Part shown: positions 1 to 64,000 of the stretch, piece by piece | Layout: each line of letters begins with the position of its first letter | Position numbering within the stretch: position 1 is the first letter of the stretch | Assembly: GCF_000013385.1 (NCBI RefSeq) | Contig: NC_007760.1 | Location: 1,054,001-1,118,000, forward strand | Reading direction: 5' to 3' | DNA: 64,000 nt | DNA from: Anaeromyxobacter dehalogenans 2CP-C | Lineage (GTDB): Bacteria; Myxococcota; Myxococcia; Myxococcales; Anaeromyxobacteraceae | The notes under the pieces: generated by a model | What the model was told of the DNA's origin: nothing | Seen by the model: only the letters and a program-made list of their open reading frames with translations | Database searches by the model: none | Program-made: the position numbers and the translations under genes

Positions 1-652
1 ACCCGGGGCGCGTGACGCGCAGGTCCATGGAGGCCGGGTCGTGGCAGTCGATGCAGGACACCGGGTGCTTGAAGTGCTGCTTCGCCTCGGAGTACGGCAT
101 CTTGTTGAGCGCCTCGAAGCCCTTGAAGATGTCGCCGTTCCCGAGCTTCTTCATGGGCACGTACACCGACGCGTGGCACTGGCCGCAGGTGCCGGGCTGC
201 TTCGCGACCACCTGGCGCTGCGTGAAGAACTGGTCGTCGAGCATGTACGCGTGGCCGCGCTCCTCGCGGAAGTCGGCGGCGAACGCGTAGCCGGCCCACA
301 TGGTCTTGAGGCGCGGGTCGGCGTCGGTCTTGGACTGGGCGGTGACGCTGCGCGGATCGCCGTCGCTCGGCGTGCGCGGCATCGCCTCGGACCCGCCGTG
401 CTTGGTCCGCACCATGTCGGCGGTCCGCTTGTAGAGGTCGTACTCGACCGGGAAGTTCTTCCCCCAGATTGCGGGGTCCTCGGTCTCGTCGGTGAGCTCC
501 ACGACGCGCACCACCGGGTTGCGCGCCTCGGCCTTCTTCTGGGCGACGTCCACCAGGACCACGGCGGCGAGGACGGCGGCGAGCGCGAACACGGCGGCGA
601 TCGCGCCGACGACGAGCGCGCGCTTCCTCGGGGACTGGGTCTCGACGGTCAT
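1..652 (-). CDS. nrfA: Ammonia-forming cytochrome c nitrite reductase NrfA, 3' end cut by the window
   Basis: Catalytic pentaheme subunit that reduces nitrite to ammonium with six electrons in the periplasm. Only the first 217 codons are inside the window. An N-terminal signal anchor (about residues 10-35) is followed by the conserved block ending GYAFAADFREERGHAYML and then two heme motifs, CGQCH at 156-160 and CIDCH at 200-204. By alignment from memory with E. coli NrfA, CGQCH stands where the usual catalytic CXXCK motif should be, so the active-site heme would be His- rather than Lys-ligated. Such CXXCH NrfA forms are known. The ATG at 652 follows an AAGGAG ribosome site. It lies 37 bp after nrfH, which supplies its electrons. 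Function is confident; the remaining three hemes lie outside the window. Confidence 0.93.
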   Translation of the reverse strand, partial: MTVETQSPRKRALVVGAIAAVFALAAVLAAVVLVDVAQKKAEARNPVVRVVELTDETEDPAIWGKNFPVEYDLYKRTADMVRTKHGGSEAMPRTPSDGDPRSVTAQSKTDADPRLKTMWAGYAFAADFREERGHAYMLDDQFFTQRQVVAKQPGTCGQCHASVYVPMKKLGNGDIFKGFEALNKMPYSEAKQHFKHPVSCIDCHDPASMDLRVTRPG

Positions 653-689
653 TGCAGGTTCTCCTTGGAGTGCGGCGTGAGGCGGTGGA

Positions 690-1145
690 TCAGCGGAGGT
701 GTCCGACGGAGGCGTGGCAGCGGATGCACGAGACGCCGTCCCGGCCGCCGGTCATGGCATCGACGATCTGGGCGTGGCAGTGGCGGCACTGGCCCTCGAT
801 CACCGCGGTGCTCTCGGCGCGCGCGCGGATGACGTCCGGGAAGCCGCCGACGGTGAACGCCATCGAGTGGTGCCAGCCGTTCTCCGCCTTGACCGCGTAC
901 TTCGAGACGGTCGCGGCGGGCGTGTGGCAGTCGTTGCAGGTGGCCACCGCGTGGTGGGCCGAGGCCTGCCAGCCGGCGTAGTGGCCGCTCATCACGTGGC
1001 AGTTGGAGCAGGTGGCGGGGTCGTTGCCGAGGTACGACGTGCCCTTCGCGTAGGCGAAGGCGTATCCGCCCACGCCGACCGCGGCGCCGGCGGCGGCCGC
1101 GAGGAGGACGACCGGCAGGGAGAGGAGGGAGCTTCCTTTGCGCAT
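690..1145 (-). CDS. nrfH: Cytochrome c nitrite reductase small subunit NrfH (tetraheme quinol dehydrogenase)
   Basis: Membrane-anchored NapC/NirT-family tetraheme cytochrome that oxidises menaquinol and passes electrons to NrfA. The 151-residue product has one N-terminal membrane helix (about residues 8-30) and four CXXCH motifs at 46-50, 70-74, 120-124 and 140-144, exactly the number expected for NrfH. Length matches the family (about 150-180). It precedes nrfA in the usual nrfHA order with a 37 bp gap, so the two are probably cotranscribed. No clear Shine-Dalgarno sequence precedes the ATG at 1145. The promoter should lie in the long gap towards 1976, but I could not identify a convincing FNR-type or sigma-54 site there. 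Confidence 0.95.
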   Translation of the reverse strand: MRKGSSLLSLPVVLLAAAAGAAVGVGGYAFAYAKGTSYLGNDPATCSNCHVMSGHYAGWQASAHHAVATCNDCHTPAATVSKYAVKAENGWHHSMAFTVGGFPDVIRARAESTAVIEGQCRHCHAQIVDAMTGGRDGVSCIRCHASVGHLR

Positions 1146-1975
1146 GGAGGGGAGCCTCGCGTTCGGGGACGGGCCTGCCTCTTCGCAAGCGCCTTGCCAC
1201 CACGGCGGGAGGGCTCGCCGGCACGCAAGGCCGCGTGCTCACTGCGTTCGACCCCCCCGGCGGCGGGATGCCGCGCCCCGCCCGGTCGGATGAGGCGCGC
1301 CGGATCCTCGGATGCGCGCGTCCGATCCGGCGCCGCGCGGCGATCAAGTCCGCTCGGGGTGAAGGCGGTCCGCTGGCGAGGCGGGAGATTGCAAACCGGA
1401 TCAATTTCCGCGCGGTGCTCCGACCGGCGCGCACCCGGGCGCCGCGCGGCCGGCTCGAGCCGGGGTTCCCCCTGCCCCCGCGCGAGGAGGTCGCGCGCGC
1501 CGCTGGGCGCCAGGCGCCTCGGCGCGTTCACCCAGGGTGATTATGGCCCGAGGCTCCGTTGGGTCGTCAATGAGAGCTTTCTCATCGTGATCTCGTGGAG
1601 CGCCGGCCGCGCGGTCGCCGGCGGCCGCCACGTCCGGGCACGCGTCGCTCGCGCCCGGATCGTGCCAGGCCAGATCAAGGGGCACGACCCAACTCCGCGA
1701 GACCCGGGCGGTTTGGGCGGCGGAGTCGCATGCACGAGCGGTGAAGCAGGACGGCCTCCGGCGCGCGCCCGGCGCCGCTCCCATGGTGCAATCCCGAGCA
1801 CCATCCGCACTACCGCGGTTCAATGATTGATCAATGTGTCCCCGCTGTTCGGGATGGTCGCCCGCCGGGCCCTGGATAGCTTCGACCGAGACCACGCACG
1901 GACGGAGCGAGGGTGGCCGACGGCGGCGTGGCACGGACGGTGTGCGGCACCGAGGGTGCACGGGAGGACACGGTG
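1146..1975. other. 830 bp non-coding region between nrfHA and the multicopper oxidase gene
   Basis: Longest gap in the window and the upstream region of two divergent transcription units. I found no ORF with believable codon use. It holds locally AT-richer patches near 1386-1410 and 1540-1600, an imperfect palindrome with 6-base arms ATGAGA/TCTCAT and a 4-base spacer at 1570-1585, and the perfect palindrome ATTGATCAAT at 1826-1835. These could be operators, but none matches a named box well enough to assign. GGGAGGA at 1962-1968 is the ribosome site of the oxidase gene. Confidence 0.5.
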
Positions 1976-4900
1976 ATGACGACGAGGATGCTTCGGCACT
2001 GGGCACGGCTGGCGCTGGCCCTGGCGTCGATCGGCTGGGCGGCGGACGCACCGCGGGCGGCGTCCAGCGCGGGCGGCTCGCAGCAGACGCGGGTCTCGCA
2101 GGCGCAGCGCGACGCGGCGGCCGCCGGCTCCGGCCTGGTGGTCCAGAGCCTGGACGCCGCCATGACGACGGCGACCATGGCCGCGCCGGGCTCGGCGCCG
2201 CACTACTTCGGCCCCTACGCGAACTACGCCAACAGCCCGCTCCGGCTGGCGGATGCGACCGTGAGCATCACCGGGGCCGGCACGGGGGCGACCGCCACCG
2301 CCACCGTGGACCTCGTCACCGGCGCCGTCACCGGCGTCGCGGTCACCGCCCCCGGGACCGGCTACCTCGCCGACGGGAGCACCCTCGTCACCGTCACCAG
2401 CGCCGCCACCACCGCGACCGGCGCGGCCGCGACGGCGGTGGTGGATCCGGTCACCGGCGCGGTGACCGCCATCACGCTGGACGCGCCGGGCACGGGCTAC
2501 GTCACCCCGGGCATCCGCAAGTTCGTGAACGGGCTGCCCGGGCTCGGCGCCGCCGCCGCCAACGACCTCGGCCAGTACATCCCCGTGGCCGTCCCCGACA
2601 CCACCACGTACCCGGGCTCCGACTACTACGAGATCGCGGTCGTGCAGTACCGCGAGCAGCTCCACTCGGACCTGCCGCCCACGCTGCTGCGCGGCTACGT
2701 GCAGCTCGCCACGGCGGTGGTCCCCGGCGCCGGCGTCCCGCTGGTGGGGACCGACGGCCTGCCCATCGCGCTCCCCGGCGGGCAGCAGGCGGTCGGGGTG
2801 GACCGCCCGCACTCCCTGGGGCCGGCCATCCTCGCCACGAAGGACCGCCCGGTCCGGATCCTGTTCCGCAACCTGCTCCCGACCGGTCAGGGCGGCGAGC
2901 TGTTCCTGCCGGTGGACACGACGGTGATGGGCGCGGGCATGGGCCCGGACATGGGCGGCATGGCCGAGCCGGATCCGCGCAGCCCGATGTGCGGCATGAC
3001 GCCGAAGCCGATGGGCTGCTTCGCGGAGAACCGGGCCACGCTGCACCTCCACGGCGGCATCACGCCGTGGATCAGCGACGGCACCCCGCACCAGTGGATC
3101 ACGCCGGCGGGCGACTCGACCACGTATCCGAAGGGCGTCAGCGTGACGAACGTGCCCGACATGCCGGATCCCGGCCCGGGCGCGATGACGTTCTTCTACA
3201 CGAACCAGCAGAGCGCGCGGCTCATGTTCTACCACGACCACGCGTGGGGCATCACCCGGCTCAACGTCTACGCCGGCGAGGCCGCGGCCTACGTGATCTC
3301 CGACCCGGCCGAGGACGCGCTCGTCGCGCAGGGGATCATCCCCGGGCTGGCCGAGACGCTGCCGCTCATCGTGCAGGACAAGACGTTCGTGCCGCCCGAG
3401 CCGCAGCTCGCCGCGCAGGATCCGACCTGGGACCTCGCGCGCTGGGGCGGGCTGGGCAGCCTCTGGGTCCCGCACGTCTACATGCCGGCGCAGAACCCCG
3501 GTGACGCGAGCGGCGTGAACCAGTTCGGGCGCTGGGCCTACGGGCCGTGGTTCTGGCCGCCCACGTCCAACATCGACTACCCGCCCATCGCGAACCCGTA
3601 CTACGACCCGGCCTGCGACCCGGGCGCCGGCTGGTGCGAGCCGCCGCTGGTCCCGGGCACGCCGTGGCTGTCCATGGGCATGGAGGCGTTCAACGACACG
3701 CCCACGGTGAACGGCACCGTCTATCCCACGGTGACGCTCGAGCCGAGGACCTACCGCCTCCGCATCCTGAACGCGGCCAACGACCGCTTCTTCAACCTGC
3801 AGCTCTACGTCGCCGACGCGAGCGGCACCGAGGTGGCGCTGAACGCCGCCGAGGTGCAGGCGGCGCTGGCGGATCCCGCCGGCGTGTTCCCCACGCCCGA
3901 CACGGCGCTCAGCCCGCCCGGCCCGAGCTTCGTGCAGATCGGCACCGAGGGCGGCTTCCTGCCGTCGCCGGTGGTGGTGCCGCCGCAGCCCATCACCTGG
4001 GTGACCGACCCCACCGTGTTCAACGCGGGCAACGTGGACAAGCACGCCCTGCTGCTCGGCCCCGCCGAGCGCGCCGACGTGATCGTGGACCTGTCGGCGT
4101 TCGCGGGGCAGACGCTCATCCTCTACAACGACGCGCCCGCCGCGTTCCCCGCGCGCGACCCGCGCTACGACTACTACACCGGCAACCCGGACCTGACCTC
4201 GACCGGCGGCGCGCCCTCCACGCCGCCCGGCTTCGGCCCGAACACCCGCACCGTCATGCAGATCAAGGTGAGCGGGAGCACCCCGGCCGCGCCGTTCGAC
4301 CTCGGGGCGCTGCGGGCGGCGTTCGCGCACAAGGCCGACGGGACCGGCGTGTTCGAGTCCTCCCAGCACCCCATCGTCGTCGGCCAGGAGCCGTACAACG
4401 CCGCGCTCGGCACCGCCTTCCAGGCGAACGGCCCGCGCGCCGGCCTGGTGCAGATCTACGACGAGCTGTTCGCGTTCGACACCGTCTCCGGCGTGCCGCT
4501 CACCATGCCGCTGCAGCGCAAGGCCATCCAGGACGAGATGGGCGAGGCGTTCGAGAAGGAGTACGGGCGCATGAGCGGCAACCTCGGCCTGGAGGCGCCC
4601 AACGCGCAGGCGGGCCAGCAGCAGAACCTGATCCTGTACCCCTACGTCAACCCGGCCAGCGAGGTCCTCGCCGGCATCGTGCTGCCGCCCGGCGTGGACG
4701 TGACCCCGATCACCACGACCGACGACGGCACCCAGCTCTGGAAGATCACGCACAACGGCGTGGACACGCACCCCATCCACTTCCACCTGTTCGACATCCA
4801 GCTCGTCAACCGCGTCGGCTGGGACGGCATCGTCCGCCGGCCGGACGCGAACGAGCTCGGCTGGAAGGACACGGTGCGGATCAGCCCGCTCGAGGACACC

Positions 4901-6055
4901 ATCGTGGCGATGCGGCCCGTCGTCCCGAAGCTCCCGTTCGGCCTGCCGCACAGCGTCCGCCCGCTCAACCCGATGATGCCGCTCGGCTCGCCGGACGGCT
5001 TCAACAGCGTGGACGCGAACGGCAACCCCGTCAGCCCGGCGCTCACCAACGTCATGACCGACTTCGGCTGGGAGTACGTCTGGCACTGCCACATCCTCAG
5101 CCACGAGGAGATGGACATGATGCGGCCCATGGCCGTCTCGGTCGCGACGACCCTGCCGTACCCGCCCACCGGCGTCACGGTGGCGCCCGGCGCGGGCGGC
5201 GTGGACCTCGCCTGGATCGACGCCACGCCGGTGAGCTACGCCGGCACGGCGACCTGGGGTGACCCGTCGAACGAGATCGGCTTCCGCGTGGAGCGGGCGC
5301 CCATCGGGAACAACGGGAAGGCGGGCGCGTACGTCTCGCTCGGCACCACGCTCGCGAACCAGGCGCGGTTCCGCGACGCCACCGCCGACCCGGCGCTGAC
5401 CTACAGCTACCGGATCGTGGCGGTGAGCTCGGCCGGCGAGTCCGTCTCGGCGCCGGTGGGCGGGCCGCTGCCGGCCGCGCCGCAGGCCCCCACGAACGCG
5501 GTCGCCACCCTGGCGGCCGGTCCGTCGGTCGCGCTCACCTGGCGCGACAACGCGACCAGCGAGGCGTACTTCGTCCTGGAGCGCTCGGTGGACGGCGGGG
5601 CGTTCGCGTACCTGTCGGCGCCGCCGGCGCGCAGCAACACCGGCACGGTGACGTTCACCGATCCCGCCGTGTCGAGCGGGCACACCTACCAGTACCGGGT
5701 GAGCGCGGTGAACGCGGGCGGCTCGTCGGCCCCGGCGGTCTCGAACGCCGTGACCGTCGTGAGCCCGCCGCTGCCGCCCTCCGGCCTGGCCGGCACCGCG
5801 GTGCGCTCCGGGAAGAAGGCGAACGTCACGCTCACCTGGGTGGACGGCTCGACCGACGAGACCGGGTTCGAGCTCCAGCGCGCGACCAACGCGTCGTTCA
5901 CGGTGGGGCTCAACACCAGCACCCTGGCGGCCAACACCGTCACGGTGACGCAGACGGGCCTGTACCGCGGCGTCACGTACTCCTACCGGATCCGCGCCGT
6001 GAACGGCGGCGGGGCGTCCGCCTGGTCGAACGTGGCGACCGTGGTCACGCCGTAG
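1976..6055 (+). CDS. Large secreted multicopper oxidase with three C-terminal fibronectin type III domains (OmpB-like)
   Basis: A 1359-residue exported oxidase. ATG 1976 was chosen over the upstream ATG at 1913 because GGGAGGA lies just before it and a signal peptide (about residues 1-30) then starts the protein. All four copper motifs are visible: HLH at 357-359, HDH at 420-422, HPIHFH from 932 to 937, and HCH at 1037-1039 with H1043 and a likely axial Met1048. So type 1, 2 and 3 copper sites look intact. Residues of about 95-185 hold two copies of a VTGAVT...APGTGY repeat, and about 1065-1359 hold three fibronectin III domains. The family normally has 450-650 residues. Geobacter OmpB, a multicopper protein needed for Fe(III)/Mn(IV) oxide reduction, has a similar plan (recalled, not aligned). 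Substrate unknown; metal oxidation or a surface electron-transfer role is plausible. Confidence 0.88.
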   Translation: MTTRMLRHWARLALALASIGWAADAPRAASSAGGSQQTRVSQAQRDAAAAGSGLVVQSLDAAMTTATMAAPGSAPHYFGPYANYANSPLRLADATVSITGAGTGATATATVDLVTGAVTGVAVTAPGTGYLADGSTLVTVTSAATTATGAAATAVVDPVTGAVTAITLDAPGTGYVTPGIRKFVNGLPGLGAAAANDLGQYIPVAVPDTTTYPGSDYYEIAVVQYREQLHSDLPPTLLRGYVQLATAVVPGAGVPLVGTDGLPIALPGGQQAVGVDRPHSLGPAILATKDRPVRILFRNLLPTGQGGELFLPVDTTVMGAGMGPDMGGMAEPDPRSPMCGMTPKPMGCFAENRATLHLHGGITPWISDGTPHQWITPAGDSTTYPKGVSVTNVPDMPDPGPGAMTFFYTNQQSARLMFYHDHAWGITRLNVYAGEAAAYVISDPAEDALVAQGIIPGLAETLPLIVQDKTFVPPEPQLAAQDPTWDLARWGGLGSLWVPHVYMPAQNPGDASGVNQFGRWAYGPWFWPPTSNIDYPPIANPYYDPACDPGAGWCEPPLVPGTPWLSMGMEAFNDTPTVNGTVYPTVTLEPRTYRLRILNAANDRFFNLQLYVADASGTEVALNAAEVQAALADPAGVFPTPDTALSPPGPSFVQIGTEGGFLPSPVVVPPQPITWVTDPTVFNAGNVDKHALLLGPAERADVIVDLSAFAGQTLILYNDAPAAFPARDPRYDYYTGNPDLTSTGGAPSTPPGFGPNTRTVMQIKVSGSTPAAPFDLGALRAAFAHKADGTGVFESSQHPIVVGQEPYNAALGTAFQANGPRAGLVQIYDELFAFDTVSGVPLTMPLQRKAIQDEMGEAFEKEYGRMSGNLGLEAPNAQAGQQQNLILYPYVNPASEVLAGIVLPPGVDVTPITTTDDGTQLWKITHNGVDTHPIHFHLFDIQLVNRVGWDGIVRRPDANELGWKDTVRISPLEDTIVAMRPVVPKLPFGLPHSVRPLNPMMPLGSPDGFNSVDANGNPVSPALTNVMTDFGWEYVWHCHILSHEEMDMMRPMAVSVATTLPYPPTGVTVAPGAGGVDLAWIDATPVSYAGTATWGDPSNEIGFRVERAPIGNNGKAGAYVSLGTTLANQARFRDATADPALTYSYRIVAVSSAGESVSAPVGGPLPAAPQAPTNAVATLAAGPSVALTWRDNATSEAYFVLERSVDGGAFAYLSAPPARSNTGTVTFTDPAVSSGHTYQYRVSAVNAGGSSAPAVSNAVTVVSPPLPPSGLAGTAVRSGKKANVTLTWVDGSTDETGFELQRATNASFTVGLNTSTLAANTVTVTQTGLYRGVTYSYRIRAVNGGGASAWSNVATVVTP

Positions 6056-6063
6056 CCGTGCCC

Positions 6064-6102
6064 GCGCCGCCGGCGCCGGCCTCCGGGCCGCGCCGGCGGC
6101 GC
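6064..6102 (+). terminator. Strong hairpin after the multicopper oxidase gene
   Basis: Perfect 13 bp arms, 6064-6076 and 6090-6102, separated by 13 bases, begin 9 bp after the stop codon. A pyrimidine-rich stretch (CTTCCCCTTC) follows instead of a pure T run. A second perfect hairpin (9 bp arms, TCG loop) lies at 6122-6142, just before the ribosome site of the next gene, so termination may be partial. Confidence 0.5.
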
Positions 6103-6157
6103 CTTCCCCTTCGCTCCAACCGCCGGCCCGTCGCGGGCCGGCCTGCCGGAGGTCGCC

Positions 6158-6724
6158 GTGAGCCGCATCCAGCGCACCTTGCTCGCCGTCCTCGCCACCG
6201 CGTTCGCCGCCGGGCTCGCGCTCCTCGGCGTCTTCGCCGACCGGGATCCGCGGGGCGTGGCCACCGCGGAGGGCGCGCCGCCGGCCCCGCTCGCGGCCGC
6301 GCCCGAGCCGTCCGCGCCGTCCGTCGCTCCGGCGCCGGCGCCGCCGCCGGCGGCCACCGCGCCGGGCGCCGCGCCGCTGCGGGCGGGGGGCGTGGACCGC
6401 TCCCCGCAGCGGGCCATGCCCGCGCAGCGCCGGCACGCGCTCGCCTCCTTCCGCCGCGAGCTCGCCGGCGGGATGGCGGCGCTCCAGCAGCGCGCGCAGC
6501 GCTGCGCTCCACCCGACGGCGCCGGGGCGGCGGTCGTGGTGGCGCTCGAGACCGTCGAGGGCGGCATCCGGGTGCTCGACGCCCGCCCGCAGGCGCCGGG
6601 CGGCGCGACCGAGGCCGAGGTGTCCTGCGTCCGCGCAGCGCTCGCGGGGCAGGTGCTCCCCGCGCCGAGCGCCGAGCCCGGGCGGCGCTGGCAGCTGCCG
6701 CTGGCCATCCGGCCGGGCGTCTGA
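6158..6724 (+). CDS. Hypothetical secreted or membrane-anchored protein, Ala/Pro-rich
   Basis: 188 residues, not recognised. GTG start at 6158 with CGGAGG 5 bp upstream. Residues 8-28 form a hydrophobic signal or anchor segment, about 40-75 are a flexible Pro/Ala linker, and about 80-188 form a small domain with two cysteines (near 123 and 157) and a predicted mixed alpha/beta pattern resembling the AgmX/PglI or TonB-like C-terminal modules often seen in myxobacteria. That resemblance is weak and I do not assign a function. It follows the multicopper oxidase by 102 bp with hairpins between, so cotranscription is uncertain. Confidence 0.7.
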   Translation: MSRIQRTLLAVLATAFAAGLALLGVFADRDPRGVATAEGAPPAPLAAAPEPSAPSVAPAPAPPPAATAPGAAPLRAGGVDRSPQRAMPAQRRHALASFRRELAGGMAALQQRAQRCAPPDGAGAAVVVALETVEGGIRVLDARPQAPGGATEAEVSCVRAALAGQVLPAPSAEPGRRWQLPLAIRPGV

Positions 6725-6827
6725 ACGCGCCCGGCGCGTGCGGCGGCGTGCCTCGGCCCGCGCGGTGCGCCGCCGGGCGCGCCAGGCCGGCGTAGCCTGA
6801 TCGCCGGAGCACGGCCCGGAGGCGATC

Positions 6828-7283
6828 ATGATCGGCATCACGCGCTCGATCGCGATCCGGGCTCCGGCGGAGCGGGTGTTCGCGCACCTCTCGGAGCCCG
6901 GGAACCTGCTGGAGATCTGGCCCAGCCTGGTGGCGGTCCGGAACGCCGAGGTCGGCGACGACGGCCGGCACGCGTTCGACTGGACCTATCGCATGGCCGG
7001 CCTGCCGTTCCGCGGCCACTGCGACACCACCGCGGTCGTGCCCGGCCGCAGCCGCGAGGACCACAACAGCGGCGGCATCCCCAGCACGTTCCGGTGGAGG
7101 TTCGAGCCCGCCGCCGAGGGCACGAACGTGGAGCTCGCCATCGAGTACGAGGTGCCGGGGATCGTGCAGATCGTCGCCGGCGCGGCGCTGCGCGCCATGA
7201 ACGAGCGCGAGGCGGACGCGCTGCTCGCGAACCTGAAGGCGAGGATGGAGTCCGGGCAGGTGCCGGTGCGGCGGGGCGGGTAG
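6828..7283 (+). CDS. SRPBCC-fold (polyketide cyclase/START-like) protein
   Basis: 151-residue cytoplasmic protein. It starts with the family signature: a strand ending in a PAERVFAHLSEPGNLLEIWP-type helix, then alternating strands, and a long C-terminal helix (about 118-145). These proteins have a helix-grip cavity for a hydrophobic ligand; the ligand here cannot be told. ATG 6828 follows CGGAGG with 6 bp spacing. It converges on the minus-strand partner-switch gene ending at 7293, only 9 bp away. Another SRPBCC gene lies at 52278-52757, but the two are not obviously close paralogues. Confidence 0.8.
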   Translation: MIGITRSIAIRAPAERVFAHLSEPGNLLEIWPSLVAVRNAEVGDDGRHAFDWTYRMAGLPFRGHCDTTAVVPGRSREDHNSGGIPSTFRWRFEPAAEGTNVELAIEYEVPGIVQIVAGAALRAMNEREADALLANLKARMESGQVPVRRGG

Positions 7284-7292
7284 GCCGGGACC

Positions 7293-7694
7293 TCAGTCGA
7301 TGGCGACGGTGTTCACCGCGTAGCAGGAGAGGGCGAGCAGGCTGGTCTTCTGCCACTTGCGCGCGGGGTTCGACAGGAACCGCAGCCCGTACCGCTGGGC
7401 CTCGGGCAGCGCCTGGATCCGCTGGATCCAGTGGATGAACGCCTTGAAGCCGGAGGAGTTGCAGAACTCGAGCTCGCGCAGGTCCACCCGCACGGCGCGC
7501 TCGCCCTTCTTCACCACCTCGTCGTGCACGGCGTCGAGGAACGGGTTCAGCACGGTCGCGGGGTTGACGGTGCTGATGGTGCCGCGGAACAGCACCCGGG
7601 TCCCGAGCGGCTCGGTGGCCATGCTGGCGGAGTACTTCTCCTCGGACACCTGGAACGGCGTGGCGCGGCCGCCCGGCTGGAACGCTGCGGTCAT
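7293..7694 (-). CDS. STAS-like antagonist / SiaC-type regulatory phosphoprotein
   Basis: 133 residues. The central strand-helix segment VDLRELEFCNSSGFKAFIHW has the pattern of STAS and SiaC-family proteins, in which a Ser or Thr in the NSSG turn is phosphorylated by a partner kinase and dephosphorylated by a PP2C phosphatase. Start at ATG 7694, which overlaps the stop of the kinase-like gene (ATGA) and has GGAGG upstream. It is the last gene of the seven-gene cluster running from 13187. In RsbV/SpoIIAA systems the partner controls a sigma factor; in Pseudomonas SiaABCD it controls a diguanylate cyclase. Which target applies here cannot be read from the window. Family placement is by motif and context. 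Confidence 0.72.
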   Translation of the reverse strand: MTAAFQPGGRATPFQVSEEKYSASMATEPLGTRVLFRGTISTVNPATVLNPFLDAVHDEVVKKGERAVRVDLRELEFCNSSGFKAFIHWIQRIQALPEAQRYGLRFLSNPARKWQKTSLLALSCYAVNTVAID

Positions 7695-8212
7695 CGGGAA
7701 CCTCCGGAGGTCTGGAGCGGGGTGGGGCGGAGCCGCCCCGACGCGTGGACGGTCATGCGCCCGCCGGCGCGGCTCACGGACAGCTCGAGCTGCGCCTCGA
7801 AGCGGACGCGGGCGAGGCCGAGCCCGCCGCGCTGCGCGGTGGGGGTATCGTGCATCGCCTGCAGGTAGTGGCGGAGGGCGTCGGGCTCGCCGTTCATGCG
7901 CGCGACCCGCTCCTCGAGCGCGTGGTACTCGGCCTCCGTGCAGCGGTTGGTCACGGCCACGGCCACGCGGTCGGCCTCGGGCTCGACCTCCAGCGTGAGC
8001 TCGACGTCGTCGTCGTGCGAGTGGGGCACGGCGTTCTGCATCAGCTCGTGCACCGCCAGGGCGAGCTGCGCCTCGCGGTTGTCGGTGGTCCCGGCGCACG
8101 CGCAGAACGACTCGACGAACCGGCGGATCTCGTCGATGAAGACCCAGGGCGGCTTCATTCGCAGCGTGAGATAGACGGGCGTCCCTCCGCGTCGGGCATC
8201 AGCGGTCGTCAT
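7691..8212 (-). CDS. GHKL-fold ATPase, partner-switching kinase of the SiaB/RsbW type
   Basis: 173 residues. The N box is visible as AVHELMQNAVPHS, and a Gly-rich GGLGLAR segment lies near residue 145, but the usual DXGXG ATP-lid motif between them is not seen. In its place is a helical insert ending in LRHYLQAMHD. This arrangement (N box, long helix, then GG-GLGL) is what I recall for SiaB/DUF6272 proteins, which phosphorylate their SiaC partner. It overlaps the phosphatase gene before it by 14 bp and the antagonist gene after it by 4 bp, so the three products are probably made in fixed ratio. Likely a Ser/Thr kinase acting on the 7293-7694 product. Confidence 0.75.
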   Translation of the reverse strand: MTTADARRGGTPVYLTLRMKPPWVFIDEIRRFVESFCACAGTTDNREAQLALAVHELMQNAVPHSHDDDVELTLEVEPEADRVAVAVTNRCTEAEYHALEERVARMNGEPDALRHYLQAMHDTPTAQRGGLGLARVRFEAQLELSVSRAGGRMTVHASGRLRPTPLQTSGGSR

Positions 8213-10091
8213 TCTTGCGCCTCAGCACCACCGTTGTCATGTCGTCTTCCTGCGAGGCGGCGAACGCCTCGACCGCGGAGAACACGGTCCCGAGCGCCTG
8301 CGGCGCGGACGCGCCGTGCAGGTCGCCGAGCACCTGGGCCAGCCGGTCCTCGCCGAACAGCTCCCCGCCGGCGGCGGGCGCCTCCAGCATGCCGTCGGTC
8401 ACCAGGCAGAGCAGCTCGCCGGGGCCGACCTGGAACTCGTACTCGGTCACCCCGGGCGGCACGCCGGCGGTGAGGCCCACCCACGGGCCGGGCGAGTCCA
8501 CCACCTCGACGGCCCCGGGCCCGCGGACCACGAAGATGGGCTGGTGCGCGCCGGCGGCCACGAACCGCCCGTCGCCGAGGTGGCGGGCCGCCATCAGCGT
8601 GAGGTAGTCGTCGCGGCCCATGCGCCGGCGCACGTTCTCGTGCACCACCCGGTTCACGGCGGCGATCACGTGGCGCGGCGAGCAGCGCGGGTCCTCGGCG
8701 ATGGCGCCGTACGCGGCCGCCTGCGCCATCATCATCACCAGGCCGGAGTTGATGCCGTGCCCGGAGACGTCGCCGACCAGCACCCAGAAGCCGTCCTCGA
8801 ACGCGAGGATGTCGTACAGGTCGCCGCCCACGTCGTCGGCGGGCTTCATCCGCGCGGCCACCTCGTAGCCGGGCACGGCCGGGCTGACCGGGAGGATGGC
8901 GGTCTGGATCTGGTGCGCGATCTGGACCTCGCGGCGCAGCGCCTCGGTCCGCTGCAGCTCGTCCCGGGAGCGCGCCACCTCCTCCACCATCACGTTGAAG
9001 GAGCGGACCAGGTCGCCCAGCTCGTCGCGGTACTCGGCGTGGACGCGGGCGGTGAGGTCGCCGCGCGAGACCCGCGCCATCGACGCGGAGACGTCCACCA
9101 GCGGGCGCGAGGCCTGCCGCACGGCCGCGACCCCGGCGCCGGCGGCCGCGAGCAGCACGCCCGCGTAGAGGAGCCCGAGCACCACGCGCAGCCAGGTGAG
9201 CTTCCCGTACGCCACCCGCTCCGGCACCAGCATGAGCGTCGCCCAGCGCGGCGCCGCCGTGGCGGCCTGCGTCCGCACGGCCAGCGCCGGGTCGCCGCCC
9301 GCCGGCTCGAGCCGCTCCAGCGTGCCGGGCGTGCCGGCCGGCACCGCCAGCACCGGCGCGAGCGCGGCCGCGTCGATCCCCGGCGTCGAGAACGTCAGCG
9401 CGCCGGCCGCGTCCGCCACCACCGGCCGGTAGTCGCCGTCGCGCCCGCTCACCTCGCCGAGCAGGCGCGCCAGCGCGTCGCGCGTCACCGCCCCGACGAC
9501 GTAGCCGCACAGGTCGCCGGCGAAGTCCCTCACCGGCGCGGTGAGCACGAGCGCGTTCCCTTCCGGCGCGCCGCGCAGCAGCCGCGCGAGCGGCACCACG
9601 TCGGCCGTCACCGCGGCGCCCTGGCCGGCGTGCGCCAGCCCGGGCAGGTCCACCACGATGCCGCGCATCTCCCCGAGCCCGATCCCGCGGGGCGCCGCGC
9701 CCGGCGCCGCGCGCACGGCGGCGCGGATCTCGCCGTCCGGCGCGAGCAGCGCGGCCGCGCCGATGGCGCCGCCCTGGTCCTGGATGGTGCGGCGCAGGTA
9801 GTCCTCGGCGAACTTCGGGTCGCCCGTGTCGAGGCTCATCTGCATCGCCTCGGCCTCGGCCCAGTTGCGCACGGTGAGCGCGCGCTCGCCCTGGAACCGC
9901 ACCACCGCCTCGTGCACCTCCTTGGCGCGCGCGGCGAGGTGCGAGTGGACCGCGTCCACCACCACCGAGCGCGCCACGCGCTCGAACGCCATCGCCGCGG
10001 CGGCGAGCGCCAGCGCCAGCAGCGCCACCGTCGCCACCAGCAGGCGGAGGCGCAGGGACGTGCGCGTGCGCTGGGCCACGAACGCGAACAC
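8199..10091 (-). CDS. Membrane-bound PP2C/SpoIIE-type phosphatase with periplasmic sensor and HAMP domain (SiaA/RsbU-like)
   Basis: 630 residues. Membrane helix 1 is at about 14-36, followed by a periplasmic CHASE4-like region of about 260 residues, helix 2 at about 303-325, a HAMP domain at about 326-385 and a C-terminal PP2C domain. Metal-binding acidic motifs of the phosphatase are intact: DVGGDLYD, GDVSGHG, DGMLEA and the terminal DDMTTVVL. This is the SiaA/RsbU plan: an outside signal switches dephosphorylation of the antagonist. GTG start at 10091, one base after the stop of the cytochrome gene. The product should act on the STAS-like protein encoded two genes downstream. Signal unknown; its position in a cytochrome operon suggests redox or electron-acceptor state, which is inference. 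Confidence 0.88.
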   Translation of the reverse strand: MFAFVAQRTRTSLRLRLLVATVALLALALAAAAMAFERVARSVVVDAVHSHLAARAKEVHEAVVRFQGERALTVRNWAEAEAMQMSLDTGDPKFAEDYLRRTIQDQGGAIGAAALLAPDGEIRAAVRAAPGAAPRGIGLGEMRGIVVDLPGLAHAGQGAAVTADVVPLARLLRGAPEGNALVLTAPVRDFAGDLCGYVVGAVTRDALARLLGEVSGRDGDYRPVVADAAGALTFSTPGIDAAALAPVLAVPAGTPGTLERLEPAGGDPALAVRTQAATAAPRWATLMLVPERVAYGKLTWLRVVLGLLYAGVLLAAAGAGVAAVRQASRPLVDVSASMARVSRGDLTARVHAEYRDELGDLVRSFNVMVEEVARSRDELQRTEALRREVQIAHQIQTAILPVSPAVPGYEVAARMKPADDVGGDLYDILAFEDGFWVLVGDVSGHGINSGLVMMMAQAAAYGAIAEDPRCSPRHVIAAVNRVVHENVRRRMGRDDYLTLMAARHLGDGRFVAAGAHQPIFVVRGPGAVEVVDSPGPWVGLTAGVPPGVTEYEFQVGPGELLCLVTDGMLEAPAAGGELFGEDRLAQVLGDLHGASAPQALGTVFSAVEAFAASQEDDMTTVVLRRKNDDR

Positions 10092-10092
10092 G

Positions 10093-10428
10093 CTAGCCCC
10101 CGTAGCCCTGCTGCACGGCGTGGAACTTCAGGAAGTCGTAGATGAGCTGGGCCTGCTCCTCGTTGATGGCGGAGTTGGGCCGGCGCAGCATCCGCTTCAT
10201 GTAGCGCTTCCACTCGGTGGGGCTGAACCGCGCGTTCACCGAGCGCGCCAGCGGGTGGCACTTGGCGCACTTCACCGAGAACACCTCGTACTTGCGCTGC
10301 TGGTCCTGCGGGTACTGCCTGACGTCGATGCGATCGGGGCCGCCGTCGCGCGGGTCCGGCGGGGCCTGCGGGGGCTCCGCGGCGGCGATCAGCGCGGCGA
10401 GCGCGGCGACGAGCGGGAGCGCGGGCAT
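10093..10428 (-). CDS. Small monoheme c-type cytochrome
   Basis: 111 residues with a signal peptide (about 1-18) and one heme motif CAKCH at 54-58. Downstream helices include YMKRMLRRP, in which a Met could be the sixth ligand. It therefore looks like a periplasmic soluble electron carrier or a heme subunit. ATG 10428 shares one base with the stop of the porin-like gene (TGATG), and its own stop is one base from the GTG of the phosphatase, so it is translationally tied to both. A role in carrying electrons to or from the porin-associated heme is inference from context. Confidence 0.85.
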   Translation of the reverse strand: MPALPLVAALAALIAAAEPPQAPPDPRDGGPDRIDVRQYPQDQQRKYEVFSVKCAKCHPLARSVNARFSPTEWKRYMKRMLRRPNSAINEEQAQLIYDFLKFHAVQQGYGG

Positions 10429-11582
10429 CAGAACGCACCTCCCATCCCGACGTGGTACGAGTGGAAGTCCTCGAAGTCGGTGGTGTCCCAGTACTCGTAG
10501 GAGAGCTTCACGAACACGCCCTGCGCCGGCGTGACGACCAGGCCGCCGGTGTAGCGCTGGATGCGGCTGTCGATGGAGAGGTCGGCGGAGGCGCCCGGCA
10601 GCGGCGCGCCCTTGCGGCGCAGCTCGTCGAAGCGGTAGACGGCGGCCAGGTACCGGCCCAGCGGGTGCTCGAGCTCCCCGTACCAGCCCTCCTTCTCGAA
10701 CCAGTCGTCCACCAGGCCGTAGCGGTAGCCGCTCGCGGCGGGGTCCAGGTCGGTGCGGCGCGCGGCGTACTCGCCGCGCGCGGTGAACGGGCCCAGGCGG
10801 AAGGACGCGTCCACGCCCCACATCAGGTACTTCAGCTTCGCCTCCTTGTCGTACCGGCCGCCGGTGAACGAGCCGCCCAGCGTGGCGTCGCCGATGAACG
10901 CGTTCGCGTCGGCGGAGTAGGTGAGCGCGAGGCGCGCCCCGCCCGCCAGCTCGCGGTTGTTGTCGGAGTACGAGCTGGTGCGGAGCGCCATCCAGTCCAC
11001 GTCGTTCGCGCCCTTGAGGCCCGCCACGCCGTAGAGCCCGTACCAGACCTGCAGCCGCTCCCCCAGCCACGCCACGCCGTAGGCGAGCGCGCCGGTGTCG
11101 CTGTACGGCATCGGCACGATGCCCAGGTTCATGGCGGTGCGGGCGCCGTACGCCATGCGCCCCATGTCGTAGATGAGCGGGGCCGAGGCGGGCTTGTGGC
11201 CGGAGGGGTCGGCGCGCTGCGAGTACTCGCCGAACGGCACCAGGATCCGGCCGGCCTGCACGTTGAACCAGGTCTTCGGCGTGTACTCGAGGGCCACGTG
11301 CTCCATCTCGAACCCGTGGCAGCTCGCGCAGGCCTTGGCGGTGAACGAGAGGTCGTCGTGGATGTCCACGCCGACCTTGAGCGAGGCGTCCAGCGTGAGC
11401 CCCTGCGGCGCGCCCCGGCCCACGCTGCGGTCCGGGATGCCCCAGGAGTCCACGTAGGCCGAGCCGGAAACGATGACGCCGTCGCCGGCGCGGGCGGCCG
11501 CGGCGGCCGCGAGGAGGCCGGCCGCGAGCGCGAGGCGCGCGGCGGGGCGGTGGGCGCGAGGGCGGGCGTGGCGTTCAGTCAT
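10428..11582 (-). CDS. Outer-membrane porin-like beta-barrel with an embedded c-type heme motif
   Basis: 384 residues. A signal peptide (about 1-32) is followed by a sequence dominated by alternating amphipathic strands with Tyr/Trp girdles, ending in the aromatic C-terminus GMGGAF typical of outer-membrane barrels. A heme motif CASCH sits at 85-89, after one or two strands, in the segment KACASCHGFEMEHVALEY. Barrels of electron-conduit porins (MtrB, OmbB) do not normally contain heme motifs of their own, so this is unusual. The start ATG 11582 overlaps the stop of the lipoprotein gene by 8 bp. It could bring periplasmic cytochromes through the outer membrane, or be a porin whose CXXCH does not bind heme. 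Confidence 0.75.
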   Translation of the reverse strand: MTERHARPRAHRPAARLALAAGLLAAAAAARAGDGVIVSGSAYVDSWGIPDRSVGRGAPQGLTLDASLKVGVDIHDDLSFTAKACASCHGFEMEHVALEYTPKTWFNVQAGRILVPFGEYSQRADPSGHKPASAPLIYDMGRMAYGARTAMNLGIVPMPYSDTGALAYGVAWLGERLQVWYGLYGVAGLKGANDVDWMALRTSSYSDNNRELAGGARLALTYSADANAFIGDATLGGSFTGGRYDKEAKLKYLMWGVDASFRLGPFTARGEYAARRTDLDPAASGYRYGLVDDWFEKEGWYGELEHPLGRYLAAVYRFDELRRKGAPLPGASADLSIDSRIQRYTGGLVVTPAQGVFVKLSYEYWDTTDFEDFHSYHVGMGGAF

Positions 11583-12021
11583 TGGGCGCTCCGACGGCGA
11601 TCCACGCCTCGATGGCCTGGATCTCGGCCTCGTCGAGCAGGGTGTCGCCGGTGGGCATGGGGGTGGGCACGCCGCCGGCGTCGCCGGCGGTGCCGCGGAG
11701 CTTCAGGACGAGGTAGCTGCGCTCGGGCGCGCCCGGCTCGACCAGCATGAGCGCGGGGGCCTGGATCGACGGGACGTCCACGAGCTGGCCGTAGGCGAGC
11801 TCGCGGTCGAGGGAGGTGGGCGCGGTCGGCGGCGGGTTGCCGGAGTGGCAGGCGGTGGTGGCGCAGCGCGGGACGAGCACGTTCTCGGCGATCGACGAGA
11901 ACGTCCCGGGGACGCCGCCGCCGTCCGGCAGCGGCTCGCCGCCGCGCGGGTCGGCGCCGCAGGCGGCGAGCGCCGAGGCGAGCACGGCGCCGAGCGCGAG
12001 CGGGGGCGTGCGGCGGCTCAT
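11575..12021 (-). CDS. Lipoprotein with a CX4CH heme c-type motif
   Basis: 148 residues. The signal sequence ends in a lipobox with LAAC, giving lipidated Cys21. The mature part has CATTACH at 53-59, a CX4CH motif, followed by a long domain ending in EAEIQAIEAWIAVGAPN, which is the usual end of cytochrome c-like domains in planctomycete-type and myxobacterial lipoproteins. A GDTLLDEAEI helix and two Met residues (in the PTPMPTG loop) could provide the distal ligand. Its ATG overlaps the stop of the preceding gene (ATGA), and its stop overlaps the porin start. Probably a membrane-attached heme protein; heme attachment at the unusual spacing needs proof. Confidence 0.78.
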   Translation of the reverse strand: MSRRTPPLALGAVLASALAACGADPRGGEPLPDGGGVPGTFSSIAENVLVPRCATTACHSGNPPPTAPTSLDRELAYGQLVDVPSIQAPALMLVEPGAPERSYLVLKLRGTAGDAGGVPTPMPTGDTLLDEAEIQAIEAWIAVGAPND

Positions 12022-13187
12022 GGGCGGAGCGGGAACTGCGCGTCGTTGGGGTCGTCGGTGACGAGCGAGCGGCGCAGCTCCACCGTCCAGGTGCCGTCGG
12101 CCCAGCGCGCGGCGGCGGTCACGTCGTCGCGGTGGAGCCCGGGGGGCTGCAGCGCCACCGCCGGGATGCGGGTGCCGTCGGCCGGCACGGTGACCGTGTC
12201 GATCGGCACGGCCAGGGGCGCGCCACCGCTCACGAACAGCGCCGCCGGGTTCGAGGCGAGCCCGCCCTCGCCCATCCACTTCGGCGAGGCCGGCGTGAGC
12301 CCGTCGGAGTTGGTCTGCGTCATCGAGACGCTGCACGGGGGGCTGCGGCCGGTGAGGCAGGCCTGCGCGCAGGCCGGCGGGTCGGGGCAGTCGCCGTAGA
12401 TGCGGACCTCGTTCCAGAACTGGTCGTCGGCGAGGCCGAGCGGCCCGGTGCGCGCCGCGCGCCAGGTCCAGCCGTCCACCAGCTGGCCCGCGCCGTTGGT
12501 GTGCATGCTGAAGCGCTGCGACCGGATCGGATCGGTGAAGACGCCGAGGTTCTCCTTCACGTGGCAGCCGGCGGCGCAGCCCACCGCGTCGTGCGGCTTG
12601 AAGTTCGCGGCGTCGAACGAGAGGAACAGCTTGTCCTCGTCGAGCGTGGCGTCCTGCGCCCAGGCGCCGGCGGTCCAGACCCAGGGCCGCCAGGCGCGGC
12701 TCTCGGTCGGATCGCTCCAGCGGAACAGGAACCACACGTGCTCGTCGTCGTAGGCGACCCTCACCCGGATGCGGTCGATGCCGTAGTCGTAGCGCGGGAC
12801 GCGGGTGCACGGCTCGCCCGCCACGCACGCGCCGCGCGAGACGTAGTAGCCGGTGTACTCCTCGGTCCACTGCGCCTCGGTCATGCCCATGATGGCGCCG
12901 GGCGAGACGAGCGGGATCGTGCTCTCGGGGAGGCCGGCCCAGTCCGAGGCGTCGCCGTCCACGGTGGGCGGCGAGGCCACGCGGCGCGCGGCCACGGTGC
13001 TCGCGCCGGGCTTGCCGGAGAGGAACGCGATCTTCACCGCGCTGGAGGACTGCGGGATGCTGCCGCCCGAGTTCACCACGCCCACGCTGAACCAGGCGTC
13101 CGCCGGCGCGTGCGTGAGCTCCGGCGCCTCCAGGCAGCCTCCGAGCAGCACGAGCGCGGCGAGTCCCCCTGCGCGACCGAGGCGCAT
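12018..13187 (-). CDS. Heme-binding lipoprotein of the ethylbenzene dehydrogenase gamma-like (EB_dh/CBM9-like) family
   Basis: 389 residues, first gene of the cluster. Lipobox LLGGC gives lipidated Cys18. The body starts with PTVDGDASDWAGLPEST, the usual entrance of a DOMON/CBM9-like beta-sandwich, and contains strand patterns IRVRVAYDDEHVWFLFRW and LFLSFDAANF. These are typical of the heme-b-binding EB_dh domain found in DMSO-reductase-type gamma subunits. A CX3CH motif (CAAGCH, 204-209) is also present, so a covalent heme is possible. Start ATG 13187 has GGAGGGGG upstream. No molybdopterin catalytic subunit is in the window, so it is probably a stand-alone electron carrier. Function is not established. 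Confidence 0.75.
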   Translation of the reverse strand: MRLGRAGGLAALVLLGGCLEAPELTHAPADAWFSVGVVNSGGSIPQSSSAVKIAFLSGKPGASTVAARRVASPPTVDGDASDWAGLPESTIPLVSPGAIMGMTEAQWTEEYTGYYVSRGACVAGEPCTRVPRYDYGIDRIRVRVAYDDEHVWFLFRWSDPTESRAWRPWVWTAGAWAQDATLDEDKLFLSFDAANFKPHDAVGCAAGCHVKENLGVFTDPIRSQRFSMHTNGAGQLVDGWTWRAARTGPLGLADDQFWNEVRIYGDCPDPPACAQACLTGRSPPCSVSMTQTNSDGLTPASPKWMGEGGLASNPAALFVSGGAPLAVPIDTVTVPADGTRIPAVALQPPGLHRDDVTAAARWADGTWTVELRRSLVTDDPNDAQFPLRP

Positions 13188-13249
13188 GCCCCCTCCATGG
13201 CTGCGAGGGTTCCCCGCCCTCGCGCGCCAATCCGATGCAATGAGCGCGC

Positions 13250-13280
13250 ATGCTAGGGGTGCAATCCATGTGGGTGTCAA
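13250..13280 (-). promoter_or_regulatory. Candidate promoter of the heme-lipoprotein/porin/partner-switch cluster
   Basis: On the minus strand a perfect -35 TTGACA (13280-13275) is followed after 19 bases by TAGCAT (13255-13250). Spacing is longer than ideal, so confidence is low. I looked for a sigma-54 TGGCAC-N5-TTGC site because the neighbouring regulator is of the NtrC type, and did not find one. Confidence 0.3.
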
Positions 13281-13300
13281 TTTCTCGAAGTGCGCAATAC

Positions 13301-13320
13301 GGTGGGTGATTTCACCCACC
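13301..13320. promoter_or_regulatory. Perfect inverted repeat, likely operator or activator site
   Basis: GGTGGGTGA and its exact complement flank a 2-base centre (9 bp arms). It lies 114 bp upstream of the first gene of the cluster and 20 bp upstream of the candidate -35 box. There is no T run after it, so a regulator-binding site is more likely than a terminator for the response-regulator gene, which ends 120 bp away at 13441. Confidence 0.45.
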
Positions 13321-13440
13321 CGCCCGCGAAGTTTGCGCCGCGGCCAGAGGGGCCCGGACTCGCGGGAGAAATGGCCGCGGCCGGCGCCGCCGAGTGCACG
13401 GAGCGTGAATGCGAGCTTTCGGCACCCGCGCGCCGGACGG

Positions 13441-14825
<1,385 letters not shown>

Positions 14826-14829
<4 letters not shown>

Positions 14830-16691
14830 GCGTCCACCTCCGACCCGGCCGCGGCCTCGACCAGCCGCCGCACCGGGAAGCGGATCGCGGCCACGGTCCC
14901 GCCGCCCTCGCGCCGGCGGAGCGCGAACCGGGCCCGGTGCTGCTCCACCGCCCGCGTGACCACCACCAGGCCGAGCCCGGTGCCGGTCGCCTTGGTGGTG
15001 ACGAACGGCCGGAGCACCTCGTCCAGCTGATCCGCCGGGATGCCGCAGCCGCGGTCCTGCACCTCCACCACGATGGTGCCCTCGCCGCCGGACGCCTCGA
15101 AGCGGCTCACCAGCGTGGGCGGCTCCGCCCCGCCGGCGTCGAACGCGTTGGCGAGCAGGTTGACCAGCGCGTCGGTGACCATGGGCGCGTCCACGTCGAG
15201 CACCGGCAGGTCCGGGGCCAGCTCGAGCCGCACCGCGCCCGCGGGCAGCCCGCGGGCCAGCGCCGCCTTCTGGGCGGCCTCCTTGAGCAGCCGGTTCACC
15301 GCCACCGGCGCGAGGTGCGGCTCGGCCGGCCGCGAGATCTCCAGCAGCTCGGAGATGAAGCGGTTCACCCGCTGGACCTCGTCGCCGATGAGCCCGGAGT
15401 ACTCGGCCACCTCGGCGTCGCCCTCGAAGCGCCGGCGCAGGTACTGGGCCGCGCCGTCGATCGCGTTCAGCGGGTTGCGCAGCTCGTGCGCGACCTGCGC
15501 CGACATCTGGCCCAGGCCCGAGAGCCGCTCGGCGTCGAGCAGCCGCCGCTCCAGCGTGCGCCGCTCGGTGATGTCGCGGATCACCATGACCGTGCCCAGG
15601 TAGCCGCCGCCCGCGCCGGCCACCGGCGCGTAGGTGGTCTCGAAGCGCCCCTCCCGCTCCTTGATGATCGAGTGGGCCGGGCCGGCGTCGTCGCCGCGGC
15701 GCAGGTACCCGAGCACGCGGTCGAGCATCCCGTGGCTGGCCTTCGGGTGGCAGTCCTTGATCGGGCGGCCGGCGCCGTCGGTCAGGTTCCGGAGCGCCCG
15801 CCCCGCCTTGTTCACGAGCGCCACGCGGTCCTCGGCGTCGATGAAGATGACCCCGTCCACCATCGAGTCCAGGATCGCCTGGAGCCGCTGCAGGTCGGCG
15901 GCCCGGGCCTCGCGCGCGGCGGTGGCCTCGTCCAGCGCCTCCGCCAGCTTCGCGGTCCGCTCCTGCACCCGCGACTCCAGCTCGGCGTGGGTGCGCTGCA
16001 CCTCCTCGGCCATGCGCCGGAGCGCCCCGGCCAGCGCCCCCGCCTCGCCGGGCGCGTCGGGCGGCCGGGCCGCGAGGTCGCCGCGCCCGAGCGCCTCGGC
16101 GAAGCGCGAGAGGTGCCGCAGCGGCGCCACCAGCGTGGTGCGGAGCACCAGCACCACCGCCAGCGACACGGCGGCGAGCGCCAGCCCCACCAGCGCCGCC
16201 ATCCGCACGGTGGACGCGGCCAGGCGCGGGCCGAGGCCGCTCACGTCGAGCGACACGTGCAGCGCCCCGTTCACCGCCTGCTCGCCGTGGCAGCCGCGGC
16301 ACGACGCGGCGTTCTCCACCGGGCGCGTCACCGTGAGCCGCGCGTCGGTCCAGCGCAGGGACGGGCCGAGCCCGAGCCGCTCCGGCCCCTCGCCGGCCCG
16401 CAGCCGCACGCGGCCCTGCGCGTCGGCGAGCGCCACGCCGGCCACGCCCCCGGCGCGGCCCACCGCGCCGAGGATCGCGGCCATGGTGTCCGGCCGGTGC
16501 TCGGTCATCGCCTCGGTGAGCGAGTGCTCCAGCGCCTCGGCGATCGCGCCGGCGCGCGCCTCGAGGAGCGCGCGCTCGGCCTGCGCCTCCTCGCGCCGCA
16601 GCGCGGCGCCCGCCACGACGGACACCGCGGCCGCCACCAGCAGCAGGAGCAGGGTGGTCCGGCCGGTGATCCCCAGGGTGAGGAGGCGCAT
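14826..16691 (-). CDS. Sensor histidine kinase with a periplasmic c-type heme motif, HAMP and PAS domains
   Basis: 621 residues. Membrane helices at about 9-30 and 163-184 enclose a periplasmic sensor domain with the motif CRGCH at 131-135, so it probably carries a covalent heme c. HAMP (about 185-240), a coiled coil and a PAS domain (about 268-380) follow. The PAS part contains KDCHPKASHG (Cys314-His315), a pattern I associate with PAS_10/DUF438-type sensors. The kinase core has the H box with His402 (AHELRNPLNA), and N, G1 and G2 boxes at the C-terminus. The protein is therefore fit to sense redox state, O2 or NO in the periplasm and phosphorylate the NtrC-type regulator encoded next. ATG 16691. 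Confidence 0.92.
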
Positions 16692-16771
16692 GCGCCGCGA
16701 GCCTAGCGCGTGGCGGCCGGGGCGGGGAAGGCCGGCGCGGCCGGCGGCGCGGCGTGGCGCCGCGGACGGAA

Positions 16772-16803
16772 CGGCCCCTCCCGCCGCAGGGCAGGAGGGG
16801 CCG
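16772..16803 (-). terminator. Hairpin terminator after metY
   Basis: Arms CGGCCCCTCC and GGAGGGGCCG (10 bp, perfect) enclose a 12-base loop, 25 bp beyond the metY stop codon and before the kinase gene start. There is no T run after the stem on the minus strand, so it may work with Rho or only protect the transcript. Confidence 0.5.
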
Positions 16804-16828
16804 GGGCGCTGCGCGGCGGGAGGAGGGG

Positions 16829-18218
<1,390 letters not shown>

Positions 18219-18382
18219 GCCGGCCGGGAGGAACGCAGCGATGGAGCGGCGCGCAGGGCTGTCGGTCCGTTATAGCGGACGACGGTTGGGCGCCCGGCGC
18301 GCCGGCCCGTCCTGCCATTCGCCGCCCGGCCCGGATCGGTCTACATTCGCGCCGCAAACGAAGCGACCGGAGGACCCAGCCC

Positions 18383-20203
18383 TTGCCCGACACCCAGCCC
18401 CGCAACGTCCCCGAGCTCTTCCTCGAGCGCGTCGGCCTCACGCCGGACGCCGAGGCGTTCCGCCACCCGGCCGGCGCGGACTGGCGCAGCCTGACCTGGG
18501 CGCAGACCGAGGCGCGGGTGCGCGCGATCTCCGGGGGCCTCCGGGCGCTGGGCGTCGAGTCGGAGCAGGTCTGCGCGATCCTGTCGGGGACGCGCATCGA
18601 GTGGGTGCTCGCCGACTTCGGGATCCTCTGCGCCGGCGCGGCCACGAGCACCATCTACCCGTCCTCCACGGCGGACGAGTGCGCGTACATCCTCTCCGAC
18701 TCGGGCACGGTGGTGGCGTTCGCGGAGGACGCCCTGCAGGTCGCGAAGCTGGCCTCGCGCCGGGCCCGGATGCCGGCGCTCCGGCACGTGGTGGTGTTCG
18801 ACGGCGAGGGCAGCGCGGACGGCTGGGTGACGACGCTCGCCGACCTGGAGGCGCGCGGGCGCGCCTGGGACGCGGAGCACCCCGGCGCCTTCGAGGAGAC
18901 GGCCGCCTCGGTGCGCCCCGACGCGCTCGCCACGCTGCTCTACACCTCCGGCACGACCGGCGTGCCCAAGGGCGTCGAGCTCACGCACGCCTGCTGGGTC
19001 TCGCAGTCGGCGTCGGTCCAGGCCTCGGGCATCCTCGACCACCAGGACGCGGTGCAGTTCTTCTGGCTCCCGCTCGCGCACTCGTTCGGGAAGATGATCG
19101 GCACCGCCCAGCTCCGGATCGGCTTCCCCACCGCGGTGGACGGCCGGGTGGACCGGATCGTCGAGAACCTCGGGGTGGTGCGCCCGACCTTCGTGTGCGC
19201 GGTGCCGCGGATCTTCGAGAAGGTCCACAACAAGATCCTCTCGAACGCCCGCGACGGCGGCGCGGTCAAGGCGGCCATCTTCCGGTGGGCCATCGACGTC
19301 GGGCTGGAGGCGTCGCGCGCGCGGCGGGCCGGCCGTCCGCTCGGGACGGTGCTCCAGGCGCAGCTCGCGGTGGCGGACCGGCTGGTGTTCCACAAGGTGC
19401 GCGAGCTGTTCGGCGGGCGCCTGCGCTTCTTCGTGTCCGGCTCCGCGCCGCTCTCCCGCGACATCGCCGAGTTCTTCGACGCGATGGGCGTCGTGATCCT
19501 CGAGGGCTACGGGCTGACCGAGTCGTCCGCGGCGACGCACGCGAACCTGCCCTCGAAGCGGAAGATCGGCTCGGTGGGCCCCGCGTTCCCGGGCATCGAG
19601 GTGCGCATCGCCGAGGACGGCGAGATCCTGATGCGCGGCCCGTGGATCATGCGCGGCTACCGCGGCCTGCCCGAGCAGACCGCCGAGGCGCTCGACGCGG
19701 ACGGGTGGCTGCACACCGGCGACGTCGGGTTCGTGGACGCGGACGGCTTCCTGTCCATCACCGACCGGAAGAAGGACCTCATCAAGACCTCCGGCGGGAA
19801 GTACGTGGCGCCGGCCGAGCTCGAGTCCAAGCTGAAGGCCATCTCGCCGTTCGTCTCGCAGGTGCTGGTCCACGGTGACCGGCGCAACTTCGTGACCGCG
19901 CTCGTCACCCTCGACGCCGACGCGATCGGCAAGTGGGCGGCCGAGCACGGCCACGCCGGCGAGCCGGTGTCGGCGCTGGCGCGGCTCCCGGAGGTGCAGG
20001 AGCTGCTGCAGCGGCACGTGGACCGGCTGAACGCCGGGCTGCCCCGCTTCGCCACCGTGAAGAAGTTCGCGATCCTGCCGCGCGAGCTCTCCGAGGCGGA
20101 GGGGGAGGTCACCCCGTCGCAGAAGGTGAAGCGGAAGGTGGTCGAGCAGCACTTCCGCGCCGAGATCGACGCGATGTACGGCGGCGAGCCGCCGCGGACC
20201 TAG
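18383..20203 (+). CDS. Long-chain acyl-CoA synthetase (AMP-binding enzyme, FadD15-like)
   Basis: 606 residues. Activates a fatty acid to acyl-AMP and then acyl-CoA. The phosphate-binding loop YTSGTTGVPKG is at 187-197, the adenine motif GYGLTESSA near 373-381, and the hinge/Asp segment DGWLHTGDVG with DRKKDLIKTSGGKYVAP near 450-480. Length and order match the FadD15/long-chain class. The start is a TTG at 18383, chosen because GGAGGA ends 8 bp before it, homology begins right there, and no ATG or GTG is available nearby; a TTG start is uncommon and probably lowers expression. Stop is 3 bp from the converging TPR lipoprotein gene. Exact chain length preference is unknown. Confidence 0.93.
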   Translation: MPDTQPRNVPELFLERVGLTPDAEAFRHPAGADWRSLTWAQTEARVRAISGGLRALGVESEQVCAILSGTRIEWVLADFGILCAGAATSTIYPSSTADECAYILSDSGTVVAFAEDALQVAKLASRRARMPALRHVVVFDGEGSADGWVTTLADLEARGRAWDAEHPGAFEETAASVRPDALATLLYTSGTTGVPKGVELTHACWVSQSASVQASGILDHQDAVQFFWLPLAHSFGKMIGTAQLRIGFPTAVDGRVDRIVENLGVVRPTFVCAVPRIFEKVHNKILSNARDGGAVKAAIFRWAIDVGLEASRARRAGRPLGTVLQAQLAVADRLVFHKVRELFGGRLRFFVSGSAPLSRDIAEFFDAMGVVILEGYGLTESSAATHANLPSKRKIGSVGPAFPGIEVRIAEDGEILMRGPWIMRGYRGLPEQTAEALDADGWLHTGDVGFVDADGFLSITDRKKDLIKTSGGKYVAPAELESKLKAISPFVSQVLVHGDRRNFVTALVTLDADAIGKWAAEHGHAGEPVSALARLPEVQELLQRHVDRLNAGLPRFATVKKFAILPRELSEAEGEVTPSQKVKRKVVEQHFRAEIDAMYGGEPPRT

Positions 20204-20206
20204 GCG

Positions 20207-21292
20207 TCAGCGCGCGGGCGCGGCGGGCCCGTCGGCGGCCGCCTGCTCGAGCCGCGAGAGCGCCTCGCGCGCGCCGTCGAGCAGCGCCGGGTCGTCCACG
20301 CCGGCGCGCCGCGCCCAGTCCAGCGTCTGCTCGTAGGCGCTCGCCGCCTTCGACGCCAGCACGGCGACCTGCCCGCGCAGCTCGGCCCGGTAGGCCTCGG
20401 CCCGCGCCGCGTCCAGGCCGGGCGGGAGCGGCGCCGCGAGCAGCTCGCGGCGCAGCCCGTCGTACAGCTCGCCGACCCGCGCGCCGGCCGCCACGGCCCA
20501 GCGGGCGTCGCCCAGGCGGATGGCGCGGAGGTACTCGCCCTGGGCGGACAGCAGCGCCTCCGACTTCCGCTCCAGCGCGCCGTGCAGCGCGTCCGCGTCG
20601 CCGGTGGAGGGGTCGAGCCGGATGGCGGCGACGCGGTCGCGGTACAGCTCGCCGAGGTAGTACTGCGCCTGCGCCGCGAAGTACGGCTCGAGCCGCTCCG
20701 CCGCCGAGGCCTCCTCGAAGCCGGCCACCGCGAGCCGCAGCGACCGCTCCGCCTCGCCCTCGCGCCCCGCGTCGCGCTCCACCACCCCGCGCAGCGCCAG
20801 CGCCCGGACCCGCGCCGCCGGCTCCAGCCCCGGCCGCCCGGCCAGCGCCGCCAGCGCGGCGGCGGCCTCGTCCAGCTCGCCGAGGTGGTACCGGCACTCG
20901 GCCGCGCCGAACTCGGCCTCGAGCGCGCCGGCCGCGTCGCCCGGCCCGGCGGCGCGCGCGCGGAAGCGCTCCAGCGCGAGGCGCCACGCGCCGGCGCGCT
21001 GGTAGGCGAGCCCGGCGCGGAGCCGCGCCTCCGGCGCGCGCGGCGAGGCGGGCCAGGCGTCGGCGAGGCGCGCCCAGGCCGCGGCGGCGCGCTCGAAGTC
21101 GCCCGCCTGCGACGCGGCCGCGCCGACGGCGGCCAGCTCCTCGGCGTTCTTCCCGGCGAGGTCGCGCTCGGCCGCGCCGGGCACCGGCTCGCCCGGCGCG
21201 AACGCGACCTGCTCGGCCGGAGGCGCGGTGCGGCGCGCGCCCGCGCAGGCCGCCGCGAGGGCCAGCGCGAGCGCGGCGAGGCGGCGCGTCAC
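20207..21292 (-). CDS. Lipoprotein with TPR-like repeats
   Basis: 361 residues. The signal peptide ends AAAC (Cys17), so it is probably lipidated. The mature protein is almost all helical, with several TPR-like units such as GDFERAAAAWARLADAWP and GELDEAAAALAALAGRP. That suggests a protein-protein scaffold in the periplasm. GTG 21292 overlaps the stop of the yjbQ gene (GTGA), so it is at the end of the ATPase/YjbQ operon. A role in helping the upstream ATPases is possible but not supported by any motif. Confidence 0.75.
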   Translation of the reverse strand: MTRRLAALALALAAACAGARRTAPPAEQVAFAPGEPVPGAAERDLAGKNAEELAAVGAAASQAGDFERAAAAWARLADAWPASPRAPEARLRAGLAYQRAGAWRLALERFRARAAGPGDAAGALEAEFGAAECRYHLGELDEAAAALAALAGRPGLEPAARVRALALRGVVERDAGREGEAERSLRLAVAGFEEASAAERLEPYFAAQAQYYLGELYRDRVAAIRLDPSTGDADALHGALERKSEALLSAQGEYLRAIRLGDARWAVAAGARVGELYDGLRRELLAAPLPPGLDAARAEAYRAELRGQVAVLASKAASAYEQTLDWARRAGVDDPALLDGAREALSRLEQAAADGPAAPAR

Positions 21293-21699
21293 GAGGCCAC
21301 CGCCTGGAGGTGCACCGTGCGCCGCCGCGGCCCGTCGAACTCGCACAGGTACACGCCCTGCCAGGTCCCGAGGAGCGGGGCGCCGTCGCGCACGATCACC
21401 GCGGCGGAGGACCCGACCAGCGAGGCCATCACGTGGGCCGGGCTGTTGCCCTCGGCGTGCCGGTAGCGCCCGCGCGCCGGCGCGTCCGGGATCGCGTTCT
21501 CGAGCGCGAGCAGGAGGTCGCGCCGCACGTCGGGGTCGGCGTTCTCCTGGATGGTGATCCCCGCGGTGGTGTGCGGGCAGTAGACGAGCAGCAGGCCCTC
21601 GCGCAGGCCGGCGGCGGCCACGGCGCGGCGCACCTCGGCGGTGATCTCCACCAGCTCGCGCGCGGCGTGGGTCTCGACCTCGAGCTCGGGCAGGCGCAT
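21289..21699 (-). CDS. YjbQ/UPF0047 family protein
   Basis: 136 residues, the usual size. Contains the family signature pieces VYCPHTTAGITIQENADP, the GNSPAHVMASLVG block and the final LGTWQGVYLCEFDGPR. The conserved His residues (HTT, GNSPAH) form the presumed active site. E. coli YjbQ shows weak thiamine-phosphate synthase activity, and its real role is uncertain. ATG 21699. It lies 36 bp after the ATPase gene and overlaps the lipoprotein gene. I do not infer a thiamine role here because no thiamine genes are near. Confidence 0.88.
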   Translation of the reverse strand: MRLPELEVETHAARELVEITAEVRRAVAAAGLREGLLLVYCPHTTAGITIQENADPDVRRDLLLALENAIPDAPARGRYRHAEGNSPAHVMASLVGSSAAVIVRDGAPLLGTWQGVYLCEFDGPRRRTVHLQAVAS

Positions 21700-21735
21700 C
21701 CGGGACAGTGTATCGCACGCGGCCGCGCGCCGCCG

Positions 21736-22863
21736 TCACAGCCGGTCCGCCATCCGGGCCAGGCCCGCCAGGTCGTGCACGTCGCCCTCGAGGCGGGGCA
21801 CCAGCGCGTGCGCCGCGCCGATCCGGGCGAGGAGCCCGGCGAGCGAGCGCCGCTCCGCGGCCGCCATCGCCTGGTGCTCGGCCAGGGTGGCCGCGAGCCG
21901 CGCCCCCAGGTCGGGCGCGCTCGCCGCGGCGGCGGCGAGCGGCGCGGCCAGCTCGGCGGCGCGCGGCAGCGGCGTCGCCGCCGGCCACAGGTCCGGGGTG
22001 AGCCGGTTCACCACCAGCCCCGCCACCGGCATCGACTCCGCGTGAAGGCGCTCGTGGAAGGCCAGCGCCTCCTCGATGGCCGCGGCCGCCGGGGACGCCA
22101 CCAGCACGAACCCGGTCTCGGGCCGGGCGAGCATGGCGCGCACCTCGCCGGCGCGCTCCTTGAAGCCGTCGTACATGCCCTGGAAGCCCTGCAGGAAGTC
22201 GCCCAGGTCGGACAGGACCTGCTGGCCGGTGAAGCGCGCCAGCGTCTTCGCCACGTAGCCGCCGCCGAGCTGGGCCAGCCGGAGCCCGAACCGGCCCGCC
22301 CCGAGCGCCGGCGCGAGCAGCGCGCGGGCGGTCTCGTTGCCCAGGAAGTCGAGGATCCGGTCCGGCGCGTCCAGGAAGTCGAGCGCGTGCGCGGTGGGCG
22401 GGGTGTCGAGCACGATGAGGTCGTAGTCGCGGTCGGTGGAGAGCTCGTAGAGCTTCTCCATCGCCATGTACTCCTGCGACCCGGCCAGCGCGGCGGACAT
22501 CTGCTGGTACAGCCGGTTCCGCAGGATGCGGTCGCGGCGGGCCGGGTCCGGCGCGTGGCGCGCCACCAGGTCGTCCCAGGTGCGCTTCACGTCGAGCATC
22601 ATGGCCCACAGCTCGCCGCGCGGCCGCAGCCCGGCCTCGGCGAGCTTGTGCTCGGGGACGCGCGACTCGACGTTGCCGAGCGTGGCCAGCCCGAGCGCGT
22701 TCGCGAGCCGCCGGGCCGGGTCGATGGTGCACACCAGCACCTTCCCGCCCTCCAGCGCGCGCGAGAGCGCCAGCGCCGCCGCGGCGGTGGTCTTGCCCAC
22801 CCCGCCGGCGCCGACGCACACCGCCACGCGGCGGCCGCCCAGGCTCTCGCGCACGGTGGTCAC
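21736..22863 (-). CDS. ArsA/Get3-like ATPase, second copy
   Basis: 375 residues. Walker A GAGGVGKTT near residue 18-26, switch segment IVLDTPPTAHALDFLDAP near 157, and a P-type loop VVNRLTPDLWP near 290. It is a SIMIBI-class ATPase in the ArsA/Get3/MinD group, without the CXXC zinc motif of eukaryotic Get3 and without the arsenite-binding cysteines I would expect in ArsA. GTG 22863 overlaps the stop of the first ATPase gene (GTGA), suggesting a heterodimer made from two halves, as in the two-domain ArsA. No arsB, arsR or other arsenic gene is in the window, so an arsenite pump role is not supported; a chaperone or localisation role is more likely. Confidence 0.8.
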   Translation of the reverse strand: MTTVRESLGGRRVAVCVGAGGVGKTTAAAALALSRALEGGKVLVCTIDPARRLANALGLATLGNVESRVPEHKLAEAGLRPRGELWAMMLDVKRTWDDLVARHAPDPARRDRILRNRLYQQMSAALAGSQEYMAMEKLYELSTDRDYDLIVLDTPPTAHALDFLDAPDRILDFLGNETARALLAPALGAGRFGLRLAQLGGGYVAKTLARFTGQQVLSDLGDFLQGFQGMYDGFKERAGEVRAMLARPETGFVLVASPAAAAIEEALAFHERLHAESMPVAGLVVNRLTPDLWPAATPLPRAAELAAPLAAAAASAPDLGARLAATLAEHQAMAAAERRSLAGLLARIGAAHALVPRLEGDVHDLAGLARMADRL

Positions 22864-23807
22864 GGGCGCCCCTCCGCGGGCGGCGCGGCCGCGAGCGCCG
22901 CCGCGATCTCCTCCACCGCCGCCGGCCCCCACTCCGCGACCGGCAGCAGCGGCAGCACGGTGGTGGGCAGGTCGAGCGCGGCGCGGGCGCGCACCAGGTA
23001 CCGCCCGGCGGCCTCGGCGCGCAGCGCCTGGATCCGCCCGGCCTCGGCGGCGGGCCCGAGCGGCGGCGGGGCCGCGGCGAGGCGGGCCAGCTCCGCGGCC
23101 TCGCCCGCGTCGAAGCGCGCCGGCGGCATGGCGTTCACCACCAGCGCGGCCACCGCCATGCCCAGCTCGCCGCGCACCAGCCCGTCGAGCTCGATGACCT
23201 CGTTGACCGGCATCTCCTCCGGCAGCGTGACCAGCGCCACGCCGGTGCGCGCCGGGTCCACCAGCAGCGCCTGCATCCACTCCGCGTCGTGGCGCAGCGG
23301 GCCGGCCGGCACGGTGTCCACCAGCGCGGACGGGACGCGCAGGAGCTGGACGGCGTGGCCGGTGGCGGGCGCGTCGAGCAGCACCAGGTCCCAGCGCGGC
23401 CGGCCGCCCTCCTCCGCGCGCACCTCGTGCAGCACCTTGCCGAGCATCACCAGCTCGGCGAGCCCCGGCACCATGCGCAGGAAGTAGCGCACCAGCCGGT
23501 TCTCGAAGACCGCCTCGTAGATGGTCCGGAACTTCAGGACCATGAGGCCGTACTCGCGCATGGCCTCGTGCGGCGTCACGTTCGTCGTGAAGATCCCGGG
23601 CAGCGCCTCCCGGACGAAGGGCCCCGAGGCAGGCGCGCCGAGCAGGGGGGCGACCCGCTCGCGGGTCGCGTTCACCTCGCACACCAGGACGCGCTTGCCC
23701 GCGCGGGCGGCGAGCAGGGCGAGCGCGGCGCAGACGGTCGTCTTGCCCACGCCGCCCTTGCCGGTCACGACGAGCAGGCGGCGGTCGAGCAGGCCGAAGG
23801 AAGCCAC
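22860..23807 (-). CDS. ArsA/Get3-like ATPase, first copy
   Basis: About 315 residues. Walker A GKGGVGKTT begins near residue 13, and the Get3/ArsA signature LVLLDAPATGHAVQLLRVPS lies in the centre. A methionine-rich segment, VRYFLRMVPGLAELVMLGKV, lies near 105-125, where Get3 proteins have the helical client-binding subdomain. The start is not certain: GTG 23807 fits homologous length best, but TTG 23819 is in frame, and neither has a good ribosome site. It diverges from the small helical gene at 23853 with only 45 bp between. Works presumably with the next gene. Confidence 0.78.
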   Translation of the reverse strand: MASFGLLDRRLLVVTGKGGVGKTTVCAALALLAARAGKRVLVCEVNATRERVAPLLGAPASGPFVREALPGIFTTNVTPHEAMREYGLMVLKFRTIYEAVFENRLVRYFLRMVPGLAELVMLGKVLHEVRAEEGGRPRWDLVLLDAPATGHAVQLLRVPSALVDTVPAGPLRHDAEWMQALLVDPARTGVALVTLPEEMPVNEVIELDGLVRGELGMAVAALVVNAMPPARFDAGEAAELARLAAAPPPLGPAAEAGRIQALRAEAAGRYLVRARAALDLPTTVLPLLPVAEWGPAAVEEIAAALAAAPPAEGRP

Positions 23808-23852
23808 TGGGCTTGACAAGCTATCGAGGGGAAAGGGACAAGTCCACACACG

Positions 23853-24176
23853 ATGATCCTCGACGACGTGCTGCGGAATCCCGTGCTGAAGCGCGCCCTC
23901 GCCGCCGGCGAGGAGCAGGTGGGCCGGGTGGTCGGGAAGCTGCTCGCCAGCGACCGGGCCGGGCGCGGGCTCCAGTCGCTGGTGAGCTCGGCGCTGCAGG
24001 CGCGGAGCACGTTCGACCGCGGCGTCCGGCAGGCGCTGCACGCGGCCAACCTCCCGTCCCGGGACGACGTGGCGGCGCTGAAGCGCAAGCTCGAGGAGCT
24101 CGAGCAGATGATCGACGGGCTCTCCGAGCGCGTGGACCGCGGCGGCCCGGACCGCGGCGGGCCCGGTCCGGAGTAG
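23853..24176 (+). CDS. Small helical protein with C-terminal coiled coil (phasin/PhaM-like)
   Basis: 107 residues. The first half is a helical segment (DDVLRNPVLKRALAAGEEQV), and 68-95 is a heptad-rich coiled coil (VAALKRKLEELEQMIDGLSE) ending in a Gly/Pro/Asp tail. This general plan is seen in granule-associated or phasin-like proteins, and a PhaR-type regulator is encoded 3.9 kb away, so a PHA granule role is possible, but similarity is weak. ATG 23853, 45 bp from the divergent ATPase gene and 27 bp before the ParA-like gene, with which it is probably cotranscribed. Confidence 0.6.
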   Translation: MILDDVLRNPVLKRALAAGEEQVGRVVGKLLASDRAGRGLQSLVSSALQARSTFDRGVRQALHAANLPSRDDVAALKRKLEELEQMIDGLSERVDRGGPDRGGPGPE

Positions 24177-24202
24177 CGCGCCGGCGGGGGGACGTGGCCG
24201 GC

Positions 24203-25012
24203 ATGCGGCGGATCGCGTTCATCAACGAGAAGGGCGGCACCTGCAAGACCACGCTGTGCGTGCACGTGGCGGCGCGGCTCGCGGCGCGCGGGCTGCGCGT
24301 GCTGGTGGCCGACCTCGACACCCAGGGCCACGCGGGGAAGTCGCTCGGCGTGGACGTGCGCGGCCTGGCGCCCACCGTCCACGAGTGGCTGCTCGACGAC
24401 GCGGTGCCGCTCGAGCGGGTGGTCCGGCCCACCGCCGTGGCCGGCCTCGACCTGCTGCCCGCCAACAAGGACCTGGCCGGCTTCCCGGTGGCGGTCGCGC
24501 CGGCGGCCGACCGCGCCGAGCGGCTCGATCGCCGGCTCGCCACGGTGGGCGAGGGCCGGTACGACGCGGTGCTGATCGACGCGCCGCCCTCGCTGTCGCT
24601 CGTGACCGACAACGTGCTGCGCGCGGCGCGCGAGCTGGTGGTGCCGGTGGCGCTCACCTACCTCGCGCTCGACGGCTGCGCCGAGATCGTCCAGAGCCTG
24701 GACCGCCTCCGCGCCGAGCGCGGCGCGGCGCCGGCCATCGCGCTGGTGGTGCCGACGCTCTACCGCAAGACGCAGCTCGCCGACGAGATCCTGGCGAAGC
24801 TGCGCGAGCGGTTCCCGGGGGAGCTGTCGCGGACGGTGCTGGGCTGGTCGGTGAAGGTGGACGAGGCCCAGAGCCACGGCCGGACCGTGTTCGAGCACGC
24901 GCCGCGGTCGAGCGGGGCGGCCGCGCTCGCCGCCATCGGCGACGAGGTGCTGGCGCGCGCGCCGGCCCCCGCCGGCGTCACGGCAGCGGCGGCCCGAGCG
25001 GCCGGCTCCTGA
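24203..25012 (+). CDS. ParA/Soj-like ATPase with a KGGTCKTT P-loop
   Basis: 269 residues. The deviant Walker A is NEKGGTCKTT (residues 8-17): the glycine before the catalytic lysine of the usual KGGTGKTT is a cysteine. Switch motifs are otherwise present: VADLDTQGHAGKSLG and DAVLIDAPPSLSLVTDN. It is a MinD/ParA-type cargo-positioning ATPase; no ParB gene or parS site is close, so it is not the chromosome-partition ParA. ATG 24203 is the start; a GTG nine bases earlier lies too close to the G-rich ribosome site. The 3' end overlaps the converging LysR gene by 35 bp. Cargo unknown, perhaps linked to the small helical protein encoded just before it. Confidence 0.85.
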   Translation: MRRIAFINEKGGTCKTTLCVHVAARLAARGLRVLVADLDTQGHAGKSLGVDVRGLAPTVHEWLLDDAVPLERVVRPTAVAGLDLLPANKDLAGFPVAVAPAADRAERLDRRLATVGEGRYDAVLIDAPPSLSLVTDNVLRAARELVVPVALTYLALDGCAEIVQSLDRLRAERGAAPAIALVVPTLYRKTQLADEILAKLRERFPGELSRTVLGWSVKVDEAQSHGRTVFEHAPRSSGAAALAAIGDEVLARAPAPAGVTAAAARAAGS

Positions 25013-25880
25013 CGAGCTCCAGCACCAGGTCGCGGAACGCGGTCACCTTGCGCGGGACGTGGCGCGAGGCGGGGCTCACCACGTACAGGTTGCCGCCGGT
25101 CCGGACCAGGCGCGGCAGCACGCGCACCAGCGTCCCGGCCGCCAGGTCCTGCTCCGCCATGAACGAGGGCAGCAGCCCGATGCCGGCGCCGGCCCGCATC
25201 GCCTCGCGCACGAACAGCAGCTCCGGGCACAGGATCCGCGAGCGCGGCGTCACCTCGACGGTCCCGCGCGGCCCCTCGAGGCGCAGCTTGCGCGCCTGCG
25301 TCCCGAACGTCACCCAGTCGTGCGCCTCGAGCTCGGTCTCGGCGCGCGGCGTCCCGCGGCGCGCCAGGTAGAGCGGCGACGCGAACAGCTGCAGCTGCAC
25401 GGGCGAGGCCTTCCTCGCCACCAGCGTCGAGTCCTTCAGGCCGGGGGCGACGCGCAGCGCGACGTCGAAGCCCTCCGCCACCAGGTCCACCAGCCGGTTG
25501 CTGAGGTCGAGCTCCACCGAGACCGCCGGGTAGCGGAGCGTGTAGCGCGTGGTGAGCTCGGCCAGGAAGAAGATGCCGATGTCCACCGGCGCGGTGACCC
25601 GCAGCAGCCCCGAGGGCTCCTCCTCGCGCTCCGGGAGCTCGCCGAGCGCGCTCTCGAGGCCCTGGAGCAGCGGCGCCACCCGGTCGTACAGCCCGGTGCC
25701 GGCCGCGCTCAGCGACACCTGCCGCGTGGTGCGGAACAGCAGCTGCACCCCGAGCTCCTCCTCGAGCCGCGCCACCGCGCGGCTCGCCGACGACTTCGGG
25801 ATGCGGAGCTCGCGCGCGGCGGCGGAGAAGCTGGCGGTGCGGGCCACCGCGGCGAACACGCGGAGCAGGTCGAGGTCCAT
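24978..25880 (-). CDS. LysR-family transcriptional regulator
   Basis: 300 residues. N-terminal winged helix-turn-helix (about 1-60; FAAVARTASFSAAARELRIP with the SSASRAVARLEEELG recognition part) and a C-terminal type 2 periplasmic-binding-like effector domain (about 90-295). ATG 25880 with GGAGGAACG before it; the longer frame from 25919 has no ribosome site. It is divergent from yceI at 26019, so it most likely regulates that gene (and the dioxygenase after it) and itself from the 138 bp between them. Effector unknown. Confidence 0.9.
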   Translation of the reverse strand: MDLDLLRVFAAVARTASFSAAARELRIPKSSASRAVARLEEELGVQLLFRTTRQVSLSAAGTGLYDRVAPLLQGLESALGELPEREEEPSGLLRVTAPVDIGIFFLAELTTRYTLRYPAVSVELDLSNRLVDLVAEGFDVALRVAPGLKDSTLVARKASPVQLQLFASPLYLARRGTPRAETELEAHDWVTFGTQARKLRLEGPRGTVEVTPRSRILCPELLFVREAMRAGAGIGLLPSFMAEQDLAAGTLVRVLPRLVRTGGNLYVVSPASRHVPRKVTAFRDLVLELVRSRPLGPPLP

Positions 25881-26018
25881 CGTTCCTCCAACGCAACACT
25901 CATTTCCCTGACGGCGCATTGCGCCACCGACGGAACGGTATCAGATTCCTCCCGTCAGCGAGGAGCCGACCCGCGAGAACGCGGAACCGTCAAACGAACG
26001 CAGCGAAAGGAATCCGAA
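25881..26018. promoter_or_regulatory. Divergent control region between lysR and yceI
   Basis: Contains the perfect palindrome GGCGCA-T-TGCGCC at 25913-25925, about 33 bp upstream of the regulator start, and the AT-richer stretch CGAAAGGAATCCGAA before yceI. A LysR T-N11-A type site is likely here; the palindrome is the best candidate. I could not define -10/-35 boxes. Confidence 0.4.
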
Positions 26019-26570
26019 ATGGCCACCACCCCCTGGACCGTCGACGTCACCCACTCCGCCATCCACTTCTGGGTCCGCCACATGGTCATCTCGAAGGTGC
26101 ACGGCCGGTTCGCGAAGTGGACCGGCACCCTGGACCTCGACCCGCAGGACCTCACCGCCGCGAAGGTGGACGTGAAGATCGACGCCGCCTCCATCGACAC
26201 CCAGGTCGCCGACCGCGACGCGCACCTGCGCTCGGCGGACTTCCTCGACGTCGCGAAGTACCCGGAGCTCACGTTCCGCTCGCGCCGCGTCGAGAAGGCC
26301 GGCGGCGGCTACCGCGTGGTGGGCGACCTCACGATGCACGGCGTGACGCGCGAGGTGACGCTGGACGCCGAGTTCGCCGGCATCGGCAAGGACCCCTGGG
26401 GCAACGAGCGCGCCGGCTTCTCGGCGAAGACCGCGCTCGACCGCAAGGAGTTCGGGCTGGCGTGGAACGCGGCGCTCGAGACCGGCGGCGTGCTGGTGGG
26501 CGAGAAGGTGGAGATCACGATCGAGCTCGAGGCGGTGAAGCAGGCCGCGAAGCAGGCCGACGCGGCGTAG
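26019..26570 (+). CDS. YceI-family lipid/isoprenoid-binding protein
   Basis: 183 residues forming the YceI lipocalin-like barrel. The start WTVDVTHSAIHFWVRHMVIS and the block LRSADFLDVAKYPELTFRSR are diagnostic. YceI proteins bind polyisoprenoids or amphiphiles; many are exported, but this one has no signal peptide, so it is probably cytoplasmic. ATG 26019 follows AAAGGA. The dioxygenase gene begins 19 bp downstream, so both are probably one operon controlled by the divergent LysR protein. Confidence 0.92.
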   Translation: MATTPWTVDVTHSAIHFWVRHMVISKVHGRFAKWTGTLDLDPQDLTAAKVDVKIDAASIDTQVADRDAHLRSADFLDVAKYPELTFRSRRVEKAGGGYRVVGDLTMHGVTREVTLDAEFAGIGKDPWGNERAGFSAKTALDRKEFGLAWNAALETGGVLVGEKVEITIELEAVKQAAKQADAA

Positions 26571-26589
26571 GCCGCGGGAGGGAGGCGCG

Positions 26590-27384
26590 ATGGAACGGCA
26601 GGGAGCGGGGCGGCGCATGCCGGTGCTGTTCGTGGGGCACGGCTCGCCCATGAACGCCGTCGAGGACAACCGGTGGAGCCGCGCGTTCCGCGGCCTCGCG
26701 CCGCTGCTCCCGCGCCCGCGCGCCATCCTGGCGGTGTCCGCGCACTTCGTCACCGCCGGCAGCCTCCTCACCGGCCAGGAGCGGCCCGAGACCCTCCACG
26801 ACTTCGGCGGCTTCCCCGACGCGCTGTACCGCGTCCGCTACCCGGCCCCGGGCGCTCCGGAGCTGGCGCGGCGCGCGGCGGCGCTGGTCGCGGGGGACGG
26901 CGCCCGCGTGGTGGACGGCTGGGGCCTCGACCACGGCACCTGGAGCGTGCTCGTGCACGCGTTCCCGGCGGCCGACGTGCCGGTGGTGCAGCTCTCCATC
27001 GACGCGGAGCTGGACGCGGCCGGCCACCTCGCGCTGGGCCGGGCGCTCGCGCCGCTCCGCGACGAGGGCGTGCTGGTGATGGGCAGCGGCAACCTGGTGC
27101 ACGACCTGCGGCACGCCTTCGCCGCCTTGCGCCGGGGCGACGCCACCCCGCCGGCGTGGGCCGCCCGCTTCGACGCGGACGCGGCCGCCGCGCTGGAGCG
27201 GCACGACACGCGCTGGCTGGTGGACGCGATCGGGAGCCCGGACGGGCGGCGCGCGCACCCCACGCCCGAGCACTACCTGCCGCTGCTCTACGCGGCGGGG
27301 GCGGCGGGCGCGGACCCGGTGCGGTTCCCCATCACCGGGTTCGACATGGGCTCGCTGTCGATGCGCGCCGCGCTGTTCGGCTAG
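26590..27384 (+). CDS. DODA-type extradiol ring-cleavage dioxygenase (YgiD family)
   Basis: 264 residues of the LigB superfamily. Zn/Fe ligand histidines are visible in VLFVGHGSPMNA (N-terminus), SAHFVT and LDHGTWSVL, and the GSGNLVHDLR block is also conserved. E. coli YgiD opens the ring of L-DOPA; the natural substrate of most bacterial members is unknown. ATG 26590 follows GGGAGG with good spacing. It is paired with yceI, and converges with phaR with 27 bp between. Family is certain, substrate is not. Confidence 0.88.
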   Translation: MERQGAGRRMPVLFVGHGSPMNAVEDNRWSRAFRGLAPLLPRPRAILAVSAHFVTAGSLLTGQERPETLHDFGGFPDALYRVRYPAPGAPELARRAAALVAGDGARVVDGWGLDHGTWSVLVHAFPAADVPVVQLSIDAELDAAGHLALGRALAPLRDEGVLVMGSGNLVHDLRHAFAALRRGDATPPAWAARFDADAAAALERHDTRWLVDAIGSPDGRRAHPTPEHYLPLLYAAGAAGADPVRFPITGFDMGSLSMRAALFG

Positions 27385-27394
27385 GCGGGCCGGG

Positions 27395-27413
27395 AGCGCC
27401 GGCCGGGGGCGCT
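27395..27413. terminator. Hairpin between converging dioxygenase and phaR genes
   Basis: Arms AGCGCC and GGCGCT with a 7-base GC-rich loop. It lies between the two stop codons and reaches into the phaR stop. It could serve as a bidirectional terminator, but there is no T run, and such short repeats are common at this base composition. Confidence 0.3.
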
Positions 27414-28047
27414 ACTGGGCCGCGGGCGGCTCCTGGGGCGGGGGCGGCGGGCGATCCTCGCGCGCGGACTCCTCCAGCTTCCGCTCCAGCTCGTGCAGCC
27501 GCGTGGTGATCTCGTCGAGCTGCCGGCGCACCTCGGACAGGCTGGACACGCCGTCCACGGCCGCGCGCACCCGCTCGTCCACCCGGCGCTGCAGCGACGC
27601 CATCGCCTCCTGCGAGGCGGACATGAGCTCCTTGGCGCGATCGCTGGTGGCCTGGCTGCGCGCCATCAGGTTCTGGACCCGCTGCTCGGCCGCGGCCCGC
27701 ACCGCCTCGACCCGCCCGCGGAGCTCGGCCTGGGTCCCCACCACCAGCCGCTGGGCCACCTCGCCGCCGTGGCGGATGAGGTCCCGGAGCGTCTCGAGGC
27801 TCATCTTGGAGGTCTTCTTCTCCTCCTCGAAGATGATCTGCGCGAGGGTGATGGAGGTGAGGTCCTCCTTGGTGCGGTTGTCGATGATCTTGACCTCGGC
27901 ACCGCCCTTGATCATCTCGGCGATCTCGTCGAGCGTGACGTACCGGGACTCGACCGTGTCGTAGAGCTTCCGGTTCGTGTACCGCTTGATGACCTTGGGC
28001 TCGACGCCGGCGGTGGTGTCCGTACCTTCGGTGTGCTGGTCGTTCAT
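27412..28047 (-). CDS. phaR: Polyhydroxyalkanoate synthesis regulator PhaR
   Basis: 211 residues. The N-terminal PHB_acc DNA-binding domain is clear: IKRYTNRKLYDTVESRYVTL and IAEMIKGGAEVKIIDNRTKE. A long helical part follows, with a C-terminal heptad coiled coil (LDEITTRLHELERKLEES) and a Pro-rich tail. PhaR proteins bind PHA granules and repress phasin and PHA genes until polymer is present. In myxobacteria and Geobacter related proteins also occur without a PHA synthase close by, as here. ATG 28047 with GGATGGAG before it. Confidence 0.9.
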   Translation of the reverse strand: MNDQHTEGTDTTAGVEPKVIKRYTNRKLYDTVESRYVTLDEIAEMIKGGAEVKIIDNRTKEDLTSITLAQIIFEEEKKTSKMSLETLRDLIRHGGEVAQRLVVGTQAELRGRVEAVRAAAEQRVQNLMARSQATSDRAKELMSASQEAMASLQRRVDERVRAAVDGVSSLSEVRRQLDEITTRLHELERKLEESAREDRPPPPPQEPPAAQ

Positions 28048-28085
28048 CGCTCCATCCGCGGCGGTAAGTGTGCGAAACTTCGGGC

Positions 28086-28115
28086 ATTGTTCCTGCGGTT
28101 GGCGCTTGGTGTCAA
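28086..28115 (-). promoter_or_regulatory. Sigma-70-type promoter of phaR
   Basis: Minus strand TTGACA (28115-28110), 18 bases, AACAAT (28091-28086), 38 bp before the phaR start codon. Sequence match is good for this GC-rich genome. Confidence 0.5.
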
Positions 28116-28151
28116 GCGGCATGACGGTGTAACGTCCTGCCGGCGCCCCGC

Positions 28152-29936
28152 ATGATCGCCCACTGCACCCACTGCCAGGCGAAGTTCCGGATCGCCGACG
28201 ACAAGATCGGACCGCGCGGCGCCAAGGTGCGCTGCTCGCGGTGCAAGACGGTGTTCGCGGTCCGCCGGCCCGATGCGCCGCCGGCCGCTCCGCCGCCGGA
28301 GCCCCGCCCGGCGTCCATCCCGCCGCCCGGCCCGGCGCTCCCCGGCCCGGCCGATCCCTTCGCGGAGCCCGCGTTCGCGGCGGGGCCGGACCCGTTCGCC
28401 GCCGATCCCTTCGCGCCTCCTCGCCCGGCCGGTGTGGACCGGGCACCCGAGCCGTTCGGCCCGGATCCGTTCGCTGGCGAGCCGGGGGCGCCGCGCGCCG
28501 ATCCGTTCGCGCTCGAGACGCCGCCCACCGGCTTCCCGGGGCCCGAGGGCGCCGATCCCTTCGCGTTCACGCACGGTGATCTCCCGGCGCCGCCCGGGCT
28601 CGCCGACGGTCCGGCCGATCCGTTCGCGGCGGCGGCCGACGCCGGGGATCCGTTCGCCGCGGCGCTCGCGGGCGCCGCCGACCCGTTCGCCGCGTCCGTG
28701 TCGCCGCGCCGCCGCGCCGCCGCCGAGCTTCCCGCGGGCCTGGCCGCCCCCGCCCCCGGCGCCGCGCCGGGCGGCTCGTCGGCGCTGCCGCTCACCGATC
28801 TCTCCGACCTGCTCGGCGACGCGCCCGCCCCGGCTCCCGCCGCGCCACCTCCGCTCCCCGCGCCGGCAGCGCTCGCGCCGGAGCCGCTGCCGCCGGCGGG
28901 CGGCCTCGACCTCGCGTTCCCGCCCGAGCCCGCCCCCGGGCTGCCGGCCGGCCTCGCCCTGGAGCTCGCCGCTCCCTCCGAGCCGGACGCGTCGCTCGAG
29001 GCGCCGCCGCCGCCCCCGTCGATGGACCTCGATCTCGCCGGCGGCCCGGACCTCGGCCTGCCGGGCGGGCCGCTGTCCGGCGCGGACCTGGCGCTGGAGG
29101 AGCGCTCGACGCCGGCGCCGGCGCGTCTGGACGAGGCGCCGATCGAGGACGATCCGTTCGCCCGGGCCGCGCCCTGGGCGCCGGGCGCGGACGCGGGCCC
29201 GAACGAGCTCTCCTTCGCCGATCGCGGCGAGGAGACGCTGGCCCTCGCCACGGAGCCGTCCGGGCCGCTCGCGGCGCCGCCTCCGCTCCCGCCGGAGCCT
29301 CCCCCGCCCGCCAGGGTGATCGCGCCCGCGGAGCCGGCGGAGGTGCCGGCGCGCGAGGCCCCGCGGCCGGCGGGGCCGCGCGGCGGGCGGCTGCGCTCGG
29401 TCGCGGTGAACGCCGCGGCGCTCGCCGCGCTCCTGCTGGTGGCGCTCGCGTTCCGGGTGGCGTGGCGCGGGGACGCGCCGCTCGAGCCGGGCGCGTTCCG
29501 GCCCTCGTCGGTGCTGGGCGCGGTGGGCCTGGGGGAGCGGGCCGCCGGGCCGCTCTCGGTGGTCGAGGTGCGCAGCGGGCTCTACGACCGCGCGCGCGGC
29601 GGCCCGGTGCTGTTCGTGCGCGGCAAGGTCGTCTCGCGCGCGCCGTCGCCGGTGGCCCGCGCGCGCGTGGAGGTGGAGCTCGTCCGCGACGGCCAGGTGA
29701 TCGCGCGCGGCGCCGCGCCGGCCGGCGCCGTCGCGACGCCCGAGGAGCTCCACGGCGCCGGAGGCCCCGCGGAGCTCGAGGCGGTGGTCCGCGCCGCCGC
29801 GGCGCGCGCGCCCGCCCAGCTCCGCCCCGGCGAGTCCCTGCCGTTCCTGGTCGTGCTGCCGGACGCGCCGGACGACCTCGCCGGCGCCACGGTGCGCGTG
29901 GCCGCGACCGGCGGCGTGGCGGCGGCCGCCCGATGA
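28152..29936 (+). CDS. Zinc-ribbon (MJ0042) membrane protein with ten DPFA motifs and DUF3426-like C-terminus
   Basis: 594 residues. An N-terminal zinc ribbon (Cys5, Cys8, Cys28, Cys31) is followed by about 370 residues of disordered Ala/Pro/Gly-rich sequence, one membrane helix (about 416-437), and a C-terminal domain (about 460-594) like DUF3426, normally extracytoplasmic. The disordered region has nine DPFA tetrapeptides between about residues 68 and 182, and a tenth near 335 (DDPFA), which looks like a set of binding motifs for another protein. It is coupled to the next gene by ATGA. Similar zinc-ribbon/linker/membrane plans occur in myxobacterial motility proteins such as GltJ, but I have no evidence of identity. 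Role unknown. Confidence 0.78.
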   Translation: MIAHCTHCQAKFRIADDKIGPRGAKVRCSRCKTVFAVRRPDAPPAAPPPEPRPASIPPPGPALPGPADPFAEPAFAAGPDPFAADPFAPPRPAGVDRAPEPFGPDPFAGEPGAPRADPFALETPPTGFPGPEGADPFAFTHGDLPAPPGLADGPADPFAAAADAGDPFAAALAGAADPFAASVSPRRRAAAELPAGLAAPAPGAAPGGSSALPLTDLSDLLGDAPAPAPAAPPPLPAPAALAPEPLPPAGGLDLAFPPEPAPGLPAGLALELAAPSEPDASLEAPPPPPSMDLDLAGGPDLGLPGGPLSGADLALEERSTPAPARLDEAPIEDDPFARAAPWAPGADAGPNELSFADRGEETLALATEPSGPLAAPPPLPPEPPPPARVIAPAEPAEVPAREAPRPAGPRGGRLRSVAVNAAALAALLLVALAFRVAWRGDAPLEPGAFRPSSVLGAVGLGERAAGPLSVVEVRSGLYDRARGGPVLFVRGKVVSRAPSPVARARVEVELVRDGQVIARGAAPAGAVATPEELHGAGGPAELEAVVRAAAARAPAQLRPGESLPFLVVLPDAPDDLAGATVRVAATGGVAAAAR

Positions 29937-30688
29937 CCGCGGGCGCGGCGCCCGGGCCGGGGACGGACGCCCGCGCGCTGATCCGCCAGCTGGCCGCGCT
30001 GGAGGAGGGGCCCATCCGCGCCCGCGCCGCGGCCCGCGCGCTGGGCGCCACCGAGCCGGCGCGGGCGGCGGAGCTGATCGCCGCGCTGGCGCGCCACGGC
30101 GCGGGCGAGGCCCGGGGCGCCATGGCCGCGGTCGCCCAGGCGCTGCGCGATCCCGAGCCCGACCTGCCCTACGCCTGGCGGGCCGACCTGTACGCCGCCG
30201 CGGCCGAGCGCGGCCTCGCCGAGGTCACCGGGCTCCTGGTGGCCCCGCCGCCCCGGAAGCCGTGGCGCCCGCCGCGCGACAAGGCCGACGCGCGCCTCGC
30301 CCACCTGACCCTCGGCCACAAGAAGGCGCTGGCGCGCGCGCACCGCGATCCGGACCTGCTCGCGCGGCTCGCGGCGGAGGGCGAGCCGTCGGTCGTCCGC
30401 GAGCTGCTCCGCAACCCGCAGCTCACCGAGCCGTTCGTGGTGCGGATCGCGGCCCGCCGCCCGTGCCGTCCCGAGACGCTGCGGTGCGTGGTCGAGTCGC
30501 CGCGCTGGCGCACGCGCACCGCGGTGGCGCTCGCGGTGGTGCGCAACCCGTACGCCGAGACGGAGCTGGCGCTGAAGCTGCTGGCGGTGCTGCCCGGCGC
30601 CGAGGTGGCGGAGGTGGCGCGGGACGGCGCGCTGCACCCGCTGGTGCGCGCGGTGGCGGCGCGGCTCGTGGCGGGGCGCGCCGGCTGA
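29933..30688 (+). CDS. Helical-repeat (HEAT/leucine-rich-variant-like) protein of unknown function
   Basis: 251 residues, cytoplasmic, with no signal or membrane segments. The second half consists of repeated helical units of the type RDPDLLARLAAEGEPSVVRE / LLRNPQLTEPFVVRIAARRP / VVRNPYAETELALKLLAVLP, as in DUF2336/leucine-rich variant or HEAT proteins. Start ATG 29933 overlaps the stop of the zinc-ribbon gene, so both proteins are probably made together and may work together. I do not recognise a specific family. Confidence 0.75.
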   Translation: MTAGAAPGPGTDARALIRQLAALEEGPIRARAAARALGATEPARAAELIAALARHGAGEARGAMAAVAQALRDPEPDLPYAWRADLYAAAAERGLAEVTGLLVAPPPRKPWRPPRDKADARLAHLTLGHKKALARAHRDPDLLARLAAEGEPSVVRELLRNPQLTEPFVVRIAARRPCRPETLRCVVESPRWRTRTAVALAVVRNPYAETELALKLLAVLPGAEVAEVARDGALHPLVRAVAARLVAGRAG

Positions 30689-30700
30689 GCGCGCGGCGCC

Positions 30701-30853
30701 TCAGGGCCGGGGCGGCTCCCCGGGCCCGCGGTCGCCGCGCACGGCCCCCCGGAACCCGCGCACCGCCCGGCCCAGCGCGTCCCCCAGCGCCGGGATCCGG
30801 GTGGCGCCGAAGACGAGCAGCGCGACGAAGGCGACGATGAGGAGCTCGGTCAT
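30701..30853 (-). CDS. tatA: Twin-arginine translocase subunit TatA/TatE
   Basis: 50 residues. One N-terminal membrane helix (MTELLIVAFVALLVFGATRI) with the family FG/hinge, followed by an amphipathic helix (LGDALGRAVRGFRGAVRG) and a short tail. Forms the Tat pore with TatC, which is not in this window. It is shorter than E. coli TatA (89), close to TatE-like forms. ATG 30853 is preferred to the frame extension at 30883. Lies alone between the converging 29933-30688 gene and the glycerophosphodiesterase gene. Confidence 0.85.
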   Translation of the reverse strand: MTELLIVAFVALLVFGATRIPALGDALGRAVRGFRGAVRGDRGPGEPPRP

Positions 30854-30980
30854 CCCGGGGTTCCGTGCGCGCGCCGCGGCCATCCCGCGGCGTGCGGCGC
30901 GCTAGGATAGTCGCGCGACCCTCCGGGCGCCAGGCGGCAAGGCGCCCGGCGGCGGCGAGGCGCAGGAGCGCGACCCCGGC

Positions 30981-31754
30981 ATGTCCACCCCGAACCGCAG
31001 GGCCCCGCGCGCAGCCGGCCGCCCGCTGGTGCTCGGCCACCGCGGCGCGAGCGCCGACGCGCCCGAGAACACGCTGGCCGCCTTCCGCCTGGCCCTGGCG
31101 CAGGGCGCCGACGGGGTGGAGCTGGACGTCTGGCGCTGCCGGACCGGCGAGGTGGTGGTCGTGCACGACGAGGACACCGGGCGGGTGGCCGGTCCACGCT
31201 TCCGCGTGGACGCGACGCCGCTCCCCGAGCTGCGCGCGCTCGACGTGGGCGCGTGGAAGGGCGAGCGGTTCCGCGGCGAGCGGATCCCCACGCTGCCGGA
31301 GGTCCTGGAGGCGCTCCCCGGGGCGGTCGTGAACGTCGAGCTGAAGTCGCGCGGGCGGGACCTGCGCCTGGCCGAGGCGGTGGCGCGCGACGTGCGCCGC
31401 GCCGGGGCGGAGGGGAGGGTGATCGCCTCGTCGTTCGACTACCGGCTGGTGGCGGCGTTCCGGCTGGCGGCGCCCGAGGTGCCGGTGGGGCTGCTCTTCG
31501 AGCCGGGACACCGCTGGCGGCTGCGCACCGCGCTCGCCGCCCGCCTGCTCGGCGCCGCGGCCGTCCACCCCGACGCTTCGCTCGTGACGCCCGCGCGCGC
31601 CGAGGCCTGGCGCGCGCGCGGCCTGGCGGTGAACGCCTGGACCGTGGACGCGCCGGAGGAGGTGGCGAGGCTCACCGGGCTCGGCGCGGCCGCGCTCATC
31701 TCCAACCTCCCGGGCCGCACGCGCGCGCAGGTGCGCGCGCTCACCGGACGCTAG
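30981..31754 (+). CDS. Glycerophosphodiester phosphodiesterase
   Basis: 257 residues, TIM-barrel GDPD family. Catalytic motif LGHRGASADAPENTLAAF near 16-33 with the general acid/base His and Asn-Thr, followed by the metal-binding segment GVELDVWRCRTGEVVVVHDE and the ELKSR strand. Hydrolyses glycerophosphodiesters to glycerol-3-phosphate plus an alcohol. No signal peptide, so cytoplasmic (UgpQ type). ATG 30981; no strong ribosome site is visible. Confidence 0.93.
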   Translation: MSTPNRRAPRAAGRPLVLGHRGASADAPENTLAAFRLALAQGADGVELDVWRCRTGEVVVVHDEDTGRVAGPRFRVDATPLPELRALDVGAWKGERFRGERIPTLPEVLEALPGAVVNVELKSRGRDLRLAEAVARDVRRAGAEGRVIASSFDYRLVAAFRLAAPEVPVGLLFEPGHRWRLRTALAARLLGAAAVHPDASLVTPARAEAWRARGLAVNAWTVDAPEEVARLTGLGAAALISNLPGRTRAQVRALTGR

Positions 31755-31805
31755 CGGGCGGGAGGGCGGGGCTCCGCCGCCGCGCCCCGCCGCCCGGCGC
31801 CGCGC

Positions 31806-32078
31806 CTACGCGCCCGCGGCGATGCCGCTGCGCGCGTACGGGCTCTCGAGCCCGCGGCGCTTCGGCACGGCGACCTCCTTCGCGAGCTTGTTGTACAGGC
31901 CCATGATCAGGATCGACGGCGCCCACTGGCCGACGAAGTTCCCGAGCTGCTTGCGCCCGGTGAGCACGAGCGCGGCCGAGGCGGCCATCGCCCCGAACGC
32001 GATCCCCAGGAACGCCAGCGACGGCACCCGCGCCGTCCTCTCCTCCACCATCTCGGTCGCACGATCCTCGTGTTCCAT
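31806..32078 (-). CDS. Small two-helix inner-membrane protein
   Basis: 90 residues with a charged N-terminus, hydrophobic segments at about 20-40 (FLGIAFGAMAASAALVLTG) and 47-64 (FVGQWAPSILIMGLYNKLA), and a basic C-terminus. Not recognised, although such proteins are conserved near respiration genes in related genomes as far as I recall. ATG 32078 has GGAGGACGGG upstream. Divergent from cydAB with 213 bp between, in which I see no clear promoter. Confidence 0.7.
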   Translation of the reverse strand: MEHEDRATEMVEERTARVPSLAFLGIAFGAMAASAALVLTGRKQLGNFVGQWAPSILIMGLYNKLAKEVAVPKRRGLESPYARSGIAAGA

Positions 32079-32291
32079 CCCGTCCTCCGTGTCCGCAGGT
32101 CTCCGCGAATGTGGCGACGTGCCCGCGCCGGTGCGAGGCCGCGGGGCGGGCGCGGGGGCGAGCGCCGGCCGGCGCGACGGCGCCGGCGCGGCCGCCGCGC
32201 GGAAAGCCGCGCGCCGCGGGCGCAAGCGACACGCTGCCGCACCCGGAGAGGCCGGGCGCGCAGCCGTCCGGGTGAGCAAGTATCGCCCGCC

Positions 32292-33641
32292 GTGACCGAC
32301 CTCCTCGCAGCCCGCGCGCTCTTCGGCACCTCGCTCGCCTTCCACATCGTGTTCGCCGCCGTCGGCGTGGCCATGCCGCTGTTCATGGTGCTGGCCGAGT
32401 GGCGCTGGCGGCGCACCGGCTCGGAGGTCCACCTCGAGCTGGCGCGCCGCTGGGCCAAGGGCACCGCCATCCTGTTCGCGGTGGGCGCCGTCTCCGGCAC
32501 GGTCATCTCGTTCGAGCTGGGGCTCCTCTGGCCGCGCTTCATGCAGTTCGCCGGGCCCATCATCGGCATGCCGTTCTCGCTGGAGGGCTTCGCGTTCTTC
32601 GCGGAGGCCATCTTCCTCGGCATCTACCTGTACGGCTGGGGCCGGGTCGGGCCGCGCCTGCACCTCGCCGCCGGGTGGGTGGTGGCGGCGAGCGGCGCCA
32701 CCTCCGCGTTCTTCGTGACGCTCGCGAACGTCTGGATGAACGTGCCGGCCGGGTTCGAGCTCGGGGCGGGCGGCGTGGCGGCCGGCGCGGCCGCCATCGA
32801 CCCGTTCGTCGCGATGTTCCCGCCCGGCTGGCAGCACCAGGTCATCCACGTCCTCATCTCGTGCTACGCGGCGACCGGCTTCGCGGTCGCGGGCATCCAC
32901 GCGTTCATGCTGCTGCGCGAGCGCGACAACCCGTTCCACCGCGCCGCGCTCCGGATCGCGTTCGGCGTGGGCGCGGTCGCGGCGCTGCTCCAGCCCGTGT
33001 CGGGCGACTTCTCCGCCCGGCAGATCGCCACCACCCAGCCGGTGAAGCTCGCCGCGCTGGAGGGGCACTTCCGGACCGAGCGCGGCGCGCCGCTGCGCAT
33101 CGGCGGCATCCCGGACGAGGAGCGGCGCGAGACGCCGTACGCGCTGGAGATCCCGTACGGTCTGTCGCTGCTCGCGTTCCACGACCCGCACGCCGAGGTG
33201 CTCGGGCTGGAGGCGTTCCCGCGCGACCGCTGGCCCAACACGCTGCTCGTCCACCTCGCGTTCCAGGTGATGGTCGGGCTGGGCTCGATCATGGCGCTGC
33301 TCGCGGCGGCCTGGGCCGTGCTCCGGGTGCGCGGCCGCGAGCCGGGGCGCTGGCTGCTGCGGGCGCTGGTGGTGGCCTCGCCGTTCGGGTTCCTGGCGCT
33401 CGAGGCGGGCTGGCTGGTGACGGAGTGGGGCCGCCAGCCGTTCACGGTGTGGGGCGTGCTGCGCACGGCCGACTCGGTGACGCCGGTGACCCACCTGGCG
33501 GTGCCGTTCATCGGGTTCATGGTGCTGTACGTGTTCCTCGCGGTGGTGGTGGTGGCGCTGCTCTGGCGCCAGATCGCGAAGAGCCCGCGCGCCGTCGCGC
33601 TCGGCCCCGGCGCCGGCACGGCGGTGGAGGCGCGGCCGTGA
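32292..33641 (+). CDS. cydA: Cytochrome bd-type quinol oxidase subunit I, short-Q-loop (CIO-like)
   Basis: 449 residues, multi-pass inner membrane. Oxidises quinol and reduces O2 with high affinity, helping growth or survival at low O2. Heme-ligand His18 (SLAFHIVF), the conserved GRxxW-type and QHQVIHVLISCYAATGFAVAGIHAF segments and the quinol-site KLAALEGHF motif are present. The region between the quinol-site motif and the next helix is short, so it is the CIO/short Q-loop type rather than E. coli CydA. GTG 32292 is the start; no clear Shine-Dalgarno. It overlaps cydB by GTGA. Confidence 0.93.
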   Translation: MTDLLAARALFGTSLAFHIVFAAVGVAMPLFMVLAEWRWRRTGSEVHLELARRWAKGTAILFAVGAVSGTVISFELGLLWPRFMQFAGPIIGMPFSLEGFAFFAEAIFLGIYLYGWGRVGPRLHLAAGWVVAASGATSAFFVTLANVWMNVPAGFELGAGGVAAGAAAIDPFVAMFPPGWQHQVIHVLISCYAATGFAVAGIHAFMLLRERDNPFHRAALRIAFGVGAVAALLQPVSGDFSARQIATTQPVKLAALEGHFRTERGAPLRIGGIPDEERRETPYALEIPYGLSLLAFHDPHAEVLGLEAFPRDRWPNTLLVHLAFQVMVGLGSIMALLAAAWAVLRVRGREPGRWLLRALVVASPFGFLALEAGWLVTEWGRQPFTVWGVLRTADSVTPVTHLAVPFIGFMVLYVFLAVVVVALLWRQIAKSPRAVALGPGAGTAVEARP

Positions 33642-34654
33642 CGCCGGCCGACCTGCTGGGCGCCGTGATCCTCGCCGCCGCGGTGCTGTACGCGCTGCTC
33701 GGCGGGGCGGACTTCGGCGCCGGCATCTGGGACCTGCTCGCCGGCGGCCCGCGCAAGAAGGAGCAGCGCGCGCTCATCGAGGAGGCCCTCGGGCCGATCT
33801 GGGAGGCGAACCACGTCTGGCTGATCCTGATCGTGGTGCTGCTGTTCACCGCGTTCCCGCCGGCGTTCGCGGCCATCACCATCGCGCTGTTCGTGCCGCT
33901 CATGCTGCTGCTGGTCGGCATCGTGCTCCGCGGCGCGGCGTTCACGTTCCGCACCTACGACGCGCCCGAGGACCGGGTGCAGGCGCGCTGGGGGCTCGTG
34001 TTCTCCGGGTCCTCGGTGGTGGCGCCGCTCACGCTGGGCGTGATCGTGGGCGCGCTCGCCTCCGGGAACCTGGGCGCGGCCGCGCGCGGCGAGGCGCCGT
34101 TCGCCTGGGCGGCGCCGTTCCCGCTGTCCGTGGGCGCGTTCGCGGCCGCGCTGTTCGCGTACGTGGCCGCGGTGTACCTGGCGGTCGAGGCGGAGGGCGC
34201 GCTGCGCGAGGACTTCCGGCGCCGCGCCATCGGCGCGGGCGTGGCGGTGTTCCTGACGGCCGCCCTGTCGGCCGCGCTCTCCTGGCGCGAGGCGCCGCTC
34301 GTCTTCGCCGGCCTGACCCGCCGCGGCTGGTCGATCCCGCTGCACCTCGCCACCGGCGCCGCGGCGATCACCGCGTTCGCCGCGCTGTACCGGGGGCAGG
34401 TGCGCCTGGCCCGCGCCGCGGCGGCCGCGCAGGTCACGCTCATCGTGCTGGGATGGGGCGCGTCGCAGTACCCGTACCTCGTGGTCCCGGACCAGACGCT
34501 CGTGTCGGCCGCCGCGCCGCGCGCGACGCTCGTGCCGGTGCTCTGGGCGCTCGCCGCCGGGGCGGTGCTGCTGTTCCCCGCGCTCTACCTGCTCTTCCGC
34601 GTCTTCAAGGGCGAGCGGCCGTTCGCCATCCTCGACCGCGATCGCCCGCGCTGA
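33638..34654 (+). CDS. cydB: Cytochrome bd-type quinol oxidase subunit II
   Basis: 338 residues with about eight or nine membrane helices. Family signatures: the N-terminal GGADFGAGIWDLLAGG and the block GPIWEANHVWLILIVVLLF. Non-catalytic partner of CydA. GTG 33638 lies within the cydA stop codon (GTGA). No cydX-like small ORF, cydCD or cyd regulator follows; the next gene is on the other strand 18 bp away. Confidence 0.95.
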   Translation: MTPADLLGAVILAAAVLYALLGGADFGAGIWDLLAGGPRKKEQRALIEEALGPIWEANHVWLILIVVLLFTAFPPAFAAITIALFVPLMLLLVGIVLRGAAFTFRTYDAPEDRVQARWGLVFSGSSVVAPLTLGVIVGALASGNLGAAARGEAPFAWAAPFPLSVGAFAAALFAYVAAVYLAVEAEGALREDFRRRAIGAGVAVFLTAALSAALSWREAPLVFAGLTRRGWSIPLHLATGAAAITAFAALYRGQVRLARAAAAAQVTLIVLGWGASQYPYLVVPDQTLVSAAAPRATLVPVLWALAAGAVLLFPALYLLFRVFKGERPFAILDRDRPR

Positions 34655-34672
34655 CGCCGCGGGACCTCGCCG

Positions 34673-35842
34673 CTACACCGGGATCCGGCCGCGCAGGTCG
34701 GCCGCGCGGTGCGGCCCCTGCTCCGCCACCAGCCCGCGCGCGGCGTCCAGCTTCCCGAACGCGCCCCAGGTCATCACGCCGCGCACGCGACCGTCGGCGA
34801 GGTAGTAGACGACGCCCCGGCGGAACGGCTCCTGCCAGTCGGCCACGACCTCGAGCCGCGCGTCCACCAGGCCGACCGCCTCGTACCCGAGGTCGAACAG
34901 GTCGGAGTAGAAGAACGGCAGGTGGGAGTAGACGACGTCGGCGCCCGCCATGGCGCGCCCCGCCGCCTCCCCCATCTTGTTGGCGTTGTCCTCGTGCTCC
35001 ACGCGGACGAGCCGGCCCAGCGCGGGGTTCCAGAAGCGCGCCACGTCGCCCGCGGCGAACACGTCCGGATCGCGGGTGCGGAGCGACGCGTCCACCACGA
35101 CGCCGTCGTCCACGTCGAGCCCGGCGCCGCGGGCGAGCGCGTCGTTCGGCACGATGCCCAGCCCCGCCACCACCAGGTCCGCCCGCAGCTCGCCGGCGCC
35201 GGTCCGCACCGCGAACCCCTCGCCGCGCCGCTCCACGCCGGAGATCCGCACGCCCGGCAGCACCTCCACCCCGTGCTCGGCGTAGTAGCCGTTCAGGTGC
35301 AGGCCCAGCTCGCGCGGGAAGGTCCGCGCGCCGATGGTCTCCTCCGGGAACGCGAGCGTCACCCGGTAGCCGGCGTCGGCGAGCGCGGACGACACCTCCG
35401 AGCCGATGAAGCCGCCGCCGATCACCACCACCCGCCGCCCGGCCGGGAGCGCCCGCAGCCGGCGGAAGTCCGCCACCGTGCGGAAGTGGATCACCTCGTC
35501 CGGCGCCCCGGGCAGCCGCCGCGGCGCGCCGCCGGTCGCGAGCAGCAGCTTGCGGTACTCGATCGCCTCGCCGCCCTCGAGCTCGACCCGGTGCGCGGCG
35601 CGGTCGATCGCGGTCACGCGCACGCCGGCGCGGAGCTCGACCCCGTCCACCTCCGGCAGCCAGATCGAGCCCTCCTCCTGCCCGCGCCAGAGCGCCTTCG
35701 AGAGCGGGGGCCGGGCGTAGGGCCGCTCGGGCTCCTCGCCGAGGATGGCGACGGAGCCCGCGCCGTCCACCCGCCGGATGCCCTGGGCGGCGGCGTGCCC
35801 CGCCATCCCGCCACCCACGATCACGTAGTCGAAGCCGGCCAT
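34673..35842 (-). CDS. FAD-dependent pyridine nucleotide-disulfide type oxidoreductase (ferredoxin/rubredoxin reductase-like)
   Basis: 389 residues. N-terminal FAD motif YVIVGGGMAGHAAAQGIR, a second dinucleotide fold VVVIGGGFIGSEVSSALADAG near 148 for NAD(P)H, and the FAD-closing TRDPDVFAAGDVARF. The C-terminal domain (about 300-389) is the reductase C-terminal type found in rhodocoxin/ferredoxin reductases. No redox-active CXXC. Probably reduces a small iron-sulfur or rubredoxin partner, unidentified. ATG 35842 follows GGAGG. Converges with cydB. Confidence 0.88.
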   Translation of the reverse strand: MAGFDYVIVGGGMAGHAAAQGIRRVDGAGSVAILGEEPERPYARPPLSKALWRGQEEGSIWLPEVDGVELRAGVRVTAIDRAAHRVELEGGEAIEYRKLLLATGGAPRRLPGAPDEVIHFRTVADFRRLRALPAGRRVVVIGGGFIGSEVSSALADAGYRVTLAFPEETIGARTFPRELGLHLNGYYAEHGVEVLPGVRISGVERRGEGFAVRTGAGELRADLVVAGLGIVPNDALARGAGLDVDDGVVVDASLRTRDPDVFAAGDVARFWNPALGRLVRVEHEDNANKMGEAAGRAMAGADVVYSHLPFFYSDLFDLGYEAVGLVDARLEVVADWQEPFRRGVVYYLADGRVRGVMTWGAFGKLDAARGLVAEQGPHRAADLRGRIPV

Positions 35843-35946
35843 CCCGTCCTCCGCGGCGCGGCGCCGCCGGGCGCCGCTGCAAGCCCATCTAGTGGATGCC
35901 GCCGCGGGGAGCGCGTTACGGGAGGGCCGGGTGGGCCTCGCCGCCG

Positions 35947-37032
35947 CTAGGACCGGCCGGCCACCGCCAGCCGGAGATCGGAGGCGAACGCCTCCACGTC
36001 GGCGGGGGTCACGTCCCAGGCGCACATGAGCCGGACGCCGCCCGAGCCGATGAAGTCGTAGAAGCGCCAGCCCTTCGCGCGCAGCTGCGCGGCGGCGTCC
36101 CCCGGCAGCGTCGCGAACACCGAGTTCGCCTGCACCGGCTGGAGGATCTCCACCCCTGGGACGGCGCGGAGCGCGCGCTCCAGCAGCGCCGCCATGGCGT
36201 TGGTGTGCCGGGCGTGGCGCAGCCAGGCGCCGCCCCGGAGCATGCCCACCCACGGCGCCGCCAGGAAGCGCATCTTGCTCGCGAGCTGCCCTGCCTGCTT
36301 GCACCGGTAGTCGAAGTCCGCCGCCAGCGCGCGGTCGAAGAACACGATCGCCTCGCCCACCGCCATGCCGGCCTTGGTCCCGCCGAAGCAGAGCACGTCC
36401 ACGCCCACCTTCCAGGTGAGGTCCTTGGGGGCGACCCCCAGGGCGGCCACGGCGTTGCCGAAGCGCGAGCCGTCCATGTGGAAGCGCAGGCCGTGGGCGC
36501 GGGCGCGCTCGCCGATCGCGCGGAGCTCGTCCACCGTGTAGAGCGTGCCCAGCTCGGTCGGCAGCGTCACCGAGACCACCCGCGGCTTCGGGTAGTGGAT
36601 GTCGCTGCGGCGCCGGACCATGTGGTCGATGCCGTCCGGGCGGAGCTTGCCGTTCGGGCCGGGCAGGGTGAGCACCTTGGTGCCGTTCGAGAAGAACTCC
36701 GGCGCGCCGCACTCGTCGGTCTCGACGTGCGCCGTCTCGTGGCAGAGGATCGAGTGGTAGGACTGGCAGAGCGCCGCCAGCGCCAGCGAGTTCGCGGCGG
36801 TGCCGTTGAACGCGAAGAACACCTCGCAGTCGGTCTCGAACGTCTCCCGCAGCAGGTCCGCCGCCTCCTGCGTCCAGCGGTCGTCGCCGTAGCCCGGCGA
36901 GTGGCCCACGTTCGCCTCGGCCATGGCCGCGAACGCCTCGGGGCAGATGCCGCCGTAGTTGTCGGAGGCGAAGTGGCGCAGCGGGCCCGAGGGGGCGGGG
37001 GACGCGGGGTGGGACGGGGTGCCGGGGTTCAT
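35947..37032 (-). CDS. Low-specificity threonine aldolase-like PLP enzyme
   Basis: 361 residues, fold type I aminotransferase-like beta-eliminating lyase family. Signatures: FASDNYGGICPEAFAAMAEAN at the start, the Asp-containing HMDGSRFGNAVAALG, and the PLP lysine in VDVLCFGGTKAGMAVGEA. Cleaves L-threonine (or allo-threonine) to glycine and acetaldehyde. ATG 37032 is the likely start, although no ribosome site is visible before it. It lies alone between the flavin reductase and the DUF255 gene. Confidence 0.9.
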   Translation of the reverse strand: MNPGTPSHPASPAPSGPLRHFASDNYGGICPEAFAAMAEANVGHSPGYGDDRWTQEAADLLRETFETDCEVFFAFNGTAANSLALAALCQSYHSILCHETAHVETDECGAPEFFSNGTKVLTLPGPNGKLRPDGIDHMVRRRSDIHYPKPRVVSVTLPTELGTLYTVDELRAIGERARAHGLRFHMDGSRFGNAVAALGVAPKDLTWKVGVDVLCFGGTKAGMAVGEAIVFFDRALAADFDYRCKQAGQLASKMRFLAAPWVGMLRGGAWLRHARHTNAMAALLERALRAVPGVEILQPVQANSVFATLPGDAAAQLRAKGWRFYDFIGSGGVRLMCAWDVTPADVEAFASDLRLAVAGRS

Positions 37033-37100
37033 GGCGGCGGACTGTACGCTTTCGCGGATGAGTGTCCAGCACTTCCGTTTTAACGGATGAGGCCCGGTGA

Positions 37101-39257
<2,157 letters not shown>

Positions 39258-39317
39258 GCCCGGGGCTTAACCGGCGCGGGCGCGCGATTCACGCCGCCGC
39301 CGCGGTGCGCCCCGTCC

Positions 39318-39695
39318 TCAGGGCCAGGCCCGGCCCTTGCCGGCGATCGGCCCGCGCTGCGGGTTGACCACGCAGAAGCGCTGCCCGGTGGGCGCCTCCA
39401 TCACCCACCACCGGTGAACGAACCCGATCCGCTTCGCGCCGAGCGCCTCCAGCCGCCTCACCTCGGCCTCGAGGTCGTCCGACTCGATGTCGAGGTGCAC
39501 GCGGCTCGGGTGATCGACGCGCTGCACGAGCACGACCGGCTCGCCGGCGGCGTCCTCCAGCTCGCGGTAGCTCGGGCTGTCCGGGTCGGGAGGCCGGAGC
39601 GGCCGTCCCAGGGCGGCGCTCCAGAACGCCGCGGCGCGATCCACGTCCCCTTCCTGGCAGTCGATGACGATGCCGACCAGCCGGCTCCGGTGCAT
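39318..39695 (-). CDS. VOC-family (glyoxalase/bleomycin-resistance-like) protein
   Basis: 125 residues with one vicinal-oxygen-chelate unit: VGIVIDCQEGDVDRAAAFWS, a middle strand with HLDIESDDLEAEV, and the end strand VMEAPTGQRFCVVNPQRG. Metal-ligand positions include the His of HLDI. Substrate unknown; the family spans isomerases, dioxygenases and binding proteins. ATG 39695 with GGAGGG upstream. Confidence 0.85.
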   Translation of the reverse strand: MHRSRLVGIVIDCQEGDVDRAAAFWSAALGRPLRPPDPDSPSYRELEDAAGEPVVLVQRVDHPSRVHLDIESDDLEAEVRRLEALGAKRIGFVHRWWVMEAPTGQRFCVVNPQRGPIAGKGRAWP

Positions 39696-39768
39696 GCGGG
39701 CGTCCCTCCGGCGGAGGGGTCTACGCGGGGAGCGCCCCGCGCGGAAGGCGCCGGTCGGGGGGCGGGGC

Positions 39769-40008
39769 CTAGAACAGCTCGTCCAGGGCCCGCGCGATGC
39801 GCTCCTCGATCTCGCGGCGCATCTGCCGCGCGGCCTGGACGGTCTCCTCGATGGCCGCCTGGAGGTCGCCCGCCGGGCCGCCCGGGATGATGCGCAGCGC
39901 GTCCCGGCCCAGCCGCGGCGGCCCGGCCGGCTCCGTGTCGCCGCGCCCGCCGCGCAGCACCTCGAGCCTCGGTTGCGGTTGCCGGGGCGGATCGCCCGCG
40001 TCGCCCAT
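39769..40008 (-). CDS. Small hypothetical protein with C-terminal amphipathic helix
   Basis: 79 residues. The first half is Pro/Arg/Gly-rich and likely flexible; the last 30 residues form one charged helix (AIEETVQAARQMRREIEERI). ATG 40008 with GGGAG upstream. It lies just downstream of rtcB (55 bp), on the same strand, so it may be on that transcript. Not recognised, and could be spurious, but codon use agrees with its neighbours. Confidence 0.5.
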   Translation of the reverse strand: MGDAGDPPRQPQPRLEVLRGGRGDTEPAGPPRLGRDALRIIPGGPAGDLQAAIEETVQAARQMRREIEERIARALDELF

Positions 40009-40063
40009 GCTCCCAAGCTAGGCACGCGCCGTGGCGCGGCGCAGCGGGTCCGCCGCGGCGGGA

Positions 40064-41527
40064 TCACCCCTTCACCACCGCGAGCGGGTCGAGCCGGGCC
40101 ACCAGCCGGGAGATGCCCGCCCCGTCCATCACGGCCACCACCTGGGCCACGTCCTTGTAGGCCTCGCTCATCTCCTCGCCGAGGGTCTTGCGCCCGCGCG
40201 CGATCACCTCGATCCCGCGGTCGGCCAGCTCCCGCGCGATGGAGCGCCCCCGGGCGCGTCGCAGCGCCTCGCCGCGCGAGAGGAGGCGCCCCGCGCCGTG
40301 GCAGGAGCTGCCGAACGTGTCGCGCATGGCCTTGTCGGTCCCGGCGAGGACGTAGGAGTACCGGCCCATGTCCCCGGGGATGAGCACCGGCTGGCCCACC
40401 GCGCGGTACGGCGCCGGGACGCGCGGATCGCCGGGGCCGAAGGCGCGCGTGGCGCCCTTGCGGTGGACGAGCACCCGCCGCACGCCGCCGTCCACCTGGT
40501 GGTCCTCGAGCTTGGCCACGTTGTGGCAGACGTCGTAGAGCAGCCGCGCGCCCAGCTCGCGGTCGGAGACGCCCAGCGTGTCGAGCAGCGCCCGCACCGC
40601 CAGCCCGGTCATGACCTGCCGGTTGGCCCAGGCGAAGTTCGCCGCCGCCTGCATGGCCGCGAGGTAGCGCCGCCCCTCCGGGCTGCCGACGGGGGCGCAG
40701 GCGAGCTGCCGGTCGGGCAGGGCGGCGTAGTCCGGGCCGTAGGACGCCAGCCGCGGCGCCAGCTCCGCGAGCGCCTCGTCGCAGACCTGGTAGCCGAGGC
40801 CGCGAGAGCCGGAGTGGATCTGGACCACGAGCTGCCCGGGGAACAGGCCGAACGCCTCGGCCGCGACCGCGTCGTGGATCCGGGCGACCCGGTCCAGCTC
40901 GAGGAAGTGGTTGCCGCTGCCCAGCGTGCCGAGCTGGTCGCTGCCGCGCTCGCGGGCCCGCGCGCTCACCGCGGCGGGATCCGCGCCGGCGAGCCGCCCG
41001 CCCTCCTCGCAGCGGTCGGCGTCGTCCGCCGCGGCGCGGAACCCGCGCGCCACCGCCCAGCGCGCCCCCTCCGCCAGCACCTCGTCCAGCTCCCGCGCCG
41101 TCAGCCGCGGGATCGCGGCGCTCGCGCCCACGCCGGTGGGGACGTCGCGGTAGATCCGGGCCGCGAGCGCGTGCAGCCGCGGCCGGACGTCCTCGGCGTC
41201 GAGCCCGGTGGTGACGACGCGCACGCCGCAGTTGATGTCGTAGCCCACCCCGCCCGGCGACACGGCGCCGTGCTCCGCGTCCACCGCGGCCACCCCGCCG
41301 ATGGGGAAGCCGTACCCCCAGTGGATGTCCGGCATGGCCAGCGACCAGCGCAGGATCCCGGGCAGGTGGGCCACGTTCGCCACCTGCTGCAGCGCCGGGT
41401 CGTCCGGGGCCGGCGGGCCCGGCGAGTAGACGCGCCCCGGCACCTTCATCCCGCCGTGGCGCGGGATCTCCCAGAGGTCTCCCTCGATCCGCCGCAGCGG
41501 CACGTGCCCGCCCTGGTGCGCCGTCAT
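40064..41527 (-). CDS. rtcB: tRNA-splicing/RNA-repair ligase RtcB
   Basis: 487 residues. Joins a 2',3'-cyclic phosphate (or 3'-phosphate) RNA end to a 5'-OH end using GTP and Mn2+. Metal-binding and catalytic signatures are present: PDIHWGYGFPIGG, the Cys motif GYDINCGVRVV, GSGNHFLEL, the HSGSRGLG motif and the nucleotidyl-accepting His in SSCHGAGRLLSR. Length is the family's usual one. The archease gene lies 16 bp upstream on the same strand; archease speeds the guanylylation of RtcB and gives multiple turnover. No RtcR regulator or sigma-54 site was seen. ATG 41527. Confidence 0.96.
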   Translation of the reverse strand: MTAHQGGHVPLRRIEGDLWEIPRHGGMKVPGRVYSPGPPAPDDPALQQVANVAHLPGILRWSLAMPDIHWGYGFPIGGVAAVDAEHGAVSPGGVGYDINCGVRVVTTGLDAEDVRPRLHALAARIYRDVPTGVGASAAIPRLTARELDEVLAEGARWAVARGFRAAADDADRCEEGGRLAGADPAAVSARARERGSDQLGTLGSGNHFLELDRVARIHDAVAAEAFGLFPGQLVVQIHSGSRGLGYQVCDEALAELAPRLASYGPDYAALPDRQLACAPVGSPEGRRYLAAMQAAANFAWANRQVMTGLAVRALLDTLGVSDRELGARLLYDVCHNVAKLEDHQVDGGVRRVLVHRKGATRAFGPGDPRVPAPYRAVGQPVLIPGDMGRYSYVLAGTDKAMRDTFGSSCHGAGRLLSRGEALRRARGRSIARELADRGIEVIARGRKTLGEEMSEAYKDVAQVVAVMDGAGISRLVARLDPLAVVKG

Positions 41528-41543
41528 CCCGTCCCCCGCCCGA

Positions 41544-41981
41544 TCAGATGTCCAGCACCGCCTGCGCGACCCAGCCGCCGCCCTCCGGCTCGAGGCGCGC
41601 CGCGTGCCAGGTGACCGCCTTCACGTCCGCGCCGTCGGCGTGCAGCGCCGGGTCCCAGCGCGCGAAGCCGACCACCGCCTCGGCCCCGGCCTCGCTGCAG
41701 GCGGTGACCTCGACGGCCGCCGGGATGCGCCGGGCGCTGACGAAGCGCCAGAGCAGCTCGCGCAGGAGCGCCACCGCGGTGCCGGCCAGCCCGGGGCCGC
41801 CGCGCACCGCGAGCCGCTCCTCCTCGCCGTCGATCGGCGCCGGGCCGCCGCCGGCGAGCAGCGCGCCGAGCGCGAGCGCCAGGCGCGCGAGCGCCTCCTC
41901 CGCGGTGGCGCCGCGCACGCGCACGCCCACGTCGGCGACGTGGCCGAGGTCCTCGTACGGCTGGGGCAGGGCGAGCCGCAT
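41544..41981 (-). CDS. Archease (RtcB activator)
   Basis: 145 residues. Starts with the family pattern YEDLGHVADVGVRVRG; the metal-binding acidic residues include the Asp of HVAD and the final segments DVKAVTWHAARLE and AVLDI. Promotes RtcB guanylylation. ATG 41981 is preferred to the upstream TTG in the same frame. Forms an operon with rtcB 16 bp downstream. Confidence 0.93.
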   Translation of the reverse strand: MRLALPQPYEDLGHVADVGVRVRGATAEEALARLALALGALLAGGGPAPIDGEEERLAVRGGPGLAGTAVALLRELLWRFVSARRIPAAVEVTACSEAGAEAVVGFARWDPALHADGADVKAVTWHAARLEPEGGGWVAQAVLDI

Positions 41982-42038
41982 CGCCCCGGAGGATAGCAAC
42001 GCGCCCGGGCCGGGGCGGGCGGGACGGCGGGTGCGCCG

Positions 42039-43433
42039 CTACGCGGCGGCGCGCTCGGCGAGCGGCACGATGCCGCGGGAGGAGACCCGCAGGAAGCGGC
42101 CGAGGAGCGCGACCGCGACCGCGGTGAGGCCGAAGCAGAAGCCGCCCCACAGCCCGACCACCCCGTGACCCATCGTGAAGCCGAGCAGCAGCGTCGCCGG
42201 CAGGCCGATCAGCCAGTGCCCCGCGAGGTTGGCGAGGAACGTGAAGCGGGTCTCGCCGGCGCCGCGCAGCACGCCCGCGCCCACCGCCTGCAGGCCGTCG
42301 GAGAGCTGGAAGATCGCCGCCACGCGCAGCAGCGGGACCGCGAGCGCGAGCACGCCCGGGTCGTCGGTCATGATCCGCCCGATGACGCCGGGGGCGAAGG
42401 TGAACGCGAGCGCGGGCACCAGCATGATCGACGCGCCGCCGGCGAACGCGCACAGCCCGGCCCGGCGGGCGCCGGCGCGGTCGTGCGCGCCCACGGCGAG
42501 CCCCACCCGCACGCTGCCCGCGTCGCCCAGGCCGACGGCCATGGTGAAGGTGAGGCTCGCCACCGCGAGCGCGATCTGGTGCGCGCCGAGCGCCTCGGCG
42601 CCGAGGCGGCCGGCGAGGAAGCTCACCAGCGAGAAGAAGCCGACCTCGGCGAACATGTGCAGCCCGACCGGCCCGCCCACCCGCACCGCCGTGGCGAGCG
42701 CGGCGCGATCCGGGCGCGCCAGCCCGCCCGGCCGGGGGCCGCCGAGGGACACCGCCCGCGTGGCGCGGACCAGCACGAACGCCTGCAGCGCGATGCAGAG
42801 GCTGGTGGCGATGGCGGCGCCGGCCGCGCCCAGCGCCGGGACGAGCCGGAGCGGCCCCGTCCACGCCGGCAGCGACGCCCCGCCGAACACGAGCAGCAGG
42901 TCGGCGGGGACGTTCAGCAGGTTCGCGCCCACCGTGGCCACGACCATGGGCCGGCCCCGGCCGTGCGCCTGCAGGTAGGCGCGCGCGCCGAAGTAGTAGA
43001 GGAAGAAGAACAGCCCGGGGAGCCGCCACCAGATGTACGGCCCGGCCTGGGCCGCGACGTCCGCCGAGATGCCGAGCGGCACCAGCGCCGCCGGGATGAG
43101 GGCGATGGGGAGGGTGAACGCGGCCGCGAGCAGCGCCGCGAGCCACGCCGCCTGCCAGAGCAGGTGCCGGGCGCGCCGCTCGTCGCCCGCGCCGATCGCC
43201 TGCGAGATGAGCGGGTCGAGCCCGTGCATGATCCCCATGCCGAGCACCGCGACCGCGAAGAACAGGGAGGCGCCGAGGCCGGTGCCGGCGAGCGGCACCG
43301 CGCCGGCGCGGCCCACGATGGCCGCGTCCACCACGCCCATGAGCGCCTGGCCGCCGTGCGCCAGCGAGAGCGGCAGGGCGAGCCGGAGCAGCGCGCGCAG
43401 CTCGGCGCGGAGCGGTGGGGCGGCCGGGGACAT
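42039..43433 (-). CDS. MATE-family multidrug/Na+ antiporter
   Basis: 464 residues with twelve predicted membrane helices in two related halves, for example LALPLSLAHGGQALMGVVDAAIVGR at helix 1-2 and AVRVGGPVGLHMFAEVGFFS in the second half. NorM-like subclass: exports cationic drugs or metabolites against Na+ or H+. ATG 43433. Lies 57 bp beyond the archease gene but is not obviously part of that operon. Confidence 0.92.
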   Translation of the reverse strand: MSPAAPPLRAELRALLRLALPLSLAHGGQALMGVVDAAIVGRAGAVPLAGTGLGASLFFAVAVLGMGIMHGLDPLISQAIGAGDERRARHLLWQAAWLAALLAAAFTLPIALIPAALVPLGISADVAAQAGPYIWWRLPGLFFFLYYFGARAYLQAHGRGRPMVVATVGANLLNVPADLLLVFGGASLPAWTGPLRLVPALGAAGAAIATSLCIALQAFVLVRATRAVSLGGPRPGGLARPDRAALATAVRVGGPVGLHMFAEVGFFSLVSFLAGRLGAEALGAHQIALAVASLTFTMAVGLGDAGSVRVGLAVGAHDRAGARRAGLCAFAGGASIMLVPALAFTFAPGVIGRIMTDDPGVLALAVPLLRVAAIFQLSDGLQAVGAGVLRGAGETRFTFLANLAGHWLIGLPATLLLGFTMGHGVVGLWGGFCFGLTAVAVALLGRFLRVSSRGIVPLAERAAA

Positions 43434-43665
43434 GGGGGCGCGCAAGATACCCGAGGTGCGGGGGCGCTGCACGGGCGCCGCCGTGGCTCGCGGCGCGGAT
43501 CCCGGGCGCCGGTGCCGTGGTTCCCCACGAGGGTCAGACTTTCGGGTGAGCCAATCCGGGGAGCATCGAATTCCAGTCTCCGTCTGCAGGGTTCGCCCTG
43601 CGAGCGGGTTTGGGGCTCGACGGCCGGGTCCCGATCTGCTTACTTCGCGCCCTCCTTTCCTCCGG
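43434..43665 (+). promoter_or_regulatory. Structured leader region before kup
   Basis: 232 bp between divergent MATE and kup genes. It has a perfect 6 bp stem with TTCG loop (43586-43601) followed at once by a 5 bp stem CGAGC/GCTCG at 43601-43619. Many kup genes are preceded by a c-di-AMP (ydaO) riboswitch; the GGGTGAGCC and GGGTCCCGAT pieces here recall it, but I cannot fit the whole consensus, above all the ACCCGNCAGCTAAC end. A protein- or ion-responsive leader is possible. No clear Shine-Dalgarno sequence precedes the kup ATG. Confidence 0.35.
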
Positions 43666-45678
43666 ATGTCCCAGATCCCCTCACCCAACGATCCTCCGCC
43701 GGCCGGCGCCGTGCCCACGTCCGGCGCCCCGGCCGGCCCCAGCGCCACGCCGGCCCCGTCGCCCACGGCCGGCTTCTCGCTGCCCGAGCACCGGCCCGCC
43801 CCGACCGGGAAGGCGCTCGCGGCCCTGGCCGTCGGCGCGCTGGGGGTCGTCTACGGCGACATCGGGACGAGCCCGCTGTACTCGCTGAAGGAGTGCTTCG
43901 GCGGGCCGCACGGCGTCCACCCGACCGACGCGAACGTGCTCGGCGTCCTGTCGCTCGTGTTCTGGGCGATGACGTTCGTGGTGACGTTCAAGTACATGTC
44001 GTTCGTCATGCGCGCGGACAACCGCGGGGAGGGCGGGATCCTCGCGCTCATGGCGCTGGTGGGGAAGACCGAGACCACGCGCCTCGGCCGGCGCGTGCTG
44101 CTCATGCTGGGCCTGTTCGGCGCGGCGCTGCTCTACGGCGACGGCATCATCACGCCCGCCATCTCGGTGCTGGGCGCGGTGGAGGGCGTCGCGGTCGCGG
44201 CGCCCGCCATGGAGCGGGTGGTGGTGCCCGCCACCGTGGTGATCCTGGTGTTCCTGTTCCTGTTCCAGAAGCAGGGGACCGCCAAGGTCGGCGCGGTGTT
44301 CGGCCCGATCATGCTGGTGTGGTTCGCGACCATCGCGGTGCTGGGCGTGCGCGGCATCCTCCACGATCCGAGCATCCTGCGCGCGCTCCTGCCCACCCAC
44401 GCGCTCTCGTTCTTCGCGCGGAACGGCTGGCACGGATTCCTGGTGCTGGGCGGCGTGGTGCTCGTCATCACCGGCGGCGAGGCGCTGTACGCGGACATGG
44501 GCCACTTCGGCAAGCGCCCCATCCGCGTGGCCTGGCTGGGCCTCGCCATGCCGGCGCTGCTCCTCAACTACCTGGGGCAGGGGGCGCTGCTGCTCCACGA
44601 CCCGGGCGCCGCCCGCAACCCGTTCTACCTGCTCGCGCCGGAGTGGGCGCTCTACCCCACCATCGCCATCGCCACCGCCGCGGCCATCGTCGCCTCGCAG
44701 GCCCTCATCTCCGGCGCCTACTCGCTCACCCAGCAGGCCATCCAGCTCGGCTACTCGCCCCGCGTCACCATCCGCCACACCTCGCAGCGCGAGATCGGCC
44801 AGATCTACCTCCCCGAGGTGAACTGGATGCTCGGCACCGCCTGCGTGGCGCTGGTGCTCGGGTTCCAGACGTCCTCCCGCCTCGCCTCCGCCTACGGCAT
44901 CGCGGTCACCGGGACGATGATCGTCACCACGCTCCTGTTCCACCGGGTGATGCGCGACCGCTGGGGCTGGGCGCGCTGGAAGGCGTGGCCGCTCACGGTG
45001 CTGTTCCTCACGGTGGACGCGTCGTTCTTCCTCGCGAACGTGGTCAAGTTCCGCGACGGCGGCTGGTTCCCCATCGCCGCGGCGGCGCTGGTGTTCACGC
45101 TCATGTCCACCTGGAAGCGCGGCCGCGACGCGCTGGCGCTCATGCTGAAGGACGCCGGGCTCCCGCTCGACCTGTTCATGGCCGACGTGGCGCGCCGCAA
45201 GGTCCAGCGCGTGGCCGGCACCGCGGTGTTCATGACCTCGAACCCGGGCGGCGTCCCGCCGGTGCTGCTGCACCACCTGAAGCACAACAAGGTGCTGCAC
45301 GAGCGCGTGATCCTGGTGTCGATCCTGGCGCACGAGATCCCGTTCGTGGCCGAGGCGGAGCGCGTGAACGCGCGCGAGCTGGGCAGCGGCTTCTTCCAGG
45401 TGATCGCGCACTACGGGTTCATGGAGACGCCGGACGTGCCGGCGCTGCTCGACTCGCTCCCCCGCCGCGCGCTGGCCGGGCCGCGCCTCACCATCGTGCC
45501 GATGGAGACGACCTACTTCCTGGGGCGCGAGACGCTGCTCGCGAACGGCCCGTCCACCATCCCGACCTGGCGCAAGCGGCTGTTCATCGTGATGGCCCGC
45601 AACGCGCAGACCGCCAGCGCGTTCTTCGGCCTGCCGCCGAACCGGGTGGTGGAGATGGGCGCGCAGATCCAGCTGTAG
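43666..45678 (+). CDS. kup: Low-affinity potassium uptake protein Kup
   Basis: 670 residues, about 12 membrane helices after a Pro/Ala-rich cytoplasmic lead of about 40 residues. Family signatures: GALGVVYGDIGTSPLYSLKE, GEGGILALMAL, the LYGDGIITPAISVLGAVEG block, and the C-terminal cytoplasmic part from GTAVFMTSNPGGVPP onwards. Imports K+ with H+. E. coli Kup has 622 residues; the extra length is mostly N-terminal. ATG 43666. Confidence 0.96.
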   Translation: MSQIPSPNDPPPAGAVPTSGAPAGPSATPAPSPTAGFSLPEHRPAPTGKALAALAVGALGVVYGDIGTSPLYSLKECFGGPHGVHPTDANVLGVLSLVFWAMTFVVTFKYMSFVMRADNRGEGGILALMALVGKTETTRLGRRVLLMLGLFGAALLYGDGIITPAISVLGAVEGVAVAAPAMERVVVPATVVILVFLFLFQKQGTAKVGAVFGPIMLVWFATIAVLGVRGILHDPSILRALLPTHALSFFARNGWHGFLVLGGVVLVITGGEALYADMGHFGKRPIRVAWLGLAMPALLLNYLGQGALLLHDPGAARNPFYLLAPEWALYPTIAIATAAAIVASQALISGAYSLTQQAIQLGYSPRVTIRHTSQREIGQIYLPEVNWMLGTACVALVLGFQTSSRLASAYGIAVTGTMIVTTLLFHRVMRDRWGWARWKAWPLTVLFLTVDASFFLANVVKFRDGGWFPIAAAALVFTLMSTWKRGRDALALMLKDAGLPLDLFMADVARRKVQRVAGTAVFMTSNPGGVPPVLLHHLKHNKVLHERVILVSILAHEIPFVAEAERVNARELGSGFFQVIAHYGFMETPDVPALLDSLPRRALAGPRLTIVPMETTYFLGRETLLANGPSTIPTWRKRLFIVMARNAQTASAFFGLPPNRVVEMGAQIQL

Positions 45679-45696
45679 CGCCGGGGGTCGAGCCGC

Positions 45697-46941
45697 ATGC
45701 GCTGGCCGAACGCCCTCCGCTCGCTCCGCCAGCGCGACCTGCGGCTGTTCTTCGCCGGCCAGACCGTGTCCCTGGCCGGCAACTGGATGCAGTCCGTCGC
45801 CCAGGCCTGGCTGGTGTGGCGGCTCACCCGCTCGTCGCAGATGCTCGGCCTGGTCAACTTCCTCGGCCAGGTGCCGGTGTTCCTGTTCAGCGTCTGGGCG
45901 GGCTCGCTCGCCGACCGGTACCCGCGCCGTCGCATGGTGCTGCTCACCCAGAGCAACGCCATCGTGCAGTCGGTGCTGCTCGCGGCGCTGACGCTCGCCG
46001 GCGCGGTGCAGCCCTGGCACGTGATGGTGCTCGCCGCCATGCTGGGGCTCACCTACGCGTTCGAGATCCCCGCCCGGCAGGCGCTGCTCGCCGACATCGC
46101 CGGCAAGGACATGCCCAACGCGATCGCGCTCAACTCGTCGATCGTGAACGCCGCGCGCGCGGTGGGCCCGGCGCTGGCCGGCGTGCTGGTGGCGGCGCTC
46201 GGCGAGGGGGTGTGCTTCGGCCTGAACGCGCTCTCGTTCCTCGGGACCTACGCCGCGCTCTGGGTGATGCGGCCGCCGCCGCAGCCGCCGCCCGCGCTCG
46301 GGCACCGCGCCCACCTGCTCGAGGGGATCGCCTACGCCGGCCAGACCGCGCACGTGCGCGCGCTGCTCGCGCTGCTCACGGTCTCCAGCTTCTTCGCGAT
46401 GCCCTACCAGACGCTGCTGCCCGCCATCGCCGCCGACGTGCTGCACGGCGGCGCCTCGCTGTACGGCGCGCTGCTCGCCTCGGCCGGCGTCGGCGCGCTG
46501 GCCGGCGCGGTCCGCCTGCTGGTGCGCCGCAGCCTGCGCGGGCTCGGGCGCATCGTGGCGCTGGGGACGACGCTGCTCGGCCTGGGCGTGCTCGGGCTGT
46601 CGCTGTCGCGCCACCCCGCGCTCAGCGCGGCGGCGCTGCTCGTGACCGGCTTCGGCTTCGTCACCCAGACCGCCGGCACCATGACGCTGCTCCAGGGGCT
46701 CGCGCCGCCGGAGATGCGCGGGCGGGTGATGGGCCTGTTCTCGATGCTGTTCATGGGCGTGACGCCGTTCGGCTCGCTGGCGGCCGGGTTCGTGGCCCAC
46801 CGGGCCGGCGTGCCGCGGACGCTCGGCGTCTCCGCCCTGGTCGTGCTCGCCGCCAGCGTCGCGTTCCACCTCGCGCTGCCGCGCCTGCGCAAGGTGGTGC
46901 TCGCCGAGCACCCGACGATGTTCCCGCCGGTCGCGAGCTGA
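45697..46941 (+). CDS. Major facilitator superfamily exporter (DHA3/EntS type)
   Basis: 414 residues and 12 predicted helices. Opening LRQRDLRLFFAGQTVSLAGNWMQSVAQAWLVWRLT and the loop motif GSLADRYPRRR are typical of the EntS/MefA-like DHA3 group, which exports siderophores and macrolides. Substrate unknown. ATG 45697 with a G-rich ribosome site, 18 bp after kup, so read-through is possible. No siderophore biosynthetic genes are near. Confidence 0.88.
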   Translation: MRWPNALRSLRQRDLRLFFAGQTVSLAGNWMQSVAQAWLVWRLTRSSQMLGLVNFLGQVPVFLFSVWAGSLADRYPRRRMVLLTQSNAIVQSVLLAALTLAGAVQPWHVMVLAAMLGLTYAFEIPARQALLADIAGKDMPNAIALNSSIVNAARAVGPALAGVLVAALGEGVCFGLNALSFLGTYAALWVMRPPPQPPPALGHRAHLLEGIAYAGQTAHVRALLALLTVSSFFAMPYQTLLPAIAADVLHGGASLYGALLASAGVGALAGAVRLLVRRSLRGLGRIVALGTTLLGLGVLGLSLSRHPALSAAALLVTGFGFVTQTAGTMTLLQGLAPPEMRGRVMGLFSMLFMGVTPFGSLAAGFVAHRAGVPRTLGVSALVVLAASVAFHLALPRLRKVVLAEHPTMFPPVAS

Positions 46942-47002
46942 CCCCGGGAGCCCTCGCGGTCCCGCGCGCCCGGCGCTGGACGCCGGTTCAGGCTGTGCTA
47001 CG

Positions 47003-47569
47003 GTGCCTCGCGTGATCGTGCTCGGCATCGACCCCGGCTCCCGCCGCTGCGGCTACGGGGTCGTCGCGCGGGAGGGGGCCCGGCTGACGGTGGTCGAGTC
47101 CGGGGTGCTCGTCCCCGGCGACCTGCCCATGGCCCAGCGGCTGGGGCGCATCCTCGACGGCCTCGACGCGCTCATCGCCCGGGCCCGGCCGGCGGAGGCG
47201 TCGGTCGAGGCGGTCTTCTCCGGCGCCTCCCCGCGCTCGGCGCTGGTGCTCGGGCAGGCGCGCGGCGTCGCGCTCGCCGCCGCGGCGCGCGCCGGGCTCC
47301 CCGTGTTCGAGTACGCGCCGTCCGAGGTGAAGCTCGCCTTCACCGGCAACGGGCGCGCCGGCAAGGACCAGATGCTCCGCACCGCCCGCATGCTCCTCGG
47401 CGCGGCGCCCGGCCTCTCCGACGAGGCCGACGCGCTCGCGATCGCCGTGTGCCACCTGGCCCGGCGCGCCTTCGCGGTCCCGGCGGCCGGCGCAGGCCGC
47501 GCCGCGGCGGCCCGCGCGGCCGCGGCCCGGCTCCGCCCGTCGCGCCGCGACCACCGGGGGACGCCGTGA
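47003..47569 (+). CDS. ruvC: Crossover junction endodeoxyribonuclease RuvC
   Basis: 188 residues. Resolves Holliday junctions as a dimer together with RuvAB. The four catalytic acids can be seen: first Asp in [15 protein letters not shown], Glu in [21 protein letters not shown], and the pair in [15 protein letters not shown] basic Ala/Arg tail of about 30 residues is longer than in E. coli. Start GTG 47003 or GTG 47012 (three codons later), both without a clear ribosome site; either keeps the catalytic core. Overlaps ruvA by GTGA in the usual ruvCAB order. Confidence 0.95.
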
Positions 47570-48159
47570 TCGCGCGCCTGGCCGGGCGGATCGCCGAGAA
47601 GCGCGACGACCACGCCATCGTGGACGTGGGCGGGGTCGGCTACCTCGTGCACGTCTCGCAGCTCTCGCTGGCCTCGCTCCCGCCGCCCGGCGAGCCCGCC
47701 GCGCTCCGCGTCTACACCCACGTCCGCGAGGACGCGCTCGACCTGTACGGCTTCGCCACCGAGGACGAGGAGGCGGTGTTCCGCGCCCTCATCGACGTGA
47801 AGGGCGTGGGCCCGCGGGCGGCGCAGAACATCCTCTCCGGCATCGAGGCGCGCGAGCTGGCGCAGGCGGTGGCGCAGGGCGACGTGGCCCGGCTCACCAA
47901 GGTCCAGGGCATCGGGAAGAAGACCGCCGAGCGGCTGGTGGTGGAGCTGAAGGACAAGCTGGTGGCGCTGGCGCGCGCCGCCGGGCCCGCCCGCGCCGGC
48001 GCGGAGGCGGACGTGCTCGATCAGCTCCGGACCGCCCTGCTCAACCTGGGCTACCGGCCGCCGCAGGCCGAGGGCGTGGCGGAGGCGCTGCGCGACTCGG
48101 CCGAGGGCCGCCCGCTCGACGAGCTCCTGCGCGAGGCGCTGAAGCGGCTGCGCGGGTAG
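47566..48159 (+). CDS. ruvA: Holliday junction branch-migration protein RuvA
   Basis: 197 residues. N-terminal OB fold ([28 protein letters not shown]), two helix-hairpin-helix motifs ([13 protein letters not shown] and [18 protein letters not shown]) and the C-terminal RuvB-binding domain ([15 protein letters not shown]). GTG 47566 in the stop of ruvC. Binds four-way junctions and loads RuvB. Confidence 0.97.
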
Positions 48160-48168
48160 GGAGCGACC

Positions 48169-49197
48169 ATGACCGTGAAGCCGCTCCGCGACGTCACCCC
48201 GAAGCCGCTCGAGGGCGAGGAGCGCCTGGAGCAGTCGCTCCGCCCCGCCACGTTCGACGACTACGTCGGCCAGGTGAAGATCGTGGACAACGTGAAGGTG
48301 TACGCCGCCGCGGCCCGGCAGCGCGGCGAGTCGCTCGACCACGTGCTGCTCTCCGGCCCGCCCGGCCTGGGCAAGACCTCGCTCGCCCACATCCTGGCGC
48401 GCGAGCTGGGCGTCACGCTCCACGTGACGAGCGGCCCGGCGCTGGTGAAGAAGGGCGACCTGGCCGGCCTGCTCACCGCGCTCGCCCCGCGCGACATCCT
48501 CTTCATCGACGAGATCCACCGGCTCTCGCCCGCGGTCGAGGAGGCGCTCTACCCGGCCATGGAGGACTACCGCTTCGACGTGGTGCTCGGCGCGGGCCTC
48601 GGCGCCCAGACCATGGAGATGAAGCTGGAGCGCTTCACGCTGGTGGGCGCCACCACGCGCACCGGCCTGCTGGCGAGCCCGCTGCGCGACCGCTTCCCCA
48701 TCCAGGAGCGGCTCGAGTACTACGGCCCGGCCGAGCTGAAGGAGATCGCGGTGCGGGCGGCGCGCAAGCTGGGGCTGCCGGTGGACGAGGACGGCGCGGA
48801 GGAGCTGGCGCGCCGCGCCCGCGGCACGCCGCGCATCGCCATCCGGCTGCTGCAGCGCGCCCGCGACTTCGCGCAGGTCGAGGGCGACGGGCGGCTCACG
48901 CGCGAGGTGGTGGACCGCACGCTGCGCCGCCTCGAGGTGGACGCCCGCGGCCTCGACGCCATGGACCGCCGCATCCTGGCGGCGGTGATCGACACGTTCG
49001 GCGGCGGGCCGGTGGGCATCGACGCGGTGGCGGCCGCGGTCGGCGAGGAGTCGGGCACGCTCGAGGACGTGTACGAGCCGTTCCTGGTGCGCGAGGGCTA
49101 CCTGGCGCGCACGCCGCGCGGCCGGGTGGCGCTGCCGGCCGCGTACGCACACCTCGGGCGCGACCGCTCCGGCGGCAAGCAGGGCTCGCTGGTCTGA
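48169..49197 (+). CDS. ruvB: Holliday junction branch-migration ATPase RuvB
   Basis: 342 residues, AAA+ motor. Starts with the RuvB lead [12 protein letters not shown]; Walker [13 protein letters not shown], Walker [11 protein letters not shown] and sensor 1 LVGATTRTG are all present, with the C-terminal winged helix [24 protein letters not shown] 48169 has GGGAG upstream, 9 bp after ruvA stop. Third gene of the operon. Confidence 0.97.
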
Positions 49198-49211
49198 TCC
49201 CGGGGGCGCGC

Positions 49212-49952
49212 CTACCAGCTCACCCGGCGCGCGCGCCAGGTCGGCCGCCGCCCCATGAGCCGCACCAGCAGCCACCCCGCCACGAACCCGCCCACGTGCG
49301 CGAACAGCGCCACCCCGGTGTTGCCGCCGAAGAAGATCGAGAGGACCTGCAGCAGGAACCACAGGCCGATGAAGAAGGCGGCCGGGACCGGGATGACGCG
49401 GATGAAGATCACGATGATGACGAGCGTGGTCACCCGGGCGCGCGGGAACAGCACCATGTAGGCGGCCAGCACGCCGGCGATGGCGCCGCTGGCGCCGACC
49501 ATCGGGACCTCGAGCTCTCCGGTCGCGGCCGAGGCGACCACCTGCACCACCGCCGCCACCACCCCGCAGGCGAGGTAGAAGAGCACGAAGCGCCCGCGCC
49601 CCAGCGCGTCCTCCACGTTGTTCCCGAAGATCCACAGGAACAGCATGTTGGAGCCGACGTGGACCAGCCCGCCGTGCAGGAACATCGCGGTGAAGACGGT
49701 GAGCGGCGGCGGGACGAGGTCGCGGGGGTAGACGTCGGAGAAGGTGAGGATCTCGAACGGCACCACGCCGCCGCGGAGCGCGGTGTCGCCCAGGCGCCCG
49801 GCCACGTACTCCATCAGCTGGCCGGAGGCGAGCGCGTCAGGGAGGGCGAGCACGTCCACCTGCCACAGGAACGCGAGCACGTTCGCCGCGATGAAGAGCA
49901 GGGTGACCGCCGGTGTGCGTTCGGTGGGGACGTCGTCGCTGAGCGGGATCAC
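49212..49952 (-). CDS. Rhomboid-family intramembrane serine protease
   Basis: 246 residues and six membrane helices plus a probable seventh. Catalytic serine in MVGASGAIAGVLAAY and catalytic histidine in LFAHVGGFVAGWLLV, with the HGGLVHVGSNMLFLWIFGNN oxyanion/Asn helix: an active protease. GTG 49952 with GAGGCGAG ahead. Divergent from lpxC, 287 bp between starts; TATAGC near 49975-49983 on the minus strand may be its -10 box. Substrate unknown. Confidence 0.93.
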   Translation of the reverse strand: MIPLSDDVPTERTPAVTLLFIAANVLAFLWQVDVLALPDALASGQLMEYVAGRLGDTALRGGVVPFEILTFSDVYPRDLVPPPLTVFTAMFLHGGLVHVGSNMLFLWIFGNNVEDALGRGRFVLFYLACGVVAAVVQVVASAATGELEVPMVGASGAIAGVLAAYMVLFPRARVTTLVIIVIFIRVIPVPAAFFIGLWFLLQVLSIFFGGNTGVALFAHVGGFVAGWLLVRLMGRRPTWRARRVSW

Positions 49953-50179
49953 GTGGGCTCGCCTCGGCCGGCAATGCTATAAGGCCGCCCGCCCGCCCGG
50001 TGACCCGATCGTCCGCTCTGACATCCGTGTCGCGGCGGTGTCGCTCGGAGGACGGGGTTCCGACACCCTAGCGGAGCGCACTCACCCGGCAGCGGGAGGG
50101 TGGGGCAAAAAGGTTCGGTAGGAACGAGGGGTTAGCGGCGGTGCCGCAGCCCCATGGAGTGCCCGCAAATCGGGTTGAT

Positions 50180-50195
50180 TGGCACGTCGATTGCT
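50180..50195 (+). promoter_or_regulatory. Sigma-54 promoter of lpxC
   Basis: TGGCACG (50180-50186), four bases, TTGCT (50191-50195): an exact match to the sigma-54 consensus TGGCACG-N4-TTGCW. Transcription would start near 50205-50208, giving a leader of about 33 bases before ATG 50240. Chance matches of this quality are rare, and its location just before a gene start supports it. The enhancer-binding activator site is not identified. Confidence 0.75.
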
Positions 50196-50239
50196 CGGAA
50201 GGGGGCCGCCCGGGCGACGCGCCCAGAACGGACTTGGAC

Positions 50240-51166
50240 ATGGCTTCCTGGAATCAGCGAACGGTCGCGAAGCGGGTCTCCTGCACGGGGGTGGGTCTCC
50301 ACTCCGGCCGGCCCGCCACCCTGACGCTCGCGCCCGCCCCGGCCGACGCCGGCATCACCTTCGTCCGCATGGACCTCGGCGTGGAGATCCCCGCGCGCAA
50401 CGAGCACGTGGTGGACACGATGCTCTCGACCTCGCTCGGCCGCGGCGGCGCCCGCGTGGCCACGGTCGAGCACGTCATGGCCGCGCTGCACGGCATGGGC
50501 ATCGACGCGTGCCGCGTCGAGGTGGACGGCCCGGAGATCCCGATCCTCGACGGCTCCGCCGCGCCCTTCACCTGCCTGGTGCAGGAGGCCGGCGTGAAGG
50601 TGCTGCCCGCCGGCAAGCGCTACCTGGTCGTGGACCAGCCGGTGGAGATCCGCGACGGCGACAAGCTGGCGCGCCTCGAGCCCGCCGACGGCTTCTCGGT
50701 CTCCTTCACCGCCGACTTCGGCCACCCGCTCATCACCGACCAGTCGTTCCAGGTGAAGCTGGGCGAGCGCGCCTTCGAGCGCGAGGTGGCCCGCGCCCGC
50801 ACGTTCTGCTTCCGCCGCGACATCGAGAAGATGCAGGCCATGGGGCTGGCCAAGGGCGGCAGCCTCGAGAACGCCATCGTGGTGGACGAGTTCTCGATCC
50901 TGAACCCCGAGGGGCTGCGCTTCCCGGACGAGTTCGCGCGGCACAAGGTGCTCGACGCGATCGGCGACCTGGCGCTGTTCGGGATGCCGGTGGTGGGCGC
51001 GCTCGTCGCGGTGAAGAGCGGCCACGCGATGAACCAGGCGCTGGTGAAGAAGGTGCTGGCCGATCCCGCCGCGCACCGCGTGGTCCGCGTGACCGGCGAG
51101 GCGGACGCGCCGGCGCTCCGCGCCAAGGTGCCGGCCCTGGCCATCCACGAGGGCTCCGCGGCCTAG
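50240..51166 (+). CDS. lpxC: UDP-3-O-acyl-N-acetylglucosamine deacetylase LpxC
   Basis: 308 residues, the zinc-dependent committed step of lipid A synthesis. Typical start QRTVAKRVSCTGVGLHSGRP, zinc histidine in VEHVMAALHGMG, LDGSAAPF segment, and the C-terminal zinc motif HKVLDAIGDLALFG with the His and Asp ligands. ATG 50240 is used because homology begins there and a promoter-like element lies just upstream; the longer frame from 50141 would run across that promoter. The gene stands apart from the other lpx genes. So the cell makes lipopolysaccharide, consistent with a Gram-negative outer membrane. Confidence 0.96.
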   Translation: MASWNQRTVAKRVSCTGVGLHSGRPATLTLAPAPADAGITFVRMDLGVEIPARNEHVVDTMLSTSLGRGGARVATVEHVMAALHGMGIDACRVEVDGPEIPILDGSAAPFTCLVQEAGVKVLPAGKRYLVVDQPVEIRDGDKLARLEPADGFSVSFTADFGHPLITDQSFQVKLGERAFEREVARARTFCFRRDIEKMQAMGLAKGGSLENAIVVDEFSILNPEGLRFPDEFARHKVLDAIGDLALFGMPVVGALVAVKSGHAMNQALVKKVLADPAAHRVVRVTGEADAPALRAKVPALAIHEGSAA

Positions 51167-51245
51167 CCGCCGTCCCCGCCGCACGCGTTGGGGCGCTTCC
51201 GCCCGGGCCGCGCCACCGCGCGGCGCCGGGCGGTACGCTTTCCGG

Positions 51246-52277
51246 GTGGACCTCGCGCCCCGCCCGCTGCCGGCCGCGCCCGCCGCGATCCTCGACGCCG
51301 CCGGGGCGCCGTGCCTGGGCGCGTATCGCGGCACCGTCGCGTCCGCGGCGCTCCGGCCGCTCGCCCCGTCCGGCCTCGCCGGCTCGGTCGCGCACCTCGC
51401 GCGCGCGAAGCGCTGGGTGTACGTCTTCGCCGCGGGTGAACGGGCGGCGCTCGGCCTGGCGGTGGTCGAGGCCGGGTGGTTCGCGGGCGCGTTCCTGTGG
51501 GCGCTGGACCGGGCCGCGGGGCGCATGCTGGTGGAGCGGCGCGGGTCGGGCTTGCCGGGCGTGAACGCGCGGGTGGACGAGCGCCCGCGGGGCGGCGCGA
51601 GCTGGCGCGGCGGCGGGCTGGAGCTCCGGATCTCGCACGGGCCCGGCGGGCTGCGGGTGGAGGGGGCCGGCCGCGGGGGGCTCGCCCTGGACCTTTCCCT
51701 CGACGCCGGCGGCGCGCCCGCCCCGCTGACCGTGATCGCGCCGGTGCCCGGCGCCGGGCCGCGGCTCACCGAGAAGCGCGCGGGGCTGGGGGCGCGCGGC
51801 GCGGTGCGCCTGGGCGGCCGGACGCTGCCGCTCGACGGCGGGTCCGGCGGCGCGGACTTCACCGCCGGGCTGCTCGCCCGCCGCACCGACTGGCGCTGGG
51901 CCTTCGCGACCGGCCGCACGGCCGGCGGCGCGCCGGTGGGGTTCAACCTCTGCGCCGGCTTCGGCCTCCCGCCCGGCGACGCCGCCGAGAACGCGCTGCT
52001 CGCCGGGGCGGGGCCGCTCGCGCTGCCCCCGGTCGCGTTCGCGTTCGATCCGGCGCGCCCGCTCGACCCGTGGCGCGTGGAGAGCGCCGGCGGCGCGGTG
52101 CGCCTGGCGTTCCGGCCGGAGGCGGTCCACCGCGAGGACGTCGCGCTCGGCGTGGTGCGGACGCGCTTCGCGCAGGTGGCGGGGACGTTCGAGGGCGTGC
52201 TCCCCGCGCCCGGCGGCGGCGCGCTGGCCGTCGCCGGGCTGCCCGGGGTGGTCGAGGATCACCGCGCCGTCTGGTGA
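51246..52277 (+). CDS. DUF2804 family protein
   Basis: 343 residues, cytoplasmic, almost all beta strand. Matches DUF2804 in its KRWVYVFAAGERAALGLAVVE segment, the VNARVDERPRGGASW block and the final LPGVVEDHRAVW. Proteins of this family have a two-barrel lipocalin-like shape and no known activity. GTG 51246. Its stop touches the stop of the SRPBCC gene at 52278 (no gap), converging. Confidence 0.82.
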   Translation: MDLAPRPLPAAPAAILDAAGAPCLGAYRGTVASAALRPLAPSGLAGSVAHLARAKRWVYVFAAGERAALGLAVVEAGWFAGAFLWALDRAAGRMLVERRGSGLPGVNARVDERPRGGASWRGGGLELRISHGPGGLRVEGAGRGGLALDLSLDAGGAPAPLTVIAPVPGAGPRLTEKRAGLGARGAVRLGGRTLPLDGGSGGADFTAGLLARRTDWRWAFATGRTAGGAPVGFNLCAGFGLPPGDAAENALLAGAGPLALPPVAFAFDPARPLDPWRVESAGGAVRLAFRPEAVHREDVALGVVRTRFAQVAGTFEGVLPAPGGGALAVAGLPGVVEDHRAVW

Positions 52278-52757
52278 TCAGCGCAGCGGATCGTGGTGCG
52301 GCTCGCCCGGGCGGATCTCGCCGCGCCAGCCGCCGGACTCGACGCCGCGCTCCTCGATGTAGCGCTTGAAGCGCTCGAGGTCCCCCTCCACGCGCCTCGA
52401 CACCACGCCGAGGACGTCGCCGGCCTTCTCCACGAAGCCCTGCGGGTCGTACTCGAGCGCGAGCGTCACGCGGCAGCGCCCGTCGTCGATGGGCGTGAAC
52501 GTCACGACGCCGCGGTTCACCGCGCCGCGGGTGTGGCGCCAGGCGATCTGCTGGTCGGGCATCTGCTGCACGATCTCGGCCTCCCACTCCTCGCGCTTCC
52601 CGGCGATCTTCGCGACCCAGTGCAGCGTCCGCTCGTCGAGCTGGTGCACCGCCTCGACCCCCTCCATGAAGCGCGGGAACTCCTCGAACTGCGTCCACTG
52701 GTCGTACACGGTCCGTACGGGCCGGTCGATCTCGATGCTCTTCTCCACCCGTGCCAT
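52278..52757 (-). CDS. SRPBCC/cyclase-dehydrase family protein
   Basis: 159 residues. Starts VEKSIEIDRPVRTVYDQWTQFEEFPRFMEG, the hallmark of the polyketide cyclase/dehydrase (COG5637-like) group with the WxVxGPAGxxxxWEAEI-type middle. Such proteins are abundant in stress or envelope clusters; ligand unknown. ATG 52757 follows GGAGGA. Confidence 0.85.
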   Translation of the reverse strand: MARVEKSIEIDRPVRTVYDQWTQFEEFPRFMEGVEAVHQLDERTLHWVAKIAGKREEWEAEIVQQMPDQQIAWRHTRGAVNRGVVTFTPIDDGRCRVTLALEYDPQGFVEKAGDVLGVVSRRVEGDLERFKRYIEERGVESGGWRGEIRPGEPHHDPLR

Positions 52758-52896
52758 GTCGTCCTCCTCGTCCCCGCGAAGCTTAGGCACGGACCCCCGA
52801 GGGCGTCCCGGCAGGCGCGGCGGCGCGCGGCCGGAGGGACCCGGCCCGCCCGCCGCGACGTGCGCTCGCGCGCCGGCGCGGCGCGGGCTGCGGGCC

Positions 52897-53382
52897 GTGG
52901 CCATCCTCGTGGACGTGCGCGCGGCGCGTGAGATCCAGGACGGGGAGGCGGGGTGCCGGTGGGAGCGCCCGCTCGCGCTCGGCCAGGGCGCGTTCTACGC
53001 GGCCACCGGCGCGTGGCCGCTCGTCCACATGCCCAGCTTCGTGGCGGTCACCGGGCCGAAGCTCGAGCCCTGGCTGGTCCGGACGGTGGGCGTGCTGATC
53101 GGCGCGATCGGCGGCACGCTGCTCTCCGCCGGCGCCCGGCGCAGGATCACGCCCGAGGTCCGGTGGCTCGCGCTCGCGAGCGCGGCCGGCATCGCGGCGG
53201 TCGAGCTCTGGTACGCAGGCCGGCGCCGGCGGATCGCGCCCGTGTACCTGCTGGACGGCGCGGGCGAGCTGGCGCTCGCGGCCGCGTGGGCGGCGCTCGG
53301 GGCCGGCCGGCGGCTTCGCGGCGGCGTGGGGACGGTGGCTGGAGGGCGAGGCCGGCACGGCCGGGAGGAGGACGCGCGATGA
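52897..53382 (+). CDS. Small multi-helix membrane protein, unknown
   Basis: 161 residues, about four hydrophobic segments: ALGQGAFYAATGAWPLVHMP, VRTVGVLIGAIGGTLLSAG, WLALASAAGIAAVELWYAG and GELALAAAWAALGAG. Not assigned to a named family. Start GTG 52897 is tentative; GTG 52909 is also in frame, and neither has a good ribosome site. Coupled by ATGA to the Cys-rich gene that follows. Confidence 0.6.
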   Translation: MAILVDVRAAREIQDGEAGCRWERPLALGQGAFYAATGAWPLVHMPSFVAVTGPKLEPWLVRTVGVLIGAIGGTLLSAGARRRITPEVRWLALASAAGIAAVELWYAGRRRRIAPVYLLDGAGELALAAAWAALGAGRRLRGGVGTVAGGRGRHGREEDAR

Positions 53383-53618
53383 CGGGGAGCTGCGAGGTGT
53401 GCGGGAACGAGTACGACAAGGCGTTCGAGATCACCGCCAGCGGGAAGCGGCACGTGTTCGACAGCTTCGAGTGCGCCATCCAGGCGCTCGCGCCGCGCTG
53501 CGCGCACTGCGGGTGCAGGGTGATCGGGCACGGCACCGAGGCCGGCGGGCGCATGTTCTGCTGCGCGCACTGCGCCCACCACGCGGGCGCGCACGAGATC
53601 CAGGATCGGGTGCAGTAG
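53379..53618 (+). CDS. Small cysteine-rich zinc-ribbon/metallothionein-like protein
   Basis: 79 residues with nine cysteines and several histidines: CEVCG at the start, FECAIQ in the middle, and CAHCGCR plus CCAHCAHH in the second half. Fits a two-site zinc-binding knuckle as in prokaryotic metallothionein-like proteins. Metal storage or a redox/metal sensor are possible roles. Start ATG 53379 overlaps the preceding stop; GGGAGGAGG lies upstream. Confidence 0.72.
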   Translation: MTGSCEVCGNEYDKAFEITASGKRHVFDSFECAIQALAPRCAHCGCRVIGHGTEAGGRMFCCAHCAHHAGAHEIQDRVQ

Positions 53619-53648
53619 CGGGCGCCGGCGAGGCGGGGGCCGCGCGCC

Positions 53649-54095
53649 TCAGCGGGCGCGGTCCCCGGCAGGCCGCGCGGTGCGCGCCGGGGACGGGCGC
53701 AGGTAGCGGTCCACCACGGCGCGGCGCACCAGCGCCACCGCGAGCGTGCTCGCCGCCGCCGCGGCCGCCTTGCGGAGCACGCCGGGCTGGGCCGCGACGC
53801 GGTCCGGGTGATCGAGCAGCCGCGCCAGCGCGCGCCGCGCCTCGCGGGCGCGCACCGACGGGCGCTGCCGCTGGGAGCGCGCGCGCACCGCGATCGCGAC
53901 CAGGCCGCCGATCACGAGCGCCGCGGCGCTCGCCGCGATCGCCACCGCCACCGGGTGGCGGCGCGCCTGCAGCCCGAGGTCGAACAGCTCGCTCCGGCGG
54001 CGGTCGAGCTCGCCCACCAGCATCCCCAGCTCCCCGCGCAGCGCGTCGATCTCACCCGACACGCGCCGCACCTGCCCGTCGGCGTCCGGCGTCAT
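53649..54095 (-). CDS. Membrane protein with coiled-coil N-terminus (DUF3618-like), partner of the holin-like gene
   Basis: 148 residues. N-terminal coiled coil (VSGEIDALRGELGMLVGELDRRR), one membrane helix (about 52-70), and a basic tail with a second hydrophobic patch. Resembles the DUF3618 proteins found next to Phage_holin_3_6 genes. ATG 54095 overlaps the holin-like stop (ATGA). Cell-envelope or stress function inferred from the pairing only. Confidence 0.65.
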   Translation of the reverse strand: MTPDADGQVRRVSGEIDALRGELGMLVGELDRRRSELFDLGLQARRHPVAVAIAASAAALVIGGLVAIAVRARSQRQRPSVRAREARRALARLLDHPDRVAAQPGVLRKAAAAAASTLAVALVRRAVVDRYLRPSPARTARPAGDRAR

Positions 54096-54544
54096 GCCAC
54101 CTGCTCCTTCGCCCAGCGGACGCCGTCCTGCAGCGACCGGCGGGTCGTGTCGAGCGGCTTGCGCACGCGGCGGCCCCAGCCCCACAGGCCGGCCGCGGTC
54201 CCGACCGCGAGCACCACCGCGGCGACGACGAGCGCCGCCGCCCAGCCCGGCAGCAGGCCCGCCTCCATGAGCGCCAGCACCACCGCGGTGAGCAGGAGCT
54301 GCACCGTGAAGATCCCGCACAGGCCTGCGACGCCGAGGCCGCTCGCCATCTTCGCCTCGGCCCGCAGGTCGGCCCGGAGCTCGGCCTTGGCGAGCTCGAC
54401 CTCCTTGCGGGCGAGGGCGCTCGCCTTGCGCGCCAGCTCCGTGACGAGGTCGCGCGTCGGCAGCTGGCGGACCGCCTCGGTCGCGCCGCCCGGGTGCACG
54501 GGTGGGACATGCGTGGGCCGGCCGGGCCGGTGCTGCGCGGTCAT
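54092..54544 (-). CDS. Phage holin family (Phage_holin_3_6/DUF1469-like) membrane protein
   Basis: 150 residues. An amphipathic helix LVTELARKASALARKEVELAKAEL is followed by two membrane helices (about 72-95 and 100-122). Despite the family name, chromosomal members are not lysis proteins and are usually encoded with small envelope proteins, as here. ATG 54544 with GGGGGAGAG ahead; the frame start at 54586 is not used. Confidence 0.8.
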   Translation of the reverse strand: MTAQHRPGRPTHVPPVHPGGATEAVRQLPTRDLVTELARKASALARKEVELAKAELRADLRAEAKMASGLGVAGLCGIFTVQLLLTAVVLALMEAGLLPGWAAALVVAAVVLAVGTAAGLWGWGRRVRKPLDTTRRSLQDGVRWAKEQVA

Positions 54545-54668
54545 GGCTCTCTCCCCCGGCGCGGTGGGTGCGCGCGCCGAGGACAAGGTGCGACCGCGGC
54601 GCAGGCGGCGCCACGCGCCGGAGGCGTACGGCCGCCGCCGCCCGGGGCGGGCGACGCCGCCGCGGGGC

Positions 54669-55610
54669 TCAGGCGCCGGCCGCCCGCTCGAGCTCCGCGG
54701 GAGCGGGCAGGCGCTGGCGCAGCGTCAGCACCGGGGCGAACAGGTCGCCGACGCGCTCGACCCGGCGGAGCACCGCCGCGGCCTCGAACACCAGCCCGCC
54801 CGCGTCGCGCGTCCGGGCCGCCTTCTCCACCTCCGCCCAGCGCAGCGGGGTCGAGACGGTGGGCCGCGGCCGCGCCCGGAGCGAGTAGACGCAGACCGTG
54901 GTCTTGTGCGGGTCGTTCTGGCTCCAGTCCACCAGCACCTTCCCGCCGCGGAGCGCCTTCGCCATCCGCTCCACCACGAGCTGCGGGTGCCGCCGCTCGA
55001 GCAGGCGGGCGACCGCGTGCGCGAACGGCTTCGTGTCGGCGTACGTCGCGCCGGAGAGCGGCACGTACAGCTGCATGCCCTTCGAGCCGGAGCTCTTCGG
55101 GAACGCCTCCAGGCCGAGCGCGGCGAGCAGCCGGCGCAGCAGCAGCGCCACCTCGCAGCACGCGAGCAGGTCCGCGGGCGGGCCAGGGTCGAGGTCGAAC
55201 ACGAGCGCGGTGGGGCGCTCCACGTCGTCCACCAGCGACAGCGAGGGGTGGAGCTCGAGGTCGGCGATGCTGGCGAGCCACACCAGCGAGGACAGGTCGT
55301 CCACCACGCAGTAGTCGATGTACTCCTGGTTGCCCTCGCTCCAGATCGCCTCGGTCCGGAACCAGTCCGGGCGGTGGCGCGGGCAGCGCTTCTCGTAGAA
55401 GTGCGGGCCCTCCACGCCCTCCGGGTAGCGCTTCAGCGTGAGCGGCCGGTCGCGCAGGTGCGGCAGGAGCACGGGGGCGACGCGGCGGTAGTAGTCCACC
55501 ACCTCGCCCTTGGTGAAGCCGGCCTCGGGGTAGAACACCTTGTCGAGGTTGCGGAGGAGGATCCGCCGCCCCTCCACCTCGACCTCCACGCCCTGCTGCG
55601 CGCGCGCCAT
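54669..55610 (-). CDS. Stand-alone LigD-type polymerase/primase of NHEJ
   Basis: 313 residues of the archaeo-eukaryotic primase fold. Catalytic metal motif ALVFDLDPGPP, SGSKGMQLYVPL, and the third acidic motif VLVDWSQNDPHKTT are present. This is the POL domain of LigD (adds nucleotides to broken ends and prefers ribonucleotides), but without ligase or nuclease domains, which must be encoded elsewhere. ATG 55610, 3 bp after the Ku gene stop, so the two are cotranscribed. Confidence 0.92.
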   Translation of the reverse strand: MARAQQGVEVEVEGRRILLRNLDKVFYPEAGFTKGEVVDYYRRVAPVLLPHLRDRPLTLKRYPEGVEGPHFYEKRCPRHRPDWFRTEAIWSEGNQEYIDYCVVDDLSSLVWLASIADLELHPSLSLVDDVERPTALVFDLDPGPPADLLACCEVALLLRRLLAALGLEAFPKSSGSKGMQLYVPLSGATYADTKPFAHAVARLLERRHPQLVVERMAKALRGGKVLVDWSQNDPHKTTVCVYSLRARPRPTVSTPLRWAEVEKAARTRDAGGLVFEAAAVLRRVERVGDLFAPVLTLRQRLPAPAELERAAGA

Positions 55611-55613
55611 CGG

Positions 55614-56504
55614 TCACCCGCGCTTCTTGCGCGACGTGCGCGCGGCGCGGGGCCGGGCCGCCGTGCGGGCCGCGGCCGCCGCGGCGTGGCGCCGCTCGCC
55701 GCGCGCCGGCGCCTCGTGCTCGCCGTCGCGCCGCCGGGCCGCGGCGAGGCTGGCCGACAGCGCGTCGGCGAGGCTCACCACCTCGGCGCCGGCCGGCTCG
55801 GCGGCGGGCGCCTCGATCGTCTGGCCCTCGGCCTTGCGCTCGATGAGCTCCAGCACCCGCTCGCGGCGCAGGTCGGGGTAGCGCCCGGGCTCGAACGGCC
55901 CGGACAGCGACGCGACCAGCTGCTCCGCCATCTGCAGCTCGCGCGACGACGGCTCGCCCGCCTCCGGCAGCTCCAGCGAGGCCGGGGAGTCGATCTCGTC
56001 GGCGCGGTTCATGGTGGAGAGCGCCAGCGCGCCGCCGGCCGCCGGCCGCACGCAGCACAGCGACTCGCGGGTGCGCAGCACCGCGGTGGCGATGGCCACC
56101 TTGCCCGCCTTGCGCATGGCGTCGCCGAGCAGCCGGTACGCCTTCGCCGCGCTGCGGTCGGGCACGAGGTAGTAGCTCGCCTCGAAGTAGGCCGGGTCGA
56201 TCTCGGAGAGCTCGACGAAGTCGTGGATCTCCACGGTGCGCGTGGCCTTCGGGTCGAACGCCTCCAGCTCCTCGCGCGTCACCGTCACGTAGCGGCCGGG
56301 CGACACCTCGTAGCCCTTCACGATGTGCTCGTAGGGGACCTCCTTCTCCTCGGTCGAGCAGAAGCGGCGCAGCTGGATGCGGGCGCCGTCCGCGTCGTGC
56401 AGCATGTGGAACCGGACCTCCTTCTGGTGCACCGCGGTGTAGAGCTTCACCGGGATGTTCACCAGGCCGAAGGTCAGCGCGCCGCTCCAGATCGCCCTCG
56501 CCAT
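55614..56504 (-). CDS. ku: DNA end-binding protein Ku (bacterial NHEJ)
   Basis: 296 residues. Ku core: MARAIWSGALTFGLVNIPVK at the start, then HMLHDADGARI, YEHIVKGYEVSPGRYV and FVELSEIDPAYFEASYYL. C-terminal tail from about 240 is Ala/Arg/Lys-rich, as in bacterial Ku, where it tunes DNA binding and LigD contact. Binds double-strand ends and recruits LigD functions. ATG 56504 with GGAGG 7 bp ahead; the extension to 56531 is not used. Confidence 0.95.
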   Translation of the reverse strand: MARAIWSGALTFGLVNIPVKLYTAVHQKEVRFHMLHDADGARIQLRRFCSTEEKEVPYEHIVKGYEVSPGRYVTVTREELEAFDPKATRTVEIHDFVELSEIDPAYFEASYYLVPDRSAAKAYRLLGDAMRKAGKVAIATAVLRTRESLCCVRPAAGGALALSTMNRADEIDSPASLELPEAGEPSSRELQMAEQLVASLSGPFEPGRYPDLRRERVLELIERKAEGQTIEAPAAEPAGAEVVSLADALSASLAAARRRDGEHEAPARGERRHAAAAAARTAARPRAARTSRKKRG

Positions 56505-56620
56505 CGGGATGCCTCCGGACGAACGTTCCATCCCCCGGCCGGCGCCGGCAACGCGCGCGGGCGAGGGCGGGGTTCACCTCGGCTGGTGATAGCCCCAGCT
56601 TGCGAGGAGAGGAGGGCACC

Positions 56621-56797
56621 ATGAAGGGCGAGCCCAAGGATCAGCCACGCAAGGACCCCGGCAAGGCGCCGCGCACCGACCTCCCGCCCACGCGGGAACC
56701 CTACGACGACGGGTACTTCGGCACCGGGGAGGAGGAGGGCGTCGAGCGGGAGCGGCAGGCGCCGGAGCCCGCGAAGGATCGGGAGCGCGGCCGGTAG
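56621..56797 (+). CDS. Small charged hydrophilic protein
   Basis: 58 residues, rich in Glu, Asp, Lys, Arg and Pro, without hydrophobic core; probably disordered. ATG 56621 has GGAGGG upstream, giving a strong start signal, so I accept it as a gene. Not recognised. Confidence 0.5.
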   Translation: MKGEPKDQPRKDPGKAPRTDLPPTREPYDDGYFGTGEEEGVERERQAPEPAKDRERGR

Positions 56798-56801
56798 GCG
56801 C

Positions 56802-58046
56802 ATGCCCGCTTGGCCCGGCGCCGGCGCTGCTGCATGCTGCGCCGCGATGGGGGCGCGCGTGGACGTCACCGATCTCCGGGGGTGGGGCCGGCTCGCGTTC
56901 GACGCGACGCTGGGGGTGACCGCCGTCGTCGAGGGCATGCACCACAACATCTCGCGCGGGCCGTGGTTCCTCGACGCCCCGCGGAGCGCGCGCACCCGCG
57001 GCCTCACCGGCCTCGTGTACGGCGCGGTCCGGGGGATCACGCGGCTCGCGGGGGAGGGCTACGACGCGGCCGTCTCGCGGGTCGCCGGACGGGCCGGGCA
57101 GGCCGGCTCGCCACGGCGCGAGGCGGTGCTGGCGGCGCTGAACGGCGTGCTCGGGGATCACCTCGCCGCGACCGGGAACCCGCTCGCGATCCCGATGCAG
57201 CTCCGGTTCGAGGGGCGGCCGCTCGCGCTCGAGGCGCGCGCGCTGCGCGAGGCGATCCCGGGCGCCACCGGGAAGGTGGTGGTGCTCGTGCACGGGCTCT
57301 GCACCGAGCCCCTGCGCTGGCGGCGCCGCGGCCACGACCACGGGGCCGCGCTCGCCCGGGACCTCGGCTACACGCCGCTGTACCTGCACTACAACAGCGG
57401 CCTGCACGTCTCGACCAGCGGGCGGGGGCTGGACGAGGTCCTGGAGGCGCTGGTGCGCGCCTGGCCGGTGCCGCTCGAGGCGCTCAGCCTGCTCGGCCAC
57501 AGCCTCGGCGGCCTCGTCGTGCGGAGCGCCTGGCACCAGGGGGCGGCCGCGGGACACGCCTGGCCGCGGCGCCTGGGGAGCGCGGTGTTCCTCGGCACGC
57601 CGCACCACGGCGCGGCGCTGGAGCGGGGCGGCAACTGGATCGACGTCGTGCTGGGCGTCAGCCCGTACACCGCGCCGCTGGCGAGCCTCGGGCGGATCCG
57701 CAGCGCCGGCATCACGGACCTGCGCCACGGGAACCTGCTCGAGGAGGACTGGCAGGGCCGGGATCGCTTCGCGAGGTCGCCCGACCGGCGCCGGCACGTG
57801 CCGCTGCCGCCGGGCGTCCGCTGCCTGGCGATCGCGGGGACGACCGCGCGCCGGCGGAGCGCCGCGGCCGACCTCCTGGGCGACGGTCTGGTCCCGCTCG
57901 CCAGCGCGCTGGGCCGGCACCGGGAGCCCGCGCGCACCCTCGCGTTCGGTCCGGGCGGCCGCGCGATCGCGCCCGGCGTGGGCCACCTCGAGCTGCTCTG
58001 CGACGCGGGCGTCTACGAGCGCGTGCGCCGGTGGCTCGCGGCGTAG
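56802..58046 (+). CDS. Alpha/beta-hydrolase, lipase/esterase-like
   Basis: 414 residues. Contains VVVLVHGLCTEPLRW (oxyanion strand), the nucleophile elbow LSLLGHSLGGLVVRSAWHQ with Ser, and a conserved late His in GVGHLELL; catalytic Asp is probably in ADLLGDGLVPLASAL. PGAP1/triacylglycerol-lipase-like group. ATG 56802 or ATG 56847 can start it; I list the longer form and neither has a clear ribosome site. Substrate unknown. Confidence 0.85.
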   Translation: MPAWPGAGAAACCAAMGARVDVTDLRGWGRLAFDATLGVTAVVEGMHHNISRGPWFLDAPRSARTRGLTGLVYGAVRGITRLAGEGYDAAVSRVAGRAGQAGSPRREAVLAALNGVLGDHLAATGNPLAIPMQLRFEGRPLALEARALREAIPGATGKVVVLVHGLCTEPLRWRRRGHDHGAALARDLGYTPLYLHYNSGLHVSTSGRGLDEVLEALVRAWPVPLEALSLLGHSLGGLVVRSAWHQGAAAGHAWPRRLGSAVFLGTPHHGAALERGGNWIDVVLGVSPYTAPLASLGRIRSAGITDLRHGNLLEEDWQGRDRFARSPDRRRHVPLPPGVRCLAIAGTTARRRSAAADLLGDGLVPLASALGRHREPARTLAFGPGGRAIAPGVGHLELLCDAGVYERVRRWLAA

Positions 58047-58064
58047 CGCCCGGCGCCGCGCGGA

Positions 58065-59339
58065 CTACCAGCTCCCGAAGCGGCGGCGGGCGTCGGCGGT
58101 GAGCGCGTCGCGGTGCTTCGGGTGCGCCACCGCGATGAGCGCGGCGGCGCGCTGGCGCAGGTTCTTGCCGAACAGGTCGGCGATGCCGTGCTCGGTGACC
58201 ACGAAGTGGACGTGCGCGCGGGTGGTGACCACGCCCGCGCCCGGGCGCAGCACCGGGACGATGCGCGACTCGCCGGCGGCGTTCGTGGAGGGCAGCGCGA
58301 TGATCGGCTTGCCGCCCTCGGACAGCGCCGCGCCGCGGATGAAGTCCATCTGGCCGCCGACCCCGGACACCTGCCGCTCGCCGACCGAGTCGGCGCACAC
58401 CTGGCCGGTGAGGTCCACCTCGATGGCGCTGTTGATGGCGGTGACCTTGGGGTTGCGGCGGATCACCGCCGTGTCGTTCACGTAGGCGATGTCGAGCATC
58501 GCGACGAGCGGGTTGTCGTCCAGGAAGTCGTACAGGCGGCGGGTGCCGTGCGCGAACCCGGCCACGATCTTGCCGGGGTGGACGCGCTTCGCCTCGCCGG
58601 TGATGACGCCCTTCTCCACCAGGTCCACCACGCCGTCGGAGATCATCTCGGTGTGGATGCCCAGGCGGTGGTGGTCGCCCAGCGCCGCGAGGGTGGCCTG
58701 CGGGATGGCGCCGATGCCGAGCTGCAGGCAGGCGCCGTCGTCCACCAGCTCGGCGCAGTGCCGGCCGATGGCGCGCTCGACGTCGGTGAGCGCCCGCACC
58801 GGCGCCTCGTGGATGGGCTCGTCCACCTCCACCATGTAGTCGATCGCGTCCACGTGGATGAGGCCGTCGCCGTGCGTGCGCGGCATGCGCGGGTTCACCT
58901 GCGCGATCACCGTCCGCGCGGTCTGCACCGCGGCGCGGCTCACGTCCACCGACACGCCCAGCGAGCAGAACCCGTGGCGGTCCGGCGGCGAGACGTGCAC
59001 GAGCGCCACGTCGAGCGGCAGGATCCCGGAGCGGAAGAGCTGCGGCACCTCGGACAGGAACACCGGCAGGTAGTCGCCGCGCCCCTCCTCGATGGCCTTG
59101 CGGACGTTCGGCCCGACGAACAGCGCGTTCACGCGGAAGTGCCGGGCCATCTCGGGCGCGGCGTACGGCGCGTCGCCCTCGGTGTGGATCGAGACGATCT
59201 CGACCACGCTCAGCTCGGGCGCGCGCGCGGTGAGCGCCTCGATGAGGCGGCGCGGGGCCGCGGCGACGCTGTGCACGAACACCCGGTGGCCGGACTTGAC
59301 GACCGAGACGGCCTCCTCGGCGGAGACGATGCGGCTCAT
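58065..59339 (-). CDS. Acetyl-CoA hydrolase/transferase family CoA-transferase (4-hydroxybutyrate/butyrate type)
   Basis: 424 residues, family I CoA-transferase. GIGAIPQATLAALGDH and the catalytic Glu segment HTEMISDGVVDLVEKG are clear, as is the C-terminal GVGGQMDFIRGAALSEGG. Moves CoA between carboxylic acids (acetate, butyrate, 4-hydroxybutyrate, succinate). A role in acetate or short-chain acid use fits an acetate-oxidising anaerobe. ATG 59339. Upstream neighbours do not define the substrate. Confidence 0.9.
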   Translation of the reverse strand: MSRIVSAEEAVSVVKSGHRVFVHSVAAAPRRLIEALTARAPELSVVEIVSIHTEGDAPYAAPEMARHFRVNALFVGPNVRKAIEEGRGDYLPVFLSEVPQLFRSGILPLDVALVHVSPPDRHGFCSLGVSVDVSRAAVQTARTVIAQVNPRMPRTHGDGLIHVDAIDYMVEVDEPIHEAPVRALTDVERAIGRHCAELVDDGACLQLGIGAIPQATLAALGDHHRLGIHTEMISDGVVDLVEKGVITGEAKRVHPGKIVAGFAHGTRRLYDFLDDNPLVAMLDIAYVNDTAVIRRNPKVTAINSAIEVDLTGQVCADSVGERQVSGVGGQMDFIRGAALSEGGKPIIALPSTNAAGESRIVPVLRPGAGVVTTRAHVHFVVTEHGIADLFGKNLRQRAAALIAVAHPKHRDALTADARRRFGSW

Positions 59340-59457
59340 CGACAGGGCGCTCCTCTCGAGCAGGGTCGGTGCGGCGCGCCAGTGTACCAGCGGGGCGCGC
59401 GCCTTTGCACCCGGGCCGGGCCCCCGCCGTCACGGGCGCCGTCCTGGGCGCGGCGCG

Positions 59458-60222
59458 TCAGGAGCGCATGTCCCAGGCCAGCTTGACGGCCAGGGCGAGC
59501 GTCACCAGGACCGCCGTGCGCCGGACCAGCGCGTCGCCGCGCCGGACCGCGAGGTGCGCGCCGATCCACCCGCCGGCCAGCTGGGCGACGGCCATGGGCA
59601 CCGCGATGCGCCAGACCACCACGCCCTTGATCGAGAACAACGTCACCGCCGCCAGGTTGGAGGCGAAGTTCACCACCTTCGCGCCCGCCGAGGCGTGCGC
59701 CAGCCCGTCGCCGAGCAGCGCCACGAACGCGACGATGAGGAACGTGCCGGTGCCCGGGCCGAAGAAGCCGTCGTAGGCGCCGATGGCGAGCGCGATGGCG
59801 CCGGCGACGACCGGCGCCGCCGGGCGCGGCCCGCCGTCCGGGCGGGCGGGCGGCCCGCGGCGCAGGCCCACGAACAGCGCGGCGAACGCGAGCAGCGCCA
59901 GCACCACCGGCCGCAGCGTCGCCGGGGGCACGAGCAGCACCAGGCCGGCGCCGGCGAGCGAGCCGGCCAGGCCCAGCGGGAACGTGAGCCGCGCGCGGCG
60001 CCCGTCCACCATCCCGGCGCGCGAGAAGCGCACCAGCGCCGCGAACGAGCCGAACACCGACTGGCCCTTGTTCGTGCCGAGCGCGAGGTGCGGCGGGAGC
60101 CCGGTCCAGAGCAGCGCCGGCAGCGTGAGCAGCCCGCCGCCGCCGGCGATGGCGTCCACCACGCCGGCGAGCAGGGCGACGGCGGTGAGCGGGACGAGCT
60201 GGGCGAGGCCGGCCTCGGGCAT
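59458..60222 (-). CDS. TauE/SafE (TSUP) family anion permease
   Basis: About 254 residues, eight to nine membrane helices. Opening LLAGVVDAIAGGGGLLTLPALL and the second repeat IGAYDGFFGPGTGTFLIVAFVA are the paired signature of the TSUP family, which exports sulfite, sulfonates or other small anions. ATG 60222 is used; GTG 60240 is six codons earlier. Substrate not predictable. Confidence 0.92.
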   Translation of the reverse strand: MPEAGLAQLVPLTAVALLAGVVDAIAGGGGLLTLPALLWTGLPPHLALGTNKGQSVFGSFAALVRFSRAGMVDGRRARLTFPLGLAGSLAGAGLVLLVPPATLRPVVLALLAFAALFVGLRRGPPARPDGGPRPAAPVVAGAIALAIGAYDGFFGPGTGTFLIVAFVALLGDGLAHASAGAKVVNFASNLAAVTLFSIKGVVVWRIAVPMAVAQLAGGWIGAHLAVRRGDALVRRTAVLVTLALAVKLAWDMRS

Positions 60223-60261
60223 GGCGCGCGGTTCTACCACGCGCCGGCCCGCGCGCGCGGT

Positions 60262-60627
60262 TCACCGCGCGTTGCGCTCCACCGCGTCGATGAGCTCGCC
60301 GAGGCCGATCGGCTTGTAGAGGATCTCGCGGGCGGTGAGCGGGGCGCCGTCGAGCCCGCGGCTCGCGGTCATCACCACCACCGGGATGTCGCGGAGCCGG
60401 TCGTCGCGGAGCTGCGCCTCCCGGAACTGCCAGCCGTTCATCTCCGGCATCATCAGGTCGAGCAGGATGAGGCTCGGGTCCCCGCCGTGCCGGAGGTAGT
60501 CGAGCGCCTCGCGCCCGTTCTCGAACAGGCGCGGCTCGTAGCCCTCCTCCTCGAGCAGCTCGCCGAGCGTCTCGCGGAGGTCCGGGTCGTCGTCCACGAC
60601 GACGATGGTTTCGTGGTGGTCCGCCAT
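60262..60627 (-). CDS. Single-domain response regulator (CheY-like)
   Basis: 121 residues: receiver domain only. Acidic pocket VVDDDPD, phospho-acceptor Asp57 in LILLDLMMPEMNGW, conserved Thr in VVVMTAS, and Lys in ILYKPIG. No output domain, so it must signal through protein contacts, or be a phosphate sink. ATG 60627. No kinase gene adjacent. Confidence 0.93.
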   Translation of the reverse strand: MADHHETIVVVDDDPDLRETLGELLEEEGYEPRLFENGREALDYLRHGGDPSLILLDLMMPEMNGWQFREAQLRDDRLRDIPVVVMTASRGLDGAPLTAREILYKPIGLGELIDAVERNAR

Positions 60628-60825
60628 GTGCGCTCGACTCGTAAAGCCCCCGGCGGCGGACCGCAACGTCCCGGCCTGCGCGTGGCGATCCCGCCTCTCA
60701 GGGTGGCCCCTGCCGGCGCCCCCGGCACGTCCATCGAGCAAGGGACGGCAGGGCGGGCGTGCGCCTCCCGGGTGGGTCGTCGGGCGCAGCCGGACGCACA
60801 CGCCCGGTTCGGTTAGGCTCCCCGC

Positions 60826-61428
60826 GTGGAGCCGCTCACCGCCCTGGCCCAGTCGCTCGGCCTCGCGTTCGCGTCGGGCATCAGCGCGTACGCGGCGGCC
60901 GCGTTCGTCGGGCTGGCGGGGCACCTCGGCTGGATCGGCCCGCTGCCCGGCGCGCTCGGCGTGCTCACGGATCCGTGGGTGTTCGGGACGGCGGGCGCGC
61001 TCGCGCTCGTCGAGGCGCTCGCGATGCTGGTGCCCGGGATCGCGACCGCGTGGGAGGCGATCCACACCGCCATCCGGCCGTTCGCGGCCGCGGCGCTGGC
61101 GGTGCTCGCGACCTGGGGCGAGCCGCGCCTCGCGGTCGTCGCCGCGCTGCTCGGCGGCGCGCTCGGCCTCGCCACGCACGCGACCAAGCTCGGGCTGCGC
61201 GCCACCATCGACACCTCGCCGGAGCCGGTGACGAACGCGGCCGCGACCACCGGGGAGCTCGGCGTGGTGGCGGCGCTCGCCTGGGCGATCTGGGCCCACC
61301 CCTGGATCGCGCTCGCGGCGGCGCTCGTGCTGCTCACCGCGCTGCTCTACGTCGTGCGGGCGCTCTGGCGGACCGTGGCCCGGGCCATCGCGGCCCTGTT
61401 CTCGCCCCCGACGGCGCCGGGATCCTGA
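60826..61428 (+). CDS. DUF4126 membrane protein
   Basis: 200 residues with about five hydrophobic segments, starting with the family lead [20 protein letters not shown] and including [21 protein letters not shown]4126 proteins are small integral membrane proteins of unknown activity. GTG 60826 is the start. Its last 82 bp overlap the 3' end of the converging ogt gene. Confidence 0.8.
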
Positions 61429-61928
61429 GCGCGCGCGGCGCGCTCGTGCGCGAGCAGCCACCGCTTCCGTTCGAGCCCGCCCGCGTAGCCGGTGAGGCTC
61501 CCGTCCGCGCCGATGACGCGGTGGCAGGGGATCGCGATCGCGATCGGGTTCCGGCCGTTCGCGAGGCCCACCGCGCGCGCCGCGCCCGGCCGGCCCAGCG
61601 CGGCCGCGAGCGCGCCGTAGCTGCGCGTCTCGCCGGCCGGGATGCGGCGCAGCTCGGCCCACACCAGCCGCTGGAACGGCGTGCCGCCCGGCTCGAGCGG
61701 GAGCCCGTCGAGCGCGCCGAGGTCGCCCGCGAACCAGGCGCGCGCCCGCGCGGCCAGGCCGAGCGGGTCGCGCCCCGCGCGCAGCGCGAGGTCCGGGCCG
61801 AAGCGCCGGGCCAGCGCGGCGCGCAGGTGCGGCCCGTCCCCCAGCTCGAGCGCGCAGAGCGCGCGTCCGTCCGACACGAGGTGCACCGGGCCGACGGGGG
61901 ACTCCACCACCACGTGCTCGAGCGTCAT
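61347..61928 (-). CDS. ogt: O6-alkylguanine-DNA methyltransferase (Ogt/MGMT)
   Basis: 193 residues. Takes an alkyl group from O6-alkylguanine onto its own Cys. Active-site motif [12 protein letters not shown] with [15 protein letters not shown] after it, and the DNA-binding [24 protein letters not shown]. The final 28 residues extend beyond the usual end and lie antisense to the DUF4126 gene. ATG 61928 overlaps the stop of the Ada-AlkA gene, so the two repair genes form an operon. Confidence 0.95.
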
Positions 61929-63469
61929 GACCGCCTCTCCTTCCTCCGCGCGCGGGCCGCCGCGGGCGCGCGGGGCCGCAGGGACATCCACAGGTGCAGC
62001 GCCGCGTACGCCCGCCACGGCCGCCAGCGCTCGGCGCGCCGCAGCAGCTCCCCGGGCGCCGCCCGCCCCCGGCCGCGCAGGCCGCCGAGCGCGGCGAGCA
62101 GGCCGAGGTCGCCCTCCGGGAACGCGTCCGGCTGGTGCAGCGCGCGCATGGCCACGTACTGCGCGGTCCAGCGGCCGATGCCGGGCAGCGCGTCGAGACG
62201 CGCCACCGCGTCCTCCAGCTCGCCGCCCGGCGCGAGCAGCGACGGGTCGTCGCGCACCGCGCCGCCGATCGCGGCGAGCGTGGCGGCGCGGGCGCGCGTC
62301 AGGCCGAGCCCCTCCAGGTCGGCGCCGGCGAGCGCCTCCGGGCCGGGGAACAGCCGCGACAGCGCCGGGTCCCCCGAGTCCACCGGGGCCCCGAGGCGCG
62401 CCGCGAGCCGGCCCGCCAGCGTCCGCGCCGCGGCGACGCTCACCTGCTGCCCGAGCACCGCGCGCACCACCAGCTCGAACGGCTCCCACGCGCCGGGCAC
62501 GCGCAGCCCGGGGCGCGCGGCGAGGAGCGGGGCGAGCAGCGGATCGCCGGACAGGTGCGCGCCGATCGCCGCGGCGTCCGCGTCGAGGTCGAGCAGCCGC
62601 CGCAGGCGCTCCACCGCCGGCGCGATCGCGGCCACCCGCGGCAGGCGCAACGTCGCCAGCAGGCCCCGGCCCCGGGGATCGGGCCGGACCTCGACGGTGC
62701 CCGCGGCGCCGTCGAGCGCCACCGTGCGGCGGTACGCGCCGTCCGCCACCTGCTCGACGCCCGGGATCGCGCGCGCGGCCAGGAACTCGAGCAGCGCCGG
62801 CCAGTCGTACGGGGCGGTGTGCGGCAGCGCGATCGCGATCGCGCCGTCCGGCGGCGGGACGGCCGCGCCGCGCCGCAGCGCGCCCGGCGGCCGCCGGAAC
62901 GTCCGCCGCACCGCCTCGTTGAAGCGGCGCACGCTGCCGAAGCCCGCCGCCGCGGCGACGTCGCCGAGCGGGAGCGCGGTGTCCGCGAGCAGCCGCCACG
63001 CCAGCAGCACGCGCTGCGCCTGCGCGATCCGGATCGGCGGCGCGCCCACGTGCCGGGCGAACAGGCGGCGGAGCTGGCGGCCGCCCACGCCGACGCGCTC
63101 GGCGAGCGCCTCGACGTCGTCGCCCTCGCCCCACGCGCCGGCGGAGATCAGCGCGAGCGCGCGCGCCACCGTGTTCGCGGTGCCCCGCCACCCGGCCACG
63201 CCGGGCGCGAGCTCCGGCCGGCAGCGCAGGCAGGGGCGGAACCCGGCGGCCTGCGCCGCCGCCGCGCTCGGGTAGAACGCGCAGTGCTCCCGGCGCGGCG
63301 TGCGCGCCGGGCAGATCGGGCGGCAGAAGATGCCGGTGGACAGCACCGCCGTGAAGAAGCGCCCGTCGAAGCGCGCGTCGCGGGCGAGGTGGGCGCGCCA
63401 GCAGGCGGCGGCGTCCAGGCCGGGGACGGGAGGCGGCGGCGGGGCGGGGCGGGGCATGCGCGGCATCAT
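61925..63469 (-). CDS. Ada-type activator fused to AlkA 3-methyladenine DNA glycosylase
   Basis: 514 residues. Ada N-terminal zinc domain with the four Cys ligands C49, C53, C80 and C83 (C49 being the methyl-accepting one by analogy), then an AraC helix-turn-helix (about 95-190), then the AlkA N-domain and HhH-GPD glycosylase core (about 300-490) with [17 protein letters not shown] and the catalytic Asp in FPEGDLGLL. Senses methyl phosphotriesters, activates genes and excises alkylated bases. ATG 63469; two further in-frame ATGs follow within 4 codons. Operon with ogt, which it may regulate. Confidence 0.95.
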
Positions 63470-63533
63470 GGCGGCGGCCGGACCGCCGCGCTCGCCGTTT
63501 TCGGACCTCGATGCCGCGGCCGCCCCGGGGGCG

Positions 63534-64000
63534 TCAGTCCACGCGCTCGCGGTCGTGCCAGGCGCCGCCCTCGGGCCGCGCGGTGAAGCCGGCCAGGTAG
63601 CGGCGCTCCTTCGGCCCGCCCGGCGCCGCGCCCGCGAACAGGCCCACCTTGCCGGAGTCCGGGTACACGGTGATGTCGGTGGGGAGCATCGTGGACAGCG
63701 CGAGGTACTGCAGCGGCGCGGCGCCGTCGTTGCGGAGCTGGTGCGCGGCGCCCGGGCCGGCGGGCAGCGCCACGTAGTCGCCCGGGCCGACCCGCACCTC
63801 CGCGTCGCCGAGGCGCAGCAGCCCGCTCCCGGCGAGCACGAAGATCGCCTCCTCGTTCGCGCAGTGGAAGTGGTGCGCCCAGGCGGTCTTGCCCGGCGGC
63901 AGCTCCATGTGGCTGCAGCCGAGCTGCTCGCCGCCGCTGCCGGCGGACAGCTGGCGGCGGCGGAACGCGAAGCGCGTACCCTGCTCGGTGACGGTCTGGG
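63534..64000 (-). CDS. Cupin-domain protein, 5' end cut by the window
   Basis: Frame is open to the end of the window, so the start lies beyond 64000; 155 residues are visible, more than the first internal ATG at 63908 allows. Cupin motif 1 is partly seen in HFHCANEEAIFVLAGSGLLRLG, and motif 2 in VALPAGPGAAHQLRNDGAAPLQYLAL, with metal-ligand His/Glu. A small-molecule binding or enzyme role, unspecified. Stop 63534, 65 bp beyond the Ada-AlkA start. Confidence 0.85.
   Translation of the reverse strand, partial: QTVTEQGTRFAFRRRQLSAGSGGEQLGCSHMELPPGKTAWAHHFHCANEEAIFVLAGSGLLRLGDAEVRVGPGDYVALPAGPGAAHQLRNDGAAPLQYLALSTMLPTDITVYPDSGKVGLFAGAAPGGPKERRYLAGFTARPEGGAWHDRERVD

Follow-up and report, generated by a model that had tools for sequence, protein, structure and literature searches.

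The window analysed here is a stretch of 64,000 nucleotides of the soil bacterium Anaeromyxobacter dehalogenans 2CP-C, and genome-wide searches were run on its source replicon, a single contig of 5,013,479 bases. Re-reading of the open reading frames in the window found seven genes on the minus strand, from 13187 down to 7293, at the same coordinates as in an earlier note on this DNA:

g1, 12018..13187, minus strand: lipoprotein with lipobox LGGC, an EB_dh domain (PF09459, ethylbenzene dehydrogenase haem-subunit type) and a CX3CH motif (CAAGCH)
g2, 11575..12021, minus strand: small lipoprotein with lipobox LAAC and a CX4CH motif (CATTACH)
g3, 10428..11582, minus strand: outer-membrane beta-barrel with 16 predicted strands (AlphaFold2, Foldseek) and CXXCH at residues 85-89
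g4, 10093..10428, minus strand: small periplasmic monohaem cytochrome, motif CAKCHP
g5, 8199..10091, minus strand: transmembrane segment, dCache-like periplasmic domain, transmembrane segment, HAMP and SpoIIE-type PP2C phosphatase; GTG start
g6, 7691..8212, minus strand: GHKL ATPase/kinase of a distant Slr1658/SiaB type
g7, 7293..7694, minus strand: STAS-like protein of a distant Slr1659 type with an NSSG motif and S80 as candidate phosphosite

The seven-gene overlapping block described in the earlier note was confirmed, with all genes present and every junction overlapping or one base apart (-4 bases at g1/g2, -8 at g2/g3, -1 at g3/g4, +1 at g4/g5, -14 at g5/g6 and -4 at g6/g7). The block ends with g7; the gene that follows it, at 6828-7283, lies on the opposite strand and is convergent. 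Among 67 pairs of neighbouring genes of the same direction near the loci, 21% had a gap of one base or less, from which the chance of six such tight junctions consecutively is about 8e-5 per run, both figures depending on a crude gene caller. Conservation across relatives, given below, is a stronger argument than these gap statistics that the packing is not due to chance. The seven genes may form one transcript.

Just upstream of g1, a perfect 20-base palindrome, GGTGGGTGATTTCACCCACC, is located at 13301-13320. It is a possible operator; a regulon defined by it was considered and rejected, as the genome contains no other exact copy. Beyond the palindrome, at 13441-16691 on the minus strand, are an NtrC-type regulator and a histidine kinase with CXXCH in its sensor part, probably Adeh_0922 and Adeh_0923; Adeh_0923 was reported as a haem-motif PAS-like sensor (PMC3831638). 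On the other side of the block, the window encodes NrfH (164 bits, cut-off 134.2) at 2-1145 on the minus strand, together with the beginning of a nitrite reductase of NrfA-like type. A large protein resembling multicopper oxidases, with weak similarity to O-aminophenol oxidase PhsA, is encoded at 1973-6052 on the plus strand. In several relatives, 4-haem and 5-haem genes of NrfH/NrfA look were seen just downstream of g7.

Haem-motif proteins and switch proteins

The gene families assigned by the earlier note (lipoproteins, barrel, monohaem cytochrome, PP2C phosphatase, GHKL ATPase and STAS-like protein) were borne out by domain matches, structural models and conserved residues. Its description of haem motifs held for g3 (CASCHG) and g4 (CAKCHP), the only two genes of the block with a standard CXXCH; the motifs of g1 and g2 proved to be non-standard, though both CX3CH and CX4CH recur in relatives. 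The g1 protein passed the Pfam cut-off for EB_dh (92.2 bits against 33.3). No Pfam cut-off was passed by g2, which gave at most a weak Cytochrom_C match, and no Pfam family was found above cut-off for g4. In alignments of 13 orthologues each, C53, C58 and H59 of g2 and C54, C57 and H58 of g4 were invariant. From these motifs, all four proteins g1-g4 may carry covalently bound haem.

The AlphaFold2 model of g3 is a 16-strand barrel (pLDDT 70.8, pTM 0.74) whose Foldseek matches were OmpT, OprO and OprP; a sequence search of g3 against solved structures gave nothing usable. In the model, CXXCH falls on the hairpin that joins strands 3 and 4, and strands at residues 36-48 and 61-75 come before it. 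Among full-length homologues, out to distant Myxococcota, C85 and H89 were conserved in 100% and C88 in 97%. With a conserved CXXCH inside the strand order, g3 may represent a further way of moving electrons through the outer membrane.

The g5 protein passed the cut-off for the SpoIIE-type PP2C family (PF07228, 120.6 bits against 25) and contains a HAMP domain (PF00672, 49.2 bits). The top Foldseek match of its model was the PP2C domain of SiaA (6k4e), and the periplasmic part of the model resembled double-Cache sensors, such as the ligand-bound structures of DctB and Tlp3. The gene is probably Adeh_0917, and the other locus tags of the block would follow by counting from it. One SpoIIE-like phosphatase was reported for the species (PMC2887360), and our search of the genome for SpoIIE-type PP2C gave a strong match and, next to it in rank, a weak one. 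The g6 protein matched PF13581 (39.1 bits, cut-off 27.4). The slr1658 superfamily was matched by 10 of 12 g6 orthologues and the slr1659 superfamily by 12 of 12 g7 orthologues, in all cases weakly and below the NCBIfam cut-off; g6 and g7 themselves reached 25.9 and 34.7 of 100 bits, respectively. Sequence searches of g6 and g7 against solved structures gave nothing usable. The metal-ligand residues of PP2C, the GHKL residues and those of the STAS phosphosite were conserved in alignments of 11 to 12 orthologues, E56, N60 and RGGLGLAR being invariant in g6 and N79-S80-S81-G82 in g7. The phosphosite of SpoIIAA is S58. By alignment with this residue and with T68 of SiaC, S80 is the expected phosphosite of g7. 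In SiaC, T68 is located within LNTSS (PMC7647112). No sigma factor, as expected for a switch of the RsbU/V/W type, was found in the block or directly beside it in the window, and neither a diguanylate cyclase nor a gene for an effector of g7 was found within the operon.

Distribution of the block in Myxococcota

Conservation of the gene order in relatives had been set beforehand by the earlier note as a check on the block, and the order was found to be kept. Searched separately, g3 and g7 gave matches in the identical 14 of 24 genomes of the Anaeromyxobacteraceae. The order g2-g3-g4-g5-g6-g7 and its overlaps were preserved in every contiguous locus of the family holding the block, with the exception of one permuted locus (G010); in one further genome (G020) the block is divided among contigs. 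The g2/g3 overlap is 8 bases in each genome with both genes read, and g5/g6 and g6/g7 overlap in all family loci read. G010 has g4-g5-g6-g7, a decaheme gene, an interrupted g1, g2 and g3 on one strand, and a second set, g2-g3-g4-decaheme, on the other. That one g4 remains with g5-g7 there while g1-g3 sit elsewhere in the cluster gives a hint that g4 could be a link between conduit and switch. The g1 gene is a variable member of the block, as reading of the neighbourhoods did not detect it beside the block in six Anaeromyxobacter genomes, and it is fused to g2 in two others (G022 and G023).

A gene with ten CXXCH motifs adjoins the block in eight family genomes, and in one (G007) a decaheme cytochrome is fused to g2. 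Two of the adjoining decaheme genes were scanned against NCBIfam and belong to the OmcA/MtrC family (281.7 and 270.3 bits, cut-off 209.3). In 2CP-C itself, no decaheme gene was found beside the block, and there were at most weak matches elsewhere in the genome. In G003 the adjoining gene encodes 12 haem motifs, and its product is 58% identical to a protein encoded at 3.90 Mb in 2CP-C, which by position would be Adeh_3392, a Pcc cytochrome with a reported rise under Mn(IV) reduction (PMC4245776). At L038:543-2944, beside the block in one relative, a 12-haem cytochrome gene is accompanied by what may be a barrel gene, and the known Pcc type is the probable assignment. The conduit reading of g1-g4, put forward in the earlier note, is strengthened because relatives place an OmcA/MtrC decaheme gene beside the block, one fuses a decaheme to g2, and the CXXCH of the barrel is conserved.

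In other Myxococcota, g3-type barrels were found with g1, g2 or g4 partners, mostly without g5-g7. Most such loci have a gene for a eukaryotic-type Ser/Thr kinase as neighbour. It is located between g3 and g4 in two of these genomes (G150 and G146), follows g3 directly in G038, flanks the block on either side in G041 and precedes it in G039; in six more (G109, G147, G070, G151, G154 and G108) it lies downstream in convergent orientation. The coordinates L089:10546-13062 and L062:512-2536 are those of kinase genes that separate the barrel gene from the monohaem cytochrome gene. Of 11 loci, 9 had a kinase neighbour where about 1.3 would be expected, for a neighbourhood size chosen after the loci had been seen, and protein kinases are common in these non-family genomes. 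The excess is above chance, although the loci represent about three related groups. A second type of module was also observed, with GHKL and STAS-like genes, a gene for a roughly 460-residue protein whose end resembles a methyltransferase, and then a different membrane PP2C (L134:6234-10162, and also L133, L135, L132, L123 and L130); it may reveal an output of related switches.

To follow the sensor itself, a profile of the g5 periplasmic domain was built from eight of the matched proteins, that of G102 among them, and run over 195 Myxococcota genomes. The domain was found in 15, namely the 14 conduit-bearing genomes of the family and G102, which belongs to another family, and all 15 carry g3. 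A sixteenth match (G060, 4.2e-4) was marginal, and nothing else rose above noise. The 15 genomes are related and do not represent 15 independent events; the informative one is G102, whose earlier match to full-length g5 is an observation independent of the profile. In G102, the contig that carries g2-g3-g4 and a contig starting g5-g7-g6 have a 138-base repeat in common, at which the former ends. An attempt to join the two was rejected as ambiguous, since the repeat is present at four contig ends (C6, C12, C66 and C75), with many partial copies in the genome, and one alternative join puts a kinase beside g5. Only gene order favours an adjacency of g4 and g5 in G102. In the g3 tree, a single gene tree with midpoint rooting, G102 branches below G150, G111 and the family, a position compatible with a switch that was present early and was afterwards replaced or lost.

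Conduit use as a possible input to the switch

A putative conduit with its own sensor phosphatase, whose sensor domain is limited to genomes with that conduit, offers direct access to the question of how bacteria sense the use of an extracellular electron acceptor. The reading that we put forward, and to which we give an even chance, is that the block is one functional unit, in which an electron conduit (g1-g4) is co-expressed with a sensor of conduit use or of the periplasmic state (g5-g7) that reports inward via STAS phosphorylation. The gene content, the conserved order, the conserved catalytic and haem-motif residues and the limitation of the sensor domain to barrel-bearing genomes are evident from the sequences. 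Electrons would cross the outer membrane through the barrel g3 with its own haem, aided by the haem-motif lipoproteins g1 and g2 and, in relatives, by a surface decaheme cytochrome of the OmcA/MtrC type, and g4 would serve the periplasmic side. The dCache-like domain of g5 may respond to conduit use through an associated ligand or redox state, possibly via g4, and set the activity of the cytoplasmic PP2C domain. Following the logic of SiaABC, g6 would phosphorylate and g5 dephosphorylate g7, probably at Ser80, and g7 would bind an effector encoded elsewhere and so adjust expression or behaviour. Information is more likely to flow inward, since the conduit would lie in the outer membrane and the catalytic parts in the cytoplasm. 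The earlier note had proposed a conduit either signalled to or gated by the switch. The signalling half is plausible, as the extracytoplasmic domain of g5 occurs only in conduit genomes, but direct gating is unlikely, with no visible route from a cytoplasmic STAS protein to an outer-membrane barrel. The block suggests, in short, that cells may monitor the wire they breathe through.

Several observations count against the conduit-sensor reading: 2CP-C has no decaheme gene beside the block, a one-haem g4 cannot span the barrel as MtrA does, neither g2 nor g4 reaches a Pfam cut-off, the switch is missing from most conduit-bearing relatives outside the family, and no effector is encoded in the operon. 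Shared expression could also be a regulatory convenience only. In that case the switch would sense a small molecule through its dCache-type domain and control a general response, for example attachment or a regulon, and no signal would pass from conduit to switch, both simply being needed under the same anoxic conditions. Domains of this type often bind small ligands in solved structures, including the DctB and Tlp3 structures matched by g5, SiaABC responds to carbon availability, and conduits do occur without the switch. However, the sensor domain is limited to conduit-bearing genomes and the linkage of conduit and switch survives rearrangement, and we consider mere co-regulation somewhat unlikely, if the most serious of the alternatives.

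The direction could also be reversed, with the switch controlling production or use of the conduit through, for example, a transcription factor or envelope-assembly proteins. The Ser/Thr kinases near the same conduit block in other Myxococcota, two of them between g3 and g4, would suit such control, as would the NtrC-type regulator and perfect palindrome just upstream of g1. Given that the operon encodes no effector, that g5-g7 are downstream of the genes to be controlled and that there is no direct route from cytoplasm to barrel, this appears improbable. It is unlikely, to a slightly lesser degree, that g1-g4 are an outer-membrane redox enzyme or a porin for haem or metal uptake instead of a conduit: EB_dh domains are found also in haem subunits of dehydrogenases, g3 resembles substrate porins, and no multihaem protein adjoins the block in 2CP-C, but relatives have OmcA/MtrC decaheme neighbours and the decaheme-g2 fusion. 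Extending the conduit-sensor reading further, Myxococcota might wire outer-membrane conduits to dedicated cytoplasmic Ser/Thr phosphorylation modules, with a eukaryotic-type kinase alternating with a PP2C-GHKL-STAS switch in this role, and extracellular electron transfer would then itself be sensed by the cell. The barrel would be a self-wired porin whose haem is anchored at a hairpin, unlike the designs of MtrAB and Cyc2. This generalisation is speculative and we hold it with rather low confidence.

Comparison with known systems

One of the closest parallels to the switch is SiaABCD of Pseudomonas aeruginosa (PMC7647112), which likewise has a membrane PP2C phosphatase, a kinase and a phosphoprotein in one operon; g5 has its top structural match in the SiaA PP2C domain, and the phosphosite context is NTSS in SiaC and NSSG in g7. 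In contrast to that system, the g1-g7 operon is without a diguanylate cyclase and its switch is joined to haem and porin genes. Membership in SiaABCD was rejected, with 78.9 of 700 bits for SiaA, 16.2 of 85 for SiaB and 12.4 of 24.5 for SiaC, and with the cyclase missing. The best family matches of g6 and g7 were Slr1658 and Slr1659 of Synechocystis, where no conduit genes are known. Cells that have lost Slr1658 recover poorly from iron limitation and contain more Pgr5, which is linked to redox regulation (PMC7555055).

On the conduit side, MtrCAB and Pcc (PMC4245776) likewise combine an outer-membrane barrel with haem proteins, and an OmcA/MtrC decaheme gene adjoins the block in relatives, though not in 2CP-C itself. 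They differ in that the block has no multihaem periplasmic partner, g4 having one CXXCH, and in that 16 strands are predicted for the barrel as against 26. A single Pcc cluster has been reported for A. dehalogenans 2CP-C, and it is that of Adeh_3392 and not the g1-g7 block (PMC4245776). Cyc2 (PMC8406198) resembles g3 in having a single CXXCH and a 16-strand OprO/OprP-type barrel in one protein. Assignment of g3 to Cyc2 was rejected, as the AXPXFAR[Q/K][T/Y] motif is absent before residue 85 and CXXCH is preceded by two strands instead of belonging to an N-terminal domain.

In Mycobacterium smegmatis, SigF partner switching with RsfSR is reported to track the state of respiratory electron transport (PMC10950880); it differs from the block in its two-component input, its sigma-factor output and the lack of an outer-membrane conduit. 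Because Slr1658 has a redox and iron phenotype and mycobacterial SigF follows the respiratory chain, there is precedent in principle for a partner switch coupled to electron flow. No paper on the g1-g7 operon or on a union of conduit and switch was found in the literature searched, which was mainly open-access; relative to that literature, the components are of known kinds and their union is what is new.

Follow-up and report, generated by a model that had tools for sequence, protein, structure and literature searches.

A zinc-ribbon membrane protein of Anaeromyxobacter dehalogenans carries a repeated DPFA motif that may act as a docking array

Introduction

Membrane proteins that join an N-terminal zinc ribbon to a transmembrane (TM) segment have been described in Caulobacter and Myxococcus. 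One account of ZitP from Caulobacter crescentus gives the protein as a zinc_ribbon_5 domain, a TM segment and a DUF3426 domain (PMC5182063). According to a second account, the ZitP ribbon binds PopZ through a basic patch and residue W35, which is needed for binding, and the TM segment lies at residues 106-127 (PMC5182065). In Myxococcus, GltJ/AgmX of the gliding machinery has an N-terminal MJ0042 ribbon followed by a long arm and a TM segment, a layout that is shared by the protein described here.

Arrays of linear motifs are familiar in eukaryotes, where the DPF and DPW motifs of endocytic proteins bind the AP-2 ear. To our knowledge, few repeated linear-motif arrays have been described in bacteria.

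Here we analyse P0001, a protein of 594 aa (28152..29936, forward strand) encoded in a 64,000-nucleotide stretch of the A. dehalogenans 2CP-C genome (hereafter the window), in which the open reading frame, together with Pfam and NCBIfam searches, indicates a zinc ribbon, an arm with repeated DPFA motifs, a TM helix and a DUF3426-like domain. A partial literature search returned no account of P0001 or of any DPFA array.

Domain organization of P0001

The zinc ribbon, which an earlier note made from the sequence alone had already recognized, was borne out by both curated models that describe it. It is of the MJ0042 type (CxxC-X19-CxxC), spans residues 1-38 (28152..28265, forward strand) and matched PF13717 (E 1.4e-14; 54.2 bits, cut-off 30.3) and TIGR02098 (E 3.6e-14; 52.2 bits, cut-off 20.9). 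It is followed by a Pro/Ala-rich arm of 377 residues that extends to about residue 415, by a predicted TM helix at about residues 416-434 (29397..29453, forward strand), placed at the hydropathy maximum and matched in position by a helix in the model of the Myxococcus xanthus orthologue, and by a DUF3426-like domain at residues 475-581 (29574..29894, forward strand). The match of P0001 to DUF3426 (PF11906; E 0.0031, 18 bits) lay below the Pfam gathering cut-off of 27.7, and DUF3426 matches at E ≤ 0.1 were obtained for five of 22 P0001 orthologues, the best at 3.1e-4. When the M. xanthus orthologue was modelled as one chain with its neighbour P0002, the ribbon, a long helix and a beta-sandwich were folded, and the arm was mostly below pLDDT 50 and is predicted to be disordered. 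The beta-sandwich, at the position of the DUF3426-like domain, was Ig-like, with Z up to 8.4 to glycosidase domains; this one-chain pair model gave no Foldseek match with E ≤ 0.001. Neither P0001 nor P0002 received a functional name over a curated cut-off in Pfam or NCBIfam, in keeping with the earlier view that neither gene has a known function.

We compared P0001 and its orthologues with ZitP as presented in the two accounts cited above. P0001 has the same order of ribbon, predicted TM segment and DUF3426-like domain (the last being a sub-threshold match in P0001), and all 51 orthologues carry the CxxC-X19-CxxC pattern at the N-terminus and an aromatic residue at position 35, with K18 in 49/51 and R27 in 50/51. 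The ZitP zinc finger (2nb9) was also in the Foldseek list of the pair model (probability 1.00, E 0.19, rmsd 1.9 over 42 columns). The orthologues differ from ZitP in that residue 35 is F in 51/51 rather than W, R24 is replaced by V or A, and R34 by T, V, I or L; moreover, P0001 inserts its 377-residue DPFA arm before the TM helix, whereas the TM segment of ZitP is already reached at residues 106-127. We therefore describe P0001 as ZitP-like in build and not as a ZitP. PopZ was rejected as the ribbon partner, as PF10691 had a match in none of the nine genomes searched (the Caulobacter positive control was found); any player of such a part here would therefore be a different one.

The resemblance to GltJ was confined to the ribbon: P0001 scored 29.2 bits against NF033761, for which the cut-off is 450, over residues 4-42 only, and the GltJ ribbons that we read have I at residue 35. 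Scores of two proteins considered GltJ-like, L117 (29.4 bits) and L131 (20.3 bits, from the set L131-L136), were likewise far below 450 and restricted to the ribbon; a third, L133, had no NCBIfam match at E ≤ 0.001. Given these ribbon-only scores, and that DPF was absent from all 11 proteins over the NF033761 cut-off, we rejected a GltJ/MglA link.

The DPFA array and its conservation

The translation of P0001 contains ten DPFA motifs, confirming the earlier count: nine fall within 113 residues, at residues 68-180 (28353..28691, forward strand; starts at 68, 80, 85, 105, 117, 135, 156, 166 and 177), and the tenth is at residues 334-337 (29151..29162, forward strand), so that the first and the last both lie inside the interval 28350-29165 originally assigned to the array. 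Shuffling the arm with its composition preserved led to an expectation of 0.086 DPFA, and ten were reached in 0 of 2000 shuffles. In the 5.01-Mb genome, a DNA pattern of two DPFA 10-40 bases apart gave four matches, all in the P0001 gene, with none for the reversed-pattern control, and all five DPF pairs 0-30 bases apart were also within this gene. The codons of the DPFA copies vary synonymously and the spacers are unlike each other, so the array is not a recent DNA repeat.

Sixty loci were read, and the ribbon gene was identified by pattern in 51, giving 51 orthologous arms for counting; L029, L058, L064, L065, L067, L071, L072, L079 and L103 were left out as contig ends or pattern misses, and since G017, the genome of L058, does have an orthologue (L119), the 51 arms are an incomplete set. 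At least one DPF was kept in 49 of these arms and DPFA in 41; L092 and L110 had no DPF, and ten arms had no DPFA. Overall, DPFA was observed 157 times against 2.0 expected, making it the most enriched tetrapeptide among those seen at least 25 times. The number of DPF per arm ranged from 0 to 15 and was matched by at most one of 2000 shuffles in 28 of the 51 arms. DPF (234 copies) predominated over NPF (34), APF (13) and EPF (3), and at +3 of the motif about 92% of copies had A, G or S. Between P0001 and its relative in G013, the DPFA residues were identical at 40/40 positions, compared with 276/337 in the remaining arm. This difference, together with the presence of DPF in 49/51 arms, makes the motif look selected. 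The conservation check proposed in the earlier note, on motif sequence and number in relatives, was thus borne out for sequence and failed for copy number.

The variation in number also bears on how the array is read, as 13 of the 51 arms have a single DPF (12 of them at loci with P0002) and are therefore not multivalent, which counts against docking by an array. Twenty-two arms had a copy that fits the pattern [DN]PF[ASQG]xF[AG]; among the Myxococcaceae it lies shortly behind the ribbon, and in some of them it is the only copy. Some genomes, G080 and G082 among them, contain near-identical tandem units. We infer that an ancestral single copy was likely multiplied later in several lineages.

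Two further motifs recur in the arms, of the TDLSDLL and LALEERSTP types, near residues 214-220 and 315-325 of P0001. Separately, the G100 orthologue (L096, about 4800-4926) seems to shift frame near its end, where the C-terminal residues stop aligning with relatives, by either a frameshift or a sequencing error.

DPFA arrays in other membrane proteins

We searched 145 genomes of the order with the DPFA-pair pattern, which matched in at least 79 of them, compared with 0 or 1 match per genome for the reversed-pattern control. Carriers were identified by reading part of the loci among the matches listed and by profile scans of five proteins. Among the matches listed, these were a protein with a zinc ribbon, a GYF-like stretch (read by eye, no Pfam match), a TM segment and TPRs; the MXAN_5187 family (NF041620; L138 at 733 bits); zinc-ribbon proteins with a different C-terminus (L116, L180); and L172, which begins with a short CxxC-CxxC segment and contains several hydrophobic stretches. 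One further match, L174, was in our judgement a probable non-coding frame and was set aside.

The zinc-ribbon/TPR protein and the MXAN_5187 family resemble P0001 in having DPFA arrays, a Pro/Ala-rich arm and a predicted TM segment, and differ from it in their other folded domains; no relation of either to P0001 was seen outside the ribbon. At least four DPF were present in 7 of 15 arms read for the TPR protein (from 17 genomes) and in 4 of 9 read for MXAN_5187 (from 16 genomes), the remaining loci not fitting the patterns. Second pieces of the same gene were counted once, and for TPR-protein loci without a ribbon only the 330 residues preceding the GYF-like site were counted. In M. xanthus (G119, L150; genes 100% identical), five DPF were found in the P0001 orthologue, six in the TPR protein and seven in MXAN_5187. 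Some zinc-ribbon/TPR proteins (L287, L131, L132) have DPYA repeats next to DPFA, with nine DPY in G047, for example.

The arrays of this motif in further membrane proteins of myxobacteria suggest that any partner of the array, a putative hub, would be shared between them. Three observations count against such sharing: DPF was absent from MXAN_5187 of G076, it was absent from the stretch read of the TPR protein in G041, G087, G132 and G139, and close DPF pairs in the window's genome are restricted to the P0001 gene. Moreover, BatD-like proteins (L114, L130, L175, L177, L185) were read by eye as having DPFA pairs in their exported part, and because these proteins are exported, a cytosolic hub does not explain their pairs.

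Proposed function and alternative explanations

Tentatively, and with somewhat more doubt than conviction, we propose that P0001 is a ZitP-like membrane scaffold whose DPFA motifs form a multivalent docking array for a shared, putative cytosolic hub. P0001 would be a bitopic inner-membrane protein whose ribbon and disordered arm lie in the cytoplasm and whose single TM helix leads to a small beta-sandwich on the periplasmic side. The repeats would be short linear motifs with [D/N]PF[A/G/S] as the best form, and individually weak copies along a flexible tether would concentrate the hub at the membrane by avidity, with the ribbon and the periplasmic domain binding other partners. The endocytic DPF arrays of eukaryotes offer an analogy, as they too are in disordered arms and dock by avidity. 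The earlier suggestion that the motif binds a multivalent partner is in part upheld, in that the motif looks selected and is arrayed in other membrane proteins; the expected constancy of copy number did not hold. A hub common to several myxobacterial membrane proteins could extend this proposal to a docking code, in which P0001, the TPR protein and MXAN_5187, otherwise unrelated inner-membrane proteins, would vie through their arrays for a single hub in the cytosol, an extension that we think rather doubtful. If true, tunable arrays would set the place and strength of hub recruitment, in a manner comparable to the DPF arrays of eukaryotic endocytosis. A motif that is found in several membrane proteins of one clade, with a copy number that varies between species, may provide a handle on a hub of cell organization, and M. 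xanthus, which carries three arrays, is genetically tractable.

The alternative that survives best, although we consider it unlikely, is that the repeats act as non-specific aromatic stickers set in a Pro/Ala spacer, through which the arm self-associates or condenses with no specific receptor. The low complexity of the arm and the varying number and spacing of copies would suit such stickers, but the motif appears too exact, given the excess of DPF over NPF, APF and EPF and the small residue set at +3; free Tyr or Phe would serve equally well, and DPY is found in some TPR proteins only.

The earlier note had named the product of the overlapping gene, P0002, as a candidate partner, in which case several motifs of the array would sit in the groove of its solenoid; we now regard this as distinctly unlikely. 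P0002 (251 aa; 29933..30688, forward strand) is a conserved operon mate whose gene overlaps that of P0001 by four bases (ATGA), as previously stated, and relatives of it were matched at E ≤ 0.001 in 141 of the 145 genomes searched, although the weakest matches fall where paralogues also score. Its model is an all-alpha solenoid (pLDDT 89, pTM 0.54) with no Foldseek match at E ≤ 0.001 (best E 0.075); structure comparison gave Z 7.0 to the leucine-rich repeat variant 1lrv, the best row being Z 8.0. P0002 itself has no Pfam match, and weak matches to HEAT_2 and LRV were obtained for eight and four, respectively, of 39 homologues. Alpha-solenoid folds often bind linear motifs, and the gene overlap, the conserved pairing, the predicted fold and a strongly conserved segment, NPxLTE...ARRPxRPE, are all consistent with such a role. 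In the M. xanthus pair model, the first DPFA copy was above pLDDT 50, which also favours binding, but the other four DPF copies were below 50 except for one residue.

Against this, the presence of P0002 does not track the DPF count. It was not found beside the orthologue in G023 (L069; one contig, 99% complete), where the arm has 12 DPF and the best match genome-wide had E 3.3e-4, and it is retained next to the orthologues without DPF (L092, L110) and at 12 loci with one; where both genes are present (49 loci), arms have anywhere from 0 to 15 DPF. P0002 is also missing from G026 (L070; one DPF), with the other neighbours retained. P0002 is therefore poorly supported as the DPFA receptor, on a tracking test that is weak because there are only two losses (L069, L070). 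Considered as candidate P0002 sites, the other single-copy arm motifs gave a mixed pattern at these two loci: L069 has the TDLSDLL type and is without the LALEERSTP type, and L070 retains a form of the latter. An interaction between P0001 and P0002 via other surfaces is possible, and under our proposal, in which P0002 is unlikely to be the hub, the two would probably work together in that way.

A very unlikely alternative is that the DPFA motif docks, in cis or in trans, on the zinc ribbon itself, by way of the aromatic side chain at position 35 and the basic ones at 18 and 27, so that arms and ribbons of several proteins become cross-linked. The binding of PopZ by the ZitP ribbon through W35 and the basic patch (PMC5182065) lends this some appeal, as does the retention of F35, K18 and R27 in nearly all orthologues. 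Furthermore, among 70 MJ0042 ribbons from 12 genomes (of 71 matches, the one in G014, L116, is not among them), at least two DPF followed 18 of 43 ribbons with an aromatic residue at 35 and 1 of 27 others (p 3e-4), but this association is confounded by kinship, as the 18 consist of 12 from the P0001 family and six that are TPR-protein-like by ribbon sequence. Further points against the ribbon are that 22 of the 43 aromatic-35 ribbons have no DPF, that MXAN_5187 has arrays without a ribbon match, and that position 35 is not aromatic in L116 and L180, both of which have DPF. Lastly, the repeats could have expanded neutrally, without function, within a linker that is GC-rich and of low complexity. 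This would fit the range of 0 to 15 copies and the near-identical tandem units of genomes such as G080 and G082, but is highly improbable given that the motifs are conserved above the remaining arm relative to G013, differ synonymously in their codons, recur in several families and exceed a reversed-pattern control of 0-1 per genome.

Gene neighbourhood

The P0001/P0002 pair lies in an old, conserved neighbourhood, whose gene order in the window is phasin-like, ParA-type, PhaR-type, P0001, P0002 and GDPD. The first two are a small phasin-like coiled-coil gene (23853-24176) and a ParA-type ATPase gene (about 24203-25012). A divergent PhaR-type gene (PHB_acc_N; 27412..28050, reverse strand; PF07879, E 2.2e-27) is a conserved neighbour upstream of P0001, and a GDPD-type phosphodiesterase gene (30981..31754, forward strand; PF03009, E 5.7e-42) adjoins the P0001/P0002 pair, as it also does in M. 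xanthus. Within the stretches fetched for loci L055-L113, the PhaR-type gene was present in 50/59 and the ParA-type ATPase in 38/59. M. xanthus (L150) has the same order, although no clear match to the phasin-like gene was seen there, and most of the loci fetched preserve part of it. The position of a ParA system next to a membrane scaffold may reflect a functional link. In the window, a LigB-type dioxygenase gene (26590-27384; PF02900) separates the ParA-type and PhaR-type genes, which are adjacent in M. xanthus. A record titled Comamonas sp. KCTC 72670 (L151) contains this cluster, 86-97% identical to that of M. xanthus outside the arm protein, and appears to be a myxobacterial record that was mislabelled or contaminated.
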